Shown here: positions 1 through 62,731 of the stretch, in pieces
Numbering within the stretch: position 1 is the first letter of the stretch
How the letters are laid out: each line of letters opens with the position of its first letter
Origin: Nitrospirota bacterium
GTDB taxonomy: Bacteria > Nitrospirota > Nitrospiria > Nitrospirales > UBA8639
Direction of reading: 5' to 3'
Length of the DNA stretch: 62,731 nucleotides
Assembly: GCA_027623995.1 (NCBI GenBank)
Contig: JAQBUF010000013.1
Span: 1-62,731, forward strand
The notes under the pieces: generated by a model
What the model was told of the DNA's origin: nothing
Databases searched by the model: none
What the model saw: only the letters and a program-made list of their open reading frames with translations
Made by a program: the position numbers and the translations under genes

Positions 1-66
1 AGTCTTCATAGCCGCTACCATATAGGCAATCCCTCATTTCTGGCAAACCCCAACTGCCGGATTTAG

Positions 67-174
67 GATGATGTGGGCGAGTATTTGGTGGGCTATTACA
101 ATCGGGAACGGGTACACAGTTACAACCATTATGTCACCCCCGAAATGCAAGAGAATCAGTGGCAACCACCCTGA
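67..174 (+). pseudogene. IS3-type transposase, C-terminal remnant
   Basis: A short open stretch reads DDVGEYLVGYYNRERVHSYN and then HYVTPEMQENQWQPP before a stop at 172-174. The YYNRERVHS-YVTP pattern is typical of the last part of IS3-family (rve/DDE) transposases. An in-frame stop at 64-66 and the absence of the catalytic core upstream show that only the tail survives. The rest may lie outside the window or be lost. The family is inferred from this short motif only. Confidence 0.5.
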
Positions 175-195
175 GCCGGGGTCCAATAATACTTG

Positions 196-308
196 ATCCC
201 CACAGTAGGCGGAGGGCCCCCTTGGGGCCGCAGACGGGCAGACATGGTTTTGGGTCCTTTTGCCGAAAAAAAGGACCTCGCCTGCCTGGCGACACCCTGT
301 ATCTAATT
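196..308 (+). repeat. Dispersed hairpin repeat, copy A (partial)
   Basis: This shares its core with copies at 18640-18845 (opposite orientation) and 20165-20368. The shared parts are a GC-rich GGGGCCGC-GACGGGC block, then ATGGTTTTGGGTC, then a hairpin with arms GGTCCTTTT (253-261) and AAAAGGACC (269-277), then a short C-rich tail. Copy A lacks the 5' half seen in the other two. Open frames across it are unlikely to be genes. Confidence 0.7.
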
Positions 309-578
309 ATTCCCCCAACAAACCCATTCATCCAACCGACTATCTGCCAAGAAAACCAACCTGGCTTCCCGATTAAAAATGTCGAGAACGACAGATTTTG
401 GAATTATTGGCCTATACTTTTCACAAATACTTTTTATATTCGAACAATCAGGTGTTCACTTCGCCTGACGCATTGTGTGCAGCAGAGCTACCTTCCAGAA
501 TTTGGCTGCTTTGCGAAGACTGATTAAGCGCAGCGAGTATACGCCAACGCTTTCATGCGCGAACCCTAAGGGTTTTCA
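309..578. other. Intergenic region, no gene recognised
   Basis: AT-rich sequence between the repeat and the ftsK promoter. I see no coding frame with a credible start and ribosome binding site, no tRNA and no strong hairpin. Confidence 0.5.
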
Positions 579-607
579 TTGATTAAGCTCCTTCCCTGTG
601 CTAGGAT
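579..607 (+). promoter_or_regulatory. Putative sigma-70 promoter of ftsK
   Basis: TTGATT (579-584) and TAGGAT (602-607) are separated by 17 bp, and a TGC extended -10 element directly precedes the -10 box. The expected transcription start (about 614-616) coincides with the ftsK ATG at 615, so the mRNA may be leaderless. The promoter at 3694-3722 has the same CCTGTGC spacer end. Confidence 0.5.
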
Positions 608-614
608 TTCTTCT

Positions 615-2945
615 ATGAGTATAATCCCTAGGCCTAGGGGAAAATCCATCAAAAACGAACCGCCTTCCACGTCTTTGGGCCTGAGCCGGGAAATTCTCGG
701 GATAAGTCTTCTGACATTGGGCGTGCTCGTTTTCTTAAGCGTGTGGTCATATTCCGTCCTTGACCATTCCTGGCTGAGTTCCCTGACCGACCAACCGTCG
801 ATCACTGGTATTACACAAAACGTTGTTGGCATCGTGGGGGCCACCATTGCTGGTGGGTTGGTATGGCTCGTGGGGTCGGCGGCTTTGGCTGTTCCAATTT
901 TGATTCTGTTGCAAGGGATCAGGTCATTCCAAGACGAAACCCTTCAAACAAAAATACGAAGCCAACTCGGTGGGTTCTTACTGGTCCTGTGCCTGAGCGC
1001 GCTCTTCCAATTGTATGGACAGATGCCAGCATCCGATATTGGCGGCGGTGCATGGGGGGAATGGAGTGGGGCGCTGCTGGCTCCCCTCTTTGGAGAAATC
1101 GGCACGACTATTTTACTCGCCTCGGTGCTTTTGGTGTCCGTGTTATTGATTGCGCCATTTTCCGTGGCGACTGCCTGTGGAAATATTCCTGAGGCTTTTC
1201 GGTCTCTTCGAGATCGCACACCCCGGCTGTCTTTTGGTTGGTTGGCTTTTCCAAAAAAGATTCGACTTCCCAAGGCCAACAAACCACTGAAGATCAATCG
1301 AGATTTGGCGATCCGAGAAAGTGCCCTTTCAATCTCACGAAAGGAAGACTTTCTCTCAGACCCTGATTTTCTTGAGGATGATGAAGACTTGGACATGGGC
1401 CAGCCTGACGAGGTCCAACCCGTTCGGCGACCCAAAGGGGTCAATCGAAAAGTGCCTGAGGGCTACAACTTGCCAGACCCTATGGCACTTCTTGAGGCCC
1501 CTCCGGTTTCGAAATCACAGCAGACTGATGACATATTAGAATCCCAATCACGAGTGCTGACCGGAGCTTTTCAGAATTTCGGCATTGCCGGGAAAGTCAC
1601 GGAAGTGCATCCAGGTCCAGTGATCACGATGTATGAATTTGAACCAGGACCGGGGATTAAGGTCGCGCGCATTGTCAATTTGGCTCATGATTTAGCGATG
1701 GCGCTCAAAGCGACCCGCGTACGCATCGTCGCTCCGCTGCCTGGAAAATCGACGGTGGGGATTGAAGTCCCGAACCCCGTCAGAGAAATGGTCACGTTCC
1801 GAGAAGTCTTGACCAGCGATGTTTATACGCGGTCACGGTCGAAGCTTACCATGGCGTTGGGAAAGGATATCTTTGGTCGTCCCTTTGTAGCGGATCTCCA
1901 AACCATGCCGCATCTGTTAGTGGCGGGTGCAACGGGGGCTGGGAAGAGTGTTGGTCTCAATAGCATGTTATTGAGCCTGTTATTCTCTGCGCATCCTGAT
2001 GAGGTGAAGCTTCTGCTCATTGATCCCAAGGTATTGGAGCTTCAAGTATACGATGGAATTCCGCATTTGTTACGCCCTGCCTTAACCGATCCAAAATCTG
2101 CGGCGCGAGGCTTAAGTTGGGTGTTGCAGGAAATGGAACGCCGCTATCGGTTACTTGCGGAGCATGGAGTTCGGAATATTCAATCATATAACACCAAGGT
2201 GACTGCGGCTGCCGAGAACCAAGCGACTCCTCCCTCCCAAGCGAATTTGCCAGTTGATGAGGACTTAGATGAGGAACTCATTCCGGAGCCCCTTCCCTAC
2301 ATTGTGGTGGTCATTGATGAGTTTGCCGATTTAATGATGGTGGCGCCCAAAGAGATCGAAGAAAAGATTGCTCGTTTGGCACAAATGGCACGGGCGTCCG
2401 GTATTCATTTGATCCTTGCCACGCAACGGCCTTCGGTCGATGTGGTGACTGGACTGATCAAAGCCAATTTTCCAGCACGAATTGCTTTCCAAGTGTCTTC
2501 CAAAACAGATTCACGCACCATCCTTGATGCGAATGGAGCCGAAGCGCTGCTTGGGTTGGGAGACATGCTGTATTTGGCACCGGGCACTGGCCGGTTGGTA
2601 CGGCTTCATGGATCCTATGTGTCAGATGAGGATGTGCGACGTGTGGTAGAATACGTCAAAGCTCAGGCTGGTCCAGACTATAGTGATGACGCCCCTTTCA
2701 AAAATGTCGCGGAGCTTGAAGAAGACGTTGAGCGAGACGAGGTCTATGAGCAAGCTCGAGAAGTGGTTTTGACCTCGGGCCAAGCCTCGGCTTCGCTGAT
2801 TCAACGGCGATTACGGGTTGGGTATCCACGAGCAGCACGAATGATCGAACAAATGGAAGAAGAAGGGCTGGTCAGTGCTCCAGGCCGTGATGGGCGGCGC
2901 GAAATCCTTGGGCCACGACCCATGATGCAAGAACGGGCGGGATGA
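615..2945 (+). CDS. ftsK: DNA translocase FtsK
   Basis: This is the septum-located DNA pump that clears and aligns chromosome termini for XerCD recombination during division. The 776-residue product has about four N-terminal membrane helices (residues 20-180), a short linker, and the motor with Walker A GATGAGKS (about 437-445) and Walker B VVVIDEFADLM (about 560-572). A C-terminal winged-helix gamma domain (about 711-770) ends in RRLRVGYPRAARMIEQME. The ATG at 615 is preferred over an upstream TTG at 579, because the TTG lies inside the likely -35 box. There is no Shine-Dalgarno sequence before 615, consistent with a leaderless mRNA. The stop overlaps the lolA start (ATGA). The linker is short compared with the E. 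coli protein and resembles SpoIIIE/FtsK of moderate size. Confidence 0.95.
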   Translation: MSIIPRPRGKSIKNEPPSTSLGLSREILGISLLTLGVLVFLSVWSYSVLDHSWLSSLTDQPSITGITQNVVGIVGATIAGGLVWLVGSAALAVPILILLQGIRSFQDETLQTKIRSQLGGFLLVLCLSALFQLYGQMPASDIGGGAWGEWSGALLAPLFGEIGTTILLASVLLVSVLLIAPFSVATACGNIPEAFRSLRDRTPRLSFGWLAFPKKIRLPKANKPLKINRDLAIRESALSISRKEDFLSDPDFLEDDEDLDMGQPDEVQPVRRPKGVNRKVPEGYNLPDPMALLEAPPVSKSQQTDDILESQSRVLTGAFQNFGIAGKVTEVHPGPVITMYEFEPGPGIKVARIVNLAHDLAMALKATRVRIVAPLPGKSTVGIEVPNPVREMVTFREVLTSDVYTRSRSKLTMALGKDIFGRPFVADLQTMPHLLVAGATGAGKSVGLNSMLLSLLFSAHPDEVKLLLIDPKVLELQVYDGIPHLLRPALTDPKSAARGLSWVLQEMERRYRLLAEHGVRNIQSYNTKVTAAAENQATPPSQANLPVDEDLDEELIPEPLPYIVVVIDEFADLMMVAPKEIEEKIARLAQMARASGIHLILATQRPSVDVVTGLIKANFPARIAFQVSSKTDSRTILDANGAEALLGLGDMLYLAPGTGRLVRLHGSYVSDEDVRRVVEYVKAQAGPDYSDDAPFKNVAELEEDVERDEVYEQAREVVLTSGQASASLIQRRLRVGYPRAARMIEQMEEEGLVSAPGRDGRREILGPRPMMQERAG

Positions 2946-3634
2946 AACGTTTAATCGCGAGTGTGCTGATAGGGCTGTCTTTCCTTTCCTCCCCAGCTCT
3001 TGGGAAAGAAAATGTCGAAGATCAAGTCCGTGCTTTGGTGAAGCAGGTGGATTCTCGCTATGCCTCGACCAAGGACTTTCAAGCGGATTTTATCCAAGAA
3101 ACTCAGATCGAGGGGTTTGATACACCCTTTCAGTCTTCAGGCAAAGTCTTTATTAAAAAACCTGGCTATTTGCGATGGGATTATATTGAGCCCACAGTTG
3201 AACATATTTATGTTCATGATGATCAATTGGAGATGTATGTGCCCAAGCATAATCAAATATTGAAGGGCAATCTCACCATGATGGTGGCGACGAAAGCCCC
3301 CTTGCATTTGCTCCAGGGCGCAGGAAAACTCACCGAGCATTTTGAGGTGCGGCCCACAGATAATGGTCGCACTGGAGAGGGAGGATTACCCCTGTTGACG
3401 TTGATTCCCAAAAATCATGGGCAAGCAGGATCGCCCTCCGTGACTCGAATAGTTTCGGAAATTCAGCCAGGTACCTATTTTATTCGGTCGCTGGCTTTAC
3501 ATGAGATCAGTGGAAATATTTCGACTTTTCGGTTCAGCAATATCAAGGCCAATGAAGGAATCGACGATACAGTCTTTACCTTGGATCCACCTGCGGGAGT
3601 GGTGATTGTGGAGGATGTCCTTCCTCAGAGCTGA
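2942..3634 (+). CDS. lolA: Outer-membrane lipoprotein carrier LolA
   Basis: A periplasmic chaperone that takes lipoproteins from the LolCDE complex to the outer membrane. The 230-residue product starts with a clear signal peptide (MKRLIASVLIGLSFLSSPALG). It then has the LolA pattern: F-QADFIQET, SGKVFIKKPGYLRWDY, and a C-terminal FTLDPPAGVVIVE, the usual end of the beta-barrel-like fold. It overlaps ftsK by 4 bases and is probably translationally coupled to it, as in many bacteria. Its presence supports a diderm envelope. Confidence 0.9.
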   Translation: MKRLIASVLIGLSFLSSPALGKENVEDQVRALVKQVDSRYASTKDFQADFIQETQIEGFDTPFQSSGKVFIKKPGYLRWDYIEPTVEHIYVHDDQLEMYVPKHNQILKGNLTMMVATKAPLHLLQGAGKLTEHFEVRPTDNGRTGEGGLPLLTLIPKNHGQAGSPSVTRIVSEIQPGTYFIRSLALHEISGNISTFRFSNIKANEGIDDTVFTLDPPAGVVIVEDVLPQS

Positions 3635-3693
3635 TGTGGGCTCACAAATTCGTTCCTCCTGCATGGTTATTTCCGTGGAGATCCTCAAAACTT

Positions 3694-3722
3694 TTGGTCA
3701 AATTTACACCCTGTGCTATATT
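3694..3722 (+). promoter_or_regulatory. Putative promoter of the membrane-tethered receiver gene
   Basis: TTGGTC (3694-3699), 17-bp spacer ending in CCTGTGC, TATATT (3717-3722). The TGC before the -10 makes it an extended -10 promoter. Transcription would start about 50 bases before the GTG start codon at 3780. Confidence 0.45.
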
Positions 3723-3779
3723 CGGCTCGGCTTGATCCGCTGATTCGTCATATCGCTAAAAATGAAGGAGTAAGAAGCT

Positions 3780-4253
3780 GTGGCAGGACGCATGCTCGTA
3801 GTCGATGATGATGAAGGAGTTCGTGATGCCCTCACCCAGTTTTTAAAAACTCTAGATTTTGAGGTGGTCACCGCAGAGGATGGAGAAGACGCCCTCAATA
3901 AATATCAAAAGGGAAATTTTGATATCATCCTGGCCGACTTGATGATGCCCAATCTTGATGGGATGGGGCTACTGAAGCGCATTCGTGAGGTCGATGAGGA
4001 TGTGATTTTTCTCATGATTACTGGGCATCCCTCAATCGGATCCGCAGTGGAATCCATTAATTGTGGTGCGGAAGACTATATTACCAAGCCGTTTCATTTA
4101 GAGGATGTAAGACTGAGAATTGAGAAAGCTCTTGAAAAGCGGTCTCTGAAAGGTCGATTGAAGACAGCGCAGGGCTTGGCCTGGGGGCTGATGTTATCGG
4201 TTCCCTTGTGGCTCCTCCTCGGGATTATTTTAGTGATTTTGATCAAAGGTTAG
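3780..4253 (+). CDS. CheY-like receiver with C-terminal membrane helix
   Basis: The 157-residue product has a complete receiver domain: acidic cluster DDDE (residues 8-11), phospho-acceptor Asp in ADLMMPN (D53), Thr in MITGHPS and Lys in TKPF. In place of a DNA-binding or enzymatic output it ends in one hydrophobic helix (about 132-155, GLAWGLMLSVPLWLLLGIIL). The GTG start follows GAAGGAG at good spacing. No histidine kinase lies nearby. Inferred role: a membrane-bound phospho-sink or adaptor that presents a receiver at the inner membrane. The partner is unknown. Confidence 0.8.
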   Translation: MAGRMLVVDDDEGVRDALTQFLKTLDFEVVTAEDGEDALNKYQKGNFDIILADLMMPNLDGMGLLKRIREVDEDVIFLMITGHPSIGSAVESINCGAEDYITKPFHLEDVRLRIEKALEKRSLKGRLKTAQGLAWGLMLSVPLWLLLGIILVILIKG

Positions 4254-4373
4254 TGGCTTTCCTAGTGTTCCCGCCTGTGGTTGCCTGACCTTCTCTTCTT
4301 GTTCACCATGGCCTCTTCCACGAAGCCAAACTTTTAATGTCCCCCAAGGTCTTGCATCGTTTCTTTTATTGCT

Positions 4374-4964
4374 ATGAGCACCCGTCAGCACACGACTGTT
4401 CATTGTAGGCTCTCCAGCCTTGCCCTCGTTTTGATGTTTGGGCTGGTTTGTTCCATCACGATGGGCCAAAACGCTGCGTTGGCCTTGACTGGTGATCTCA
4501 CGAACGATCCCGCCGATATTGTAAAAAAATACCTTTCCCTGGATAAACGGGGCGTTCGGCTAGAGGCGCTTTCCTATGAATCCGTGAGACCCTATGTTGC
4601 CTGGGAGGAAGAGCCGTCCTGGGGGCAGGTCGTGATCATTGGCGATTATGTTGTGAGCGATGATGTCGAAGAATGGGAGATCATCAGTAGTACGGAAGCA
4701 GTCATTCCCGTGACGTTTCAAATCCTGGGGGTGATGCATTGGGAAGCCGCCACCTTTCTCCCTGAGCGACGGGAGGAAACGCTCTTGTTCCGTGTCCGAG
4801 CCGTGTTAAATCACTGGCGTATCATTGCTCCGATGTTCCCGCCTCACGTTGGAAGAAAACGACTGATGGATTTTGTCCGTGCGGCGATGCTTCAGGAAAC
4901 CGACGAGGAGCGAAAAGAAGAGTTGCAGCGCCTTCGTACAGCAATAGGAAATTCAAAATCATGA
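4374..4964 (+). CDS. Exported protein of unknown function
   Basis: A 196-residue product with an N-terminal signal sequence (hydrophobic LALVLMFGLVCSITMG, about residues 16-36). A mixed region follows containing DPADIVKKYLSLDKRGVRL, and then a predicted beta-rich part (VIIGDYVVSDDVEEWEI, VIPVTFQILGVM) that resembles small periplasmic domains of the NTF2/SnoaL-like type. I do not recognise the family. A basic, charged tail (RKEELQRLRTAIG) ends the protein. The stop overlaps the next start (ATGA), so it is coupled to the phosphatase gene. The ribosome binding site before 4374 is weak. Confidence 0.7.
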   Translation: MSTRQHTTVHCRLSSLALVLMFGLVCSITMGQNAALALTGDLTNDPADIVKKYLSLDKRGVRLEALSYESVRPYVAWEEEPSWGQVVIIGDYVVSDDVEEWEIISSTEAVIPVTFQILGVMHWEAATFLPERREETLLFRVRAVLNHWRIIAPMFPPHVGRKRLMDFVRAAMLQETDEERKEELQRLRTAIGNSKS

Positions 4965-5626
4965 AATTAAATACTAGAAATTCACATTTCGAATTAGTCA
5001 TCTTTGATTTTGACGGAACATTGATCGATTCGAAATACGACATTGCGACGTCGGTCAATTTAACCTTACAAGATATGGATCTGCCGACGCGGTCTCATGA
5101 GGAAATTTTTAGTTTTGTCGGGGATGGCGTGAAAAGTCTGCTTCGCTTGTCGGCAGGTGAGGGGAACCAAGCACGATACGAAGAAGCGTTAGTCATTTTT
5201 CGAGAACATTATCTGGCCCATTGTCTGGATTCCACAAAATATTATGACGGCCTTGATTCTGTGTTCCAGATGTTACAGGGCAAAGCTAAAGCTTTGGCCA
5301 CGAATAAGTCCTTGGAATACACGCTCAGGATCGTGGAAGGTCTTGGCGTTCGCGACACCTTTTCTGCTATTGAATGTCCAAACGATCAGTCCGATCTCAA
5401 ACCCGACCCAGGTATGCTTTTCCGTATTCTTGACCAAATGGGAGTGGCTCCAGAGAACGCCGTGCTTGTGGGAGATAGCACCAATGATGTCCGAGCTGCA
5501 CAAGCTGCTGGTATGGCCGCTTGCGCCGTAGGCTACGGATATGGAAATCGAGAAAAAGTTTTGGCCCTTACCCCAGACTTCTATTGCGAGACGCCGGCGG
5601 ATTTATTGGCGGTGTTTTCGAAATAG
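4961..5626 (+). CDS. HAD-family phosphatase, phosphoglycolate phosphatase-like
   Basis: The 221-residue product has HAD motif I FDFDGTLIDSK near the start, the helical cap, Lys in LATNKSLEYTL, and motif III LKPDPGMLF followed by GDSTNDVRAAQAAG. This arrangement is that of Gph/PGP enzymes, which remove 2-phosphoglycolate formed by RubisCO or DNA repair. The substrate cannot be fixed from sequence alone, and pyrophosphatase (PpaX-like) or other small phosphoesters are possible. It is translationally coupled to the upstream exported protein gene. Confidence 0.8.
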   Translation: MKLNTRNSHFELVIFDFDGTLIDSKYDIATSVNLTLQDMDLPTRSHEEIFSFVGDGVKSLLRLSAGEGNQARYEEALVIFREHYLAHCLDSTKYYDGLDSVFQMLQGKAKALATNKSLEYTLRIVEGLGVRDTFSAIECPNDQSDLKPDPGMLFRILDQMGVAPENAVLVGDSTNDVRAAQAAGMAACAVGYGYGNREKVLALTPDFYCETPADLLAVFSK

Positions 5627-5712
5627 TAGACTTTGGCCAGAAATTCCTACATAGTTTTTTCCTAGCCTCACCACTGTATCCATTCCAGTAGATATCCATG
5701 GTTGTTTTTTAG

Positions 5713-5812
5713 GGTTCACAGGGAACAAGGTCATACCTTGAACGCAACCCACCAGATGACCCTCTTGGATAATACCCTAGAGCAATCTCCGATAGGCGAG
5801 TAATGTCGAACC
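5713..5812 (+). ncRNA. Candidate c-di-GMP-I (GEMM) riboswitch
   Basis: The 400-base leader of the chemoreceptor gene holds a roughly 100-nt fold. GGTTC (5713-5717) pairs with GAACC (5808-5812) and closes two hairpins. The first starts CACAGGG, has stem CAAGG/CCTTG (5726-5730/5736-5740), and returns with the GEMM-like ACGCAACCC, where GGG 5721-5723 pairs with CCC 5748-5750. The second ends in GATA/TGTC (5791-5794/5804-5807) around GGCGAG. Known GEMM-I aptamers carry CACAGGGCAAACC and GGGACGCAAAGCC. This copy deviates (AA for CAAA, a five-base loop instead of a GNRA tetraloop). GEMM-I often controls chemotaxis genes, which fits the context. Confidence 0.45.
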
Positions 5813-6040
5813 TGTACCTATTGGTCGTAACTATTAAGGGGAGACCAGAAAATTCCGAATGAGTGTACAACGACTTCAAACGGCATGGTTTTTTATGGTA
5901 AGTCCAGTTTCTCTTGTCGGGAAGATATTCCAAGGTTCTTCAAGGCGAAGATGCAGAAAGGTTGATTTTTCAGCCAAGGCAAGTACTTCTGCGTGTGTAA
6001 CTATTCAAAAGCTTCGCATTGATTGCTTGGAGGAGGAAGT

Positions 6041-7222
6041 ATGTCATTTCATCAATTAAGAATTGGCGCTAAGATTGGATTGGTTCTCGGAGCCATTGCG
6101 CTCATTCAGTCTGCTATCCAATTGTATGTGGTGGTCGGGTCTGATCAAAATTGGCTGCATTCTTTCGGACATTTACTTGCGGTCATCATCACTACATTAG
6201 TGATGGTCCAATGGCTCGTGCATAAAATGGTGATTGTCCCGCTGAAAAAATTGACGACAATTATAGAAGATATTGCACAAGGGGACGGGGATCTGACTAA
6301 ACGCGTTCCGGTCACTGAACTAGATGAAATTGGCCAACTAGGGATATTGTTTAATCAATTTATCGATAAAATGCAGTTATCAATTAAAAAAGTTGGCGAA
6401 GTCACCAGCCGAGTCGCTATTGATGCTCAAGAAATGTCGTCTACGGCAGATGAAATTGCGAGGGGTGCTGATACCCAAAAAGTGAAAATGACCCAATCAG
6501 CGTCATCGGTTGAAGAAATGTCGATGACGGCTGGCGAGGTGGCCCGAAACTCCCAAGAGGCCTCGGGTATTGCGCAAGAGGCATCGAGTACCGCTCAAGA
6601 GGGACAGCGAGTGGTGGCGGAAGCGGTGGCGAGCATGCAACTCGTGGCAGAAGCTGTGGGCCAATCTTCTACCGTCATTGCGGCATTGGGACGGTCTTCT
6701 GATCAAATTGGTGAAATCGTGGGTACGATTGAAGATATTGCCGATCAAACGAACTTGCTGGCCCTGAATGCAGCCATTGAAGCAGCGCGGGCCGGGGAGC
6801 AAGGCCGAGGATTTGCGGTGGTGGCCGACGAAGTGAGGAAATTAGCCGAACGGACCACAAAGGCTACGAAAGAAATTGCTCAAATGATTCGGCAGATCCA
6901 AGCAGACACCAAAATCGCCGTGACGTCTATGGAAGAAGGGACGGAACGGGTGGGGAATGGCGTCATGTTGGCGAATGAAACCAGCGATGCCTTAACTCGT
7001 ATTCAGAGTCTCGTGATGCAAACAGCTGGAATGATCCAACAAATTGCCGCCGCAGCTGAAGAGCAGTCCACCACAACTTATCAAATTGCCAAAGACCTTG
7101 AAGCCGTGACTCAAGTTGGGGAAGAAACGAGCGGAGGCGCAGAAGAGTCAGCCAGACGAAGTCATGAATTACGAGGTTTGGCCGGTGAACTCCAACAAAT
7201 ACTCGAAACCTTCAAAGTCTAA
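6041..7222 (+). CDS. Methyl-accepting chemotaxis protein without a sensor domain
   Basis: A chemoreceptor that controls CheA through its cytoplasmic hairpin. The ATG at 6041 follows GGAGGAGG and is preferred over a TTG at 6023. The 393-residue product has two membrane helices (about residues 11-30 and 42-64) joined by only about a dozen residues, so there is no periplasmic ligand domain. A HAMP domain follows (about 64-116), then the methyl-accepting/signalling coiled coil with the hallmark tip [19 protein letters not shown] and [18 protein letters not shown]. It lacks a C-terminal CheR-docking pentapeptide. The input must come from the membrane or another protein. No che genes lie nearby. 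A candidate c-di-GMP riboswitch precedes it. Confidence 0.9.
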
Positions 7223-7468
7223 CTACGGTTAGCGCGATAGAGTCTGCAACCGCTATTCTTTAAAGCAATCTTTTTACAATTCCTGCAACTTCAGCGAGGT
7301 CCAGATATTTGGCTATCAAGGATGGATAGTCCAATGTCTGGATATCCCCTGGAATTCTCAATCCTCTGTAACGTCCTTCTTCTTCTAAAGACTTTCTCAT
7401 AGCGAGTATAAAATTTGGTAAAATATCGTAGGGAGAGGTTTCTTTCCTCGAGAGAAAAGGAGGGTGAT

Positions 7469-7969
7469 ATGGATATGAAAAGACGGGCCTTGTTGGGCGT
7501 GGGAACTTTAATGGGCATTGGTGTCGTGGCGAAAGCGTTAGGACTCGGCCAGGTCCTCGCCCAAGAAAAGCCGATGCAGTTCGAGTGGAATAAGACTGAT
7601 GAAGAATGGAAAGCGATTCTGACCCAGGACCAATACTACGTGCTTCGGAAGGAAGGGACTGAGCGGCCCTTTACCAATCCCTATCATAATAGTAAAGCGG
7701 AGGGGGTCTATCACTGCGCCGGTTGCGATCTTCCCCTGTTCTCATCAGAAAAGAAGTTTGATAGTCAAACAGGATGGCCAAGCTTTTGGGAGCCTATTTC
7801 TCCAAAAGTGGTAGGGACGAAGACGGATTGGAAGCTTCTTTATCCACGCACCGAAGTGCATTGCATGCGGTGTGGAGGGCATCAAGGTCACATTTTCGAT
7901 GACGGCCCACCACCGACTGGTCTGCGGTATTGCATCAATTCAGCAGCGTTGGTGTTTCACTCTGCCTAG
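7469..7969 (+). CDS. msrB: Peptide-methionine (R)-S-oxide reductase, exported
   Basis: Reduces methionine-R-sulfoxide in damaged proteins. The ATG at 7469 follows AGGAGGG. The 166-residue product begins with a KRRALLGVG hydrophobic leader ending near LAQEK, which looks like a twin-arginine or membrane-anchor signal, so the enzyme is probably periplasmic. The MsrB core shows both zinc-binding CxxC pairs (CAGC, CMRC), [11 protein letters not shown] and the catalytic RYCINSAAL near the C-terminus. An intrinsic terminator follows at 8051-8099. Confidence 0.9.
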
Positions 7970-8050
7970 AGCGGGGAAATTTCTGTGGTATTCCTACGTA
8001 ATGGCAGGAAATAGTAGATTGGATTCCATGCAGGTGGGAGAGGAAATAGA

Positions 8051-8099
8051 AGCCGTCTGTTCTTGTCAACTGGCTACCAAGAATTTAGACGGCTTTTTT
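8051..8099 (+). terminator. Intrinsic terminator after msrB
   Basis: Perfect 8-bp arms AGCCGTCT (8051-8058) and AGACGGCT (8087-8094) are followed by a run of T. The 3' arm and T-run lie inside the last codons of the convergent rpmB gene, so one sequence serves as a terminator on one strand and as coding sequence on the other. Confidence 0.65.
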
Positions 8100-8276
8100 C
8101 ACAAGGCCAGACCGCAAACATCGGGTACACACTTTGATTCGCTGGGCGGCACCATTGATGAGCGCTCGGACGGACTGAATATTTGGGCGAAACACCCGTT
8201 TGGTTTTATTGTTGGCATGACTGACATTGTTCCCAGCCATTCTGTTTTTTCCGCAAATCGAACATGAAAACGCCAT
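8085..8276 (-). CDS. rpmB: 50S ribosomal protein L28
   Basis: The 63-residue product begins [20 protein letters not shown] and continues with the L28 core ([23 protein letters not shown]). Two CxxC pairs (CSIC, CTRC) make this the zinc-binding type. The ATG at 8276 follows GGGAGGAGAGATC. Longer upstream reading is not needed. It is convergent with msrB and divergent from recG. Confidence 0.93.
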
Positions 8277-8415
8277 TGATCTCTCCTCCCTCACATGATT
8301 GTACACGGCAACCACTCTTGTTACCATACCCCCAGTCTTTCTGACAACCCTTACCTAGCATAATCTTTGTACTATTTGGCCTGGAAGAGGTCTACACAGT
8401 ATAACTTCTCTGGAT

Positions 8416-11064
8416 ATGACCATGTCATCTTCCAATGCCCTCCTGTACCTTGAAGGACTCATTTCGAGGCTTACGCGGCCTATTGAATTGGCGCGTCAGC
8501 TTGGTGGAGTACGAAAAGCCTCCATCAAAAATCTTGATGGCTTTATTTCGGATCAAATTGTTCGGGCTTTAGGTGATGTCGTCCTCCCACGAAAAATAGA
8601 GGCGGAGTTGTTGGCCCTTCGATCGTTATTTCAGGCCAATGAGGAATTATCTGAAAAAACGGAAATACATAGGTTACAGCATGCTCTAAACATCTTGAAT
8701 CGCCTTGGTTTCATGATACGGGTAGGCACGAATGAGGCAATGGCTCCAGGTAATTTGCCCTCCTCAAAGATTCTTCCGTCAAACATCTCCAGATCATGTA
8801 GCAATGCTCGTGAAGTCGGATCCTCGAGCCATTCTGCCAACCAGCCGCTACATGAAGTGTCGATTCGTTTTGCAAAGGGCGTAGGGCCAAAGCGCGCCAT
8901 GTTGCTGGAAAAGCTAGGGATTCGGACGGTCGAAGATGCGCTGTGGGTGTTGCCGTGGCGGTATGAAGACCGGTCAGTGATTTCATCAATGTTCACGCTC
9001 GTGGCCGGAGAGAAGGCGACGGTGTCGGGTGTGGTTGATCGAGTGATGCTACGACGGATTCCTCGACGCAATATGACGCTGGTCTCGGTTGTGGTCCGTG
9101 ATGAAACAGGGTCGCTGGAAGTGGTGTTTTTTAATCAGCCCTATTTAGAGAAGACGTTTCAGGTGGGAATGCGTGTGGTGTTGAGCGGGCTAGTTAGTGT
9201 CGCACCCGGAAGACGGGCGCATTGGCAGATGCGATCTCCGCAGTTTGAAATCGTCGATCCTGAGGAAGATGTGCTTCTTCATGTGGGACGTATCGTGCCT
9301 GTGTATCACGAAACTAAGGGCCTGACCTCGCGCCACCTACGGCGATTGATGCAGACTCTCTTGGACGAATATCACCACCAATTGCAGGAAATACTACCGC
9401 TAACACTCCGTCAACGGTACCATTGGCCGACCATGGGCGAAGCCATGCGCCTGGTGCATTTCCCCGACGAACAGATCGATCTCAATGATCTGAATGGATG
9501 GCAGACTCCTGCCCATCGACGCTTGGCCTTCGAAGAATGTTTCGTGCTCCAAGTCGCGCTCGCTATTCGGCAAAACACGAATCAAAAAGAAACCCCGGGG
9601 ATAGCTTTCAAGGCCCATTCTCCATTGATCGATCAGTTGTACACACAGCTCCCCTTTCCCTTAACCAGGGCGCAAACTCGTGTCATCAAAGATATTCAAC
9701 AAGACATGGTCAAACCCTGTCCCATGAATCGGCTTATTCAGGGCGATGTGGGATCAGGAAAAACCATTGTTGCGCTGCATGCCATGTTGCTTGCCGTGGG
9801 GTCAGGCTACCAAGCAGCCCTCATGGTGCCAACCGAAATCCTGGCCGAACAGCATTATCTGAATTTGCAACAGTACGTGGCCGGCCTGGGTGTAAAAATG
9901 GCTCGGGTGTCGGGAGGGCTTTCCACCAAAGAACGGGCAAAGGTCTATCAGCAGATCACATCTGGAGAAGTCCAACTCATTATTGGCACCCATGCGCTTC
10001 TTGAAGAAACGGTGCAGTTCGCAAAACTCGGGTTGGTCGTGGTCGATGAGCAACACAAGTTTGGTGTGTTGCAACGCGGGGTACTCCGAACCAAGGGTGT
10101 TCACCCAGATGTCATCATCATGACGGCCACGCCCATTCCTCGAACATTGGCCATGACGGCCTATGGAGATTTGGATGTCTCGGTCATCGATGAAATGCCG
10201 CCAGGACGAAAGCCCATTCAGACCAAGGTGTTTCGCCAAAGCTCCCGCTCCCGAGCCTATGCCGTGATTAGAAAACACATCGAAGCTGGTCGTCAGGCCT
10301 ATATCGTCTATCCGCTCGTTGAGGAATCTGAGAAAATCGACCTTGAAGCCGCAACCCAAGCGGCGGAACGGCTTCAAAAAGAAGAGTTTCCTCACTATAC
10401 GATTGGGCTCTTGCATGGACGCATGAAGTCCGAAGAAAAAGCCAAGGTCATGGCAGCCTTTAAGGATGGCCTCGTGCAGGTCCTTGTGGCCACCACGGTG
10501 ATTGAAGTGGGATTGGATATTCCCAACGCCTCGGTGATGGCCATCGAACATGCCGATCGGTTTGGCTTGGCGCAATTGCACCAATTGCGTGGACGAGTTG
10601 GACGAGGGGCACATCAATCTTTTTGCTTGTTAATCAGTTCAGCCAGGAGTAGCACAAGTGCAGATCAGAAAGAAGAACTCTTTCAAACGAAGGATGTGAA
10701 ATTTGCACCAGAACTGCCGCTGGATATTCAAAAAACATGGGCGGCACGCAATACCGCTTCCGTGACACAAAGCGCCTCACAACGATTGAAAGCCATGGTG
10801 AATTGCGCAGATGGTTTTGCCATTGCCGAACAGGACCTCCTCATTCGTGGCCCCGGAGAATTTTTGGGCACACGCCAATGGGGCGTTCCAGAATTTCGTG
10901 TCGCTGATTTGGTTCGAGATAGTCAGTTACTTGAACAAGCTCGCGACGAAGCGTTTCTTTTGGTGCAGCAAGATCCACACTTAGCCGTACCCGAGCATCA
11001 AGAACTAAAAACCGCTATGCTCCGCAGGTGGCAAACCAAATTAGAGTTAGGATCGATTGGATGA
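8416..11064 (+). CDS. recG: ATP-dependent DNA helicase RecG
   Basis: A branch-migration helicase that regresses stalled replication forks. The 882-residue product is longer than the usual 690-830. The first 150 residues are an extra helical region, then the wedge/OB domain starts at RFAKGVGPKRAMLLEKLGI. The helicase core has GDVGSGKT (about 441-448), DEQHKFGV (about 543), TATPIPRTL and QLRGRVGRG. Between motif VI and the conserved DGFAIAEQDLLIRGPGEFLG block there is a polar insertion of about 45 residues (742-788) absent from typical RecG. A possible -10 (TATAAC, about 8399) lies close to the start, giving a very short leader. Confidence 0.93.
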   Translation: MTMSSSNALLYLEGLISRLTRPIELARQLGGVRKASIKNLDGFISDQIVRALGDVVLPRKIEAELLALRSLFQANEELSEKTEIHRLQHALNILNRLGFMIRVGTNEAMAPGNLPSSKILPSNISRSCSNAREVGSSSHSANQPLHEVSIRFAKGVGPKRAMLLEKLGIRTVEDALWVLPWRYEDRSVISSMFTLVAGEKATVSGVVDRVMLRRIPRRNMTLVSVVVRDETGSLEVVFFNQPYLEKTFQVGMRVVLSGLVSVAPGRRAHWQMRSPQFEIVDPEEDVLLHVGRIVPVYHETKGLTSRHLRRLMQTLLDEYHHQLQEILPLTLRQRYHWPTMGEAMRLVHFPDEQIDLNDLNGWQTPAHRRLAFEECFVLQVALAIRQNTNQKETPGIAFKAHSPLIDQLYTQLPFPLTRAQTRVIKDIQQDMVKPCPMNRLIQGDVGSGKTIVALHAMLLAVGSGYQAALMVPTEILAEQHYLNLQQYVAGLGVKMARVSGGLSTKERAKVYQQITSGEVQLIIGTHALLEETVQFAKLGLVVVDEQHKFGVLQRGVLRTKGVHPDVIIMTATPIPRTLAMTAYGDLDVSVIDEMPPGRKPIQTKVFRQSSRSRAYAVIRKHIEAGRQAYIVYPLVEESEKIDLEAATQAAERLQKEEFPHYTIGLLHGRMKSEEKAKVMAAFKDGLVQVLVATTVIEVGLDIPNASVMAIEHADRFGLAQLHQLRGRVGRGAHQSFCLLISSARSSTSADQKEELFQTKDVKFAPELPLDIQKTWAARNTASVTQSASQRLKAMVNCADGFAIAEQDLLIRGPGEFLGTRQWGVPEFRVADLVRDSQLLEQARDEAFLLVQQDPHLAVPEHQELKTAMLRRWQTKLELGSIG

Positions 11065-11071
11065 AGCAAAT

Positions 11072-11236
11072 CGTGAAGCGTCGTTCGTGAAGCGTAAAGG
11101 AAAAAACGGGGATCGTATCTCGTGAAAAGAAAATTTCTTGGCCCTTCGTTTTACGCTTCACGAACGACGCTTCACGGGTCATAAGATACGAACGACAGTT
11201 TTTTTACGAGCGACAAGCAACTAGCGACGAGCAACT
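11072..11236. repeat. Palindromic array R1 (GCGTGAA type plus CGACGAGC type)
   Basis: Positions 11072-11098 and 11150-11176 are perfectly complementary over 27 bp, and each arm is made of GCGTGAA/CGTTCGT units. A second, looser palindrome of the other type (ATCGTATCTCG ... GATACGAACGAC, then ACGAGCGACAAGCAACTAG) overlaps it and runs to 11236. It begins 7 bases after the recG stop codon. Confidence 0.85.
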
Positions 11237-11242
11237 TAAACT

Positions 11243-12181
11243 ATGAGAGTAGCAGCCATCGATATTGGCACACTGACCTGTCGTTTATTAATCGGAGACG
11301 TTGACGGTCCTGGCGCGATAAAGCCGGTGTTCTCCGGACGAAAGATTCTGCGATTAGGCGAAGGCGTTGATCAAACCAAAAAACTTAAGCCCGAAGCCAT
11401 GGCGCGTGTTATCGAAGCGATCAAAGAATGGCAAGGCCTAATAGAGCAACACGACGTACGTGCCTCTACAGCCGTGGCCACAAGTGCCGTGCGAGAAGCT
11501 CATAATCGTGAAGAATTTCTTCAACGAGTCAAACAGGAAGCTGGCGTAGAAGTTGAAGTTATTGATGGCCAGGAAGAAGCCAGGCGAACACTCCTCGGTC
11601 TTCGCTCCGGTCTTTCAGCCTCTGTTGGTGACATCTTGGGCCTGGATATTGGTGGCGGCAGCACGGAATTTATTGTGAGTCGCGAAGGCCAAGAAGTACA
11701 AACCATCTCGATTGACATGGGCGTCGTGCGATTATCCGAGCGTGTCTTAAAAAGTGACCCACCATCGGAATCTGAAATTCAAGAAGCCGAACAACTCATT
11801 CATTCCTTAACTAGAGAAGCCTTAGGAGTTCTTGGTGATACCTCCAGCCTAAGGTTCGTTGGAACCGCAGGGACAATCACTTCTCTTGCCGCCATTGCCC
11901 AAGGACTTACGGTGTACGATCCCGACCGTGTTCATCATTACACCCTCAAACTCGAAACCATAAAAAACATCGAGCACACTATTCTCCCAAGAAAAAAATC
12001 CGAACGCACCGGCATCCCCGGCCTAGAACCTGGCCGAGAAGAAGTCATCGCCGCCGGCACCCTGATCATCCGCTGCATCATGGAAGAGCTTGGAGAAAAT
12101 AAATGCCTAGTCAGTGAATACGGACTTCGGGAAGGGGTGTTAGTGAATTTGGCCCGGCAATCAAGCAAGGTGATTCCATGA
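11243..12181 (+). CDS. ppx: Exopolyphosphatase / pppGpp phosphohydrolase (Ppx/GppA family)
   Basis: The 312-residue product has the ASKHA-fold phosphate loops of Ppx/GppA: AIDIGTLTCRLLIGD at the N-terminus, ATSAVREAHN, LDIGGGSTEFIVS and GTAGTITSLAAI. It hydrolyses terminal phosphate from polyphosphate or converts pppGpp to ppGpp. Its short length, without the C-terminal HD-like domain of E. coli Ppx, fits the compact form common in many phyla. Its stop overlaps the next start (ATGA), so it forms an operon with the interrupted LolA-like gene. Confidence 0.88.
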   Translation: MRVAAIDIGTLTCRLLIGDVDGPGAIKPVFSGRKILRLGEGVDQTKKLKPEAMARVIEAIKEWQGLIEQHDVRASTAVATSAVREAHNREEFLQRVKQEAGVEVEVIDGQEEARRTLLGLRSGLSASVGDILGLDIGGGSTEFIVSREGQEVQTISIDMGVVRLSERVLKSDPPSESEIQEAEQLIHSLTREALGVLGDTSSLRFVGTAGTITSLAAIAQGLTVYDPDRVHHYTLKLETIKNIEHTILPRKKSERTGIPGLEPGREEVIAAGTLIIRCIMEELGENKCLVSEYGLREGVLVNLARQSSKVIP

Positions 12182-12342
12182 AACTTAAACAACTGGCATT
12201 CATAGATTTTGGAATTTTTGTCCTGGCGGTCATCCTAGTCTGCCAACTGACTTCCCTACCAAAAACCGTATTTGCGCAAGACAAAGAAAGGCGAATTCAA
12301 CCCATAAGTGCACCACTGGTTACTAATGGCTCTCGTGTTTGA
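12178..12342 (+). pseudogene. LolA-like periplasmic protein, 5' part cut by IS30 insertion
   Basis: The first 41 codons (12178-12300) encode a signal peptide ending near KTVFAQDKERRIQ. The frame then enters the insertion sequence and stops at 12340-12342. Joining codon 41 to 13381 (removing the element and one copy of the 8-bp GAATTCAA) restores one open frame of 253 codons with the part at 13381-14019. The insertion therefore broke an intact gene recently. The remaining product would be a short exported peptide with no function. Confidence 0.88.
12293..12300. repeat. Target-site duplication, left copy (GAATTCAA)
   Basis: Identical to 13373-13380 on the other side of the IS30 element. The bases immediately outside differ, so the duplication is 8 bp. 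Confidence 0.85.
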
Positions 12343-13295
12343 ATCCATTGCATGAACACTTCCCAGGGTGTTTGAAACCCCAAGCATTTGCGTGGACGAT
12401 GATTCATCGCGTCGACCGCCGCGTCGACTTCCTCTCGGACCACGGTATCAAGCCGCCTCCCTTTTGGGAAGTATTGGCGCAGCAAGCCATTTGAGTTCTC
12501 ATTGAGGCCGCGTTCCCAGCTGTGATAGGGCCGCGCAAAGTACCCTTGGCAGGCCAGCGCTTCAGCAATCTCTTGATGTCCACTGAATTCTCGCCCATTG
12601 TCATATGTGATCGTCGCCACCCAGTCTTTCCAGGGTTCGAGAAGCGTGATGATCGCCTCCGTGACCAACTCGGCGGTTTTGCGGAGGATCGGTAGCGCCA
12701 AGAACAGGCGCGTTCGTCGTTCGGCGAGGGTCACGATCGCCCCCTTGTGCGCCTTCCCCATGATCAAGTCCGCTTCCCAATCCCCCACGCGAGCCCGAGT
12801 CGCCACCACAGCGGGACGCTCCTCAATCCCCACCCGACCGGGGATGGTTCCTCGAGTATCCGTCGCTCCATACCGTTTGCGATAGGGCTTGGCTTGATGG
12901 CGGAGATGCCGATAGAGCTGGCCCCCTTGCTGCTGGTCCTTGAGCACGACCCGATAGATGGTTTCGGGACTCAGGGACAGGGCCTGCTCTTGTTCGAGCC
13001 GCCCACAAATTTGTTCCGGGCTCCACCGAGCTTGGAGCTTCTTCTGGATATACTGTACGACCGGCTCCGTCACTTTCACGGCTTTCGGTTTTGTCTGCTG
13101 CCGCTGGTCGGCGAAGCCCTGAGCTTGGTGATGCCGATACCCCCGTTGCCCTGTGTTCCGCTTGAGTTCACGACTGAGGGTCGTGTGGGAGCGTTCCATC
13201 ACCGTCGCGATGGCTCGATAAGTCTGCCCTTGCTTCCTCATCATCTCCAATCCATACCGTTCTTGCTGCGTGAGCTGTGAATACTTCTGCCCCAT
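12297..13295 (-). CDS. IS30-family transposase
   Basis: The 332-residue product has an N-terminal helix-turn-helix (QERYGLEMMRKQGQTYRAIA, then SRELKRNTG) and a DDE catalytic domain with WEADLIMG, TYDNGREF and the downstream Glu in LNENSNGLLRQYFPKG, the IS30 signature. The ATG follows GGAGGAGGT. The reading frame runs out of the left end of the element. Its TGA (12297-12299) lies in the duplicated target sequence, so the stop codon comes from the host gene, not the element. The gene looks intact and may be active. Confidence 0.93.
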   Translation of the reverse strand: MGQKYSQLTQQERYGLEMMRKQGQTYRAIATVMERSHTTLSRELKRNTGQRGYRHHQAQGFADQRQQTKPKAVKVTEPVVQYIQKKLQARWSPEQICGRLEQEQALSLSPETIYRVVLKDQQQGGQLYRHLRHQAKPYRKRYGATDTRGTIPGRVGIEERPAVVATRARVGDWEADLIMGKAHKGAIVTLAERRTRLFLALPILRKTAELVTEAIITLLEPWKDWVATITYDNGREFSGHQEIAEALACQGYFARPYHSWERGLNENSNGLLRQYFPKGRRLDTVVREEVDAAVDAMNHRPRKCLGFQTPWEVFMQWIQTREPLVTSGALMG

Positions 13296-13372
13296 CTTGG
13301 CACCTCCTCCTTGAGTTGAGCCAGCAGTCTACCAACTGGTCAACGAATAATGAGGTGGTGCACTTATTATGT
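12301..13372 (-). mobile_element. Complete IS30-family insertion sequence (about 1072 bp)
   Basis: It is bounded by imperfect terminal inverted repeats containing ATAAGTGCACCAC (left from 12304, right ending about 13369) and flanked by the 8-bp duplication GAATTCAA. It holds one transposase gene on the minus strand. It interrupts a LolA-like gene, and precise removal restores the frame. Intact ends, clean duplication and intact transposase indicate a recent insertion. Confidence 0.92.
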
Positions 13373-13380
13373 GAATTCAA
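13373..13380. repeat. Target-site duplication, right copy (GAATTCAA)
   Basis: Matches 12293-12300. The host gene resumes in frame at 13381 with GAAACCCTA. Confidence 0.85.
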
Positions 13381-14019
13381 GAAACCCTAAATATTATGGA
13401 ACGGCTTGAAAGGCTTGCTCAAGAGATAGGAAGTTACCAGGCCGATGTGAAAACGGTTACGACGATAAACGGAAAGACCAGCATATCTAAGGGGAAGATG
13501 AAGTTTATGTGGCCCAATTTGCGTTGGCAAGAAAACCGACGTTCAACAAAAAGAGGGGAACGCCTTAACCTGTTCGTTTCAAATGGAAAAGTTCATTGGA
13601 GCTACAGTCCAAAACGGAAATTTGCCTTTAAAGAAGACTTGAAATCGCTGGATGAAGATGCGCGGGAAAAAGGATGGGCTTCGTCTGGCTATTTGGAGGA
13701 AGGAAGCATGCAGTATGTAGGGAAGGAGAAACTGGAAAATGTTGTGGTGTTTGTTTTTGAAGGGAAACAAAATATGCTCAGGGTCCCCAGAAACTCAAAG
13801 CAGCCAGGAAAAACACGTGGATACTTTGGCGCCCAAGATGGCATTCTAAGAAAATTTGTTGAGTATGATCACCAAGGACGGGAAATCACTTCCCAGACTA
13901 TTTTTAATATACGCAAAGATCCCTCCCTGTCGCGGAATGACTTCGAGTTTACCCCGCCAGAAGGCACGCAGATCATGGAAATGAAGGATGTCGGTCCGAG
14001 AAGGAACCCAAATGAGTGA
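13381..14019 (+). pseudogene. LolA-like periplasmic protein, 3' part after IS30 insertion
   Basis: Encodes about 212 residues: QEIGSYQADVKTVTTINGK, then a series of beta strands (KMKFMWPNLRWQE, NLFVSNGKVHWSYSP) and a C-terminal FEFTPPEGTQIMEM, like the end of LolA. The protein therefore probably had the LolA/LolB-type half-barrel fold and bound a lipidic ligand in the periplasm. An ATG at 13396 could initiate a signal-less fragment, but no good ribosome binding site precedes it. The intact gene would be coupled to ppx (ATGA overlap at 12178). Confidence 0.8.
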
Positions 14020-14066
14020 AGAGGATGAGCTCTCTAGGGCAGGTCTAGCTTAAAAAGAAAACCCGC

Positions 14067-15560
14067 TTATCTCTGGCTATACCAGCGGAAGCCGCCGGAT
14101 TCTTGGTAGGCGGGGCGTTTGAAGCCGCCGGGTTTTTCGAGGATGAGGGCTTTGAAATCCCAGAGGCCGAACCATGCTGGATCGAGGATGTTGTGGTAGT
14201 GCAATCCGGTGAGTTTTGGGAGGGCTTCACCGAGGGATTCTTTAAGTTCCGCTTCGGTATAAGCTCGCACGGCGAATTTCTTTCCTTCGGCTTCTTGTAA
14301 TCGCCGAAGGGCATAAACCGCCCCAGTGCAAAGCACTTGGGTGTCGCGTTTGATGGAGAGGAGTTGCGGAAGGGCGCAGTATTGTTCGTTAAACCCCAGC
14401 CACTTGGCCACATGCCGCATGTGCGTGTATTGCACTTCGTATTCCGTATGTCCGGGAAGTCGCACCGGGTCAGGCCAGCCTGAGTCAATGCCAAACTCAA
14501 TGAGTAGTGCTCGCCCGCCTGGTCGTAACACCCGCCACAATTCAATGAGAAATTGTATGGCCCCGTAATTGAAGATAGCTTCATCGGGATAGGGTTTATC
14601 CAAATTCAATCGAAGCTTCTGAATCAAATCCAAGCTCCGTTGATGCTCCTCGTTGGCCCCTTTGCCGGACTCCAGTTCTTCTTTGCTGAAGTGGGTCGGG
14701 GTCATGTCCGCTAAATTTTCATTGTCGATGACGAGGTCCACGCTCGCATCGGCCAGTGGCAAAAATTCTGCATTCGCATTCAATGCACGTGCGTCCCATC
14801 CAGCTTTGGTGGCCAGGTCGAGCTGAGAATGGAGGAAGGGGCGAGTCAGATCCAGAAAAATATATTCGACATTTCGTCGATCTGCGGGTGAGAGTTCCTT
14901 GGCCATCTCCTGTGAGAGATAGCCTAGGCCTGCTCCAACTTCGACAATCCGATTGGGTTTGGGGTTCCACCAGCCCATTTGCTTTAAGGTCTTGGCAAGG
15001 AGCTGTCCATAGGACAACCCGTTCAGCGCTTCACAGGGCTCGCGGAGTAAATGGGAGACGGTGGTTTCGACGATTTCAAAATGCCCGTGGTGGCTTTGAA
15101 TGCCTTTATGGTGAAAATCGGTGAGGTGCTCATCGGTTTCGACGGCCACATTTTTATGCCATTGTTCTCGGACTTTCTGAAGCAAGAGATCCCACTTCGC
15201 ATTCACGCTATGCCCGCTCGGCGCTTCATCACCGTAATAGCAGAGGGAATAGCGTGGCGACGCCCAGCGCTCCAAATACGACCGGCCGGTTTCTTGATTC
15301 GGGCCACAGACCCATTTACCGAATTGATCTAAGAGCGATTGAATGGATGATCGACCATCCATGGCTCCAAGCAAAGAGGCTCCCATACGATTGAGTTTTA
15401 CGAGGGGAAGGTCTTCATCGAGGGGAGCGACCCACCATTCTTCAGTGCCGTGCTGATAGACGATGAGGTCGGGCATACGCCATGCCCGTTGTCGAAGGAC
15501 ATCGCCTTCGAGGGCTTGTAGTTGACTAGATGAGGGGGGAACTTGTGAAGAATCCGACAT
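14067..15560 (-). CDS. PqqD-like domain fused to SAM-dependent methyltransferase
   Basis: A 497-residue protein. Residues about 28-85 carry a PqqD-like (RiPP-recognition-type) pattern: PDLIVYQHG, then LVKLNRMGASLLGAMDGRSS and LLDQF. Residues about 195-400 form a class I methyltransferase with NRIVEVGAGLGYLSQEMA (SAM loop), YIFLDLTRPF, DLVIDNENLADMTP and LWRVLRPGGRALLIEFG. A C-terminal part of about 100 residues (AVRAYTEAELKESL, HNILDPAWFGLWDFKALILEKPGGF) is not recognised. The ATG (15560) directly abuts the stop of the diiron-oxidase gene (15561-15563), so translation is coupled and the two probably act together. The substrate is unknown. Confidence 0.72.
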   Translation of the reverse strand: MSDSSQVPPSSSQLQALEGDVLRQRAWRMPDLIVYQHGTEEWWVAPLDEDLPLVKLNRMGASLLGAMDGRSSIQSLLDQFGKWVCGPNQETGRSYLERWASPRYSLCYYGDEAPSGHSVNAKWDLLLQKVREQWHKNVAVETDEHLTDFHHKGIQSHHGHFEIVETTVSHLLREPCEALNGLSYGQLLAKTLKQMGWWNPKPNRIVEVGAGLGYLSQEMAKELSPADRRNVEYIFLDLTRPFLHSQLDLATKAGWDARALNANAEFLPLADASVDLVIDNENLADMTPTHFSKEELESGKGANEEHQRSLDLIQKLRLNLDKPYPDEAIFNYGAIQFLIELWRVLRPGGRALLIEFGIDSGWPDPVRLPGHTEYEVQYTHMRHVAKWLGFNEQYCALPQLLSIKRDTQVLCTGAVYALRRLQEAEGKKFAVRAYTEAELKESLGEALPKLTGLHYHNILDPAWFGLWDFKALILEKPGGFKRPAYQESGGFRWYSQR

Positions 15561-16289
15561 TCAATTGAAGGGAGAAGCATCGGAAGGATTGGCATCAAAG
15601 ACAGCACGGTACATGCCATCCCAAAATTCAAGCCACGCATCCGCAACTTCACGAGCGCCGATAGCCACTTCGTATAAATCTTCGTCCGATTTGGCGGTTT
15701 TGCGAACCGCTTCGATCAGCCACTCACCATGCGCTTCTTCTTCGGTCTCGTGAAGCTGAAAAAAGGCAAGATCTCCACTATTAAAGTGGCCATATTGTTG
15801 GAGACCGGGGACAAAGTATTGGAACTCGGACACGGCCGTGGTTTCGACTGCCAGTTCTGCACCCAAGGCGGTTAAGTGACTTGGACCTGAAAACAGTCGG
15901 CGTAGCGTATCCAAATACTGTGTGACTTCGGGAATTGGTTCGGTATCTTCTAGATCTAGCGGGCGTAATCCAATCGAGTTGGCAAATCGTTCGAGCTGTC
16001 GAATATGTACATGTTCGTGAGAGCCGCTGCCTAATTCTGAATAGAGCGTTTTGGCCAACTCAGTTCGCATTTCCACTTGTGCAATCGGGGTGTGATACAG
16101 CAGCCCTTCAAGCACTTTCACAAATTGGAAGCAAAAGTAGTGGTATTGGCGAATAAAGAGTCGAAGTTGGCGAGGACTCAGTTGCCGGGCTTTAAACATC
16201 CGAAAGAATTCGTTGCTATTCACCGGATGGGTTTGTATTTCATCAATAAGCGAATCTATATCGATCGGTAATTCTTGAACAGGACCCAT
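15561..16289 (-). CDS. Heme-oxygenase-like diiron protein (PqqC/TenA/CADD type)
   Basis: A 242-residue all-helical protein of the iron-containing redox enzyme family. Visible features are the helix FIRQYHYFCFQFVKVL, the metal-ligand-like LGSGSHEHVHIRQLERF and ELAVETTAVSEFQYFVPGL, and LHETEEEAHGEWL with Glu/His ligands. Known members of this fold do unusual O2 chemistry: PqqC in PQQ synthesis, CADD-type p-aminobenzoate synthesis, UndA, SznF. The ATG at 16289 follows AGGGAG. An upstream TTG is unlikely. It is the first gene of a two-gene unit with the PqqD-methyltransferase fusion. The metal content and reaction are inferred. Confidence 0.72.
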   Translation of the reverse strand: MGPVQELPIDIDSLIDEIQTHPVNSNEFFRMFKARQLSPRQLRLFIRQYHYFCFQFVKVLEGLLYHTPIAQVEMRTELAKTLYSELGSGSHEHVHIRQLERFANSIGLRPLDLEDTEPIPEVTQYLDTLRRLFSGPSHLTALGAELAVETTAVSEFQYFVPGLQQYGHFNSGDLAFFQLHETEEEAHGEWLIEAVRKTAKSDEDLYEVAIGAREVADAWLEFWDGMYRAVFDANPSDASPFN

Positions 16290-16339
16290 AACCCAACTCC
16301 CTATAACACAAAAAAATATGTATAAAGTGGAATGAATAT

Positions 16340-16368
16340 TGGCCAAGACTACACGAAGATCTTGGCCA
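16340..16368 (-). terminator. Hairpin between the methyltransferase and diiron-oxidase genes
   Basis: Perfect 9-bp arms TGGCCAAGA (16340-16348) and TCTTGGCCA (16360-16368). A smaller hairpin, CTACGC/GCGTAG, lies near 16387-16404. Together they could end transcription of the upstream methyltransferase gene or attenuate the oxidase operon. There is no T-run directly after the stem on the minus strand, so the role is uncertain. Confidence 0.35.
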
Positions 16369-16429
16369 GTCGCAAGGGAGGAAGTCTACGCAATGAGGCG
16401 TAGGGTAGAAGGTGTTTTAGGGGAAAATA

Positions 16430-17143
16430 CTAGGGTTTTTGCGCAAGAATGCTGGCATAGGCCGATTGGTCATCATCTTGTGTTTGATAGCGTAATTCCG
16501 TGAAATTTGTGAAATGATTGAGGAGTTCATTGGGCGTTAAGAGGAATTGCTTAGGGAACTGATTGCGATATTTCAAATGATCCAAGGTATACGTCTCTAC
16601 AATCACTATCCCGCCTGGTTTGAGCGCTTGAATAATTTGCGGAAACAGATTTTGTTGTAGGTAGTAGGTGCAAATAATGACATCATATGTCTCGACAGGT
16701 AATTGGTAGGTTTCAAGATCGACCACTTTGGTTTCAATGGTGAATCCATGGACTTTGGCGAGGGCTTGCGCTTTCTGGAGCCCGTTCTCTGAAATATCAA
16801 TGCCGGTGATCTCAAACCCTTTGGGGGCAAGAAGCACCCCATTGCGTCCTTCACCCATGGCAATGTCCAAGGTTTTGCCCTTAGGCAAGAGGTGCAGGTG
16901 TTCCTGGAGAAACGCGATCGGGGCTTTTCCAAAAATATATTCCTCGGTGCCATATTTATGATCCCAACGCTCTTTGTCCTTCGGGGTGGCTTCTCCTATC
17001 GAGGGGATGAAGAGGGCGAATGCTATCGTAAGGCAAAGAAAAGCGATCGTTTGATGAAAGAAAACCCGTCGACTGTGCCACATTGAAAGAGCCATTGAGG
17101 TACACCGTTCGGCCATGATGGAGGCTGAAATATCATAGCCCAT
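16430..17143 (-). CDS. SAM-dependent methyltransferase with N-terminal signal/anchor
   Basis: The 237-residue product has a TehB/SAM-methyltransferase core: KGKTLDIAMGEGRNGVLLA (SAM loop), ITGIDISENGLQKA, DVIICTYYLQQNLFPQI and LKPGGIVIVETY. Upstream is a 55-residue N-terminus with a strongly hydrophobic stretch (TIAFLCLTIAFALFIPSIG) ending in EATPK, like a signal peptide or membrane anchor. That is odd for an enzyme that needs cytosolic SAM. The ATG at 17143 has GGAG upstream. A start at an internal Met could remove part of the leader but not the hydrophobic segment. Confidence 0.75.
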   Translation of the reverse strand: MGYDISASIMAERCTSMALSMWHSRRVFFHQTIAFLCLTIAFALFIPSIGEATPKDKERWDHKYGTEEYIFGKAPIAFLQEHLHLLPKGKTLDIAMGEGRNGVLLAPKGFEITGIDISENGLQKAQALAKVHGFTIETKVVDLETYQLPVETYDVIICTYYLQQNLFPQIIQALKPGGIVIVETYTLDHLKYRNQFPKQFLLTPNELLNHFTNFTELRYQTQDDDQSAYASILAQKP

Positions 17144-17285
17144 CTACCACTCCTTCTCCAACCTTGTGGACGGTTTATCTATTCGTTAATCTTTTCCTAT
17201 GAATGAGGGTGAGGAACATTCAAGCAATCTGGGTTTTGGGACTATTTCAAGATGGCATTGTGTTAAGGACTAAGGGGAAAAACTG

Positions 17286-18167
17286 ATGCGTGTGCTATTA
17301 GCCGTAGATGGATCAGCCCATTCTCAACATGCAGCAGAAGCCGTCGGGCAACTCTCGTCCGTCAAGAGCCTCACGGTCGTGCATGTCGTGAATTTGCCGA
17401 GACTCGCCTATCCGGCACTCGGACGTGATATTTCCCAAGACCTGGCCATGACCATTGAGCAGGCTATGCGGGAGGAAGGGGAACAGATCCTCAAGCAGGC
17501 CATGTCTCATGTGTCCTACCACAACGCGCCGGTTTCGAAACGATTGGAAATAGGTTCACCAGCTGACTGCATTCTCGCCGTTGCCGAAGAGGAAGATGCA
17601 GACCTAATTTTGATCGGGGCTCGAGGGATGGGTCAGGTGCAAGAACTTATCTTTGGCAGCGTCTCGCATCGCGTGTTGACCCATGCGCCTTGTTCGGTGT
17701 GTGTTGTGAAATCGCCCATGGCGAAATTGGACGAAATCCTTCTTCCGCTTCAGGGCGAAGGGGATGAACGGACGGCTACACAATTTTTTGCCAAACATCC
17801 CTTCAAAGGCACCTCGGAGATTACGGTATTCAATGTGGTCCCCATTCCACGGTCTATTTTTCGGGCAGGAGTCTCGGCTTCGGAAAGCAAGATCCAGAGG
17901 GCGCTGGAAAGCGCGGAGGCGTTTACCGATCATGTGGGGGGGGGATTAAAAGAGCTTCACTACTCAACCATTGCGAGAGTGGGCATGGGTGCGCCTGGGG
18001 AAACAATTTTGGACCAGGAGGCCAGCACGAATCCTGATCTCATCGTCATGGGAACCCACAACCCCTCAATCCTTTCCCGTTTTGTCCTGGGAAGTGTGTC
18101 CCATACCGTGCTGCATCGCTCCACTCATTCTGTTTTGCTTATTCGCCCAACCGGCCAGGAAGGTTAG
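17286..18167 (+). CDS. Tandem universal stress protein (UspA family)
   Basis: The 293-residue product has two Usp domains. The first (1-145) starts MRVLLAVDGSAHSQHAAEAV and has the ATP-binding GARGMGQVQELIFGSVS. The second (about 150-293) ends with GTHNPSILSRFVLGSVS followed by HSVLLIRP. Both keep the G-2x-G-9x-S/T pattern of nucleotide-binding members. Such tandem proteins act in survival under starvation or oxidative stress. It is convergent with the small isomerase-like gene downstream. Confidence 0.88.
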   Translation: MRVLLAVDGSAHSQHAAEAVGQLSSVKSLTVVHVVNLPRLAYPALGRDISQDLAMTIEQAMREEGEQILKQAMSHVSYHNAPVSKRLEIGSPADCILAVAEEEDADLILIGARGMGQVQELIFGSVSHRVLTHAPCSVCVVKSPMAKLDEILLPLQGEGDERTATQFFAKHPFKGTSEITVFNVVPIPRSIFRAGVSASESKIQRALESAEAFTDHVGGGLKELHYSTIARVGMGAPGETILDQEASTNPDLIVMGTHNPSILSRFVLGSVSHTVLHRSTHSVLLIRPTGQEG

Positions 18168-18224
18168 AGAAAAAACCTGGCCTAAAGTAGCTGTAGCATC
18201 TTATGCTGCCAACCAAGGCGCCAA

Positions 18225-18527
18225 TTATTTCCACCGACGCTTCAGGTCATCTGCGAAATCTTCGTACGCTCTAATAGGAAGCACCTCTTCTACTTCCAAC
18301 ACATTGGCCATGGGAATCCCGGCCATCAAAATTTGATCGAGTTCATCGTGGGATTCGACATCGGCAATGGCTAGCACTCGCCGTTGCCCTACTACCTTAT
18401 AGAGCGCCTTCACTTTACCAGCCTGCTTGGCTCCAAGCGCAGATTCCGCTTCCTTTTCCCAAAGCGCCCATAACTCATCCAACGACATCCCTTCGTGCTT
18501 TACTCGGACTTTCACGAAAAATAACAT
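18225..18527 (-). CDS. Muconolactone isomerase-like / YciI-like small protein
   Basis: A 100-residue protein with the MIase-type ferredoxin-like fold pattern: MLFFVKVRVKHEGMSLDELW, LYKVVGQRRVLAIADVESHDELD and IPMANVLEVEEVLPIRAYEDF. Members called muconolactone delta-isomerase are often only structurally related. No catechol pathway genes lie nearby, so a catabolic role is not supported. Function unknown. Confidence 0.6.
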   Translation of the reverse strand: MLFFVKVRVKHEGMSLDELWALWEKEAESALGAKQAGKVKALYKVVGQRRVLAIADVESHDELDQILMAGIPMANVLEVEEVLPIRAYEDFADDLKRRWK

Positions 18528-18639
18528 TTTGGCCTCTTTCTTTTTTGAGATACTTTAATATGGAGAAAGATGCATGATACCCATTCTTTATCAATTCGTC
18601 ATTTCTACAAGTTTAATTTGGAATCTGAATTTATTAGAT

Positions 18640-18845
18640 GCCGGGTTTCGCCCCGGCGTGACGAGGTCCTTTTGTTTCGGCAAAAGGACCCAAAACCATT
18701 TCCGCCCGTGCGCGGCCCCTATGGGGTCCCTCCGCCTACGCACCGAATAAGATGGCTCAGAAACTCGCTGCGCTCAGACAGTCTTCGCCAAAAAAGTCGA
18801 TTCGGTGCTACGGCTCCGCCTCGCCCAAGGCGGGGAAATAGGAAA
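18640..18845 (-). repeat. Dispersed hairpin repeat, copy B
   Basis: Reverse orientation relative to copies A and C. Its hairpin has perfect 10-bp arms GGTCCTTTTG (18665-18674) and CAAAAGGACC (18681-18690) with loop TTTCGG. Read on the minus strand, it shares with copy C a CTGTCTGAGCG-AGCGAGTT block, a GGGGCCGCGCACGGGC-like block, AAATGGTTTTGG, the hairpin and GGGGCGAAACCC. It fills the 370-base space between the isomerase-like gene and the VOC gene. Confidence 0.8.
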
Positions 18846-18900
18846 TTTGGTAAGATCTAAAAAAATACCAAACTTCACAGAAAATATGGAGGGGAAGAAA

Positions 18901-19311
18901 ATGGCTGTTCAAGTGTATGGATGCAATCATGTGGTGATTGAAGTGGATGATGTGGAAAAGGCAGTGGAGTTTTATGCAGATGTGTTTAATCTCGAAATGC
19001 TACGACAAGGCGGGGAAGGCGCAGCCTGGTGTAAATTGGGGGAGCATCAATTCCTGGCGATCTTCGAAGTGGAAAATCCACAACCCGATCGCATGAAACA
19101 CTTTGGCCTCATGGTGAGAGACGAAGAGCAAATCAACGAAGTACGAGAAAAGCTGATCAACAAATATGGCATTACCCCAGAACCCAACTTCCGCTGTGAC
19201 TTCCGCGACCCCTGGGGCAACCGAATCCAAGTAGGCGACCTCCACGACGAATCCCTAGTCTGGCTCCTCCCCTACCGCGAAGTACAAAATACAGGCATTC
19301 AGTTTTCCTAA
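18901..19311 (+). CDS. VOC-superfamily (glyoxalase/bleomycin-resistance-like) protein
   Basis: A 136-residue single-unit VOC protein: CNHVVIEVDDVEKAVEFYADVFNL, LGEHQFLAIFEVENP, MKHFGLMVRD and FRDPWGNRIQVGDL. His and Glu residues at typical metal positions suggest a metal-dependent lyase or dioxygenase, active as a dimer. The substrate is unknown. The ATG at 18901 follows GGAGGGG. The upstream in-frame sequence belongs to the dispersed repeat and is not coding. Confidence 0.75.
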   Translation: MAVQVYGCNHVVIEVDDVEKAVEFYADVFNLEMLRQGGEGAAWCKLGEHQFLAIFEVENPQPDRMKHFGLMVRDEEQINEVREKLINKYGITPEPNFRCDFRDPWGNRIQVGDLHDESLVWLLPYREVQNTGIQFS

Positions 19312-19467
19312 TGAATTTTGAAAGGGTAAAATCTTGACACTGGCTATTGGAAGTCGACTAAAGGTTTAGAAACACCCCCTCGTCTTTATACTTGACTCTA
19401 CTCGAACTCATTTCTCACGCCGTGTGACCATTGGTTTTGGTTTAGGGTTACTATCTTTCCTAAACAA

Positions 19468-20015
19468 TTAAATTTGTGTATCTACTTCTTTCTGGTTAAA
19501 TCGATATTTGTATTCTCGCCCATCATATTTAAACACATACGTAAAATCTGAAAATTCCTTGAGAAAATTTTCAACTGCAATCCCTTCTCTTTTTGCATTA
19601 GGGTCACGAAACAATGCTCTTATCCAAAATTTACATTTTGGCGGTATTCCGTTTGTCTCTTCAGGCGGCATTGATTCAAGTAAGATTGGGATTTTTTATT
19701 AGTAATATTAGATTGAATGTATCCGTCTACTTTTAATATTGGGTTATTAGTATTGTTTTGCCCTCTGATCTGCAGGGAACTGATATGGATATTGGTGCCA
19801 TTCTCAGCAGACATGCCCAAAAAATATCCCGTAAAGTCCCATGATACGCTCCAAAACTTTAGCTTTCTTATTTGGTGGGCAAGAAGTTTTGGTTGCGAAA
19901 TACCAAAACGAAGGAGAGAAAATAGATACTTGAATCCACCGATTACCCATAAAAGAACCACAACTCCAATGCCAGAGAAAAGCCATTCCTTATTGTCCCA
20001 GATAGTGTCTATCAT
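19468..20015 (-). pseudogene. Single-helix membrane protein, frameshifted
   Basis: Two overlapping minus-strand frames look like one gene. The upstream one (start 20015) has an N-terminal membrane helix (WLFSGIGVVVLLWVIGGF) followed by a soluble part up to ILKVDGYIQSNITNKK. It then runs into a nonsense-like tail. The second frame carries on with IPILLESMPPEETNGIPPKC and ends FVFKYDGREYKYRFNQK. The switch is at a run of six A (T at 19692-19697 on the plus strand), where seven would keep the frame. This could be a mutation, a sequencing error at a homopolymer, or -1 slippage. Function unknown. AT-richer than its neighbours. Confidence 0.6.
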
Positions 20016-20164
20016 AAATTCGAATTCTAAATATTAGGTGGCTGCGGGCTAACTATGCAGAATAGCACCAATTCTTTCCAAACCATGAAGTGCCGATTTC
20101 ACTATAAAAAGGTTTTGGAGGAAAATCTTTTGTTAAAAGCTTGTTAGAGGTAAAGGCAGCAAAG

Positions 20165-20368
20165 GGTTCCGCCATCCCGCGTTGGGCGTGGCTGGGCCGC
20201 AGGATCGAATTCGACATTTTGGCGAGGGCTGTCTGAGCGGAGCGAGTTCCCGAGCCATTTAATTCGATTCTGTGGACCAGGGACCCGCAGGGCCACGCAC
20301 GGGAGAAAATGGTTTTGGTCACTTTTGCCGAAACAAAAGTGACTCGTCTGCAGGGACGAAACCCTGCT
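20165..20368 (+). repeat. Dispersed hairpin repeat, copy C
   Basis: About 200 bp, homologous to copy B in inverse orientation. Its hairpin has perfect 10-bp arms GTCACTTTTG (20318-20327) and CAAAAGTGAC (20334-20343). Compared with copies A and B (GGTCC/GGACC), both arms have changed together, so pairing is preserved. It lies directly beyond the 3' end of the AsmA-like gene on the opposite strand and fills the 358-base gap. Confidence 0.8.
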
Positions 20369-20373
20369 AAGAT

Positions 20374-21168
20374 TTATTTATCAAACAACCCCTTCAATAA
20401 CTCTTTCCCTACCTTCTCCGCCGACTTCCCCAACTCCTCAGCCGTCTTCCCAAATTGCTCAAGACTCTTAGGAATAAGTTTCCCAGACTTTGTGACCGCC
20501 TGAATAATAGCGACATAAATTGCATCAAAGATTTTGGCGGAAGCCTTTTGAAAACTCGTCCCTCCGGCGTCCTTCCCTATATCGCGGAGTTCAAAATCTG
20601 GCAGGATCAATTCGATTGCTTCGGTTTGCCCACCGAAAAGACTCAAATTAATTTTCGCGTTCATCATGGTCACTAATTTAATGTGGACTTTTTTTTCTGG
20701 CTCTTCCCCGTCCTCATGTTTTTCGGCCTTCTCTTCTACCTTGTCATCCGAATCAGCACCCGTTGAGCGTTTGACGTTGTCCTGAATGTCGCCAAGGTTG
20801 CTGCCCATCAATGACCCTTCAAACGTAATGGCTGGCCCGTCAATCAACACTTCTTCGATGACGACGGTGTCGGTGAGCACGGAGTTTCGGTCCACCCTCA
20901 CACGAATATTTGGGAGAGAAAAAGCATAGTCAGTTTCATACCCCTCGGGATTTTTGATGACGAGTTGATCCAAACTGGCTCCCATATCTGTGCCGCCGGA
21001 AAGAAGCGAGATGTCCACGTCCTCTAAGGTCACCGGGACTCCCAACACTTTTGGTCCCATGGTTTCCACTCCAGTTTTGACCAGTGCATTGATGGACATG
21101 CTCAACACGAGGAGGCCAATAAAGGCCAGGAGGCTGACAAGAAAAATAAATCTTAGAAAGAATTTCAT
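20374..21168 (-). CDS. AsmA-like membrane-anchored protein
   Basis: A 264-residue protein with one N-terminal helix (FFLRFIFLVSLLAFIGLLVL) and a periplasmic region starting VTLEDVDISLLSGGTDMGAS and LVIKNPEGY, the pattern of the AsmA/DUF748-type bridge-like fold. An acidic-basic low-complexity linker (SDDKVEEKAEKHEDGEEPEKK) divides it. The C-terminus is amphipathic (AEELGKSAEKVGKELLKGL). The family is linked to lipid transport and envelope homeostasis. The small size suggests a minimal member. Confidence 0.65.
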   Translation of the reverse strand: MKFFLRFIFLVSLLAFIGLLVLSMSINALVKTGVETMGPKVLGVPVTLEDVDISLLSGGTDMGASLDQLVIKNPEGYETDYAFSLPNIRVRVDRNSVLTDTVVIEEVLIDGPAITFEGSLMGSNLGDIQDNVKRSTGADSDDKVEEKAEKHEDGEEPEKKVHIKLVTMMNAKINLSLFGGQTEAIELILPDFELRDIGKDAGGTSFQKASAKIFDAIYVAIIQAVTKSGKLIPKSLEQFGKTAEELGKSAEKVGKELLKGLFDK

Positions 21169-21195
21169 GTATGTATTCCTCTTGGCCTCAGTGGC

Positions 21196-21450
21196 TTAAG
21201 GGTGGGCCTTTAGAGCGGTGATAATTTTCTCGCGCGTTTCTTGGTCAATATCTTCGTCATAAAAGCGAAGAAAGAGTTCCCGTCGAAGATCCACTGGTGT
21301 GGCATGGGGCATTTTGTCTTTCAATGACGCGTTCACTATGGCTTGGGCTGTGGCATGCATTGAACAACCCATTATTAATCGGTCTTCCCCTGAGCGTGCG
21401 AGTATAAGGTCTCGAAATCGTTGCTCCATTTCTGGTGAAGTATCATTCAT
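21196..21450 (-). CDS. Small conserved protein coupled to a nucleotidyltransferase
   Basis: An 84-residue acidic protein (MEQRFRDLILARSGEDRLIMGCSM, then HATAQAIVNASLKDK and REKIITALKAHP). It is predicted all-helical, with no recognised domain. Its start overlaps the stop of the upstream nucleotidyltransferase gene by 4 bases (ATGA). The pairing is like two-gene toxin-antitoxin or minimal nucleotidyltransferase modules, but which partner is toxic, if any, cannot be told. Confidence 0.6.
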   Translation of the reverse strand: MNDTSPEMEQRFRDLILARSGEDRLIMGCSMHATAQAIVNASLKDKMPHATPVDLRRELFLRFYDEDIDQETREKIITALKAHP

Positions 21451-21992
21451 TGAAGTGTCTCCTTGTACAAGTCATTTAGACCAAGATCAGTACTCCATCT
21501 TGACAAGTATTCTCGATCAAGGTCTTGGACGCAGCTTAAAAGATTTCGTACGTCTCGGAGCTGCATTTCTGAATGGGAGTCTTTGGCCCATTCAAGTTTA
21601 GAGAGAATCAGATCCTCGGGAGCCACGATATTGAGTTCGTGGCCACCAATCTCTATCCCCTGTTTTCGTGAAAATTCTGTCCGCCGATACTCATTATCTT
21701 TGCGAACAATGAGATCGACTTTAATGAGGTAATCATTGTGAATCACGTTAAACATGGATCTATTTTTTACTGCACCTTGGACCATTTCTTGGTCAATGTA
21801 GAAATCCTGTTGGAATATTTGAACGGCGAGGTCGATATCGGACTCAACTAATTCAACGACAATATCAATATCTCTCGTCATTCGAGGAACGGCGTAGTAA
21901 TTCATGGCTATTGACCCAGTGACCATATAGGGAAGATTTGCTTCAGCTAATCGCCCTGTCACCATTTGGAGAACTTCTAACTCTTGGCTCAT
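21447..21992 (-). CDS. Nucleotidyltransferase-fold protein (DUF6036/AbiEii-like)
   Basis: A 181-residue protein with the nucleotidyltransferase start: VTGSIAMNYYAVPRMTRDIDIVVEL (GS motif and DxD: R-DIDIVV), then DLIVRKDNEYRRTEFSRKQ and NIVAPEDLILSKLEWAKDS. This is the pattern of small NTases used in toxin-antitoxin and abortive infection systems (AbiEii, MenA-like). It is coupled to the 84-residue gene downstream. AMPylation or tRNA nucleotidylation is possible. No experimental function is implied. Confidence 0.7.
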   Translation of the reverse strand: MSQELEVLQMVTGRLAEANLPYMVTGSIAMNYYAVPRMTRDIDIVVELVESDIDLAVQIFQQDFYIDQEMVQGAVKNRSMFNVIHNDYLIKVDLIVRKDNEYRRTEFSRKQGIEIGGHELNIVAPEDLILSKLEWAKDSHSEMQLRDVRNLLSCVQDLDREYLSRWSTDLGLNDLYKETLQ

Positions 21993-22031
21993 GGTCCTAT
22001 TTCTAAGGTGGTGAAAATTTCCAGATGTCTG

Positions 22032-22844
22032 TTACGCGGGTGCCTGTAACACTTTAATGATTTGTTCATGGATGTGCCCATTACTCGCGATAATTTTATT
22101 GCCATAGATGGAGTAGGGTGCCCCGTCGTAGGTGGTGAGTTTTCCGCCGGCTTCTTCGAGGATGACTACTCCTGCTGCGGTATCCCAAGGATTTAGCTTC
22201 ATTTCCCAAAATCCGTCGAATCGTCCACTGGCGACGTAGCAAAGGTCTAAGGCTGCGGAGCCGGTTCGCCTGACGCCCTGGGTCTTCAGAGTAAAGCGAC
22301 AAAACTCATCGAGATTGTTGTCAGCGGTCTCGGCGACATCATATCCGAACCCGGTACATAATAACGAAGTGCCCAGCTCCGATACTTGGGACACGTGAAT
22401 GGGTTGCCCATTGCACGTGGCCCCGTTGCCACGTTCCCCGACAAAGAATTCCTGGCGGGTTGGGTCTAACACCACACCTAAGATGCATGTGCCTTCATAT
22501 TCCAACCCAATAGACACGTTATAGAAAGGGAAGCCATGCGTGAAATTGGTGGTGCCATCCAAAGGGTCGATCACCCATTTGTATGGCGACTGCTGGTCGG
22601 AATGAATGCCTTCTTCTTCGGCTAAAATTTGATGGGTGGGGTAGGCTTTTTTGATCATCGCGACAATGGTGCGTTCTGATTCTTTATCCGCATCCGTGAC
22701 CAAACTCAATCGAGTTTTGTGTTCGATGGCAAAGCCCGCCTTGGCATATTTTTGCAAAATTTCGCCACCCACTTGGGCTGCCTCAATGGCCATTTTCTTT
22801 AACGCATGCAATTCGGAAGGCGCTGGAAGATTGATCGTAGACAT
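22032..22844 (-). CDS. Inositol monophosphatase family protein (SuhB-like)
   Basis: The 270-residue product has all metal-site motifs of the Mg-dependent, Li-sensitive phosphatases: LAEEEG, WVIDPLDGTTNFTHG and NPWDTAAGVVILEEAGG. Substrates in bacteria include inositol-1-phosphate, fructose-1,6-bisphosphate and related sugars. SuhB also affects transcription antitermination. The start at 22844 is chosen because the longer frame begins with the non-conserved AFFTRYGRMPP. Confidence 0.88.
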   Translation of the reverse strand: MSTINLPAPSELHALKKMAIEAAQVGGEILQKYAKAGFAIEHKTRLSLVTDADKESERTIVAMIKKAYPTHQILAEEEGIHSDQQSPYKWVIDPLDGTTNFTHGFPFYNVSIGLEYEGTCILGVVLDPTRQEFFVGERGNGATCNGQPIHVSQVSELGTSLLCTGFGYDVAETADNNLDEFCRFTLKTQGVRRTGSAALDLCYVASGRFDGFWEMKLNPWDTAAGVVILEEAGGKLTTYDGAPYSIYGNKIIASNGHIHEQIIKVLQAPA

Positions 22845-23004
22845 AGGAGGCATCCTACCATACCGCGTAAAAAAGGCCACCCAATGATTGCCGTCCTTGA
22901 GTCTTGCTCCTATGAAAGTAAAGGTCTATATTTCCTCACCGAATTAGACCAAAAATTTCTCTTCCCATTGTATATCGATCTGCTTTTAGCGAGAGGAAGC
23001 ATTC

Positions 23005-23904
23005 ATGGCCACGAAGAAGAAAAACCATAAAGCGGCAGGGAAACCCAAGCCTTCAAAGAATGGCACTCAAAAAGTCTTGGCTACTTCCAGCAAAAAGACT
23101 ACTCCTAAAAAAGTTGTCACCAAGGCAAAACCCATCAAGGCCAAAAAATCGGTAGCATCGAAAAATTCTGCGGCCAAACCCAAGAAGCCTACGGCTTCAG
23201 CCAAAAAGGCGAAACCCGCGACGTCTTCCAAAAAGAAAGCTGCACCAATAAAAAAACCAACGGCCTCAGCCAAAAAGCCCATACTAGGCGTGCCTTCAAA
23301 AAAGAAAGTCGCATTCTCCAAAAAGCCAACAGCAAAGTTAAAGAATTCTCCTTCGGCGGGGAAGAACACGAAATCCACAGTGGCTTCCAAAAAGAAAACG
23401 GCCCCACCATCGACGCAAGCCAAAAAGAAAAAAACCAATATTTCTCGATGGCAAGTTGCAAAGAAAGTGACTGCTCAAAAGGGGAAGGTTCCCAAGAAAG
23501 TCACTCAGTCAAAAACTTCGACGGCCAAGAAAGCCGCTATTCAAAAAAGTGTTGCACAAGTAAAGGCGAAATCACCTACGAAGAGCGTCGGGACGCTTTC
23601 GCCTCAGGAACGTTACAATGCTGGCGGGTTGTGTGCTTGTGTGATTGAGACATTTACGAAAGATGGACAGGGTCGTTTGCAGCGAGTGTTGAAGCACCTT
23701 GGTCTTTCCGAGATGGATCAAGCCAATCTGTTCCGTGTTTCGCAAGGGTTGCGAATTCCCAAACTGTTTGCCGATGGGTTGGCGAGTGAAGAGTCACGGC
23801 GCGGTGTGCTTCAGGCACTTACCCAATTTGCCAAGGCAGACGATTCATCCGGCAATGGTTGGAAAACTGAACTGGAAGATTTCGCGAGATTGTTGGGAGA
23901 CTAA
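23005..23904 (+). CDS. Histone H1-like basic protein with conserved C-terminal domain
   Basis: A 299-residue protein. Residues 1-200 are low-complexity Lys/Ala/Pro/Ser repeats (AKKPTASAKKAKPATSSKK and variants), like histone H1 C-terminal tails and bacterial H1-like nucleoid proteins. Residues about 205-299 form a different domain (LSPQERYNAGGLCACVIETF, LQRVLKHLGLSEMDQANLFR). Predicted role: DNA or RNA compaction by the tail, with the folded domain giving specificity. The start has GAGAGGAAGC upstream. A GCGTGAA palindrome begins 3 bases after the stop. Confidence 0.7.
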   Translation: MATKKKNHKAAGKPKPSKNGTQKVLATSSKKTTPKKVVTKAKPIKAKKSVASKNSAAKPKKPTASAKKAKPATSSKKKAAPIKKPTASAKKPILGVPSKKKVAFSKKPTAKLKNSPSAGKNTKSTVASKKKTAPPSTQAKKKKTNISRWQVAKKVTAQKGKVPKKVTQSKTSTAKKAAIQKSVAQVKAKSPTKSVGTLSPQERYNAGGLCACVIETFTKDGQGRLQRVLKHLGLSEMDQANLFRVSQGLRIPKLFADGLASEESRRGVLQALTQFAKADDSSGNGWKTELEDFARLLGD

Positions 23905-23907
23905 GAG

Positions 23908-23998
23908 CGTCATGCGTGAAGCGTGATCCGTGAAGCGTAGGAGAAATAGAATGAAGGAGTTTCTTCCACGCATTACGCATCACCCATTACGCATGACG
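23908..23998. repeat. Palindromic array R2 (GCGTGAA type)
   Basis: The outer arms CGTCATGCGT (23908-23917) and ACGCATGACG (23989-23998) are perfect complements. Inside lie imperfect GCGTGAA/GCGTGATC units and their complements. It sits between two convergent genes, 3 bases after the H1-like stop codon. Confidence 0.8.
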
Positions 23999-24070
23999 AA
24001 AACAAAATTTGCGGGTTGCGCTACCTTCTCTATGAGGGGCGTGTTTTCTTCTGTTGGGATTTCGCGCCGG

Positions 24071-24676
24071 CTAGAGTTCCCGCCTACCTTCGATGGATTT
24101 CGTCAGGGTAATGTCGTCGGCATATTCGATATCCATGCCCACGGGAATGCCATAGGCAATCCGAGACACCTTGACGCCATAGGGCTTGAGGATCTTGGTG
24201 AGGTAAATCGCGGTGGCTTCACCCTCAATGGTGGGGTTCGTGGCGACAATGACTTCTTCTATCCCTCCCCCTTGCACTCGTAGCTCCAGCTCTTTCAGGC
24301 GAATATCGTTCGGGCCGACGCCATCGAGTGGTGAGAGTGAACCCATTAAGACGTGATACAAACCTTTGTATCCACGGCTTTGGTCAATCGCAAATAATGT
24401 GCTGGGTTCTTCAACGACCAAAACTTTGGTACGATCCCGTTTTGGATCTTGGCAAATTTCGCACAATTCACTTTCCGCAATGTTGCGGCATTGCACACAA
24501 AAGGCCACAAATTCTTTGACATCACGAATCGCATCGGCTAATCGCAGCGCCTCATCCTTATTAGCCTTCATCATATGAAACGCTAATCGTTGCCCAGTTT
24601 TTTGCCCAATGCCCGGCAGACGCACAAACTCTTTCGCGAGTTTTGCTAAAAGACCCTGTGGCTCTTGGACGCTCAT
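24071..24676 (-). CDS. recR: Recombination mediator RecR
   Basis: The 201-residue product has the N-terminal helix-hairpin-helix (LPGIGQKTGQRLAFHMM), a zinc finger (CVQCRNIAESELCEICQD), a TOPRIM domain (KVLVVEEPSTLFAIDQSRGYKG, HVLMGSLSPLDGVGP) and a C-terminal Walker-B-like region. It loads RecA on gapped DNA with RecO/RecF. It is the last gene of the ffs-dnaX-ybaB-recR group, a classic order. Confidence 0.95.
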   Translation of the reverse strand: MSVQEPQGLLAKLAKEFVRLPGIGQKTGQRLAFHMMKANKDEALRLADAIRDVKEFVAFCVQCRNIAESELCEICQDPKRDRTKVLVVEEPSTLFAIDQSRGYKGLYHVLMGSLSPLDGVGPNDIRLKELELRVQGGGIEEVIVATNPTIEGEATAIYLTKILKPYGVKVSRIAYGIPVGMDIEYADDITLTKSIEGRREL

Positions 24677-24755
24677 GGTTTTTTTGTGCTTTCTACTATG
24701 GAACTTACGCTCAGGATCATCAAAGGATTTGGAGTTTTAACATTGGCTGAATAAT

Positions 24756-24845
24756 CGTTATGCGTAAAGGGTGATGCGTAATGCGTAAAATAAAAAAAGC
24801 CAACTCCTCTTTTCGCTTCACGCTTCACGGATAACGCTTCACGCC
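24756..24845. repeat. Palindromic array R3 (GCGTGAA type)
   Basis: Left arm units CGTTATGCGTAAAGGGTGAT (from 24756), an A/T-rich centre with a run of A, and right arm units CGCTTCACGCTTCACGGAT, ending directly at the ybaB stop codon (24846-24848). It lies inside the presumed dnaX-ybaB-recR transcription unit. Confidence 0.8.
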
Positions 24846-25172
24846 TTAAAACATCCCCGGAATGCCCATACCCCCAGTAAGCCCTTTGACTTCTTCGGCC
24901 ATAAGCTCTTTGGCTTTGCGAAGGGCTTCGTTGGTGGCCGCGACCAATAGGTCTTGAAGCATTTCGGGATCCTCAGATTTTAAGACCTCGGGATCGATGA
25001 CGATCTTCGTGATCTTCATGCCACCATTTGCGGTGATGGTGACCATGCCGCCGCCAGCTGACGCTTCAACGGTTTTCGTTTCGGCCTCTTCTTGAATTTT
25101 GCCCAGTCGCTCCTGCATCTCCTGCGCCTGCTTCATCAAGTTGCCCATATTTCCAAAGGGATTTTTCGACAT
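24846..25172 (-). CDS. ybaB: Nucleoid-associated protein YbaB/EbfC
   Basis: A 108-residue protein with the family core MSKNPFGNMGNLMKQAQEMQ, then EASAGGGMVTITANGGMKI and IDPEVLKSEDPEMLQDLL. It binds DNA as a dimer with a tweezer shape. Its ATG lies 2 bases after the dnaX stop, so the two are coupled. Confidence 0.93.
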   Translation of the reverse strand: MSKNPFGNMGNLMKQAQEMQERLGKIQEEAETKTVEASAGGGMVTITANGGMKITKIVIDPEVLKSEDPEMLQDLLVAATNEALRKAKELMAEEVKGLTGGMGIPGMF

Positions 25173-25174
25173 GC

Positions 25175-27028
25175 TTATGCCTCCTTGTTCTCGATTTTTT
25201 CGACCATACGGCTAGCTTTGATTACGGCTCCCCCAAATAACTCCATAGTTTGCTTCACGAGGGGATTGGCTTTGGCTTCCTTCAGCAATGCATCATCATC
25301 TTGTGTCTGACGTTGGACACGCATCTGTTTGAGGCTGAGCCCACTCCGATGATCCTCGGCTAATTCGACGACTCGCAATTGGACTGTGGCTCCCAGCACT
25401 TCTAGGCAAACGTTGGTCACCAATATTCGATTTTCTTCTTTTTGAATGCGAGAACATGCCACTGACGCGGTTTTCGGAAATCCTACAATCACCTGGCTTC
25501 CTTCGACCTTGACCAACATTCCCATCTCTAGAAATGAGCCGACATTCGGGTATTTCTTAATCATCGAATTGACGACTTTATGCCAATCCTCTGATTGAAT
25601 GGCTGGGGTAATGGTTGGTGAAGGTTTCCCTTTCGGTGGAGCCGCCTGCGGTTGGGGATCTTGGGATTTGACTTGCGGTCGTTCAAGTGGCCGAGTCGGC
25701 GATGCAGTCTGTTGAGGCCTGTTCGTGGCTTGGGATGACCTTTCAAGCGAAGCCGGTTCTTTTCGGGGAGGTGGGGCTAGGGATTCCCGCCTCTGTTCTG
25801 GTTGTGGCGGCCTAGTGATGGGTGGTGCTGGGGCCGTGGTCGCCATGGGCCTTGGCGGCATCGCAGCTTTATGGGGCACAGGGTTTGGAGGTGATGCTAT
25901 TGACTGTCTCGTGGGGGCTACAGGTGACTGTTGAAGTAGGCGAGCCGCTCGAACGGCTGCGACTTCAAAGGCAAAGCGCGGATGCGCTGTTGCACGAAGC
26001 CGATCTTCGGCTTGGGCAAACAATTGAAGCAGCTCCTGTAACTGTTCAACGGAAAAATCTTTGGCCTCGGTCATCAGTTGTTGAACATCTTCACTCGGCA
26101 AGTCCATCAACCCTTCGGCTTGCTCTGTTCCAGTGACGACTGCGGCGATCATGAGGTTTCGCATCCGTTCCACGACCGCTCCGCAATAGGCGCGAAGATC
26201 ATACCCATGGTCAATGACTTCTCCGATTAAGGATACGGCGGCGGCGGCGTCTTGGCTGACCACGGTTTCCACCAATCGACGGACCAATTCATCTGGCACT
26301 GACCCGAGCATTTCTTCAATATCATGGTCGGTGATCGTTTTTCCACCAAAGGCCACGGCTTGATCCAACAAACTCAGGGCGTCACGCATGCTGCCTTCGC
26401 TAGCTTGGGCAATCGCGCCTAAGCTACGTTCCTCAATGATTACTTCATTGCGTTGGGCTACGGCTTGAAGGCGTGCGATGATTTCCCGGCGTGGGATGCG
26501 GCGGAAATTAAAATGCTGACACCGTGAGGTAATGGTCGCAGGAATTTTATGGACCTCAGTGGTGGCAAAGATAAAGACGGCATGGGCAGGTGGTTCTTCC
26601 AGCGTTTTGAGCAAGGCGTTAAACGCAGAGTTCGACAGCATGTGCACTTCGTCGATGATGTAGATCCGGTACTGGCCACGGAATGGGGAATATTTTACAT
26701 TTTCCCGAAGTTCTCGAACATCATCGACGCCAGTATTCGATGCCCCGTCGATCTCAATGACATCCACCGAATTGCCACGGCTGATTTCTTTGCAACTTTC
26801 GCATTGTTCGCACGGATCGGAAGTCGGTCCGTTTTCGCAATTCAGCGCTTTTGCAAGAATGCGGGCCACTGTGGTTTTGCCCACTCCGCGCATCCCGGAA
26901 AACAAATAGGCATGGGCGACTTGTTTGCGAAGAATCGCATTGCGCAAGGTTTGGACAACGTGAGGTTGGCCAATGAGTTCCTCAAAGGTGCCCGGACGAA
27001 ATTTTCTAGCAGAGACTTGGTATTCCAT
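25175..27028 (-). CDS. dnaX: DNA polymerase III subunits gamma/tau
   Basis: The clamp-loader ATPase subunit, 617 residues. Visible are Walker A GMRGVGKTTVARI, the zinc module CENGPTSDPCEQCESC, Walker B-like IIDEVHMLS and the sensor region ATTEVHKIPATITSRCQHF. Then come clamp-loader domains II-III (to about residue 370), a Pro/Ala-rich linker (about 380-480) and a C-terminal tau-like domain (about 490-617) starting EDWHKVVNSMIKKYP. I saw no clear slippery site for a gamma form. The space just before the ATG is taken by a GCGTGAA repeat arm, and no Shine-Dalgarno sequence is evident. Confidence 0.94.
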   Translation of the reverse strand: MEYQVSARKFRPGTFEELIGQPHVVQTLRNAILRKQVAHAYLFSGMRGVGKTTVARILAKALNCENGPTSDPCEQCESCKEISRGNSVDVIEIDGASNTGVDDVRELRENVKYSPFRGQYRIYIIDEVHMLSNSAFNALLKTLEEPPAHAVFIFATTEVHKIPATITSRCQHFNFRRIPRREIIARLQAVAQRNEVIIEERSLGAIAQASEGSMRDALSLLDQAVAFGGKTITDHDIEEMLGSVPDELVRRLVETVVSQDAAAAVSLIGEVIDHGYDLRAYCGAVVERMRNLMIAAVVTGTEQAEGLMDLPSEDVQQLMTEAKDFSVEQLQELLQLFAQAEDRLRATAHPRFAFEVAAVRAARLLQQSPVAPTRQSIASPPNPVPHKAAMPPRPMATTAPAPPITRPPQPEQRRESLAPPPRKEPASLERSSQATNRPQQTASPTRPLERPQVKSQDPQPQAAPPKGKPSPTITPAIQSEDWHKVVNSMIKKYPNVGSFLEMGMLVKVEGSQVIVGFPKTASVACSRIQKEENRILVTNVCLEVLGATVQLRVVELAEDHRSGLSLKQMRVQRQTQDDDALLKEAKANPLVKQTMELFGGAVIKASRMVEKIENKEA

Positions 27029-27032
27029 AAGA

Positions 27033-27062
27033 CGTTATGCGTGAAGCGTGAAGCGTGAAGCG
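27033..27062. repeat. Repeat array R4, single GCGTGAA arm upstream of dnaX
   Basis: CGTTATGC followed by GTGAAGC units, with no complementary arm nearby. It ends 4 bases before the dnaX start codon on the minus strand. Confidence 0.75.
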
Positions 27063-27188
27063 AAAAATGTGAATACGGATTGTTCTTTACACATTTCTAA
27101 GCATGTCTCACTCATAGTGATTAAGGACTGGTTGAAATTTTACTCTAATGATCTATCGATGCTGAAGATGATGTGAGCATCATCAACA

Positions 27189-27345
27189 GGGAATGTTCAA
27201 AAAAGTCCGTCCAGCAAGGCCGCAGGCATTTTGACGCGCGGAGCGTACATGGAGTACGTGAGCACGGCAAAATGGCGACGATGTCTGTGCGAGCCGCTTC
27301 GGCAAAGCCAGAGAACGCCGCTGGTGGACTTTTGGGGACATTCCC
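27189..27345. repeat. MITE-like element, copy 1 (157 bp)
   Basis: About 88 % identical by eye to the reverse complement of 54521-54676. The ends are imperfect inverted repeats (GGGAATGTTCAAAAAAGTCC at the left, GGACTTTTGGGGACATTCCC at the right), and an internal palindrome around GGAGCGTAC/GTACGTGAGC can form a hairpin. It lies directly beyond the 3' end of the SRP RNA gene. No coding capacity is apparent. Confidence 0.75.
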
Positions 27346-27354
27346 ATAAAAAAA

Positions 27355-27460
27355 CCGGGGCCAGGTGATCCTGCGGCACACAAAATTGCCTGCTTACCGT
27401 TGCTTCCTTCCGGACCTGGCGGGGTTCACAAGATTCTGTTGCACAGGGCCCAGCCCCTTT
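27355..27460 (-). ncRNA. ffs: Signal recognition particle RNA (4.5S type)
   Basis: On the minus strand the sequence starts GGGGCTGGGCCC, carries the invariant apical motif CCAGGTCCGGAAGGAAGCA and closes with CACCTGGCCCC. It is about 100 nt, the small bacterial form with helix 8 only. The closing helix is followed by a T-run (minus strand, about 27347-27354) that can terminate transcription. Its position upstream of dnaX-ybaB-recR and next to tRNA-Ser is a widely conserved order. It works with Ffh in co-translational targeting. Confidence 0.95.
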
Positions 27461-27513
27461 TTGATTTCCTGAAAGAATTTCAAATTCTAAGTCGCGAAAC
27501 ATAATTTACTGAA

Positions 27514-27756
27514 TTACCACAGGCGCTTTTTTGCAAAAGCACGACCTGAACCGGTTTTTAGATAGCGCTCAAAAGCCAGGGCCTTTGAGGTATCTGTAAA
27601 TGCGAAAAAGCTCACGAGTTCCCAAGGTATAAATTTGGAAGTATGATGTGACTTCCCAGCATTGTGCCCGGCCAATCGCTTCTCAACATCGGAGGTTAAC
27701 CCAACATAACATTCCTGAGAATGCGGTATGCTTCGAATGAGGTAAACATACTTCAT
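27514..27756 (-). CDS. Stand-alone GIY-YIG nuclease-domain protein
   Basis: An 80-residue protein starting MKYVYLIRSIPHSQECYVGL, with the GIY-YIG variant YVYLI...CYVGLT, then DVEKRLAGHNAGKSHHTSKFIPWELV and AFERYLKTGSGRAFAKKRL. This is the UPF0213/YhbQ-like group, often found near tRNA genes. The ATG at 27756 is chosen because the longer frame (from 27822) is encoded by a palindromic repeat. The true substrate is unknown; it may be a decayed homing or repair nuclease. Confidence 0.8.
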   Translation of the reverse strand: MKYVYLIRSIPHSQECYVGLTSDVEKRLAGHNAGKSHHTSKFIPWELVSFFAFTDTSKALAFERYLKTGSGRAFAKKRLW

Positions 27757-27786
27757 TGTTCGAAGAATATAAGGTAGCCCTCCTTC

Positions 27787-27889
27787 GCCAAGGCTTCGGC
27801 GGGCAGCCTTCGCCAGGCTCACAATGACTTTTTAATTATCCTAATGCTTTCTCTCCTTCTTAAGCTGGCCTGCCAGCCGAAGCCTTGGC
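27787..27889. repeat. Inverted repeat between GIY-YIG gene and tRNA-Ser
   Basis: The arms 27787-27806 (GCCAAGGCTTCGGCGGGCAG) and 27870-27889 are complementary over 20 bp with one mismatch. They lie just past the 3' end of tRNA-Ser on its transcribed strand, so the structure could help end the tRNA transcript. Confidence 0.7.
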
Positions 27890-27895
27890 AAAGGC

Positions 27896-27985
27896 TGGCG
27901 GAGAGGATGGGATTCGAACCCATGGTACCGTCGCCGGTACACGTGCTTTCCAAGCACGCCGAATCGGCCACTCTCGCACCTCTCC
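27896..27985 (-). tRNA. tRNA-Ser (GGA anticodon)
   Basis: The minus strand reads GGAGAGGTGCGAGAGTGGCC at the 5' end, anticodon loop CTTGGAAAG (anticodon GGA), a long variable arm, TTCGAATCC in the T loop, acceptor CCTCTCC, discriminator G and an encoded CCA (27896-27898). Acceptor pairing is 7/7. Confidence 0.95.
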
Positions 27986-28117
27986 GCGCCATATCAACTA
28001 GCGAGTTTTAGGCTGAACAAGAAGGTATTTTTCTCACTTTCAGCGAAGTTTGCCATATTATCACGGGCCCCTCTGGTCCACAAGGATTGCCTTCCTGAGG
28101 CTGTCCAAGCCTCGTTT

Positions 28118-28185
28118 CGTGAAGCGTGAAAGAAGCTCCGCCGCATTTTTCTCTACGTTTCACGCTTCACGCATGACGCTTCACG
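28118..28185. repeat. Palindromic array R5 (GCGTGAA type)
   Basis: The arms CGTGAAGCGTGAAA (28118-28131) and TTTCACGCTTCACG (28158-28171) are perfect complements over 14 bp, and a further CATGACGCTTCACG follows to 28185. It ends 4 bases before the stop codon of the membrane-protein gene. Confidence 0.85.
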
Positions 28186-28189
28186 TCTT

Positions 28190-28936
28190 TCAAGACCCCA
28201 GGGATCGTGCATGAAATTGCCGCTGTCTTCTCGATGATCCATGTAACGCCTTAAAGAGGAATCCGCGAAATAACATCATTGTGACCAATCCAATTGGTGT
28301 TAAAATTAGGACAACCACTGTGGAAAGAAGGGAGGAAAGTCCGAGGAATTGGAACAGCTGACTGAGTATGGCAAAGGGCAACTGTAGTAATTGCAAAAAG
28401 TCTAAGCCGATCAGTCGGCCTCCCTGGCTTGATATCCCAAAGAAAAAGGACAACCCAAACGGTGCGAGAACGACTGCCAACGGCAAAAACCATTCAATCC
28501 AGTTTTCCAGCACAAATTCATAACTCTCTTTTAGGCTGTCGAGCGGGGAGCCCAGTCGGGCTTGATAGATAATTTCCGGCACGGGATTGAGCAACAGAAA
28601 GAGTAGGAAAAACACTGCTGAGACAATGGCCGGTCCATAGGGATTGGCTTGCAGGCCGATTTCCAAAAATTGCAACGGGATCAAAACAATAAAGCCAATG
28701 GAGATGACATCCCAGAAATATTGACCAGCCGCATGTCGCAGGTCTTTCCAGGTCATGGGTTGTGAGCTTAGGACGGCTTGTTCCACCAGAGCCAACAGGG
28801 TCCCTACGGCAAACGCATTCGCGGCGCCCAGTAAAAATCCCCCGAGCATCCATAAGGCCATGGCAAAACTCGTGATGAGGAACATCAAGGTCGCAAGTGC
28901 CATGACGGCGACAATAAGGACCCAATTCCTGGTCAA
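28190..28936 (-). CDS. Polytopic membrane protein of unknown function
   Basis: At least 248 residues with about six membrane helices (for example LATLMFLITSFAMALWMLGGF and IVSAVFFLLFLLLNPV). No catalytic motif is recognised. The amphipathic inter-helix segments (LGSPLDSLKESYEFVLENWIEWF) resemble DUF975/glycerophosphoryl-type integral membrane families. The start is uncertain. The TTG at 28936 lacks a ribosome binding site. In the same frame LVRATLQLYREAFRATSSSL precedes it, reaching a TAG just after an ATG at 29002, so a nonsense mutation in codon 3 of a longer gene is possible. Confidence 0.65.
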   Translation of the reverse strand: MTRNWVLIVAVMALATLMFLITSFAMALWMLGGFLLGAANAFAVGTLLALVEQAVLSSQPMTWKDLRHAAGQYFWDVISIGFIVLIPLQFLEIGLQANPYGPAIVSAVFFLLFLLLNPVPEIIYQARLGSPLDSLKESYEFVLENWIEWFLPLAVVLAPFGLSFFFGISSQGGRLIGLDFLQLLQLPFAILSQLFQFLGLSSLLSTVVVLILTPIGLVTMMLFRGFLFKALHGSSRRQRQFHARSLGS

Positions 28937-29010
28937 TGAGGAGGAGGTGGCGCGGAAGGCTTCACGATATAATTGCAGGGTGGCTCTGACGAGCTAGGAC
29001 ATAGTGAGTG

Positions 29011-29271
29011 TTAGGTTTGAGGTACTTGGGGTGTGGGCTTAGGTGGGTGTTTGATCGCAAGAATGTCCTGTTGTTGTTTGTCTCGTTCTTGCTTGATCAT
29101 GGTGAGTCGCTTGGGGCGATCGAGGGTCCACCATTTGACCTTGTCCTTGAACGCGACCAATTTGGGACGGGTACTTCCCTGATGGTTTTCCTGAAAGTTA
29201 TAGCCCGCGACGGTGTCGTGTTTTTTGGCAAACTGTTCGTAAATATCGAGGTAAAGTTTCTTCAGTCCCAT
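29011..29271 (-). CDS. Small basic protein of unknown function
   Basis: 86 residues, Lys-rich: MGLKKLYLDIYEQFAKKHDT, then KWWTLDRPKRLTMIKQERDK, and a Pro-rich tail. No domain recognised. It lies 8 bases before the possible ATG (29002) of the membrane-protein gene on the same strand, so the two may be cotranscribed. Confidence 0.45.
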   Translation of the reverse strand: MGLKKLYLDIYEQFAKKHDTVAGYNFQENHQGSTRPKLVAFKDKVKWWTLDRPKRLTMIKQERDKQQQDILAIKHPPKPTPQVPQT

Positions 29272-29595
29272 GGCCCTTCACCATAACTCACTTGCCGCAA
29301 ATGTGGCAAGATAAAGAATGCTCATCGTAAATGGTCAAAAGGCGCTCCTATTCAGCATTGCCGAATCTTCACGCTTGCGCGCCTGAGCGCTTCAGCGCGC
29401 TGGCATGAGATGCGAGTGGCGAGATCCGAGAGGCAGTTTGTTTCGTCGTTGACACTACAGGCAAGGTGTGGGTAAATAGCAAAAACGGCTTCGCAAACAA
29501 GGGTCTGTGAGAGAGCAAAGGCCTTCTGTTTTTAATCCAGGTACATGAGCCGCGATTCGATTCATCCTCATGAAAAAAGCACGATAGCGATTGAC
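29272..29595. other. Intergenic region upstream of tRNA-Leu, one strong hairpin
   Basis: No gene seen. A GC-rich hairpin with arms GCGCGCCTGA (29377-29386) and TCAGCGCGC (29392-29400) and a five-base loop stands out. It could be a terminator or a protein-binding palindrome. No T-run follows it. Confidence 0.4.
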
Positions 29596-29678
29596 GCGAG
29601 AGTGGCGGAATTGGCAGACGCGCGAGATTTAGGATCTCGTGGTATACCGTGGGGGTTCAAGTCCCCCCTCTCGCACCA
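29596..29678 (+). tRNA. tRNA-Leu (TAG anticodon)
   Basis: Begins GCGAGAGTGGCGGAATTGGC, has loop TTTAGGA (anticodon TAG), a long variable arm, T loop GTTCAAGTC, acceptor CTCTCGC, discriminator A and an encoded CCA. All 7 acceptor pairs are present. Confidence 0.95.
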
Positions 29679-29740
29679 CGTTTCGGTGGTCTTCTGTTCA
29701 TCGATTCATTCATAAATCATTAGTAAGGTAGAGACGCATC

Positions 29741-31066
29741 ATGAAATTGGAAGTGACAGAATTAGGGCCCGTCAAACGTGCGATTAAAATCGAGGTTCCT
29801 GAAGACGCCGTCAATAAAGAATTTGATCGGGTCTACTCTGACATGAAACGCCAAGCCCGCATTCCCGGGTTTCGTCCTGGCAAGGCCCCGATGTCTATGT
29901 TGGAAAAGCGCTATGGGAAGGCGGCGGAGCAAGATGTCATTCAACGTTTGGTGCCGGACTACTATCACCGGGCAATGAAGGAAGCCGATGTCACACCTGT
30001 GTTAGTCGAAATTCCCCCGCTTGAGCGGATGAAAGCCCAACGCAATACTACGCTGACCTTTACCGCGACGGTCGAGATTAAACCAAAAATCGAATTGCGC
30101 GATTATCGTCCGCCCAACCCAATTTCGCTTAAACCTGATCCTCGTTCAATTTCTGATGAGGAAGTGGACAAGGCGCTAGAGCGATTGCGGGAGTCTCAAG
30201 CTCGAATTGATGCGGCACCTAAGGATACTCCCCTTGATGAAGGTCTCTTTGCTGTCGTCAACATAGAAGGGCTTCTTGATGGGCAACCCGTTGAAGGTTC
30301 GAAAAAAGACGGTCATCTTCATACGGTGGGATCGAACGAACCCGTTGTGGGCATCAAGATTGACGAGGCCTTAATGGGGAAAACTGAAGGGCAAACTGTA
30401 GAAGTTATTCAGGAATATCCCGCAACTCACCCGGATGAACGGTTGGCGGGGAAGTCGGTGACCTTTCGCATTGCGATTGTTGGCGTAAAACAGAAAAACA
30501 TTCCGGCGTTGGACGATGAATTTGCCAAAGATTGCGGACCTTTTGAAAATCTTGGGGCACTCAAAGACAAAGCGCGGACTGAATTAGAGAATGCGCTAAA
30601 GCGTGAGGTCGAAGAAGGGCATAAGGATCAAATCATCGAGCGGCTTGTGGAAATGCATCACTTTGATCTTCCTGAGATCTTGGTAGAGCGTGAAGTTAAA
30701 ACTATGGTTCGGCAACGCTTGATGGATGAACAACGTAAAAAAGGTGCAGGGCATGGCCCAGATGACCAGGCCTATTGGGAGGCTGAGGTCAAGCGATTGC
30801 AACAAGATCTTGCCCCTGATGCCAAAAAACGGGTCAAACTAGGTCTGATCCTTGAATCGATTGCGGATAAAGAAGGTGTCGCTGTCACCGAGCAAGAACT
30901 TCAGGAGGAAATCACCAAATTAGCTCAGAGTCTCCAGATTCCAGTTCAGAATATTCAGGAAATGATCAAGTCTGGCGGCGATACGTCGCGCCAGGAATTT
31001 CATGACCGAATTCGTGCAGAAAAAGCGTTGCAACTCGTATATCAATTTGCGGTGATTCAAGGGTAA
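29741..31066 (+). CDS. tig: Trigger factor (ribosome-associated chaperone)
   Basis: A 441-residue protein with the three trigger-factor parts. The ribosome-binding N-domain contains the signature [17 protein letters not shown]. The FKBP-like PPIase domain (about 150-250) includes [16 protein letters not shown] and [18 protein letters not shown] helical C-domain (about 270-441) completes it. It meets nascent chains at the exit tunnel. It is the first gene of tig-clpP-clpX, a conserved protein-quality group. Confidence 0.95.
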
Positions 31067-31091
31067 CGTTTCGATTCACTTGCTACGCTCC

Positions 31092-31107
31092 GACAATGTA
31101 TATTGTC
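31092..31107. promoter_or_regulatory. Operator-like palindrome upstream of clpP
   Basis: GACAATGTATATTGTC: perfect GACAAT/ATTGTC arms around GTAT, 78 bases before the clpP start in the tig-clpP gap. It could be a repressor site or a short RNA hairpin. No protein can be named. Confidence 0.3.
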
Positions 31108-31184
31108 CGACAGGTCTTTCCTGGTTGCGTGGGCTGCGTTCCCGACCGCTTGAACCGTTTTCAGAACAGAAAGGGCAGACCCGT

Positions 31185-31793
31185 ATGTTAGTTCCAATGG
31201 TTATTGAAACGACGAATCGCGGTGAGCGTGCATATGATATTTATTCCCGCTTATTGAAAGATCGCATTATTTTCCTTGGTGCCCCGATTGATGATGTCTT
31301 TTCGAACCTCATTATTGCGCAATTGTTATTTTTAGAAGCTGAAGATCCGGAAAAAGATATTAATATTTATATTAACTCACCTGGTGGTAGCGTCACGGCT
31401 GGGCTTGCCATCTATGATACGATGCAATATGTGAAGCCGTCGATTACCACGATTTGTTTAGGTCAGGCGGCCAGTATGGGAGCCTTTTTGCTTAACGCAG
31501 GGGCCACGGGGAAACGCTATGCCTTGCCGAATGCTAGGGTCATGATCCACCAACCAATGGGCGGATTCCAGGGCCAGGCCACGGAGATCGATATCCATGC
31601 CAAAGAAATTTTGAAAATTCGCGAACAGTTGAACAAAATTATGGCTCTCCACACAGGTCAGCCCATAGAGAAAATCGAACGTGATACGGAGCGTGACTAT
31701 TTCTTGTCCGCCGAGGAATCCAAAGAATATGGGTTAATTGACGAAGTCATTAGTCGCCTCCCAGATAAAGGAAAAGAGGGCGAGGCGAAGTAG
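31185..31793 (+). CDS. clpP: ATP-dependent Clp protease proteolytic subunit
   Basis: A 202-residue serine peptidase that forms the two-ring barrel with ClpX/ClpA caps. Catalytic Ser is in [11 protein letters not shown] and His in [12 protein letters not shown]. The N-terminus [20 protein letters not shown] is typical and fixes the start at 31185. Upstream in-frame codons from 31080 are not conserved. It precedes clpX by about 40 bases. Confidence 0.96.
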
Positions 31794-31834
31794 ATTCTCG
31801 TAAAGGGAATTTTTACTCAATCGAGGTAGACCAT

Positions 31835-33094
31835 ATGGCGAAGCAACTGAAAACAGAGGCGAATCTCCGGTGCAGCTTTTGCGGGAAAAGCCGTGACCAG
31901 GTGCGTAAGCTTATTGCCGGTCCCACCGTCTACATTTGTGATGAATGTGTGGGTTTGTGCAACGAGATTATGGCGGAGGAATGGCAAGAGGCTAAAGAAG
32001 AAATTTCATCAAAACTTCGCAAGCCTGTTGAGATCAATCGTCACCTTGATCAATATATCATAGGCCAACATCGGGCAAAAAAAATCCTGTCGGTTGCCGT
32101 CCATAACCACTACAAACGAATCGCCGCAAAAGAGTCATGGGATGTGGAACTTCAAAAAGGGAACATCCTTATGGTCGGTCCAACGGGGACAGGAAAAACG
32201 CTACTTGCCCAAACCCTGGCCGATTATTTAGATGTCCCCTTCACCTTGGCAGATGCGACCACGCTGACAGAGGCCGGGTATGTCGGTGAAGATGTCGAAA
32301 ACATCATTTTGAAATTATTGCAGGCTGCTGATTATGAGGTTGAAAAGGCAGAACGTGGCATTATCTATATCGATGAAATCGATAAGATTACCCGGAAGTC
32401 GGATAGCCCGTCGATTACTCGAGATGTGTCGGGTGAAGGCGTTCAGCAAGCGCTGCTGAAATTAATCGAAGGCACCGTCGCGAATGTGCCTCCACAGGGT
32501 GGGCGCAAACACCCTCATCAGGAATTCATCCAAGTTGATACCAAAAATATTTTAGTGATTTGTGGTGGTGCTTTCGTGGGATTGGAAGACATCATTGAGC
32601 GGCGATTGAATCAAAAACGAATGGGATTCCGGTCTGATGGCAAAAAATCCCGTCATGAACGTTCGGGGACATTGTTGGCACAAGTCCAGCCAGAAGACTT
32701 GCTACGCTATGGGCTCATTCCTGAATTTATTGGACGGTTGCCTGTGGTCACAACCCTTGAGGAACTTGATGAGAAGGCCCTGCTCAGGATTTTAACCGAG
32801 CCTCGCAATGCCTTGTCCAAGCAATATCAAAAGTTGCTGTCTTTCGATAAGGTCAAATTGAAGTTTACCGAAGGGGCACTTGCCGCTATTGCAGTGAAGG
32901 CCCATGCACAAAAAACCGGAGCCCGCGGACTTCGTGCCATCCTCGAAGATGTCATGCTCGACATTATGTACGATATTCCTTCTCAGACTGAAATTCGGGA
33001 AGTGGTGATTACCGAAGATGTAATACTGAAGAAGGGCGAAGCCATTAAGATATTTGAACAATCAAAGGGGATGAAACCTGCGGTTGGCTCTTAA
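31835..33094 (+). CDS. clpX: ATP-dependent Clp protease ATP-binding subunit ClpX
   Basis: The 419-residue product has the N-terminal C4 zinc-binding domain ([10 protein letters not shown]...YICDEC), AAA+ Walker [16 protein letters not shown], Walker [11 protein letters not shown], the pore loop GYVGEDV, the ClpP-binding IGF-like loop region, and sensor 2 with [10 protein letters not shown]. It unfolds tagged substrates and feeds them to ClpP. A palindromic array begins 7 bases after its stop. Confidence 0.96.
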
Positions 33095-33101
33095 AAAAAC
33101 T

Positions 33102-33190
33102 CGTGATGGGTGATGGGTGATGCGTAAACCGTAATGCGTTAAACAGTACGGTTTTTTTTCGCTTCACGCCTCACGGATTACGCTTCACGT
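33102..33190. repeat. Palindromic array R6 (GCGTGAT type)
   Basis: Left units CGTGATGGGTGATGGGTGAT and GCGTAAACCGTAATGCG, a T8 run in the centre, right units CGCTTCACGCCTCACGGATT and ACGCTTCACG. It lies between convergent clpX (stop 7 bases away) and topA (stop 1 base away). Confidence 0.8.
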
Positions 33191-33191
33191 T

Positions 33192-35492
33192 CTACCCCGC
33201 CTCTTGAAAATCGCAACTTTCTTGATAGCATTCAATACTCTTTCCAGCTTGCTTACTAAACTTTTCAATGAGGAATGGGGCCTGGCATTTGGGACAGGGG
33301 CGGCTGACTGGTTTGCTCCAAATCGCAAAGGTGCATTTGGGATAGGTGCTGCACGAATAAAATGTTCGGCCTTTTTTGGTGCGGCGTTGTGCAAGATCGC
33401 CGGTGCAGCCTTCAGTCGGACATTTCACTCCCAGCGATAATGGTTTCGTGGTTTTGCAATCGGGGTAATTAGAGCAGGCCAGGAATCCTCCGAATCGACC
33501 TTGTTTGACTACCATGGCATTTCCGCATTTTTCGCACACTTCTCCAGTGGTTTCTTGTTCCTGTTCGACTATCGTAATCGTTCCTGCCTCGTCTTTGGTA
33601 AAGGGCTTGGTATTTTTGCAGGTCGGGTATCCGGGGCAGGCTAAAAAGTGGCCATGGCGTCCCCATTTAATGACCATGTTCTGCCCACATTTGTCGCACA
33701 CGATATCCGTGGGCTCTTCCTTCGCCTTGAGATCCTCCATATTCACTTCGGCGTCTCCAAGGTCTTTGGCAAACGGAGTGTAAAACTCGGAAATCGTCGT
33801 GACCCAGTTTTTTTCGCCTTCTTCAATATCATCCAGTTCGGATTCCATTTTAGCCGTAAAGGCGATATCAAAGATTCGTGGAAAATAGGTGACCAATCGA
33901 TTATTGACGGTTTGTCCCAATTCCGTGGGCTTAAACCGTGCCTCGTCTTTTTCAACATATTGACGGTCTTGAATGGTGGAAATAATCGTGGCGTAGGTGG
34001 ATGGCCGACCGATTCCCTTTTCTTCGAGTTCGCGGATCAACAAGGCCTCGTTATAGCGTGGAGGTGGTTGCGTGAAATGTTGTTTAGGCAGGAGGCCATG
34101 CCCCTCAACTTCAACGATGGTGAGATTGTCTCCGACGGCCAATTCCGGCAACTGTTTGGTATCTTCTTCGTCATTGGCTGATGCTTGTGGATCTGGAGCC
34201 CCTTGCCCAGTTTCTGGGGCATCAGTCCCTTCAACATAGATTCGTCGAAAGCCATCAAACTTTTCCACGGTTCCTGTCGCGCGGAGCCCGTACTCACCGG
34301 CTTGGATCGTGACCTTGGTGGCCTCGTCGAGTCCCTTCGTCATTTGAGAAGCCAGGAAGCGGTTCCAAATGAGCTTGTATAACTTGTACAGGTCGTCTTC
34401 CAGGAATGGTTTGACGGCTTCTGGATCACGATGGGCGGACGTTGGCCGAATGGCTTCATGGGCTTCCTGAGCGGATTTGGCTGTTTTGTACACATTAGGT
34501 TTGTCTGGGAGATACTGATCCCCAAACCTCGTGCGAATGAGGTCGGCCGCCTCCGTTTGCGCATCATTGGAAATTTTCGTGGAGTCGGTCCTCATATAGG
34601 TGATCAACCCGACCGGCCCCTCTTTGCCAATTTCAATTCCCTCATAGAGCCGTTGAGCCAACATCATGGTCTTTTTGGCACTGAAGCGCAGCTTTCTTGA
34701 CGCATCCTGTTGAAGACGACTTGTGATAAACGGTGGTGGTGGATTCCGACGTTTTTCGGTTTTCTCTACAGCCGAAACATTAAAGGAGGCATTTTGGAGG
34801 GCATTCATCGCTCGATCAGATTCTTCTTGCGAGTGAATCTCTAGGGGCGCGCCTTGAAACTCTTGCAAACGAGCCTCAAACATTGGGGGTTTCGGCCCTT
34901 GGAAGTTGGCCGTAATCGTCCAATACTCCACCGCTTCAAACGCATCACGTTCAGCTTCTCGTTCACAGATGATTCGTACGGCGACTGATTGCACCCGCCC
35001 GGCACTCAGTCCGCGTCGAACTTTTTTCCACAGCAAAGGGCTCAACATGTACCCGACAATGCGGTCCAACACCCGGCGGGCTTGTTGCGCGTTGACCTTT
35101 TTCATGTCGATCTGACCAGGCGATTCTAACGCTCGCTTAATGGCCCCTTCGGTGATTTCATTGAACAGGACACGGTACACTTTGTCGGCTTTGCCGTTGA
35201 GCTCTTCGGCAATGTGCCAGGCAATGGCTTCGCCCTCTCTATCCGGATCAGGTGCCAAGTAGACTTTATCTGCCTTCTTGGCTTGGGCTTTGATTTCGTT
35301 GAGCGTTTTGCTTTTTCCTCGGATGACGACATATTGCGGCTTGAAGTCGTTTTCGACATCTATGCCCAACTTACTCTTGGGTAAATCTTTCACATGCCCC
35401 ACGGAGGCCAGCACTTGATAGCCTCGACCCAAATACTTGGCAATCGTTCGTGCCTTGGCCGGGGACTCAACGATGATTAGAGATTTCGCCAC
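33192..35492 (-). CDS. topA: DNA topoisomerase I
   Basis: A type IA enzyme of 766 residues that relaxes negative supercoils. The TOPRIM domain shows IVESPAKARTIAKYLGRG and DPDREGEAIAWH. The active-site Tyr is in GLITYMRTDSTKIS. Four C-terminal zinc-ribbon units start at about residue 600 (CDKCGQNM, CEKCGNAM, CPTEGC, CPKCQAPF). The last is degenerate in spacing, ending CYQESCDF. GTG start with AAGGA upstream. It follows dprA on the minus strand, a common pairing. Confidence 0.96.
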   Translation of the reverse strand: MAKSLIIVESPAKARTIAKYLGRGYQVLASVGHVKDLPKSKLGIDVENDFKPQYVVIRGKSKTLNEIKAQAKKADKVYLAPDPDREGEAIAWHIAEELNGKADKVYRVLFNEITEGAIKRALESPGQIDMKKVNAQQARRVLDRIVGYMLSPLLWKKVRRGLSAGRVQSVAVRIICEREAERDAFEAVEYWTITANFQGPKPPMFEARLQEFQGAPLEIHSQEESDRAMNALQNASFNVSAVEKTEKRRNPPPPFITSRLQQDASRKLRFSAKKTMMLAQRLYEGIEIGKEGPVGLITYMRTDSTKISNDAQTEAADLIRTRFGDQYLPDKPNVYKTAKSAQEAHEAIRPTSAHRDPEAVKPFLEDDLYKLYKLIWNRFLASQMTKGLDEATKVTIQAGEYGLRATGTVEKFDGFRRIYVEGTDAPETGQGAPDPQASANDEEDTKQLPELAVGDNLTIVEVEGHGLLPKQHFTQPPPRYNEALLIRELEEKGIGRPSTYATIISTIQDRQYVEKDEARFKPTELGQTVNNRLVTYFPRIFDIAFTAKMESELDDIEEGEKNWVTTISEFYTPFAKDLGDAEVNMEDLKAKEEPTDIVCDKCGQNMVIKWGRHGHFLACPGYPTCKNTKPFTKDEAGTITIVEQEQETTGEVCEKCGNAMVVKQGRFGGFLACSNYPDCKTTKPLSLGVKCPTEGCTGDLAQRRTKKGRTFYSCSTYPKCTFAIWSKPVSRPCPKCQAPFLIEKFSKQAGKSIECYQESCDFQEAG

Positions 35493-35562
35493 AATGTGCA
35501 GTTCCTTGTCTCTCCGATATGGTGAACGGCTTTTAGTCTGAACATCAATTCTCTCGTTACGC

Positions 35563-36681
35563 TTATCGTCGTATATAGCACGAACCTGGCCTTTGCTGAA
35601 TGACCCCTTTCAGTTCAAGGGCCAGTAAGATACCCATTACCTCGGCAGGAAGAAAGCGGGCTTGAGCCAAGACTTCATCAACCGAGGTGGGGGTGTCCGT
35701 CACCAGGTCAAAGATTTCCTGTTCTTGCGTGCTGAGGTCTGCCGTGGGTTGAGGTGGCTCTGAGGCCGCATTCTTTACGTGATCCTGAAACGACTCGTCA
35801 AGTTGGGGGAGAAGCTCCCCAATGATATCTCCCACGTTTTCAACAAGTTTGGCCCCTTGTTTAATGAGGCCATGGGGGCCTTCATGTTTTCCTTCTTTGA
35901 CGGATCCTGGCACCGCGAAGACCTCACGATTTTGTTCAAGGGCATAGCGTGCCGTAATCAGTGATCCACTTTTTATGGTGGCTTGCGTCACGATGACTCC
36001 ATAAGACAATCCACTGATAATGCGGTTTCGCCGAGGAAAATTAAATGGCAGCGGTGGGGTCCCTAACGGAAATTCTGAAGCCACGGCTCCCTGCGTTTCA
36101 ATGGCTTCGCGAAGTTTAGCATGTTCAGGGGGGTAGGTGGTGTCAATGCCACATCCCAACACGGCTATTGTTCTTCCACTGGCCTTGAGCGCTCCACGAT
36201 GCGCGGCGGCATCGACCCCTCGGGCCATGCCGCTGACGATCGTAAAGCCTAATGTCGCTAATGTCCGACTTAATTCTTCAGTGAAAGCCAGTCCTGGTGG
36301 GGTGGCGTTACGCGATCCCACAATGGCAATGGCTCGATCATCTTCAGGGTCAAGGGCTCCGCTCAAATATAATAGTGGCGGGGGATCAGGGATCCTGGAC
36401 AGTTTTTCGGGATATTTCGGATCGAGCACAGTGATCACCGAAATCCCCTGTTCAGCAATGCGACGAGCTTCCTTCTCGGCCTTTACCCGAGCTTGAGGAT
36501 GTGGTCCCTCATGAATTGCGGTTGCCACAAACTTAGTAATGCCCCCTTGGCACTGTAGCTCTTGTATGGGAGCTGACAACACCGACTGCGGAGATCCAAA
36601 TTCTCGAACGAGCCTCGTGAGGGTTCCGTCACTCAAACCTTTGACTGCTCGTAGAAGAAGCCATGGTTCGAGAGACTCCAC
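35563..36681 (-). CDS. dprA: DNA processing protein DprA
   Basis: A 372-residue protein. It protects incoming single-stranded DNA and loads RecA during natural transformation. The Rossmann-like core has AIVGSRNATPPG, SGMARGVDAAAHRGAL, VLGCGIDTTYPPEH and FPRRNRIISGLS. An N-terminal helical domain and a C-terminal winged-helix-like domain (about 310-372, STQEQEIFDLVTDTPTSVDE) complete it. GTG start. It does not by itself prove competence, since it is widespread. Confidence 0.93.
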   Translation of the reverse strand: MESLEPWLLLRAVKGLSDGTLTRLVREFGSPQSVLSAPIQELQCQGGITKFVATAIHEGPHPQARVKAEKEARRIAEQGISVITVLDPKYPEKLSRIPDPPPLLYLSGALDPEDDRAIAIVGSRNATPPGLAFTEELSRTLATLGFTIVSGMARGVDAAAHRGALKASGRTIAVLGCGIDTTYPPEHAKLREAIETQGAVASEFPLGTPPLPFNFPRRNRIISGLSYGVIVTQATIKSGSLITARYALEQNREVFAVPGSVKEGKHEGPHGLIKQGAKLVENVGDIIGELLPQLDESFQDHVKNAASEPPQPTADLSTQEQEIFDLVTDTPTSVDEVLAQARFLPAEVMGILLALELKGVIQQRPGSCYIRR

Positions 36682-36720
36682 TAATTATCCTCATCCAGTT
36701 TTTGACTATTGCCTGTTTGT

Positions 36721-36806
36721 TCGTCGTTCGTTTTAAGAATCTTCATGGCTCTCTTTTTTACGAACGACGAACGACGAGCGACAAGCGACAAGCAACGAGC
36801 GACAGC
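36721..36806. repeat. Palindromic array R7 (CGACGAGC type)
   Basis: The arms TTCGTCGTTCGT (36721-36732) and ACGAACGACGAA (36761-36772) are perfect complements over 12 bp. The right side continues as CGAGCGACAAGCGACAAGC units to 36806. The centre has a T-run. It lies 17 bases before the rng stop codon. Confidence 0.85.
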
Positions 36807-36823
36807 CGTATCTGAGATGAATG

Positions 36824-38356
36824 TTATTCTCGTGCCGCTCCCTCTAAGACCACAATATCATATTGCTCCAGATGCAATAGGGGATCGCCTTGGACGACGA
36901 TTTGATGACGACATTCGCGTTCTATTTGCTCGAGTCCTTCATGTTCGGTGTCCAGAAGCATATCCACAATAATAGGATTCGCTCCAATGACGACCTTTTG
37001 TTGACCGGAAGCTTTCCCAATCCGACGAATGTCGCGGAAAATGTCATACACCACTGTGGTGGCTGATTTGGTATATCCACGTCCATCACAATCGGAACAC
37101 AGGTCGGATAGGGTACGCATGATATCTTCGCGCACACGTTCACGTGAAATCTCAATGAGCCCTAAATCGGTAATTCGGGAGATGCGTGTCCGTGCTTTAT
37201 CCTTGGCCATGGCGTCAACCATCGTGCGATACACCTTATCACGATTGCGTTCGCGTTCCATGTCAATAAAATCAATAATAATGATGCCCCCAATCCCTCG
37301 AAGTTTGATTTGGTAGGCAATCTCTCGCGCCGCCTCCAGGTTGTTTTTTAAAATCGTTTCTTCTTGATCCTTTTTCCCCACATACCGACCGGTATTTACG
37401 TCAACCACTGTCATGGCCTCAGTATGGTCGATAACGATATGGCCGCCTGACTTGAGCCATACCTTTCGGCTCAAGGCCCGTGAAATTTCCATTTCGACTC
37501 CCAGATGGTCGAAGAGGTCTTCTTCTTTGTCGTAATGAAAAATGCGGGAAGTCTGTTCAGGAAGATAGCGCTTCACAAAGTCGCGCACGGCGTCACATTC
37601 TTCTTTTGAGTCAATGATGAGACGATCAACCTTTTTGGTAAACAAATCCCTGACGACTCGGAGGGTTAAGCTGAGGTCAGTATGCAGCATCGCTGGTGCA
37701 GGACGTTGCTCCTGCTTTTTCAAAATGTCTTGCCACAAGGCCGTCAAAAAATCCACGTCTAATCGAAGATCTTCTTCACTCACGTCCTCACTCACGGTCC
37801 GCACAATATACCCGTAGCCCGGTTCTCGGATTCGTTTCATGATATCTTTGAGGCGTGCGCGTTCTTCGTCTTTCGCAATCCGACGAGAGATCCCTACATG
37901 ATCCACATTGGGCATCAACACCAAAAATCTTCCGGGCAAGGAACAATAGGATGTGACTCTTGGGCCCTTGGTCATAATTGGGCCCTTTGAGATCTGCACC
38001 ATCAGTTCTTGTCCTTCTTCTATGAGCTGTTCAATGGGAAGAACATTTTGTCTTTTGGGACGCGGAAGTTCCGGGCCCTTGTCGTCATCATCATCACCAC
38101 CATCGACAAGGATGTCTCCTGGCTCTGTGCCAATTGAGAGATCAGAGACATGAATGAACGCGGCTCGCTCTAACCCGATATCGAGAAATGCGGCTTGCAT
38201 CCCAGGTAACACCTTGACGACTTTTCCTTTGTAGACATCTCCGACAAAATCTTTTTTCTTGGCACGGTCCACATATAATTCCGTGACCACCTTGTTGTCT
38301 AACACCGCCACCCGCGTTTCTTGCGGGTTGACATTAATCGCGATTTCTACACCCAT
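36824..38356 (-). CDS. rng: Ribonuclease G (RNase E/G family)
   Basis: An endoribonuclease of 510 residues, short as in RNase G, used in rRNA 5'-end maturation and mRNA decay. It has an S1 domain (about 38-125, VYKGKVVKVLPGMQAAFLDIG), catalytic DNase-I-like Asp residues in VVDVNTGRYVG and IIIIDFIDME, and the zinc-link CSDCDGRGY. An acidic insert (DGGDDDDDKGPELPRPKRQ) lies in the S1 region. ATG at 38356 after AAGGAGCC. It is often linked to the rod-shape genes that follow here. Confidence 0.94.
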   Translation of the reverse strand: MGVEIAINVNPQETRVAVLDNKVVTELYVDRAKKKDFVGDVYKGKVVKVLPGMQAAFLDIGLERAAFIHVSDLSIGTEPGDILVDGGDDDDDKGPELPRPKRQNVLPIEQLIEEGQELMVQISKGPIMTKGPRVTSYCSLPGRFLVLMPNVDHVGISRRIAKDEERARLKDIMKRIREPGYGYIVRTVSEDVSEEDLRLDVDFLTALWQDILKKQEQRPAPAMLHTDLSLTLRVVRDLFTKKVDRLIIDSKEECDAVRDFVKRYLPEQTSRIFHYDKEEDLFDHLGVEMEISRALSRKVWLKSGGHIVIDHTEAMTVVDVNTGRYVGKKDQEETILKNNLEAAREIAYQIKLRGIGGIIIIDFIDMERERNRDKVYRTMVDAMAKDKARTRISRITDLGLIEISRERVREDIMRTLSDLCSDCDGRGYTKSATTVVYDIFRDIRRIGKASGQQKVVIGANPIIVDMLLDTEHEGLEQIERECRHQIVVQGDPLLHLEQYDIVVLEGAARE

Positions 38357-38480
38357 ACCGGCTCCTTAGACTCCGAGCATTGTAGGACCACAAACTGACT
38401 GAATAAACAGGGCCGCGCATTGGCGAAGACCTTTTGTGGTGCACACTTATGTTCTACATAGGCTCAGAGATTAGTTAAGA

Positions 38481-39590
38481 TTATTGAACCAAAGTCATTC
38501 GGCGCCGTTTCACGCTCAGCAATAAGCCCAAGGCGGCCATTGTCATAATTGTCGCACTGCCCCCGTAACTTAATAAGGGCAAGGGAATACCAACAATGGG
38601 CGCGAGCCCAACGGTCATGCCGATATTGACCACCACATTAAACGCCATCATGCCCACAACTCCCACCGCCAAAAGCGCACCTAACATATCTTTGGCTTTG
38701 GAGGCGATGTCCAGTCCCAATAAAAACAATGTAAAAAATAATAAGACTAAGACGATGGCACCTAAAAATCCCCATTCTTCTGCAAACACCGCAAAGATAA
38801 AATCCGTATGACCTTCAGGGAGAAATTTAAATTGGGTTTGTGTTCCGCCATGAAGGCCTTTCCCCATGAGTTCGCCCGAGCCAATAGCAATACGAGACTG
38901 TAATCCTTGATATCCTTTGCCCCCCGTATCATAGGCCGGGTCAACAAAACTCAAAATTCGTTCTTTCTGATAATCGTGGAGTGACCCCCACAGCTCGCCC
39001 CAGGCAAAAGGAAAAATCATGAGCGCTGTAAGCAAGACGAGGCCAAAAGCCTTTGGTTTTACTCCCACGGCAAGAAGTAAAATGATGTAAATAGCAATAA
39101 AACTCAGACTGCTTCCCAAGTCCGGTTGCTTAAGAATGAGAAAGAATCCCGGAAGGGCCAGCAGGCCTGGAACAATGACCCGATAGAGCCATCCACTACG
39201 GGTCTGGGAAGCATAATAGGACGATAGCATGAGCAAGAGCGGCATTTTGACAAATTCAGAAGGCTGGATGGCCACCGGTCCTAATGAAATCCAACGTTGA
39301 GCCCCTCGACTCGTTTTGCCACTCAACATCACCACTAGCAACAAGAGAAGCCCCAGCCCATAGAGGATGTAGGAAAACCTGGCCAGTTTGTGGTAGTCCA
39401 TGCTGGCGACGACGACAAAGGCCAAAGCCCCGACCCCAATCCACACTCCTTGCTTGGCAAAGATTGGGAACTTACTCCCTTGTCCATTGGCGGTCACACT
39501 GTAAATGGTGAGGACTCCAATACAAAGAAGTGCCACAATCACACCAAGTAGTGACCAATCCACTCCATCAAATCTTCGAGCTCTCGTCAC
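38481..39590 (-). CDS. rodA: Peptidoglycan glycosyltransferase RodA (SEDS)
   Basis: The 369-residue, about ten-helix product has SEDS signatures: VVASMDYHKLARFSYILYG, WISLGPVAIQPSEFVKMPLL, LKQPDLGSSLSF, EWGFLGAIVLVLLFF and GIPLPLLSYGGSATI. It polymerises glycan strands in elongation together with PBP2 (encoded just upstream). GTG start. Confidence 0.95.
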   Translation of the reverse strand: MTRARRFDGVDWSLLGVIVALLCIGVLTIYSVTANGQGSKFPIFAKQGVWIGVGALAFVVVASMDYHKLARFSYILYGLGLLLLLVVMLSGKTSRGAQRWISLGPVAIQPSEFVKMPLLLMLSSYYASQTRSGWLYRVIVPGLLALPGFFLILKQPDLGSSLSFIAIYIILLLAVGVKPKAFGLVLLTALMIFPFAWGELWGSLHDYQKERILSFVDPAYDTGGKGYQGLQSRIAIGSGELMGKGLHGGTQTQFKFLPEGHTDFIFAVFAEEWGFLGAIVLVLLFFTLFLLGLDIASKAKDMLGALLAVGVVGMMAFNVVVNIGMTVGLAPIVGIPLPLLSYGGSATIMTMAALGLLLSVKRRRMTLVQ

Positions 39591-39607
39591 CAGAGAACTC
39601 TCAATGA

Positions 39608-39684
39608 CGTTATGCGTGAAGCGTTATGCGTGAAGCGTAGCTCGGGGTTCGTCTTTCGTATCTCGTCGTTCGTATCTCGTGAAA
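39608..39684. repeat. Repeat array R8 (mixed GCGTGAA and CGTATCTCG types)
   Basis: ACGTTATGCGTGAAGC repeated, then GTTCGTCTTTCGTATCTCG and CGTCGTTCGTATCTCG. Both repeat types are side by side without a full complementary arm. It lies between the rodA start and the PBP2 stop. Confidence 0.75.
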
Positions 39685-39777
39685 GAACAAAACCGGCCTT
39701 CGTTAAAGCTACGGCAGCCATGTGCGAGATTTGAAATACGTATCCTGTTCTATTCATCATTGATCACCCATAACGAG

Positions 39778-41634
39778 TTACAAGACCGGCCTTTTCGTAT
39801 TTTCCCTCTGTTGGCGGCTCTCTCCTACTGGATTCCTATTCTTCTTGATAAATGCCTCAATCAATTCTCGGGCAAGGGGAGCCGCGGCAGAACCACCATG
39901 TCCGCTATGCTCGGCCAGGACGGCCACGGCAATTTGCGGATTATCAAATGGAGCATAGGCCACGAACCAGGCATGGTCGCGAAACTGTTTAGGAGTTTCT
40001 TTTTCCTTGTCTGGGCGAAGCGCCACGACCTGAGACGTTCCGGTTTTTCCGGCAATGGTGACGAGTGGAGAGTTAGCTCGTCGTGCTGTGCCCTCTGAAA
40101 CGACTGATGCAAGGGAGCGTTGAATTCCTTCCACAAATGTTGGATTAAGACCCAATGGGGTGGCTTGAGGTATTGGCCAGGTTTCGATCTGACCGGTATT
40201 TCGGTGTCGTACCCCTCGAATCAATCGAGGTTGATGCGCCACACCATTATTACTGATGGTGGCAATCACCTGTGCCATTTGCAGCGGGGTGACATTGACG
40301 AATCCTTGTCCAATCGAAACAGAAATGGTTTCTCCAGGGTACCATGGTTCTCCTCGAGCCTTTTGTTTCCATTCTGCCGAAGGGACAATGCCTGATTGTT
40401 CGGAGGGCAAATCAATCCCGGTTTTTTTGCCTAAGCCAAAAAGCTTGGCGTAGGTGGCGATGGTTTCAATGCCAAGCCGGTGTCCCATTTTATAAAAATA
40501 CACGTCACAGGAATGCATCATGGCTTTGTGGAGATCCACCGTTCCATGTCCACTGGCCTTCCAATCACGATAGGTCCGGTTTCCGAAACGAAATCGCCCA
40601 CCACATTGAATCGTCTCGGATATGTCCACCGTATTTGACTCCAACGCCGCTGCTGCCATGATGATTTTAAAGGTGGACCCTGGAGGATACAGTCCTTGTA
40701 TGGCTCGGTTGGTCAGTGGATGCCGTTTGTCTCGAAGAATGTCTTGCCAATTCTTAGAGCGCAGTCCACGGGATAGGGCATTCGGATCAAAACTGGGTCG
40801 GCTCGCTAATGCGAGGGTTTCGCCAGTCTTGGGATCTAGTGCCACGATAGCACCAGCCTCCACTCCTAACAAATCTTCGGCCAGTTGTTGGAGATCAAAA
40901 TCGATGGTCAGGTAGAGGTCATGGCCAGCCTGGGGTTTATCGACAGAGATTGTTCGTTTCTCATGTCCTAAGGCGTCCACTTCAATGAGCTTGCTCCCCG
41001 CTTGTCCCCGCAGGAGTTGATCGTATTCGCGTTCTATTCCATATTGACCGACGATACTTCCCTGACGAAGGCCTTCAAAATATTCCTTGGACATTTGTCG
41101 CTCAGACACTTCACCCACATACCCAACGACATGGGCAGCATAGGGTCCTTGAGGATTATTTCGTTGAAATTCTGGTTGAACTACGACACCTGGTAACGCC
41201 AGGCGATGTGATTCAATGAGGGCCGCCTCGCGAAGCGTGAGACTGCCTTTTAATTTTACCCGTGTCCGGCTGCTCTGTGTTCGAATTTTTTCGCTGACTT
41301 CAGACGCATCAATGTTCAGATACTCGACGAGTTTCTGGATGAGGCCTTCTCGATCCTTGACATCTTTCAGCTCCACATACAAGTTAAAACTCGGAACATT
41401 ATTGGCGAGAAGTATTCCATTTCGATCGTAAATGAGCCCTCGGGCAGGATGTAACAGAATAGAGCTCGTTCGATTGTCTTGCGAAAGTTCAAGATAATGT
41501 GGCCCATCACGAACCTGTAATTGCCACAGGCGTAAGGTCAGCAGGCTAATGACGACCAATACCACGACTTTTAGGAATACTAGTCGTTGTTGAATATCGG
41601 ATAACCCGCTTTGCTGAAATCCACTATCACTCAT
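39778..41634 (-). CDS. mrdA: Penicillin-binding protein 2 (elongasome transpeptidase)
   Basis: A 618-residue class B PBP: N-terminal membrane helix (LVFLKVVVLVVISLLTLRLW), dimerisation/pedestal domain, and transpeptidase domain with catalytic Ser in YPPGSTFKI, the second motif MHSCDVYFY region and KTGTSQ. It crosslinks peptidoglycan in the Rod complex with RodA and MreBCD. The gene order mreB-mreC-mreD-mrdA-rodA-rng is the classic cell-shape operon. Confidence 0.95.
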   Translation of the reverse strand: MSDSGFQQSGLSDIQQRLVFLKVVVLVVISLLTLRLWQLQVRDGPHYLELSQDNRTSSILLHPARGLIYDRNGILLANNVPSFNLYVELKDVKDREGLIQKLVEYLNIDASEVSEKIRTQSSRTRVKLKGSLTLREAALIESHRLALPGVVVQPEFQRNNPQGPYAAHVVGYVGEVSERQMSKEYFEGLRQGSIVGQYGIEREYDQLLRGQAGSKLIEVDALGHEKRTISVDKPQAGHDLYLTIDFDLQQLAEDLLGVEAGAIVALDPKTGETLALASRPSFDPNALSRGLRSKNWQDILRDKRHPLTNRAIQGLYPPGSTFKIIMAAAALESNTVDISETIQCGGRFRFGNRTYRDWKASGHGTVDLHKAMMHSCDVYFYKMGHRLGIETIATYAKLFGLGKKTGIDLPSEQSGIVPSAEWKQKARGEPWYPGETISVSIGQGFVNVTPLQMAQVIATISNNGVAHQPRLIRGVRHRNTGQIETWPIPQATPLGLNPTFVEGIQRSLASVVSEGTARRANSPLVTIAGKTGTSQVVALRPDKEKETPKQFRDHAWFVAYAPFDNPQIAVAVLAEHSGHGGSAAAPLARELIEAFIKKNRNPVGESRQQRENTKRPVL

Positions 41635-41678
41635 TTCGCATCCGTGTTTGGGCGACTAAAATTATAGGTTCCATGGTT

Positions 41679-41769
41679 CGTTGCTAGTCGCTGGTTTCTA
41701 GTTGCTCGTGTCATAAGACCTTTAAAACCATTTTTTTCAGCGACCAGCGACCAGCGACGGGCAACTAGC
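41679..41769. repeat. Palindromic array R9 (CGACGAGC type)
   Basis: Left arm CGTTGCTAGTCGCTGG and CTAGTTGCTCG, a T7 in the centre, right arm CAGCGACCAGCGACCAGCG and GGGCAACTAG. The mreD stop codon (TAG, 41765-41767 on the minus strand) lies inside the right arm. Confidence 0.85.
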
Positions 41770-42265
41770 CCCTTTCATAGAGGCTGACGGATTCTGGCGT
41801 CCAGCGAGTAATGACCCAATGGGCGGCGACGGCCACGAGTCCATCGAACAGGGCTTGGGGCAAAAGGATTGAGGGGAAACCTTGCAACACATCCCACAAC
41901 TCCATGCCCACCCTTGAAGAGACTAAAAATACCACACCAGAAAGCAGCGAAAAGATGGTCATAAGCAGAAACGCTGAATGAGATGCGGCATTGGCCAAGT
42001 TTTTGGCAATCAATCCGGCGAAGAATCCAACGCCGGACTTGGTAATCGTATTCAGCCACAGGTCGCTGGCGGAAAATAGATCTTGGGTAAACCCTAGCCC
42101 AAATCCTAAGAGCAATCCATGGACCTGTCCGGTAAGCAATCCAGTCAAACATGCGGCGATGAGACAGAGATCTGGGCGAATGCCAAACGGACTCACTCGC
42201 CCTAGCACGGTGGCTTGGAGAGGGACGAGCAAGAGTATCAAGCCAAGAAAGATTCCGGTTTTCAT
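41765..42265 (-). CDS. mreD: Rod shape-determining protein MreD
   Basis: A 166-residue membrane protein with five to six helices (GIFLGLILLLVPLQATVLG, CLIAACLTGLLTGQVHGLLLG and further), matching MreD in length and position. It overlaps mreC by 4 bases (ATGA). The stop codon is part of palindrome R9. Confidence 0.9.
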   Translation of the reverse strand: MKTGIFLGLILLLVPLQATVLGRVSPFGIRPDLCLIAACLTGLLTGQVHGLLLGFGLGFTQDLFSASDLWLNTITKSGVGFFAGLIAKNLANAASHSAFLLMTIFSLLSGVVFLVSSRVGMELWDVLQGFPSILLPQALFDGLVAVAAHWVITRWTPESVSLYERG

Positions 42266-43164
42266 GAATCTTTAGGTTTCTCCTCAGGAGAGGTGAGAAC
42301 ATTCTCAATCGATTCAGTGTCTTTGGCCCGTTGTGGCGAAATGAGGATTAAGACTTCTTCCAATTTCCCAAAATCGACCACAGGTGCCACCCGAGCAGTT
42401 TGAAAGAGGTCTCCCTCTCGCTCTCCCACCTGGAGGACCTGGCCAATAAGAATCCCGCGAGGAAATCCTCCGGTCAGTCCTGATGTCACGACCGCATCGC
42501 CTTCTTTCACGGCCGCTAATGGCGGAATATACTTCATTCGGACCAAACCCTGGGCGGTGCCCTGAATAATGCCTTCGTCTCGTGTGCGTTGCACCAGGCC
42601 GGTCACGGCGACATTCGGGTCGGTAATTAACAGAGCAATACTGGTTGAACTGGCGACTTTCACAATATTCCCAACGATCCCGGCTGGGGTGACCACTCCC
42701 ATTTCTACGGCAACCCCATGATCCTCGCCTTTGTTTAATATGACACCGCGATACCAATTTGAGGCGCTTCGGCCAATCACCCGTGCAGCAAGGGTAGGAA
42801 GAGCGCTTTCTTCCTGAAACTCCAGTAAGGCCGATAAACGCTGAGAAGCCAAGGCTTGTTCACGGAGTTGGTTTAATTCTCCTTCTAATTCCTGGATTCT
42901 GGACTGCAGGTGCTGATTCTGGTCATAGATGCCTTGCACTGCGATATATTTGTTCCACCAATTGCGGACCCCACGGTCTACCCCTGCCATCATTTCCAAA
43001 GGGATGCTGACAACGTCTGCCACTGGTCTGCCAAGATGCTGGAGGAGAAATTGCGTTTGTCGAGGAAAGAGAAACAGCAGTAGCATGGCGACAATCATCA
43101 AGATGACCAACAGTCGCTTTGTGCGGGTACTCCAGAGGACTAAAGGCCGGACCCGGCCGATCAT
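42262..43164 (-). CDS. mreC: Rod shape-determining protein MreC
   Basis: A 300-residue bitopic protein: one N-terminal helix (LLVILMIVAMLLLFLFP), a coiled coil (about 75-110) and the periplasmic double beta-barrel with ARVIGRSASNWYRGVILNKG and VVTSGLTGGFPRGILIG. It links MreB filaments to PBP2. Confidence 0.94.
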   Translation of the reverse strand: MIGRVRPLVLWSTRTKRLLVILMIVAMLLLFLFPRQTQFLLQHLGRPVADVVSIPLEMMAGVDRGVRNWWNKYIAVQGIYDQNQHLQSRIQELEGELNQLREQALASQRLSALLEFQEESALPTLAARVIGRSASNWYRGVILNKGEDHGVAVEMGVVTPAGIVGNIVKVASSTSIALLITDPNVAVTGLVQRTRDEGIIQGTAQGLVRMKYIPPLAAVKEGDAVVTSGLTGGFPRGILIGQVLQVGEREGDLFQTARVAPVVDFGKLEEVLILISPQRAKDTESIENVLTSPEEKPKDS

Positions 43165-43178
43165 CGATATGCGTTCCT

Positions 43179-44222
43179 TTACGATCTCATGGTTGACATG
43201 GAGGCGACACTCCGCAGTAAGGAAAGCTCTTCAAGCGTCTTTCCTACACCTAAGACGACAGAGGTCAGTGGGTCATCGACCGTGACGATGGGAAGCGCGG
43301 TTTCATCACGTAACCGGGCATCCAATCCCTTCAAGAGCGAACCCCCTCCAGTCAACACAATTCCTCGATCAATGATGTCTCCTGCCAGCTCAGGCGGAGT
43401 ATTTTCTAGTGCCACTTTGATGGCTGCAACAATGGTCGCAATGGAATCCTGTAAGGCTTCACGGATTTCGGTATCTTCCAAGACAATGGTTCGTGGGATC
43501 CCGGATATGAGATCTCGTCCTTTCACCATCATTTGGGCTTTTTCGGGAAGAGGATAGGCTGAGCCAATCTCCACTTTGACTCTTTCTGCCATATGCTCGC
43601 CAATGAGAAGGCTATACTCTCTCTTCACATGATTGATGATAGCGGAGTCAATGTGGTCTCCAGCCACTTTCACAGATTCGCTATACACGATTCCGCCCAG
43701 AGATATCACCGCGATATCTGTGGTACCCCCCCCGATATCCACCACCATGTTCCCTGAGGGTTCCATAATAGGAAGTCCCGCACCAATAGCCGCAGCGACG
43801 GGTTCTTCAATCAGGTAGACCTCACGGGCTCCTGCTAATTCAGCGGATTCTCTTACCGCACGTTGTTCAACTTGTGTGATGCGCGAAGGTACGCCAATGA
43901 TGATACGCGGGCGGACAAAGGCACTGCGATTATGCACCTTGGTAATAAAGTAGCGGAGCATCCGTTCCGCCATCTCAAAATCAGCGATGACGCCCTCTTT
44001 CATGGGCCGAATTGCGGCAATATTTCCAGGAGTTCGACCAACCATTCGTTTGGCCTCACTTCCCACAGCCAAAATGGTATTGGTATTTTTTTCAATAGCC
44101 ACTACGGAAGGTTCGTTGAGCACAATCCCCTTGCCTTGGACATACACCAAGGTATGGGCCGTTCCCAAATCGATCGCCATATCACTTGAAAGTAAACTGA
44201 GGAACCGACTTATTAGCCCCAC
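43179..44222 (-). CDS. mreB: Rod shape-determining protein MreB
   Basis: Bacterial actin of 347 residues: [16 protein letters not shown] (phosphate 1), [19 protein letters not shown] (phosphate 2) and [13 protein letters not shown] (adenosine). It directs lateral wall synthesis. The GTG start at 44222 follows AAGGGAG. First gene of the minus-strand shape operon. Confidence 0.96.
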
Positions 44223-44715
44223 GCACCACTCCCTTAACTCAACTGGGCATCTAGCATGCCAAATAAATCAAAACTATAGGAGAGCCTCGTTCGCTTGGAA
44301 CGTATGACTCTCTGTTTCTGTTCCCTACTCAATCACAAGAAGTACGTGCCAATTGGCTAGCTTGAGAGTCACATCCTGTGACAGAGGTGGGTTTGCTCGA
44401 AAGTTCTCTGAAATTTATTCGAGCATCAATCAATCTCAATAGAAAATGAGATTTTCCAACTATGGTCAAACCCTAAACGACCGAATGTAAACGAAACCCT
44501 ATAAAAAGTATAGCAAATCCTCTGTCACCTACTAATCTATCTTGCTTGGTGGCTTATGGAAAGAGGAAGGTCATTTTTTAACATTCTCATGGTCTCGGTG
44601 ATTTTTGGCCCCCAGGGGCAGGCGGGGGATGGAATGAAATCATTGGAAATGGTTGCAAGGCTTAAGCCATTCTGCGCATTATATCGGTCCGCAAATTTAC
44701 ACAAAGGAGTTAGGG
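44223..44715. other. Divergent intergenic region mreB / leuC
   Basis: About 490 bp between two divergent operons, so promoters for both should lie here. I looked for a leucine-rich leader peptide and for a T-box on the leuC side and saw neither. An AT-rich TATAAAAAGTATAG stretch near 44501 is a weak promoter candidate. Confidence 0.4.
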
Positions 44716-46119
44716 ATGTCCGCGAAGACACTCTTTGAAAAGATCTGGGAAACGCATGTGGTCCATGAGGATCCTGATGGGACAACCCTTCTCTATATTG
44801 ACCGCCATCTTGTCCATGAGGTCACGTCCCCTCAGGCCTTTGAGGGTTTAAAAATAGCAGGACGAAAGGCTCGACGTCCTGCAGCCGTGTTAGCCGTTCC
44901 TGATCACAATGTTCCCACGACTAATCGGCAGGCCGCCATTGCTGATCCAATGAGCCGAATCCAAATCCAAACGTTGGAAAATAATTGTCGTGACTCTAAT
45001 ATTTCGGTATTTACGATGGACGATATTCGTCAAGGGATTGTGCATGTCATTGGTCCTGAACAGGGATTAACTTTACCAGGGATGACCATTGTCTGTGGGG
45101 ATTCACATACTTCTACGCATGGAGCGTTCGGGGCGTTAGCGTTTGGCATTGGAACCAGCGAGGTCGAGCATGTGTTGGCCACGCAATGTTTGGTACAAAA
45201 ACGTCCGAAGACCATGGAAATTCGAGTGGAGGGCACGTTGCCACCACATTGCTCCGCTAAGGATATGACACTGGCGATTATCGGGAAGATTGGCACGGCA
45301 GGTGGAACCGGATATGTGGTCGAATATACGGGATCAGCAGTTCGAGCGTTGACGATGGAAGGCCGGATGACGTTGTGCAATATGTCGATTGAAGGTGGCG
45401 CGCGCGCTGGCATGGTCGCTCCAGATGAGAAGACCGCAGCCTATGTGAAAGGACGTCCTTTAGCTCCGCAAGGGAAATTATATGAACAGGCTGTACAATC
45501 GTGGGCGAATTTAATCACCGACCCTGGGGCTTCATACGATCACACGATTTGTCTTCAGGCTGAAGAGATTTCCCCGCAAGTTTCTTGGGGTACCAACCCT
45601 GGGATGGTTTGTGGGGTGGATGGCACAATTCCTGACCCACGTTCCTACCCTGACGGAGAAGCGCGTGATTCGATTCAGCGTGCTTTAGATTATATGGGGC
45701 TCACCCCAGGAACTCCTATCCAAGAGCTCAAGATTGATCGCGTGTTTATTGGGTCATGCACCAATTCTCGAATTGAGGATTTGCGCGTGGCTGCCTCGTA
45801 CTTTAAGGGGAAAAAAGTTGCCCAAGGTGTTCACACCATGGTGGTGCCTGGCTCTGGACTGGTGAAAAAGCAGGCAGAGGAAGAAGGATTAGATGAAATA
45901 TTTCGCTCTGCAGGGGCTGAATGGCGTGATGCTGGATGTAGCATGTGTCTGGCCATGAACGCCGATGTGCTTGAACCGGGTGAACGATGCGCATCAACCA
46001 GCAATCGTAATTTCGAAGGCCGTCAAGGCAAGGGAGGGCGAACGCATCTGGTTTCTCCTGCTATGGCTGCCGCGGCGGCGATTGCCGGGCATTTTGTTGA
46101 TATTCGGCATTGGATCTAA
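44716..46119 (+). CDS. leuC: 3-isopropylmalate dehydratase large subunit
   Basis: The 467-residue aconitase-family enzyme of leucine synthesis, isomerising 2- to 3-isopropylmalate with a [4Fe-4S] cluster. Motifs: [28 protein letters not shown], the first cluster Cys in [12 protein letters not shown] and the other two in GCSMCLAMN. The ATG at 44716 follows AAAGGAG. Upstream in-frame codons are not part of LeuC. Palindrome R10 starts right after the stop codon. Confidence 0.96.
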
Positions 46120-46192
46120 CGTGAAGCGTCATGCGTGAAGCGTGAAGCGTATGATAAATTTTTTTTCAACGGATCACGCATGACGCATCACG
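46120..46192. repeat. Palindromic array R10 (GCGTGAA type)
   Basis: The arms at 46120-46138 and 46174-46192 are complementary over 19 bp with one mismatch, made of GCGTGAA/GCGTCAT units. The centre holds an AAATTTTTTTT tract. It starts immediately after the leuC TAA, between leuC and leuD. Confidence 0.88.
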
Positions 46193-46208
46193 TTTTAAAG
46201 GAAACAGT

Positions 46209-46841
46209 ATGGAACCGTTTATAACTCATACCGGCATGGTGGCGCCGCTTGATCGAGTCAACGTCGATACCGACCAAATTATCCCGAAGCAATATCTCAA
46301 GACCATTCATCGAACAGGGTTAAAAGAGGGATTGTTTGCTGATTGGAAGATCCGACCCGATGGCACCCCCGACCCTGAGTTCTTCATGAACCAATCGCGC
46401 TTTCAAGAAGCGACGGTTCTTTTGACGCGTGATAACTTTGGGTGTGGATCATCACGGGAACATGCCCCTTGGGCATTGTTGGATTACGGTATTCGTTCAA
46501 TTCTGGCACCAAGTTTTGCGGATATTTTTTATAACAACTGTTTTCAAAACGGTATTTTACCTGTGACGCTCAAGACCGAAGAAATCCAGCAACTCTTCGA
46601 CGCCCTGGTCAGCCAAGGGACCTTGCAGGCAACTATTGATCTTTCCAACCAAACAGTGGCTACCCCAACTGGGTTACTCTTTCATTTTACGATCGATCCT
46701 TTTCGAAAGAATTGTTTAATCGAAGGCTTGGACGGGATTGGGTTGACTCTAAAACGTGAAGCGGCCATTACGGCCTACGAACAAAGAAGAAAATCAGAAG
46801 CCCCGTGGTTGTTTCGCGACTTATTAGCCCCACACAAATAA
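46209..46841 (+). CDS. leuD: 3-isopropylmalate dehydratase small subunit
   Basis: The 210-residue swivelling subunit that completes the LeuC active site. Motifs: NVDTDQIIPKQYLKTIHRTG and FGCGSSREHAPWALLDYG. The ATG follows AAAGGAAAC. Read with leuC from one transcript, unless R10 ends it. Confidence 0.95.
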   Translation: MEPFITHTGMVAPLDRVNVDTDQIIPKQYLKTIHRTGLKEGLFADWKIRPDGTPDPEFFMNQSRFQEATVLLTRDNFGCGSSREHAPWALLDYGIRSILAPSFADIFYNNCFQNGILPVTLKTEEIQQLFDALVSQGTLQATIDLSNQTVATPTGLLFHFTIDPFRKNCLIEGLDGIGLTLKREAAITAYEQRRKSEAPWLFRDLLAPHK

Positions 46842-46983
46842 CTGGTTAGAATTGCCTTTGCTTTACACTCGGAATTCGACCTGCGAATAAGGTCCAGGCT
46901 TTCTGTCCAGAATCAAAGATTCTGTCTCTTCGGAAATTTTTTCATTGTCCTTCCGTATCATCTAACCTCCCACATCTTCGCTT

Positions 46984-47010
46984 TTGTCAATTCGGTGAGT
47001 CAGGTATAGT
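46984..47010 (+). promoter_or_regulatory. Putative promoter of the CPA2 antiporter gene
   Basis: TTGTCA (46984-46989), 15-bp spacer, TATAGT (47005-47010). The spacing is short. Just upstream, CAGAATC AAA GATTCTG (46908-46924) forms a small hairpin that may close the leuD transcript. Confidence 0.35.
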
Positions 47011-47045
47011 GCCGGCAATAGTCCTTGCCACTTCATTGGAGTGTG

Positions 47046-49043
47046 ATGGAAGACATTAGCATTTTACGAGACATCATCGTGATCTTTACCGTCTCCATCG
47101 GGGTGGTCTATGTATTTCAGAAAATCCACCTGCCCTCTATTGCAGGGTTTCTCGTGGCGGGAACGTTAGTCGGGCCGTATGGCCTGAACCTCATCTCTGA
47201 TCATGATCAAGTCCAAGTCCTCGCCGAAGTCGGCGTGATCCTTCTGCTCTTCACCATCGGTCTGGAATTTTCCCTCACCCAACTGAAATCTTCAAAATCG
47301 TTGTTTCTCATTGCAGGACCAGCCCAAGTGTTTGGTGTGTTGGTGTTGATTATGGGGGGAGGATTGGTTTTTGGGCTGTCAATGAAGTCCGCCATTTTTT
47401 GGGGCATGCTTCTTTCGCTCAGTAGTACGGCCATTGTACTCAAAGCACTTGCGGAGCGCAGAGAAAATGACACGCTGCATGGACGCTCCACCATTGGCAT
47501 TTTAATTTTTCAGGATTTAGCCGTTGTTCCCATGATGCTCATGACTCCATTTTTGAGTGATAATGGAGCGGAGGGTATGGGGCAAATTCTCTGGGCTCTC
47601 GCGCAGTCACTCGCCTTGGTCATTGCTGTCGTCATTGCGGCCCGAGTCATTGTTCCCAAATTACTGGAGCATATTGTTCGAACTAGAAGCCGTGAATTAT
47701 TTCTTCTGACCGTGATCGTGCTAGGGCTAGGTACGGCAGGGTTGACCTCACTTGCCGGGCTTTCCTTGGCGCTGGGGGCTTTTATCGCTGGCCTGCTGAT
47801 TTCTGAATCTGAATATAGTCATCAGGCCCTCGCGGAAGTACTCCCATTTCGGGATAGCTTCAACAGCTTGTTTTTCGTGTCCATTGGCATGTTGATGGAT
47901 CCTCGAGTCTTATTGGAGCATCCGTTCCTGATTCTGGCCATGGTGGTCACGATTTTCATTGGAAAATTTGTGACAGGGGCCGGTGCCGCTCTTGCGGCAG
48001 GGGTTCCGGTTCGTTCTGCAGTGTTGTCTGGCGTCGCGTTGGCCCAAGTGGGAGAGTTTGCGTTTATCTTGGCGCAAGAGGGGCTCAAAGTTGGCATTCT
48101 ATACCGAGAGACGTACAACATATTCCTCGCGGTCTCAGTGCTCACAATGATTGTGACCCCCATAGTCATTCAATGGTCCCCCAAAATTGCGCGTCGCACT
48201 GAAGCCTTTCAACGTCTGCACCAATGGTTTCCAGGTCGAATTACCCTTCGCTCTGAATCCTCTAAACTCAAGCTAAAAGATCACGTAATCATTGTGGGGT
48301 ATGGGTTAAATGGAAGAAATCTCTCCAAAGTTCTTGGAGAGTTTGAGCTGCCTTTTGTGGTCTTGGAGATTCGTGGAGATGTCGTCCAGATGGAACTGGG
48401 AACTGGCGTCCCCATTCACTACGGCGATGCCACGAGTCCTACAGTTCTCCGCCAAGCACAAATCGAGTACGCGAAGGTGCTGGTGGTGTCTATATCCGAT
48501 CCTTTTGGCGCAAGGCGTATCGTTCAATTGGCACGAGACCTCAATTCCACGGTACATATTGTCGTGCGCACCAGGTATTTGAAGGAATTGGAAGAGCTTC
48601 AGCAACTTGGGGCCAATGAAATTATTCCAGAAGAATTTGAGACATCGATCGAAATCTCCTCCCTGGTACTTCAAACGTACAAGTTGCCCAAACAGATGAT
48701 CATGGAAAAGGCCGAACAGATTCGTCGGGAAGGGTATGCCCTACTCCGACGAGGAGAACTGCCGGAATTGGCTCATCATTTGAGGGCTGGCACTTTGGTA
48801 GATGTCGAAATTGAAACTTGTCGAATTGAGGACGATTCTCCTGCGCTTGGGAGATCCCTGGGGGAACTCTCGATTCGGCAACGAACTGGAGCTTCGGTGG
48901 TCGCTCTGATGAGGGCAGGGGTCACCCAGTCAAATCCTACCAACAAATCTGTGCTTGAGGTGGGAGATGTGTTGGCCCTTTTAGGCACGACAGATAACCT
49001 TCGTCGGGCTATTGGGCTTCTGGGCGATCCTAAGTCTGAATGA
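47046..49043 (+). CDS. CPA2 cation:proton antiporter with TrkA domains (KefB/YbaL-like)
   Basis: A 665-residue protein. About 12 membrane helices (1-385) carry Na/H-exchanger signatures (GFLVAGTLVGPYGLN, LLLFTIGLEFSL, LSLALGAFIAGLLIS). A RCK/TrkA-N domain follows (about 410-530, VIIVGYGLNGRNLSKVLGE) and then a TrkA-C domain (about 575-660). It moves K+ or Na+ against protons under nucleotide control. The ATG at 47046 is preferred over the TTG at 47025 (GGAG spacing). Confidence 0.9.
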   Translation: MEDISILRDIIVIFTVSIGVVYVFQKIHLPSIAGFLVAGTLVGPYGLNLISDHDQVQVLAEVGVILLLFTIGLEFSLTQLKSSKSLFLIAGPAQVFGVLVLIMGGGLVFGLSMKSAIFWGMLLSLSSTAIVLKALAERRENDTLHGRSTIGILIFQDLAVVPMMLMTPFLSDNGAEGMGQILWALAQSLALVIAVVIAARVIVPKLLEHIVRTRSRELFLLTVIVLGLGTAGLTSLAGLSLALGAFIAGLLISESEYSHQALAEVLPFRDSFNSLFFVSIGMLMDPRVLLEHPFLILAMVVTIFIGKFVTGAGAALAAGVPVRSAVLSGVALAQVGEFAFILAQEGLKVGILYRETYNIFLAVSVLTMIVTPIVIQWSPKIARRTEAFQRLHQWFPGRITLRSESSKLKLKDHVIIVGYGLNGRNLSKVLGEFELPFVVLEIRGDVVQMELGTGVPIHYGDATSPTVLRQAQIEYAKVLVVSISDPFGARRIVQLARDLNSTVHIVVRTRYLKELEELQQLGANEIIPEEFETSIEISSLVLQTYKLPKQMIMEKAEQIRREGYALLRRGELPELAHHLRAGTLVDVEIETCRIEDDSPALGRSLGELSIRQRTGASVVALMRAGVTQSNPTNKSVLEVGDVLALLGTTDNLRRAIGLLGDPKSE

Positions 49044-49329
49044 TGTTTTCGGGCGAGGTGATCATTCACTTCGCACGTGTGTTTGCCTTCCCACCTTCAT
49101 CTTATTTCGCAATAATTTTGGTAATCCTTATTTTAGGTAAAAGGACTTTCTTCAGAGAGCCCTCCCCATGTCTGGGTGAGATAATCCAACAAAATAGGAA
49201 AAATAGAGATAAAGACTTAAGTTATGAACAAGAGTAAACCGAAATAGTTAGAAAGAAGGCAAATAATAAAACCCGTTTTGCTAAAACTCTGGATAATAAT
49301 TTCAAAGGATGGGCATTCAGGAGGGAGTA
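49044..49329. other. AT-rich intergenic region before the STAS gene
   Basis: 286 bases without a gene, tRNA or clear hairpin. The 3' half is A-rich and probably holds the promoter of the STAS-response regulator group. Confidence 0.4.
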
Positions 49330-49674
49330 ATGCTGACAATTACACAGGAAACTCAGGGGAGCGCCACGGTCTTGAATATATCAGGACGACTAGAATTTTC
49401 TGGAAGAAAAGTCTTTATGGATGCACTGGGGAAGGCCCAGAATGGGTCATTAACGCATCTCATCCTGAATCTTCAGCAGGTGCCGTATATTGATAGTGCC
49501 GCCCTCGGATTGATGGCTCTGGCCCAACAAAATCTCAAATTGAAAAATGCTCGCGTCAGTATTGTCAATGCTCAGGAATATGTCAAAAAAGTGTTGGATC
49601 TCGCGAATTTTTCAAAAATTATTTCCATGTTCCCTACCGTACAAGATGCGGTTCAATCGCCGGTTCACGCCTAA
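49330..49674 (+). CDS. STAS-domain anti-sigma factor antagonist-like protein
   Basis: A 114-residue single STAS domain: LTITQETQGSATVLNISGRL, LILNLQQVPYIDSAALGLMA with the conserved Asp-Ser (DSAALG, the usual phosphorylation site is this Ser) and VSIVNAQEYVKKVLDL. It would act in a partner switch with an anti-sigma kinase, but none is nearby. The ATG at 49330 follows GGAGGGAG. Confidence 0.85.
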   Translation: MLTITQETQGSATVLNISGRLEFSGRKVFMDALGKAQNGSLTHLILNLQQVPYIDSAALGLMALAQQNLKLKNARVSIVNAQEYVKKVLDLANFSKIISMFPTVQDAVQSPVHA

Positions 49675-49699
49675 GAGAAGTCCTCGAAAGATCTTTCCT

Positions 49700-50095
49700 G
49701 TGGCTACGATTCTTATCATTGATGATGACCCGCACATTCGAAGAATGTTACGTGAAGCTCTCGAATCTGAGGGCTACACTGTATTGGAATCCACTAATGG
49801 TGTGGAGGGGGTTGAATCCTACCGATCCAGGCCTGTTGATTTGTTGATTTGTGACTTGTTGATGCCGGAAAAAAGCGGAATCACGATGATCCGGGAATTG
49901 ATACAAGACTTTCCCAATCTTCGGTTCATCACCATGTCCGGGTTTACCGGCACTTTGGGATTTACCTCCTTGGAATTTACTAAAAACATAGGCGCTCAAT
50001 GGACACTTCCCAAACCCTTTGAATTGGAGGAGATGCTCGCAGCTGTGCGGGGCGTGCTCAGTCAAGCAGAAACTCAGACTATTTCTTGTTCTTAA
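49700..50095 (+). CDS. Single-domain response regulator
   Basis: A 131-residue receiver only: ATILIIDDDPHIRRMLREAL, phospho-acceptor in ICDLLMPEKSG, Ser in ITMSGF and Lys in TLPKPFELEE. GTG start at 49700 inferred from the beginning of the domain, with a weak ribosome binding site. No output domain, so it works by protein interaction. It lies 25 bases after the STAS gene and is probably cotranscribed. Confidence 0.85.
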   Translation: MATILIIDDDPHIRRMLREALESEGYTVLESTNGVEGVESYRSRPVDLLICDLLMPEKSGITMIRELIQDFPNLRFITMSGFTGTLGFTSLEFTKNIGAQWTLPKPFELEEMLAAVRGVLSQAETQTISCS

Positions 50096-50164
50096 GCGAA
50101 GTGCCCTAAGATCCCTAAGATCCGCGATGGTCCATTCCACACAATGAAATGAGTCCCTCTAAGC

Positions 50165-50830
50165 ATGAATGAGTCCGTACAAGATTTAGATGAGCCGACC
50201 CTTCCACAGAGGAAGGTTTTGGTGGCGGAAGATGATCGAATTTCGCGTCGCACCGTCGTGTCAGCATTGACCCGCGGGGGGAATCAGGTCGTTGAAGCCG
50301 AGGATGGCGTGCAAGCGTGGGAGGCTCTTCAGGATCCTAATGCCCCACGACTGGCCATCTTAGATTGGATGATGCCCGGCTTGGATGGACTCCAATTGTG
50401 CCGTGATTTGAAGGGGGCGAGTGACGGGAAAAACCGCTACCTGATTTTGGTGACAGCCAAAGCCGAACGCCAAGATGTCGTGAAAGGACTCGAGGCAGGG
50501 GCTGATGATTATATTGTCAAACCCTTTGATGCGGAAGAATTACGTGCTCGCGTACGAGTCGGATTTCGGGTCCTTGACCTTCAAGAAAAGCTTGCACAAC
50601 GGGTCGATGATTTAGAGCAAGCCATTTCCCAAATTAAACAATTGCAAGGTCTCTTGCCAATCTGTTCCTATTGTAAAAAAATTCGAAATGACGGGAATTA
50701 TTGGCAACAGGTAGAGGAGTACTTAGGGCACCATTCTGAAGTGAAGTTCAGCCACGGCATTTGCCCGATGTGTTATGAAAAGGAAATGGTCCCTCAACTT
50801 GCAGCGCTCAAAAATGAGAACAGGCGCTGA
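50165..50830 (+). CDS. Response regulator with coiled coil and Cys-rich C-terminal motif
   Basis: A 221-residue protein. Receiver (1-125) with VLVAEDDRISRRTVVSAL, AILDWMMPGLDG and VKPFDAEELRARV. A coiled coil follows (about 140-165, LAQRVDDLEQAISQIKQLQ). Then comes the short conserved module LLPICSYCKKIRNDGNYWQQ ... HSEVKFSHGICPMCYE (about 165-210), whose CxxC and CPxC pairs suggest a metal or redox site. This module recurs behind receiver and PAS domains in many bacteria and its role is not known. No kinase nearby. Confidence 0.85.
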   Translation: MNESVQDLDEPTLPQRKVLVAEDDRISRRTVVSALTRGGNQVVEAEDGVQAWEALQDPNAPRLAILDWMMPGLDGLQLCRDLKGASDGKNRYLILVTAKAERQDVVKGLEAGADDYIVKPFDAEELRARVRVGFRVLDLQEKLAQRVDDLEQAISQIKQLQGLLPICSYCKKIRNDGNYWQQVEEYLGHHSEVKFSHGICPMCYEKEMVPQLAALKNENRR

Positions 50831-50924
50831 CAAGCTCGTCTTCCCCCACATTATTTTCTTTCCCTAGGCCGCAAAGCCTCTGAAATTTCACCAGCCAAAG
50901 TATTTCGCCCCTTCCCTCAGGTCT

Positions 50925-51722
50925 TTACTTCGGTGCATTCTCAGAGTCGGTAACTTTCGAGTCTGGGGAAATATTTTCAATGGCCCATGTTGTCCACAGG
51001 TGGACGATGGCGGTGGTATCTTCCTGCGCCGCTTTTTGTAGAGAAATCAGATCGGCCTGATCCCCAAGTTTTCCAATTCGGTAGGCGGCTTCAGTTCGCA
51101 CACCCACACTTCGATCTTCCAGCAAAATTTTGCGCAAGGAGGGAAGTACTTGCCGATCTCCTAACTCACCCAAGGCGGCAATGGCTCCTTGTCGAACCTC
51201 GGCATCAGAGTCCTTTAATGCCGTGAGTAGGGCAGAATACGATTCTTTTCCCTCAAGCTGCATGAGTGCTTGGACGACCGCACGCCGACTCTTGACCTCA
51301 CCAACGGTTAATCCTTCCAGGAGTAAAGGAATCATTGGCTTTCGGAGTCCAACATTACCCAGCGCCTTGGCTGCAGAAGCTTTGACCATGGGGTGCTCGT
51401 CTCCCAAGGCTGCCACTAAGGCCATCGCGGCATCCGTGTTGATTTCTTCTCCGATTTGGCCGAGTGCCCACGCACTATATTCTCTGACTAACGTGTCAGG
51501 ATCAGATAGGGCGTTGACTAACCCTTGGGTTCCGGCTGAATGTCCAATTTTTCCAAGAGAAAGGGCCGCCGTTCGTCGAATATCTGGGGAGGAATCTCGG
51601 AGTAGTTCCACGAGCGTGGCGGTGATGCTTAAGGGATCGTGTTGCTTGGCTTCTGGTTGACATCCGACAGTACCTAGCAAGATCCAGGCACTGACCGCGA
51701 TAGAGAATAGGACATTGTTCAC
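50925..51722 (-). CDS. HEAT-repeat lipoprotein
   Basis: A 265-residue product with a lipoprotein signal (ILLGTVGC, lipidated Cys about residue 21) and then about seven HEAT/PBS-lyase-like repeats of 31 residues (SPDIRRTAALSLGKIGHSAG, DTLVREYSAWALGQIGEE and so on). This is a scaffold fold for protein contacts in the periplasm or on a membrane. GTG start, with no good ribosome binding site. It lies 20 bases after tatA on the same strand, so a shared transcript is likely. Confidence 0.8.
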   Translation of the reverse strand: MNNVLFSIAVSAWILLGTVGCQPEAKQHDPLSITATLVELLRDSSPDIRRTAALSLGKIGHSAGTQGLVNALSDPDTLVREYSAWALGQIGEEINTDAAMALVAALGDEHPMVKASAAKALGNVGLRKPMIPLLLEGLTVGEVKSRRAVVQALMQLEGKESYSALLTALKDSDAEVRQGAIAALGELGDRQVLPSLRKILLEDRSVGVRTEAAYRIGKLGDQADLISLQKAAQEDTTAIVHLWTTWAIENISPDSKVTDSENAPK

Positions 51723-51742
51723 GTGCGAGGTTGTTCGAACAA

Positions 51743-52555
51743 TTAGGGTGACGGGGGAGGGTCTTTGGGTAATGGCGGCTGCTTGGCGATTTCGATGGTT
51801 TGTTCCACTTCCTTTTGCGCTGCATCTAATTCGGCTTGAATCGTTCGCATCTCGGGATCAATGGCGTTGCGCACATCCGCAGTGGCTTCTCGAAATGTTC
51901 TCAAGGCACCACCGAGCCCTTCCCCAAGGCTCTGCATGTCATCTGGGGATCCAAGGCTTGGTTTCGCTTGGGCAGCCTTTGCTTGCATGGCGGCTTGTTG
52001 TGCTTGAACTCGTGCCACGGCCTCTTTATTGATGACCGCTGAAGGTCGTTTCCCTGTTGGGGCCGGAGCGGCTGATGGGGGCAGGGGGGGATATTGAGCC
52101 ATGGGTTGCGGCACTGAGCTCGCCGCTCGTTGTTCCATGGTCACGGGTGAATGTCTTTCGACATAGGTGGATACTGGAGCGACCACGGGCTCAGTCGACG
52201 GAGGGAGAACCGGTTCTGGCTTAAGCCCACTATACACCATAGCGGCCAAAGTCCCAGGGGTTTGCTCCGTACCTGGCTTATACGGTTGTTGTGTCGCGGG
52301 TTGGGCCACCGGTTGAGCGGTTCCAGCCTCCTGGACAGCAGGAGCAGCGGCAGGCTGGGCTTGCATTTGAGCTTCAGGAGCGGGGCCAGGATTTTGTTCT
52401 TCAATCGGGGGCGGAATCTCATTAATTTCCTTTTTGAAACCCTTGAGCGCTTTTCCTACCCCTTCACCAATCTGCGGGAGTCGGCCGGCCCCAAAGATAA
52501 TCAAAACAATAACCAGAATAATGACGAGTTCCGAAATGCCCATTGTGCCAAACAT
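51743..52555 (-). CDS. tatA: TatA/E-type twin-arginine translocase subunit with long Pro/Ala tail
   Basis: The first 50 residues are a standard TatA: short helix MGISELVIILVIVLIIFGAG, the hinge RLPQIGEGVGKALKGFKKE and an amphipathic helix. The protein is 270 residues, about three times the usual. Residues 55-190 are rich in Pro, Ala and Gln, and the last 60 form a charged helix (EGLGGALRTFREATADVRNA, then ELDAAQKEVEQTIEIAKQ) like the TatB tail. It may combine TatA and TatB roles. No tatC is in the window. Good ribosome binding site (AGGAAC). Confidence 0.85.
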   Translation of the reverse strand: MFGTMGISELVIILVIVLIIFGAGRLPQIGEGVGKALKGFKKEINEIPPPIEEQNPGPAPEAQMQAQPAAAPAVQEAGTAQPVAQPATQQPYKPGTEQTPGTLAAMVYSGLKPEPVLPPSTEPVVAPVSTYVERHSPVTMEQRAASSVPQPMAQYPPLPPSAAPAPTGKRPSAVINKEAVARVQAQQAAMQAKAAQAKPSLGSPDDMQSLGEGLGGALRTFREATADVRNAIDPEMRTIQAELDAAQKEVEQTIEIAKQPPLPKDPPPSP

Positions 52556-52753
52556 ATGATTGTTCCTCAGCCTAAAGTACGTGAAGTTCTTGATCTATAG
52601 GTCTAAGGAATCATGGTAATGACCTAGAACTTGTGGTGTCAACCCATGAAAATATTGAAAACGAGAGCAGTGGTGTTGTGGAGCATTTCCTGTGCTCAGG
52701 CAAGGGATACGCGTTGTTCTTGTATTGATCCCTTCCCATGGTACAATCCGGCC

Positions 52754-53206
52754 ATGTCGGATATGGCTTTGCCAAAAATTCCACAATACCGCATGACCTT
52801 GTTTTATGGGCCGGAGCCTCATGAGGCTGACTCAGCGATCGTGTATTGCGTGTTTAACGTGAAGAAACGAAGTTGGAAGGGAGGGGTGCAAGTGGCTATC
52901 GAAATGACCCAGACTCAGTTGGCCGACATTCGCGAACGCTTTGAATTTGGTCAGTGGCTCCAGGGAGCGGTAGTTCACTTTCCGGAATCAGAGCGAGCGG
53001 ACTTCTTGGAACGGGGACCAGACATATTTGTTCAACAGATTTGTCTTATGAAACTCCATCTGGCTATTGAGGTAGGGATCCAACAGGAAAATAGCCGAAT
53101 ATCCAAAGATGCTCTCGTTGCAGAATTAGATGAAGTTCTTGAAAAAAAAGAATGGTCGGTGAAACAAGAAATTTTACAAGAGTTGGATATTGAGCTTCAG
53201 GCCTAA
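52754..53206 (+). CDS. Conserved protein of unknown function
   Basis: A 150-residue soluble protein: MALPKIPQYRMTLFYGPEPH, FNVKKRSWKGGVQVAIEM, then a helical C-terminal half (KDALVAELDEVLEKKEWSVK). No family recognised. The ATG at 52754 is chosen because the frame upstream has no conserved look. A TACAAT -10-like box (52742-52747) ends only 6 bases before the ATG, so the transcript may be leaderless or nearly so. Confidence 0.6.
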   Translation: MSDMALPKIPQYRMTLFYGPEPHEADSAIVYCVFNVKKRSWKGGVQVAIEMTQTQLADIRERFEFGQWLQGAVVHFPESERADFLERGPDIFVQQICLMKLHLAIEVGIQQENSRISKDALVAELDEVLEKKEWSVKQEILQELDIELQA

Positions 53207-53342
53207 CCAAGATTCATTTGCAAGATCCCGATGGATCGGTTAAATAAAACAGAAGGGCTTTCCCTCTTACCGCTAGTGAATTCAGGAAGAGTTCCCTTTT
53301 TAAATCTACCACAGTGTTTATGTCGTCAAGGAGGGACAACCA

Positions 53343-53747
53343 ATGGAACGTCAGAAGTTTATCAATGTGCGCTCATTTTCTGAAAAAACAATCAGCTGGG
53401 CCAAACGGCTCTTGATTGTGCCAATGTGTTTAGTGTTGTTGGCTGGTGGAGTGACCGTGGCCGTGGCCCAAAGCAATTCCGACCCTGCAGAAGAAGCTGG
53501 CCTTGGCGTGGCTAGTGCCTTGCTGACCCTACCCTATGGTCCTGCAAAAATTATTTATGCGGGGTTGGGGGGCATTGTCGGAGGTGCAACTTGGTTGTTG
53601 ACTGGGGGCAATCTTGAGACGGCCCAAACGGTATGGGAACCGAGTTTTTATGGCGACTATGTCATCACCCCTGATCATTTGACTGGCAAAAAACCACTGA
53701 GATTTTTTGGTGTGAGCCCTTACCAAGAAGATGCCTACGCCGAGTAA
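53343..53747 (+). CDS. Small exported / membrane protein of unknown function
   Basis: 134 residues. A hydrophobic leader (LLIVPMCLVLLAGGVTVAVAQ) with a likely cleavage after VAVAQ, a Gly/Ala-rich hydrophobic middle (KIIYAGLGGIVGGATWLLTGG) and a C-terminal VWEPSFYGDYVITPDHLTG. Strong ribosome binding site AAGGAGGG. No family recognised. Confidence 0.6.
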   Translation: MERQKFINVRSFSEKTISWAKRLLIVPMCLVLLAGGVTVAVAQSNSDPAEEAGLGVASALLTLPYGPAKIIYAGLGGIVGGATWLLTGGNLETAQTVWEPSFYGDYVITPDHLTGKKPLRFFGVSPYQEDAYAE

Positions 53748-53774
53748 TCAATCTTCGTTGAATCTTGCGTGAGC

Positions 53775-54521
53775 ATGAAACCAATCATTGGTATCACCCC
53801 AGATTTTAATCCTGGCGATCGTGAGGATATGGGAGGGAAAGAACCCTTCTATTTTCTTCGTGCTCGGTATGCCAAAGCCATTGAAGATGCCGGTGGCATC
53901 CCGTTTATTCTTCCACTCATGCCTGATCGAGCAGCGTGGAAAAGAATCGTCTCGCAAGTCGATGGGCTACTCATTACTGGCAGCGGGTCAGACCTTGCGC
54001 CAGAAACCTACGGAGAAAAACAACAATACAAATTCAAACGCATGAGTATGCAACGTGCGACGTTGGAATTGGGCGTGTCCAAAATCGCCTATCAAGCCGA
54101 CGTGCCAATGCTCGGTATTTGTGGAGGCATGCAATCGATCAATGTCGCGTTAGGCGGCACCCTGTTTCAAGACATTGATGCACAAATTAAAACACCCATT
54201 GCGCATCTCCCAACCTATTCCGCGACAAAGACGGCGCATTCAATACAGATCGAACCTCGTTCCTTGCTCAGACGAATTGCTGGTAAAGCCAAAATACAAG
54301 TCAACAGTTCGCACCATCAATCAATTAAAAAAGTCTCTAAGTCGCTCGTCACGACGGCAGTCTCACCCGATGGCGTCATCGAAGCCATCGAAGCCCCAGA
54401 CAAAAATTTTCTCCTCGGCGTCCAATGGCACCCCGAATTTCTCTACGAAAAACACCCCATCCAAAAAAAGCTTTTCCAAGCCTTGATTCGCGCAGCCCGA
54501 AGTTTTTCCTGTCGCAAATAG
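53775..54521 (+). CDS. Gamma-glutamyl-gamma-aminobutyrate hydrolase-like (peptidase C26)
   Basis: The 248-residue class I glutamine amidotransferase-type hydrolase has the catalytic Cys in MLGICGGMQSINVALGG, the conserved VNSSHHQSIKK, and the His-Glu pair in GVQWHPEFLY. PuuD-type enzymes free GABA from gamma-Glu-GABA in putrescine breakdown, but no other puu gene is here, so the substrate is open. A GTG 6 bases upstream (53769) is an alternative start. The final base of the TAG stop is the first base of the MITE-like copy 2. Confidence 0.85.
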   Translation: MKPIIGITPDFNPGDREDMGGKEPFYFLRARYAKAIEDAGGIPFILPLMPDRAAWKRIVSQVDGLLITGSGSDLAPETYGEKQQYKFKRMSMQRATLELGVSKIAYQADVPMLGICGGMQSINVALGGTLFQDIDAQIKTPIAHLPTYSATKTAHSIQIEPRSLLRRIAGKAKIQVNSSHHQSIKKVSKSLVTTAVSPDGVIEAIEAPDKNFLLGVQWHPEFLYEKHPIQKKLFQALIRAARSFSCRK

Positions 54522-54676
54522 GGAATGTTGAAAAAAGCCGCCAGCGGCGTTCTCTGGCTTTCCCGAAGCGGCTCGCACAGACATAGTCGCCCTTTTGCCG
54601 CGCTCACGTACTGAGAGTACGCTCCGCGCGTCAAAAGGACTGCGGCCTTGCTGGACGGACTTTTTTGAACATTCCC
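54521..54676. repeat. MITE-like element, copy 2 (156 bp)
   Basis: Inverted relative to copy 1 (27189-27345) and about 88 % identical by eye. It starts GGGAATGTTGAAAAAAGCC and ends GGACTTTTTTGAACATTCCC. The central CGTACTGAGAGTACGCTCCG forms a hairpin. It abuts the stop codon of the peptidase C26 gene. Confidence 0.75.
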
Positions 54677-54711
54677 TCGATACAATTAGGCATTCCTGGT
54701 GCATCTGTGGG

Positions 54712-54752
54712 CCTTGGGCCTGAAATATTCAACAGGCTCATAAGGCCCAAGG
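54712..54752. terminator. Hairpin downstream of MITE copy 2
   Basis: Perfect 10-bp arms CCTTGGGCCT (54712-54721) and AGGCCCAAGG (54743-54752) with a 21-base loop. No T-run follows, so a terminator role is only possible. Confidence 0.35.
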
Positions 54753-54830
54753 GTACTAAAGAAGTGTAGTCTTGAAGCATCTCTGAACGTGATTTGTGTC
54801 CTGTGAGAGAAAAATTCAGAAGAGGGAAAA

Positions 54831-55346
54831 TTAATTTACAGGATTTTCGGATGGTGCTTCGGGTTGGGCTGTAGGTGAAGCCGAAGTTTGAGATTGTCCT
54901 GTCACATCAAGAGCAGGAGGAGGAGGAGGAGGAGGAGGAGGAGTTGGTGCTTCAGCCGGTTTTGCAGAATCAGGTTCAGTCGAGGTGGCTTGCGGTTTTT
55001 TTGTCGTGGCCGCGCCAGCTTCGGTTGTTGCCGTATCGTCCGTCGCTGGTTTGGGGGGGGCTGCTGGTGTCGGTGGTGGCTTCGGCTTTTCGGGTTTGAT
55101 GCCGCCTTCCCAATGTGGGCCAGAGTACATTTCCGCTGTGAGGTCGCCCTCTTTCCATTTGAGGTCGAAATCCGCAGCCGCTTTATTGACGGTTTCACCG
55201 GTCCCAACAAATTTGTTCCAAGGGTAGCTGGTTGGTGAAATCTGGCAAGACTCGCCTTCTTGTCGCAAATAGAGCGCAATCGGGTTGCCACGGTAGGGCC
55301 CGAGGAAGATATGAATTGTACCGACAAATTCAGGAAGTGTACTCAT
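54831..55346 (-). CDS. Protein with small N-terminal domain and Pro-rich tail
   Basis: 171 residues. Residues 1-85 form a folded part (MSTLPEFVGTIHIFLGPYRG, YLRQEGESCQISPTSYPWNK, DFDLKWKEGDLTAEMYSGPH). The rest is low-complexity Pro/Ala/Thr, including a run of nine Pro encoded by a CCT/GGA trinucleotide repeat (about 54914-54942). Family unknown. The ATG at 55346 is chosen because upstream codons look unconserved. Confidence 0.6.
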   Translation of the reverse strand: MSTLPEFVGTIHIFLGPYRGNPIALYLRQEGESCQISPTSYPWNKFVGTGETVNKAAADFDLKWKEGDLTAEMYSGPHWEGGIKPEKPKPPPTPAAPPKPATDDTATTEAGAATTKKPQATSTEPDSAKPAEAPTPPPPPPPPPALDVTGQSQTSASPTAQPEAPSENPVN

Positions 55347-55403
55347 AGATAAACTCGGTTGGCCATAGTGCCACACACGGTTTCTGGGACGCAAGACTTG
55401 TTT

Positions 55404-55549
55404 CGTGAAGCGTAAAGCGTGATGCGTGATGCGAGGGGAGAAGACGGTAAATTAGGGCATAAGCGTACTGTTTTAGAGAGAAAATTCCTGGAACTTCCAT
55501 TTACCGTCTTAGGATTTTGCGCTTCACGTTTCACGCATAACGCTTCACG
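55404..55549. repeat. Palindromic array R11 (GCGTGAA type, long)
   Basis: Outer arms start CGTGAAGCGTAAAGCGTGAT (55404) and end in CACGCATAACGCTTCACG (55549). An inner, unrelated perfect inverted repeat AGACGGTAAAT/ATTTACCGTCT (55442-55452, 55499-55509) nests inside. It ends 4 bases before the stop codon of the next minus-strand gene. Confidence 0.82.
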
Positions 55550-55553
55550 ATTT

Positions 55554-55949
55554 TTACGCATTTCCCGATGGTCCTGTCTCTTCTATCTGCGCCTCTCCTC
55601 CTCGCTGATCTTCTCCATATTTAAATTCTTTCATGGCATTGAGCTTGATCGAATGCCCGCAGCAGATGATTTCTTGAAACCCGGCCCCGCCATCCAAGAT
55701 CATCACTCGAAGCCCGCAGGAGTCAGGGTGAAGTTTCTTTTCGTCTAGAAGAACGGCAGGCGGCAATTTCCCTCGCTTGCGGCCACGACCGCGAGTAAAG
55801 GTTGGGGTGACATCTTCTTCGGTCAATTCATGGCCACAGCAGACCACTTTTTCAAAGCCTTCTCCGCCGGCCATGACTTTGATGATGAGGCCGCAGCTGT
55901 CGGGGTGTCGTTTGTGTTCATCGATGATATCTCCTTTTTTTAACCCCAT
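55554..55949 (-). CDS. Tandem desulforedoxin-like metal-binding protein
   Basis: 131 residues made of two copies of one unit: HPDSCGLIIKVMAGGEGFEK with VVCCGHEL (residues 15-42), and HPDSCGLRVMILDGGAGFQE with IICCGHSI (about 74-101). The unit resembles the desulfoferrodoxin N-domain (CxxCG-EV-GG-CCG-PM), but the first Cys is replaced by His in HPDSC and an extra His follows the CCG. A basic linker (RGRGRKRGK) joins them. Probably a zinc or iron knuckle protein; function unknown. Strong ribosome binding site (GGAGG). Confidence 0.65.
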   Translation of the reverse strand: MGLKKGDIIDEHKRHPDSCGLIIKVMAGGEGFEKVVCCGHELTEEDVTPTFTRGRGRKRGKLPPAVLLDEKKLHPDSCGLRVMILDGGAGFQEIICCGHSIKLNAMKEFKYGEDQRGGEAQIEETGPSGNA

Positions 55950-56092
55950 GAAATCCTCCGAAAGAAAAATGATCGTGTGTTGGGAAAAATGACGTGGTGA
56001 TACCAGGGCCCTAGCTAACCAAATTAGGAATGGGAAAGTCCAGCCTTGGGAAGGGCTAGTGCGAAAGAGGGTGAATTCGGGTTGAAGAAAAG

Positions 56093-57178
56093 TTAGACGC
56101 GCGCCGCGACTCGTTGAATTTTTTCAAGAAGCTCTTTGTGCTGGGGGATCCCGACGGTTTGGGCGACTTGAGAAAGATCGACTGGCTGGAATGTGGAAAG
56201 GTATGTGTGTTTTAAGGCAGATATTCGATCTACGCTGGCCAAAACATCAGCCATGGAAAGGTCTCCGCGATCAAGGGCCTGTTCGATCGCCAACACGGCT
56301 TCTGCTTGCCGTTCCTGTTGATGGCAGATGAGCACCATATCTGCCCCAGCTTGAAGGGAACGGACGGATGCTTCTCCAATCGTTCCATGATCGAGGATGG
56401 CTCGCATTTCCATATCGTCGGTCAGTGTGACGCCTTGGAACCCTAACTCCTTCCGTAGCAAGTCGGTGAGGATAGGTCGGGATAATGTCGCAGGAGCTTC
56501 GGCATCAAGGGCAGGGTAGTGCACGTGGGCGGTCATCAGTGTTGGGATGCCTTGCTGAATCGCATGACGAAAGGGTTCAAGTTCGATGGCATCGAGTTGA
56601 GCTCGATCTGAATTCACCACCGGCAGCACTTTGTGTGAATCCGTCATGGTGTCGCCGTGCCCTGGAAAATGTTTGCCGCAAGGAATGACACCGTTGTCCT
56701 GAAGGCCCTGCATGGTGGCCACCCCAAAGGTACAGACGTGTTTGGGCGTGTCCCCGTAAGCGCGAGTTCCAATAATAGGATTAGCAGGATTGCTATTCAC
56801 GTCGAGTACTGGTGCCATATTCATGTTGATCCCGACCGCTCGCAGTTCTTTGGCGGTCACTTCAGCAACGCTATAGGCCACATCAGGAGATTGGCAGGCA
56901 GCGACTGAGGATGCTGAGGGGAAGATGGTGAACCCTTGGGGCAAGCGGGATACACGTCCTCCTTCTTGATCGATGGCGATCAACAGGGGTGGATTTGGCG
57001 CATGTTCTTGTAGCGAATTGGTGAGTCGTGCAACTTGGTCGGGATCGACCAAGTTGCGCGAAAACAGAATGACCCCACCGGGGCGAAACTCTTGAAGCCA
57101 ATCAATAAACTCAGACGAGAGTTCCGTGCCTTGGAACCCAACCATCAAGAGCTGGCCGATTTGGTCTTGGATGGTCAT
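56093..57178 (-). CDS. nagZ: Beta-N-acetylhexosaminidase (GH3)
   Basis: A 361-residue glycoside hydrolase family 3 enzyme of wall recycling that removes GlcNAc from anhydromuropeptides. Motifs: DQEGGRVSRLPQGF, the catalytic GKHFPGHGDTMTDSH and LTDDMEMRAI (nucleophile Asp). Cytoplasmic, with no signal peptide. It is 13 bases downstream of pepA. Confidence 0.92.
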   Translation of the reverse strand: MTIQDQIGQLLMVGFQGTELSSEFIDWLQEFRPGGVILFSRNLVDPDQVARLTNSLQEHAPNPPLLIAIDQEGGRVSRLPQGFTIFPSASSVAACQSPDVAYSVAEVTAKELRAVGINMNMAPVLDVNSNPANPIIGTRAYGDTPKHVCTFGVATMQGLQDNGVIPCGKHFPGHGDTMTDSHKVLPVVNSDRAQLDAIELEPFRHAIQQGIPTLMTAHVHYPALDAEAPATLSRPILTDLLRKELGFQGVTLTDDMEMRAILDHGTIGEASVRSLQAGADMVLICHQQERQAEAVLAIEQALDRGDLSMADVLASVDRISALKHTYLSTFQPVDLSQVAQTVGIPQHKELLEKIQRVAARV

Positions 57179-57191
57179 GGGGAGAAGTCTT

Positions 57192-58700
57192 TCAGGAATT
57201 TCCGGCGCGATTAATTAAAAACTGCACCAAGAGTCGTGTGCCGATAGCCGTTGGGCCTTTGCCAACATACGGACGCTCAGAGGCACTCCAATCGGTGCTC
57301 GCAATGTCGAGATGCACCCAAGGGTAATCGCCCACAAACTTACTCAAGAACATGCCAGCTGTGATCATCCCACCTCCACGGCCACCAATATTGCGCATGT
57401 CCGCCACATCACTTTTGAGTTGTTCGAAATATTCATCCCACAGCGGCATTTCCCATACACGTTCACCGGCTTGTTCGCCAGCTTTTTTCAGTTCGGCTTT
57501 CAGCTTGTCATCGTTGCCTAACATGCCGATGGCGAATTGGCCCAGGGCCACAATGCATGCGCCGGTAAGAGTGGCAATGTCCACGACGCACTTTGGTTTG
57601 AGCCGGGTGGCATAGGACAGGCCGTCCGCTAAGATCAACCGGCCTTCGGCATCGGTATTTTGGACTTCAACGGTTTTGCCGTTGAGCATATTCAGGATAT
57701 CCCCAGGTCTCGTGGCTCGACCGCCTGGCATATTTTCTACAGCTGGAAGGATGCCCACCAGATTGATCGGTAACTTCAGGCGAGCTGCAGCACGTACAGC
57801 GCCTAATACTTCTGCGCCGCCGGTCATGTCGGCTTTCATTTGCTCCATATTCTCGGATGGCTTGATGGAGATTCCGCCTGAATCAAACGTGACAGTTTTC
57901 CCGACGAGGACAATAGGGGCGTCTTTTTTCTTGCCACCAGAATATTCCAAGATGATAAATTTTGGTGGTTCATGACTCCCCTGGGACACACCGATCATGC
58001 CGCCCATGCCTAATTTTTCTTGGTCTTTGCGTTCCAGTACGGTCAATTTTATTTTCGACTCCTTGGCAATCTTTTTGGCTTCTTGAGCCACGCGAGTAGG
58101 AGTCATGACATTGGCGGGATGGTTACACAAATCGCGCGCCAATGAGGTGGCCTGGGCACTGGCTTCCCCACGCTTTGCCCCGGTCTTGATTCCTGTGAGT
58201 TGATTGGCGTTGTTTGTCAGAAGAGTGATCGACCGAACCTCTTTGGCCTCATTGCCGGTCTTAGATCGATAGTGGTTGAATCGATATCCACCTAATATGG
58301 CCCCTTCCACCATGGCCTGGGCGAGGTCGGATGAAGATGAACCTAAGGCCTCAGCTCCTAACAAAGGTGCTGAAAATACTTGGGCCCCGGCCTGTTTTAC
58401 CTTTTTCGAGGCGGTGCCCATGGCCTGTCGCACTCTATCTAACGTCACGTCTTTTTTCTTTCCCAATCCCATGAAGAGAATACGTTTTGCAGGAACAGCC
58501 CCTCGCGTATGAATCAACACTGACTGTTGGTTCTTCCCAGTAAATTCTCCATTTTTTTTCAGCTCTTGGAGTTGCCCTCCCAGTGCTTTATCCAGTCCTT
58601 GGTAATCCTTGGGCAATGTGTTGTCGTCTTCATAGCCACCTAACACCAACACTTCTGTGGCTTCTTTGTTGATGTCTCCTTGCTTTACCTGACAATTCAT
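57192..58700 (-). CDS. pepA: Cytosol aminopeptidase (leucyl aminopeptidase)
   Basis: A 502-residue M17 peptidase: VGKTVTFDSGGISIKPSENM (metal ligands), DMTGGAEVLGAV and NTDAEGRLILADGL with the catalytic Lys/Arg region. It forms hexamers with two Zn/Mn per subunit. The ATG follows AGGAGAAC. Some PepA also bind DNA in Xer recombination or regulation, which cannot be judged here. Confidence 0.95.
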   Translation of the reverse strand: MNCQVKQGDINKEATEVLVLGGYEDDNTLPKDYQGLDKALGGQLQELKKNGEFTGKNQQSVLIHTRGAVPAKRILFMGLGKKKDVTLDRVRQAMGTASKKVKQAGAQVFSAPLLGAEALGSSSSDLAQAMVEGAILGGYRFNHYRSKTGNEAKEVRSITLLTNNANQLTGIKTGAKRGEASAQATSLARDLCNHPANVMTPTRVAQEAKKIAKESKIKLTVLERKDQEKLGMGGMIGVSQGSHEPPKFIILEYSGGKKKDAPIVLVGKTVTFDSGGISIKPSENMEQMKADMTGGAEVLGAVRAAARLKLPINLVGILPAVENMPGGRATRPGDILNMLNGKTVEVQNTDAEGRLILADGLSYATRLKPKCVVDIATLTGACIVALGQFAIGMLGNDDKLKAELKKAGEQAGERVWEMPLWDEYFEQLKSDVADMRNIGGRGGGMITAGMFLSKFVGDYPWVHLDIASTDWSASERPYVGKGPTAIGTRLLVQFLINRAGNS

Positions 58701-58748
58701 ATGTTCTCCTATTCCTCTTGATGTAGGATTGATTGTTCTTTGAAAAGG

Positions 58749-59447
58749 TTACACCCCGCGTGTATCGGGGTCCCAAATAAATTTATGGAGCTGCACTTGA
58801 AAACGGACCTGCAGTCGGTCCTGAAGAATCCACTCCGCCATGGGCCGCAACTCTTGCCCGCCAAACACCGGGCTAAACAACACCGGACACCGTTCGGTCA
58901 GTTGATGCCGCTTCACGACGTCTACAGCCCAATCGTAATCCCGACGGTCGCTTATGACAAATTTTACCTGATCTTTTTCAGTGATGTGCTCAAGATTGTC
59001 CCAGAGCATTCGATTGTCCATTTCACTGCCGGGACATTTGATATCCATGATGATTTGGGCACGTGAATCGACCGGGGCTATATCAATGGCTCCGCTGGTT
59101 TCGATTAAGACCTCGAACCGTTTATCGCATAGGCGGGAAATCAATTCGAATGCGTTGGGCTGAGAAAGAGGTTCCCCTCCTGTCACTTCAACCAATGGGC
59201 AGCCATAGCTAGTGACCCGTTCGAGCACAGCATCCAGACTCATGTCCGTGCCGCCATGAAACGCATAGGCGGTATCACACCAGGAGCACCGAAGGGGACA
59301 TCCGGTTAATCGAACAAAGACACATGGCTGTCCAGCATAGGTGGACTCCCCTTGAATGCTATGAAAAATTTCCGTGATTCGGAGTGTGGATTCTGGGGTG
59401 TCAGGTGGAGAGTCTGGCTGTAGTGGAGGTGACGTCGGGATGCTCAT
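58749..59447 (-). CDS. queE: 7-carboxy-7-deazaguanine synthase
   Basis: The radical-SAM enzyme that makes CDG in queuosine and deazapurine synthesis, 232 residues. The N-terminus has RITEIFHSIQGESTYAGQPC followed by the cluster motif GCPLRCSWCDTAYAFHGG (CxxxCxxC) and VEVTGGEPLSQP. No other queuosine genes are in the window. Confidence 0.92.
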   Translation of the reverse strand: MSIPTSPPLQPDSPPDTPESTLRITEIFHSIQGESTYAGQPCVFVRLTGCPLRCSWCDTAYAFHGGTDMSLDAVLERVTSYGCPLVEVTGGEPLSQPNAFELISRLCDKRFEVLIETSGAIDIAPVDSRAQIIMDIKCPGSEMDNRMLWDNLEHITEKDQVKFVISDRRDYDWAVDVVKRHQLTERCPVLFSPVFGGQELRPMAEWILQDRLQVRFQVQLHKFIWDPDTRGV

Positions 59448-59474
59448 CGATAGGCAGGTTTGTTGAACATCCTG

Positions 59475-60170
59475 CTAAGCCCAAAGGGCAATGGGCCATC
59501 GATGTTTGCGCGCAATCTTGGCCATCCCACGAATGGGATTGACGACAAGTGGATGTCCTACAGATTCTAGCGCCTGGATGTCCCCAGGGCTGTCGCCATA
59601 GGCATAACTTTGAGTGAGGTCCACGCCATGGGATTCTGCAAAGGTTTGAAGTAATCGACGTTTGCCTTCCCCATAAGGATAGGGCGCCAGAACGCGACCG
59701 GTGTAGCCATCACCGTTGGTTTCAAGCCTAGAGGCAAACACATTTGGGACATCCAAAAAATGTGCGAGCGGTCGTATGAGAAATTCAGGAGTTCCACTGA
59801 CTAAGGCGACTTGATGCCCTGCCTGAAGATGTTGGGCTAACGCCGTGGTGCCTTTTAACGATAAGCGCGGACAGATTTCCGATCGAACAAACCATTTGGC
59901 CAGAGGTTCGATACCCTCGGGTCGTTTATCAGTCAAATAGATTTTTCGTTCTCGCAATGGGCGAAGGGAAAATTCGAGAAGGTTGAACAGCAAATAGAGT
60001 CCGCTATCGATGAGCACGCGCTTGGATAAAAAATCATTTTTCCACAAATAGCGCACAAAGCGGATTTCAATGGATTGCCCGGGAATCAACGTATTATCGA
60101 CATCGAAAAAGGCACCAATGGTACCTTCAGGTGAAGATTGGGAGTAGGGAGGCTTAATGGAGTCGGACAT
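59475..60170 (-). CDS. HAD-IB family phosphatase
   Basis: A 231-residue SerB-like phosphatase: GAFFDVDNTLIPGQSIEI (motif I, nucleophile DxD), VALVSGTPEFLIRPLA (motif II), and GEGKRRLL with YGDSPGDIQALESVGHPLVV (motif III). Related proteins remove phosphate from phosphoserine or lysophosphatidate. Substrate not determinable. The ATG at 60170 is preferred to the TTG one codon upstream. Confidence 0.85.
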   Translation of the reverse strand: MSDSIKPPYSQSSPEGTIGAFFDVDNTLIPGQSIEIRFVRYLWKNDFLSKRVLIDSGLYLLFNLLEFSLRPLRERKIYLTDKRPEGIEPLAKWFVRSEICPRLSLKGTTALAQHLQAGHQVALVSGTPEFLIRPLAHFLDVPNVFASRLETNGDGYTGRVLAPYPYGEGKRRLLQTFAESHGVDLTQSYAYGDSPGDIQALESVGHPLVVNPIRGMAKIARKHRWPIALWA

Positions 60171-60235
60171 CAAAATTTAGAGCTCTAAAGGTGAGAACCA
60201 ATACAACGTAAGAATTCTACCGTAGGTCTGCTTGA

Positions 60236-60265
60236 TTGACAACTGTTAAAACCGCTACCTATAAT
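60236..60265 (+). promoter_or_regulatory. Consensus sigma-70 promoter of tRNA-Leu(GAG)
   Basis: TTGACA (60236-60241), 18-bp spacer, TATAAT (60260-60265): both hexamers match the consensus exactly. The tRNA begins 10 bases later. Confidence 0.8.
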
Positions 60266-60274
60266 CCCGCCCAG

Positions 60275-60358
60275 GCCGAAGTGGCGGAATGGCAGACGCG
60301 CACGTTTGAGGGGCGTGTGGGGAAACCCGTCCGGGTTCAAGTCCCGGCTTCGGCACCA
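60275..60358 (+). tRNA. tRNA-Leu (GAG anticodon)
   Basis: Begins GCCGAAGTGGCGGAATGGCA, has anticodon loop TTGAGGG (anticodon GAG), a long variable arm, T loop GTTCAAGTC, acceptor CTTCGGC, discriminator A and an encoded CCA. The last 71 bases are repeated at 61114-61184. Confidence 0.95.
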
Positions 60359-60514
60359 CTTTTTCATCTCTCCTCCCATAAATCGAAAACAATCAAGTTC
60401 ATTTACCAGGGTTTCTGTCAGACCTGACAATCTGTACAATCCGTCCATAGGGTCTAGGAATTCCCTCTAGAATTGGAATTGCTTTCTCTCTCAATACCAT
60501 AATAGAAGACTGGA

Positions 60515-60844
60515 ATGAACATTGATGCGATCAAGCAACGAATCATAGAAGGAAACTACGAATTCAGTATTCATGCTCAACAGGAAAGGCTGGAGCATGA
60601 TCTTGATATCACCGAGATTGAAGCAGCGATCATGCTCGGGGAAGTCATTGAAGATTATCCCGATGATCCACGAGGGGAAAGTTGTCTACTTTTAGGATAT
60701 GTGGGGAGCATACCCGTTCATCTCGTCGTAGGCTGGACCCGCTGCCAATCGAATGGGGAAAAGACCCTGAGAATCATCACCGTGTATATTCCTCAATCCC
60801 CAAAGTGGGAAGATCCCAGAAGAAGAGGAGGCAAAACATCATGA
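60515..60844 (+). CDS. DUF4258 protein, probable toxin of a two-gene module
   Basis: A 109-residue protein with the DUF4258 pattern: NYEFSIHAQQERLEHDLDIT, GEVIEDYPDDPRGESCLLLG, PVHLVVGW and LRIITVYIPQSPKWEDPRRR. DUF4258 is a RelE/MqsR-like small fold usually paired with a zinc-finger antitoxin. The next gene (YgiT-type) starts at ATGA overlap, as in such modules. Toxic activity, probably RNA cleavage, is inferred only. Confidence 0.75.
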   Translation: MNIDAIKQRIIEGNYEFSIHAQQERLEHDLDITEIEAAIMLGEVIEDYPDDPRGESCLLLGYVGSIPVHLVVGWTRCQSNGEKTLRIITVYIPQSPKWEDPRRRGGKTS

Positions 60845-61092
60845 ATAATTATGGAGACTGTTCCTTCTGTGGAGGAGAGGTGGAAGAAAAAAATATTGAA
60901 TACGATTATCGTCGTAAATCACACTTGTTGATTGTCAGTGATGTGCCAGCTGGTGTTTGCCGACAATGTGGAGAAAAGTATTTTAAACCAGGAATCCTTA
61001 AAAGAATGGATCAGGTCTACCACGATATCTTTGATCGCCATCAAACACCAGAACGAGTGCTAGAAATTCCAGCCGTATCTTTTCAGAGATGA
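60841..61092 (+). CDS. YgiT-type zinc-finger protein, probable antitoxin
   Basis: An 83-residue protein with a zinc finger of two CxxC pairs (CSFC ... CRQC, residues 7-44) and DVPAGVCRQCGEKYFKPGIL, the family hallmark. There is no helix-turn-helix domain, unlike full MqsA. It overlaps the DUF4258 gene by 4 bases. It probably neutralises that protein and may carry only the binding half of the antitoxin. Confidence 0.78.
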   Translation: MNNYGDCSFCGGEVEEKNIEYDYRRKSHLLIVSDVPAGVCRQCGEKYFKPGILKRMDQVYHDIFDRHQTPERVLEIPAVSFQR

Positions 61093-61113
61093 ACCGTGGG
61101 AGGTGAAGGTTCA

Positions 61114-61184
61114 AATGGCAGACGCGCACGTTTGAGGGGCGTGTGGGGAAACCCGTCCAGGTTCAAGCCCCGGCTTCGGCACCA
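61114..61184 (+). repeat. Duplicated 3' part of tRNA-Leu(GAG), probable att site
   Basis: Direct repeat of 60288-60358 (71 bp) with two mismatches, one of which breaks a T-stem pair. The 5' acceptor and D-arm start are missing, so it is not a working tRNA. This is the pattern left by site-specific integration at a tRNA 3' end. The unit between the repeats (60359-61113) holds the DUF4258/YgiT pair. Confidence 0.85.
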
Positions 61185-61533
61185 ATATCTCGAAGTTCGT
61201 AAAACGTATTATCGTACCGGAAGAAGCGATCCCAATCAAAAAAACCGAGAAGTCGTTGTTTGAACCAAGGAGCTTTTTAGCGAATATTTGTTTTTCATAA
61301 TATACGATAGACCCAAAATGACTTATTTCATTATAGAAAGTATGAACGGAATTTAGCGTAGATCACTTGGAGTTTAGGTTTCTCCACAAACCCCTCTTTT
61401 CCTACAAAGTTTTCCGACATATATACTTGCCTGCTTAGCCTGCTGCTCTTGCTGGGTGAAACCTACTTATTAATATGTAGGTTTGTGATATTTCCGCTTG
61501 CCCTAGTTTATCAAATGGGAGTTCAAGATCGAC
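61185..61533. other. Intergenic region, no gene recognised
   Basis: AT-rich sequence after the tRNA duplicate. I see no coding frame or stable structure. Confidence 0.45.
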
Positions 61534-61710
61534 ATGGTCGTCTGTCCTCAGTGTGCCCTTGACGCTCACTGTGGCAATTGAAGATCCCTCCCTGCTCATC
61601 AAGATTCTCCTGCACTTGGGCCTGCTTTCCCATACGTCAGTACGGGCACCAGCCCGCACTCGACGAGTTCTTGCAGACGGGCTAATCCCTACTGGTTCAA
61701 AGTCTCGTTC
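61534..61710 (+). pseudogene. Remnant of IS91-type transposase C-terminus
   Basis: One frame reads MVVCPQC (zinc ribbon, 61534 on). The next, shifted by one base near 61553, reads LTLTVAIEDPSLLIKILLHLGL and then an APARTRRVL tail. IS91-type transposases end in CPxCGG-M-IAFIEDPxVIxKILxHLGL, so this is a short, frameshifted remnant. No terminus or oriIS is visible. Confidence 0.55.
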
Positions 61711-61938
61711 AGCTATATGTGCTGCCACTGCTCCTTCTCCATTCCCGCACGCTGCAAGAGATCGTCATCCTTCGTTATGCCCTCTTTACAAGAACTACTT
61801 AGCCAGGCTCGCAGGCTGAATTCCGCTCATTGGGAGTATTCGACAAGGCGATTGACACTACAGTGAGTTCTTTGGTACTTCTCTGCCTGATGAAAAGAGT
61901 CCGGTAAAAATTCCTATTTCTTTTTAACCAAAAGGAAG

Positions 61939-62442
61939 GTGGTTGTGAAATTTTTATTGGGTGTTTTGATAGTTGCATTTTTATATGGGTGTGCAATTAA
62001 TAAAAATATAAGTCCTATTGGTGTCCCTAAAATTGAAAAGATTTGTGTGGAAAAAAATACCAAAGTCCTTATGGATGGGTTCCACCCAGAGTTAATATTG
62101 CAATTGGAAGAAATAGGAATAGAAACAGAAACGTATCTGTTGGAGAGGCCTGATCCATCGAGCCTTCGCGGTCGCGCGGACTTATTTGTTTCCCAAATTA
62201 TAGATTTGAATTTAACTGTAGTTCCCAATGCGCCTCCTCCCCGTCACGCTGACATAAAAGACTTCCCTTCTAATGGCGCAGAGCTAAATTCAAGGAGTTT
62301 CCAGATACAACAAAAGCTAGCAGATAGAGCAGAAGGCTTTTTAAGTAAAGATGTGGAACCAGGCATTGATAATATTCTGAATGAGGATGTTGCAGTAAGA
62401 CCAGAGTTTGAAAGTTTTCTTGAAGGTCCAACCTCTGCTTGA
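61939..62442 (+). CDS. Lipoprotein, Sbal_3080-like N-terminus with unrelated C-terminus
   Basis: 167 residues. The lipoprotein signal LLGVLIVAFLYGCAINKN is followed by IEKICVEKNTKVLMDGFHPE and LILQLEEIGIE, which resembles the first half of Sbal_3080-type lipoproteins (a family known to me from memory). After about residue 70 (ERPDPSSLRGRADL) the sequence no longer fits that family. The gene looks like a truncation fused to unrelated sequence. GTG start, with AAAAGGAAGG upstream. It is AT-rich compared with the core genes. Confidence 0.5.
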   Translation: MVVKFLLGVLIVAFLYGCAINKNISPIGVPKIEKICVEKNTKVLMDGFHPELILQLEEIGIETETYLLERPDPSSLRGRADLFVSQIIDLNLTVVPNAPPPRHADIKDFPSNGAELNSRSFQIQQKLADRAEGFLSKDVEPGIDNILNEDVAVRPEFESFLEGPTSA

Positions 62443-62493
62443 ATTTAATGTGGACATGGTTATTTCCAAGAGATCCACTTAAGCAGTTACCCT

Positions 62494-62542
62494 GCTCCCA
62501 GTTTTACTCCCAGTTCACTCCCGGTTTTGCTCCCAGTTCTGG
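62494..62542 (+). repeat. Short tandem repeat of CTCCCAGTT
   Basis: Four close copies of CTCCCAGTT (one CTCCCGGTT), 10-13 bases apart, after the lipoprotein gene. No function seen. Confidence 0.6.
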
Positions 62543-62654
62543 ATCTACCGGAATCACACTTAGGCACAATAAAAGGAGCAAATCTCTTGTGTTGACGCTT
62601 AAATTGGATAACTCTATCCTACTCAATCATCCTTAGTCGTATTCTGATCGGTAG

Positions 62655-62702
62655 GGTCTTCGGAACCGAGGGTTGGGGGTTCGAGTCCCTCCAGGCGCGC
62701 CA
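62655..62702 (+). other. 3' half of a tRNA-Arg (TCG), probable att remnant
   Basis: GGTCTTCGGAACC (anticodon arm, TCG) is followed by a variable loop, GGGGGTTCGAGTCCCTCC and AGGCGCGCCA with CCA. The acceptor 3' strand (CAGGCGC) has no matching 5' strand upstream, and no D arm is present. This is a tRNA 3' end without its 5' part, as expected at the far end of an integrated element. Confidence 0.6.
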
Positions 62703-62731
62703 TTTCTCCCGCCTTCATTTCTATTATTTCA

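Follow-up and report, generated by a model that had tools for sequence, protein, structure and literature searches.

A near-universal methyltransferase of Nitrospirales and its heme-oxygenase-like diiron neighbour

Why should a heme-oxygenase-like diiron protein (HDO) be encoded end to end with a methyltransferase (MT) whose front part resembles PqqD, and do the two act on the same substrate? The question is raised by a stretch of 62,731 nucleotides from a Nitrospirota genome, the whole of which is called the window here. Nitrospirales account for a large share of the nitrite that bacteria oxidise in soils, the sea and waste water. The gene for NxrB, the nitrite oxidoreductase beta subunit, was found via its primer site in the genome of the window (G000, contig C75, 18225-19508); the source organism is therefore probably a nitrite oxidiser. 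A search of the literature on heme oxygenase-like proteins, PqqD, methyltransferases and diiron enzymes, in which few subscription journals were covered, found no published pair of this kind, and for Nitrospira together with PqqD only a viral metagenome study was found. The features of the locus are as follows.

12297-13295, reverse strand: gene identified by eye as an IS30-like transposase, with GppA/Ppx on one side and the MT region on the other
14067-15560, reverse strand: MT gene, 497 amino acids, PqqD-like domain and MidA-like class I SAM methyltransferase; ATG at 15560
14127-15146, reverse strand: MidA/NDUFAF7-like methyltransferase domain of MT, about residues 139-478
15213-15506, reverse strand: PqqD/RRE-like, winged-helix-like N-terminal part of MT, about residues 19-116
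15561-16289, reverse strand: HDO gene; ATG at 16289, TGA ending at 15561
16430-17143, reverse strand: TehB-like methyltransferase gene, upstream of HDO; the protein carries an apparent signal peptide

The TGA of HDO and the ATG of MT adjoin with 0 bp between them, exactly as the original prediction had read these two open reading frames. The arrangement is more than chance, since MT homologues throughout the order share 52-93% identity and 25 of 80 named loci (the best 80 of 177 relatives) have HDO immediately upstream of MT, abutting or nearly so. The intervening gaps are mostly 0, 13-16, 26 or 45 bases, with 122 in one locus, and some of the genes overlap depending on the start codon.

Does a third gene belong to the pair? 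The original prediction had proposed a survey of such genes, and none is constant beside the pair in the neighbourhoods of homologous loci. A TehB-like secreted methyltransferase precedes either the pair or a lone MT in several genera of family f1 and is an inconstant neighbour; relatives of the window's TehB-like gene occupy the same place in several genera, with HDO present or absent. An export signal on a SAM enzyme is odd. In the genus Nitrospira, a secreted cupredoxin gene lies directly upstream of the lone MT (L077 6531-7061, with equivalents in L073, L076 and L078).

Families and folds of the two proteins

To which family does the HDO belong? Structure prediction and comparison had been proposed as a check on both proteins. 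The HDO scores 84.4 bits against PF14518 (cut-off 28.9), and its predicted structure (pLDDT 91) has the N-oxygenase HrmI as its closest solved structure (Z 25.6 over 225 residues, rmsd 2.5, 16% identity), followed by CADD and BesC at Z 24.6 each, which at one Z unit is practically a tie. Sequence profiles rank BesC and PabS above HrmI. Membership of the PF14518 superfamily, with its heme-oxygenase-like fold, is well supported. All 21 of 21 homologues keep the six dimetal ligands of the superfamily (E, H, E, HxxxE/DxxH), namely E85, H95, E149, H180, E184 and H187; loss of any of them in close homologues was looked for and none was seen, which supports the original description as far as a dimetal HDO is concerned.

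Glu61, the sole conserved acid of its helix, is also invariant in the close HDOs, and its position is Val, Ala, Ile or Ser in all other HDOs compared, namely both further groups found in the order and the plasmid-borne relatives. The corresponding residue of auxiliary helix 2 supplies a carboxylate to Fe1 in SznF (E189) and RohS (E93); in substrate-triggered HDOs it is hydrophobic (PMC11611611). Because Glu61 is invariant and this helix supplies a carboxylate ligand in SznF and RohS, Glu61 is a candidate seventh ligand, and the site is predicted to be of their seven-ligand, non-substrate-triggered type (three histidines and four carboxylates, 3H/4C). E85, H95, H180, E184 and H187 are in register with E215, H225, H311, D315 and H318, the metal ligands listed for SznF (PMC11705231), by a profile alignment offset deduced from the alignment end points (6m9r 206-320 against profile 74-187, profile position being residue minus 2). 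The Glu and His of core helix 1 are 10 residues apart; the spacing is shorter in BesC and CADD/NePabS. To our knowledge, few HDOs with a seven-ligand site have been characterised so far.

Two other activities within the same fold can be weighed at this point. A metal-free enzyme of the PqqC or TenA kind would have this common fold, and PF03070 is matched with 32 bits. Such an identity is scarcely credible, as PF14518 is far the better model at 84 bits and the dimetal ligands are invariant. The original view that this is not PQQ synthesis by PqqC chemistry is supported. The other candidate, a self-sacrificing p-aminobenzoate synthase of the CADD/NE1434 kind, draws on PabS as a top sequence match and on a score of 54.6 bits against the CADD family model TIGR04305, far under the 200-bit cut-off. 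The synthases use a sacrificial Tyr and a Lys (PMC11965152); in the window protein the Tyr position is Phe29 and that of the Lys donor is aromatic, and a methyltransferase partner would be senseless for p-aminobenzoate, all of which makes this activity very improbable.

What kind of enzyme is MT? The original prediction had divided it into a PqqD-like domain, a SAM methyltransferase and an unrecognised C-terminal region. The last of these is resolved differently by the predicted structure (pLDDT 82): residues 139-478 fold most like MidA/COG1565 structures (Z 19.8, 19.6, 19.2, 18.6 and 18.2; 5zu0 at the top with Z 19.8 over 271 residues and rmsd 4.0, 4g67 with Z 19.2), and since the match covers this whole range, the C-terminus is part of the methyltransferase fold. 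The lead of MidA is only about 2-3 Z units, generic methyltransferases scoring about 17. By sequence, Methyltransf_25/11 is matched over residues 205-287, and PF02636 at 12.5 bits falls below its cut-off of 23.3 and is matched in 5 of 40 MT homologues (best E 0.012). The hhalign comparison with MidA (probability 58) is weak but in register, placing NELVDAFPV of MidA close to DNENLADMTP of MT; the latter motif and the SAM motif EVGAGLGY are invariant in MT homologues. Two ordinary MidA-family genes are found elsewhere in the window's genome (G000, contigs C55 and C32), which makes MT a further, divergent family. For the MidA orthologue NDUFAF7, the methylation target is Arg85 in a subunit of complex I (PMC3829151). 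Distinct from MT, a second family of about 480-530 amino acids with a partial PF02636 match occurs in most of 40 genomes of the order that were searched (L233 3885-5435 in G000 contig C47; L234-L240, L243 and L244).

The PqqD-like domain stands as a profile similarity and falls short of the curated model. Alignment to PqqD proteins by hhalign gives P 4.6e-5 and probability 68 over core residues 32-82, with the LN..G / dG..s register aligned, and the predicted structure has the strand-strand-strand-helix order of PqqD. PF05402 is matched in 7 of 40 MT homologues (best E 0.0086), while the window protein reaches 12.9 bits and the best homologue 19.1 bits against a cut-off of 23.4; nowhere in the window's genome is there a PF05402 match at E 0.01 or at the cut-off. 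The likeness of the MT N-terminus to PqqD is thus real but weak.

Distribution and inheritance

How widespread are the two genes? MT belongs to the core genes of the order Nitrospirales: nearly all members have it, mostly in single copy. A search across the phylum detected it in 138 of 396 genomes, all 138 within the order; when the order was sampled more densely, 184 of 197 genomes had it, as did 146 of 151 good ones, mostly as one full-length copy. Most of the 13 genomes that gave no match are incomplete or are members of family f4. As to a link of MT with nitrite oxidation, neither MT nor NxrB was found in 4 genomes of f4, though this is a single clade and in many fragmented genomes the search overlooked NxrB; in G375, G396 and G285, NxrB is present and MT was not found. 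A scan of 84,980 species genomes gave 177 relatives, the best 80 of which are from Nitrospirales MAGs and isolates, including Nitrospira moscoviensis, apart from one labelled Opitutia and one labelled Nitrospinota, presumably misbinned or misnamed. Those two labels aside, MT was not found outside Nitrospirales among the 396 phylum genomes and these best 80 of 177 relatives. The gene is syntenic, adjoining GppA/Ppx and RecG in most lineages, and it is retained in genomes that range from 1.7 to 5 Mb. It was found on no plasmid, the plasmids searched giving six distant HDOs only, and viral carriage was looked for and seen for neither gene.

The MT gene also appears to attract insertions. Its 3' end is duplicated downstream in several genomes, as copies of 113-447 bp with 86-94% DNA identity at or near the stop codon (L103 4898-5344; L113 4675-4906; L144 11070-11295 and 16318-16433; L159 2699-2811; L160 10413-10525), with further fragments in G070, G222, G235, G281, G383 and G389. 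The copies flank small toxin-antitoxin-like cassettes (BrnT at 85.7 bits, an HTH antitoxin-like protein, a RelB-like protein and a DUF6036 nucleotidyltransferase), and no integrase was seen among their listed open reading frames. The pattern resembles that of an insertion hotspot with the 3' end of MT as its target; the window itself has no such duplication.

The close HDO (54-85% identity) is far more restricted. It occurs in only 33 of the 197 genomes of the order, is missing from the genus Nitrospira proper, and gave no match at E 1e-30 in genomes from the rest of the phylum. Its presence requires 7 changes on the MT tree and extends to both deep branches, and its distances correlate with those of MT (Mantel r 0.94, p 0.001, 21 pairs), although vertical inheritance alone would give much of that correlation. 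Since the HDO is on both deep MT branches and has diverged in step with MT, the simplest reading is an ancestral pair from which HDO was lost repeatedly and MT retained. The expectation that the pair would be conserved in relatives is therefore correct where both genes are present, as they are kept vertically there, and does not extend to most of the order.

Has another HDO taken the place of the lost one? A paralogue with 28-30% identity was considered as a substitute and rejected: its own distribution is patchy, and several genomes have it together with the close HDO. Its group (L163-L169, L172, L176 and L182) has, by eye, homogentisate dioxygenase, 4-hydroxyphenylpyruvate dioxygenase-like and fumarylacetoacetase genes as neighbours, so that a role in tyrosine catabolism is possible. 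In L175 (2337-4420), the stop codon of a third-group HDO (35%) overlaps the start of a 449-amino-acid protein without a Pfam match. The latter has an LLDLGAGD motif resembling a SAM-binding loop, and this is perhaps another HDO-methyltransferase pair.

What might the pair do?

The surprising part of the locus is MT, near-universal in one order and restricted to it, with its PqqD-like domain; the pair itself is real, ordered and vertically inherited, the types of the two enzymes are well supported, and what follows on their function is a plausible proposal. Tentatively, and aware that it may well be wrong, we propose that MT N-methylates and the 3H/4C HDO N-oxygenates a shared substrate, likely a protein or peptide. 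MT would bind the substrate, most probably a stretch of a protein or peptide that the PqqD-like domain holds, and would methylate it, most likely at a nitrogen such as an arginine guanidine, as its fold suggests. Since the genes abut, HDO and MT are probably translated from one message. The HDO would form a SznF/RohS-type dimetal site of 3 His and 4 carboxylates, with Glu61 as the presumed seventh ligand, and may then, with O2, N-oxygenate either the same substrate or the MT product, as SznF follows SznE on arginine. This order of events is suggested by the same two enzyme types as in SznE/SznF, by the protein-methyltransferase-like fold and by the PqqD-like domain. The MT step would be useful by itself, which would be why most lineages kept MT alone. 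A narrower version, in which a PqqD-guided MidA-like enzyme methylates arginine or another nitrogen of a Nitrospira protein that the 3H/4C diiron enzyme then N-oxygenates, is a long shot.

Is there a precursor peptide? The original prediction had envisaged a bound peptide or small precursor that is oxidised and methylated, with a conserved short peptide perhaps encoded near the pair. None emerged from 3,582 short open reading frames in 157 flanking regions within 1.5 kb of the pair: the search returned only shadow frames of known genes and one 107-amino-acid coiled-coil-like gene downstream in some loci of family f2. On the scale of these 1.5 kb flanks, a RiPP cassette with a nearby precursor is rejected. 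A peptide bound by the PqqD-like domain may still be the substrate.

The lack of a precursor in the flanks fits a small-molecule pathway, in which both enzymes act on a free metabolite derived from an amino acid, the HDO being BesC-like and the PqqD-like domain merely structural or a dimerisation element. BesC and PabS do come first by sequence profile, and the nearest plasmid-borne HDO relatives (Burkholderia glumae, Pantoea) lie in small clusters with an aminotransferase, an FAD oxidoreductase, TauD and an ATP-grasp protein, as for amino-acid-derived natural products. On the other hand, no further biosynthetic genes lie alongside the Nitrospirales pair, MT best resembles a protein methyltransferase in fold, and Glu61 separates the window HDO from BesC and the plasmid relatives; such a pathway is conceivable, if somewhat unlikely. 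The strongest objection to the paired reading is that most lineages keep MT without HDO, and it leads to the view that the two are independent neighbours, MT a housekeeping protein methyltransferase and HDO a separate enzyme sharing only its message. The counts of 184 against 33 genomes speak for this, as do G125 and G287, where both genes are present but apart, and the TehB-like gene, another neighbour that comes and goes. Yet zero or near-zero gaps persist from genus to genus and are found on either deep branch of the MT tree, the two proteins diverge in step (with the reservation about vertical inheritance given above), and only one genome, G423, which is 85% complete, has the close HDO and no MT. 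Independence is an unlikely account, though one to be taken seriously.

Why does this matter? The conservation of MT across nearly all Nitrospirales marks an undescribed piece of core biochemistry that is important to these bacteria. With its HDO partner, a further clade is predicted to have a seven-ligand site, and it becomes possible to test concretely if protein-bound nitrogen is a substrate of HDOs. If the paired N-methylation and N-oxygenation were true, an HDO would perform post-translational nitrogen oxidation within a core process of nitrite oxidisers.

Comparison with known systems

Among known systems, SznF/StzF and SznE of streptozotocin synthesis, which N-hydroxylate N-methylarginine, likewise combine a methyltransferase with an HDO: SznF accepts methylarginine produced by SznE, an arginine-guanidino methyltransferase (PMC11705231). 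The window HDO resembles SznF in its metal-ligand register, including the 10-residue Glu-His spacing, and in the candidate seventh Glu. Unlike SznF, which includes a cupin domain and whose substrate is free methylarginine, the window HDO has no cupin; the Nitrospirales methyltransferase, for its part, differs from SznE by its PqqD-like domain and MidA-like fold. The lysine N-oxygenase HrmI/BelK is the best structural match, yet at low identity and tied with CADD and BesC. BesC and CADD/NePabS, nearest by sequence profile, have the same fold and core ligands and differ by the shorter core-helix spacing and the absence of Glu61, CADD also by its sacrificial residues.

MT is closest in fold to the protein-arginine methyltransferase MidA/NDUFAF7 (COG1565, PF02636), whose NE..DA.P-like motif is similar to DNENLADMTP. 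It differs by its score under the PF02636 cut-off and by the extra PqqD-like domain, and true MidA genes are separate in the same genome. With PqqD and the RiPP recognition element (PF05402), the MT N-terminus shares profile register and secondary-structure order; it differs from them in scoring under the cut-off, in having no peptide gene nearby, and in being fused to a methyltransferase.
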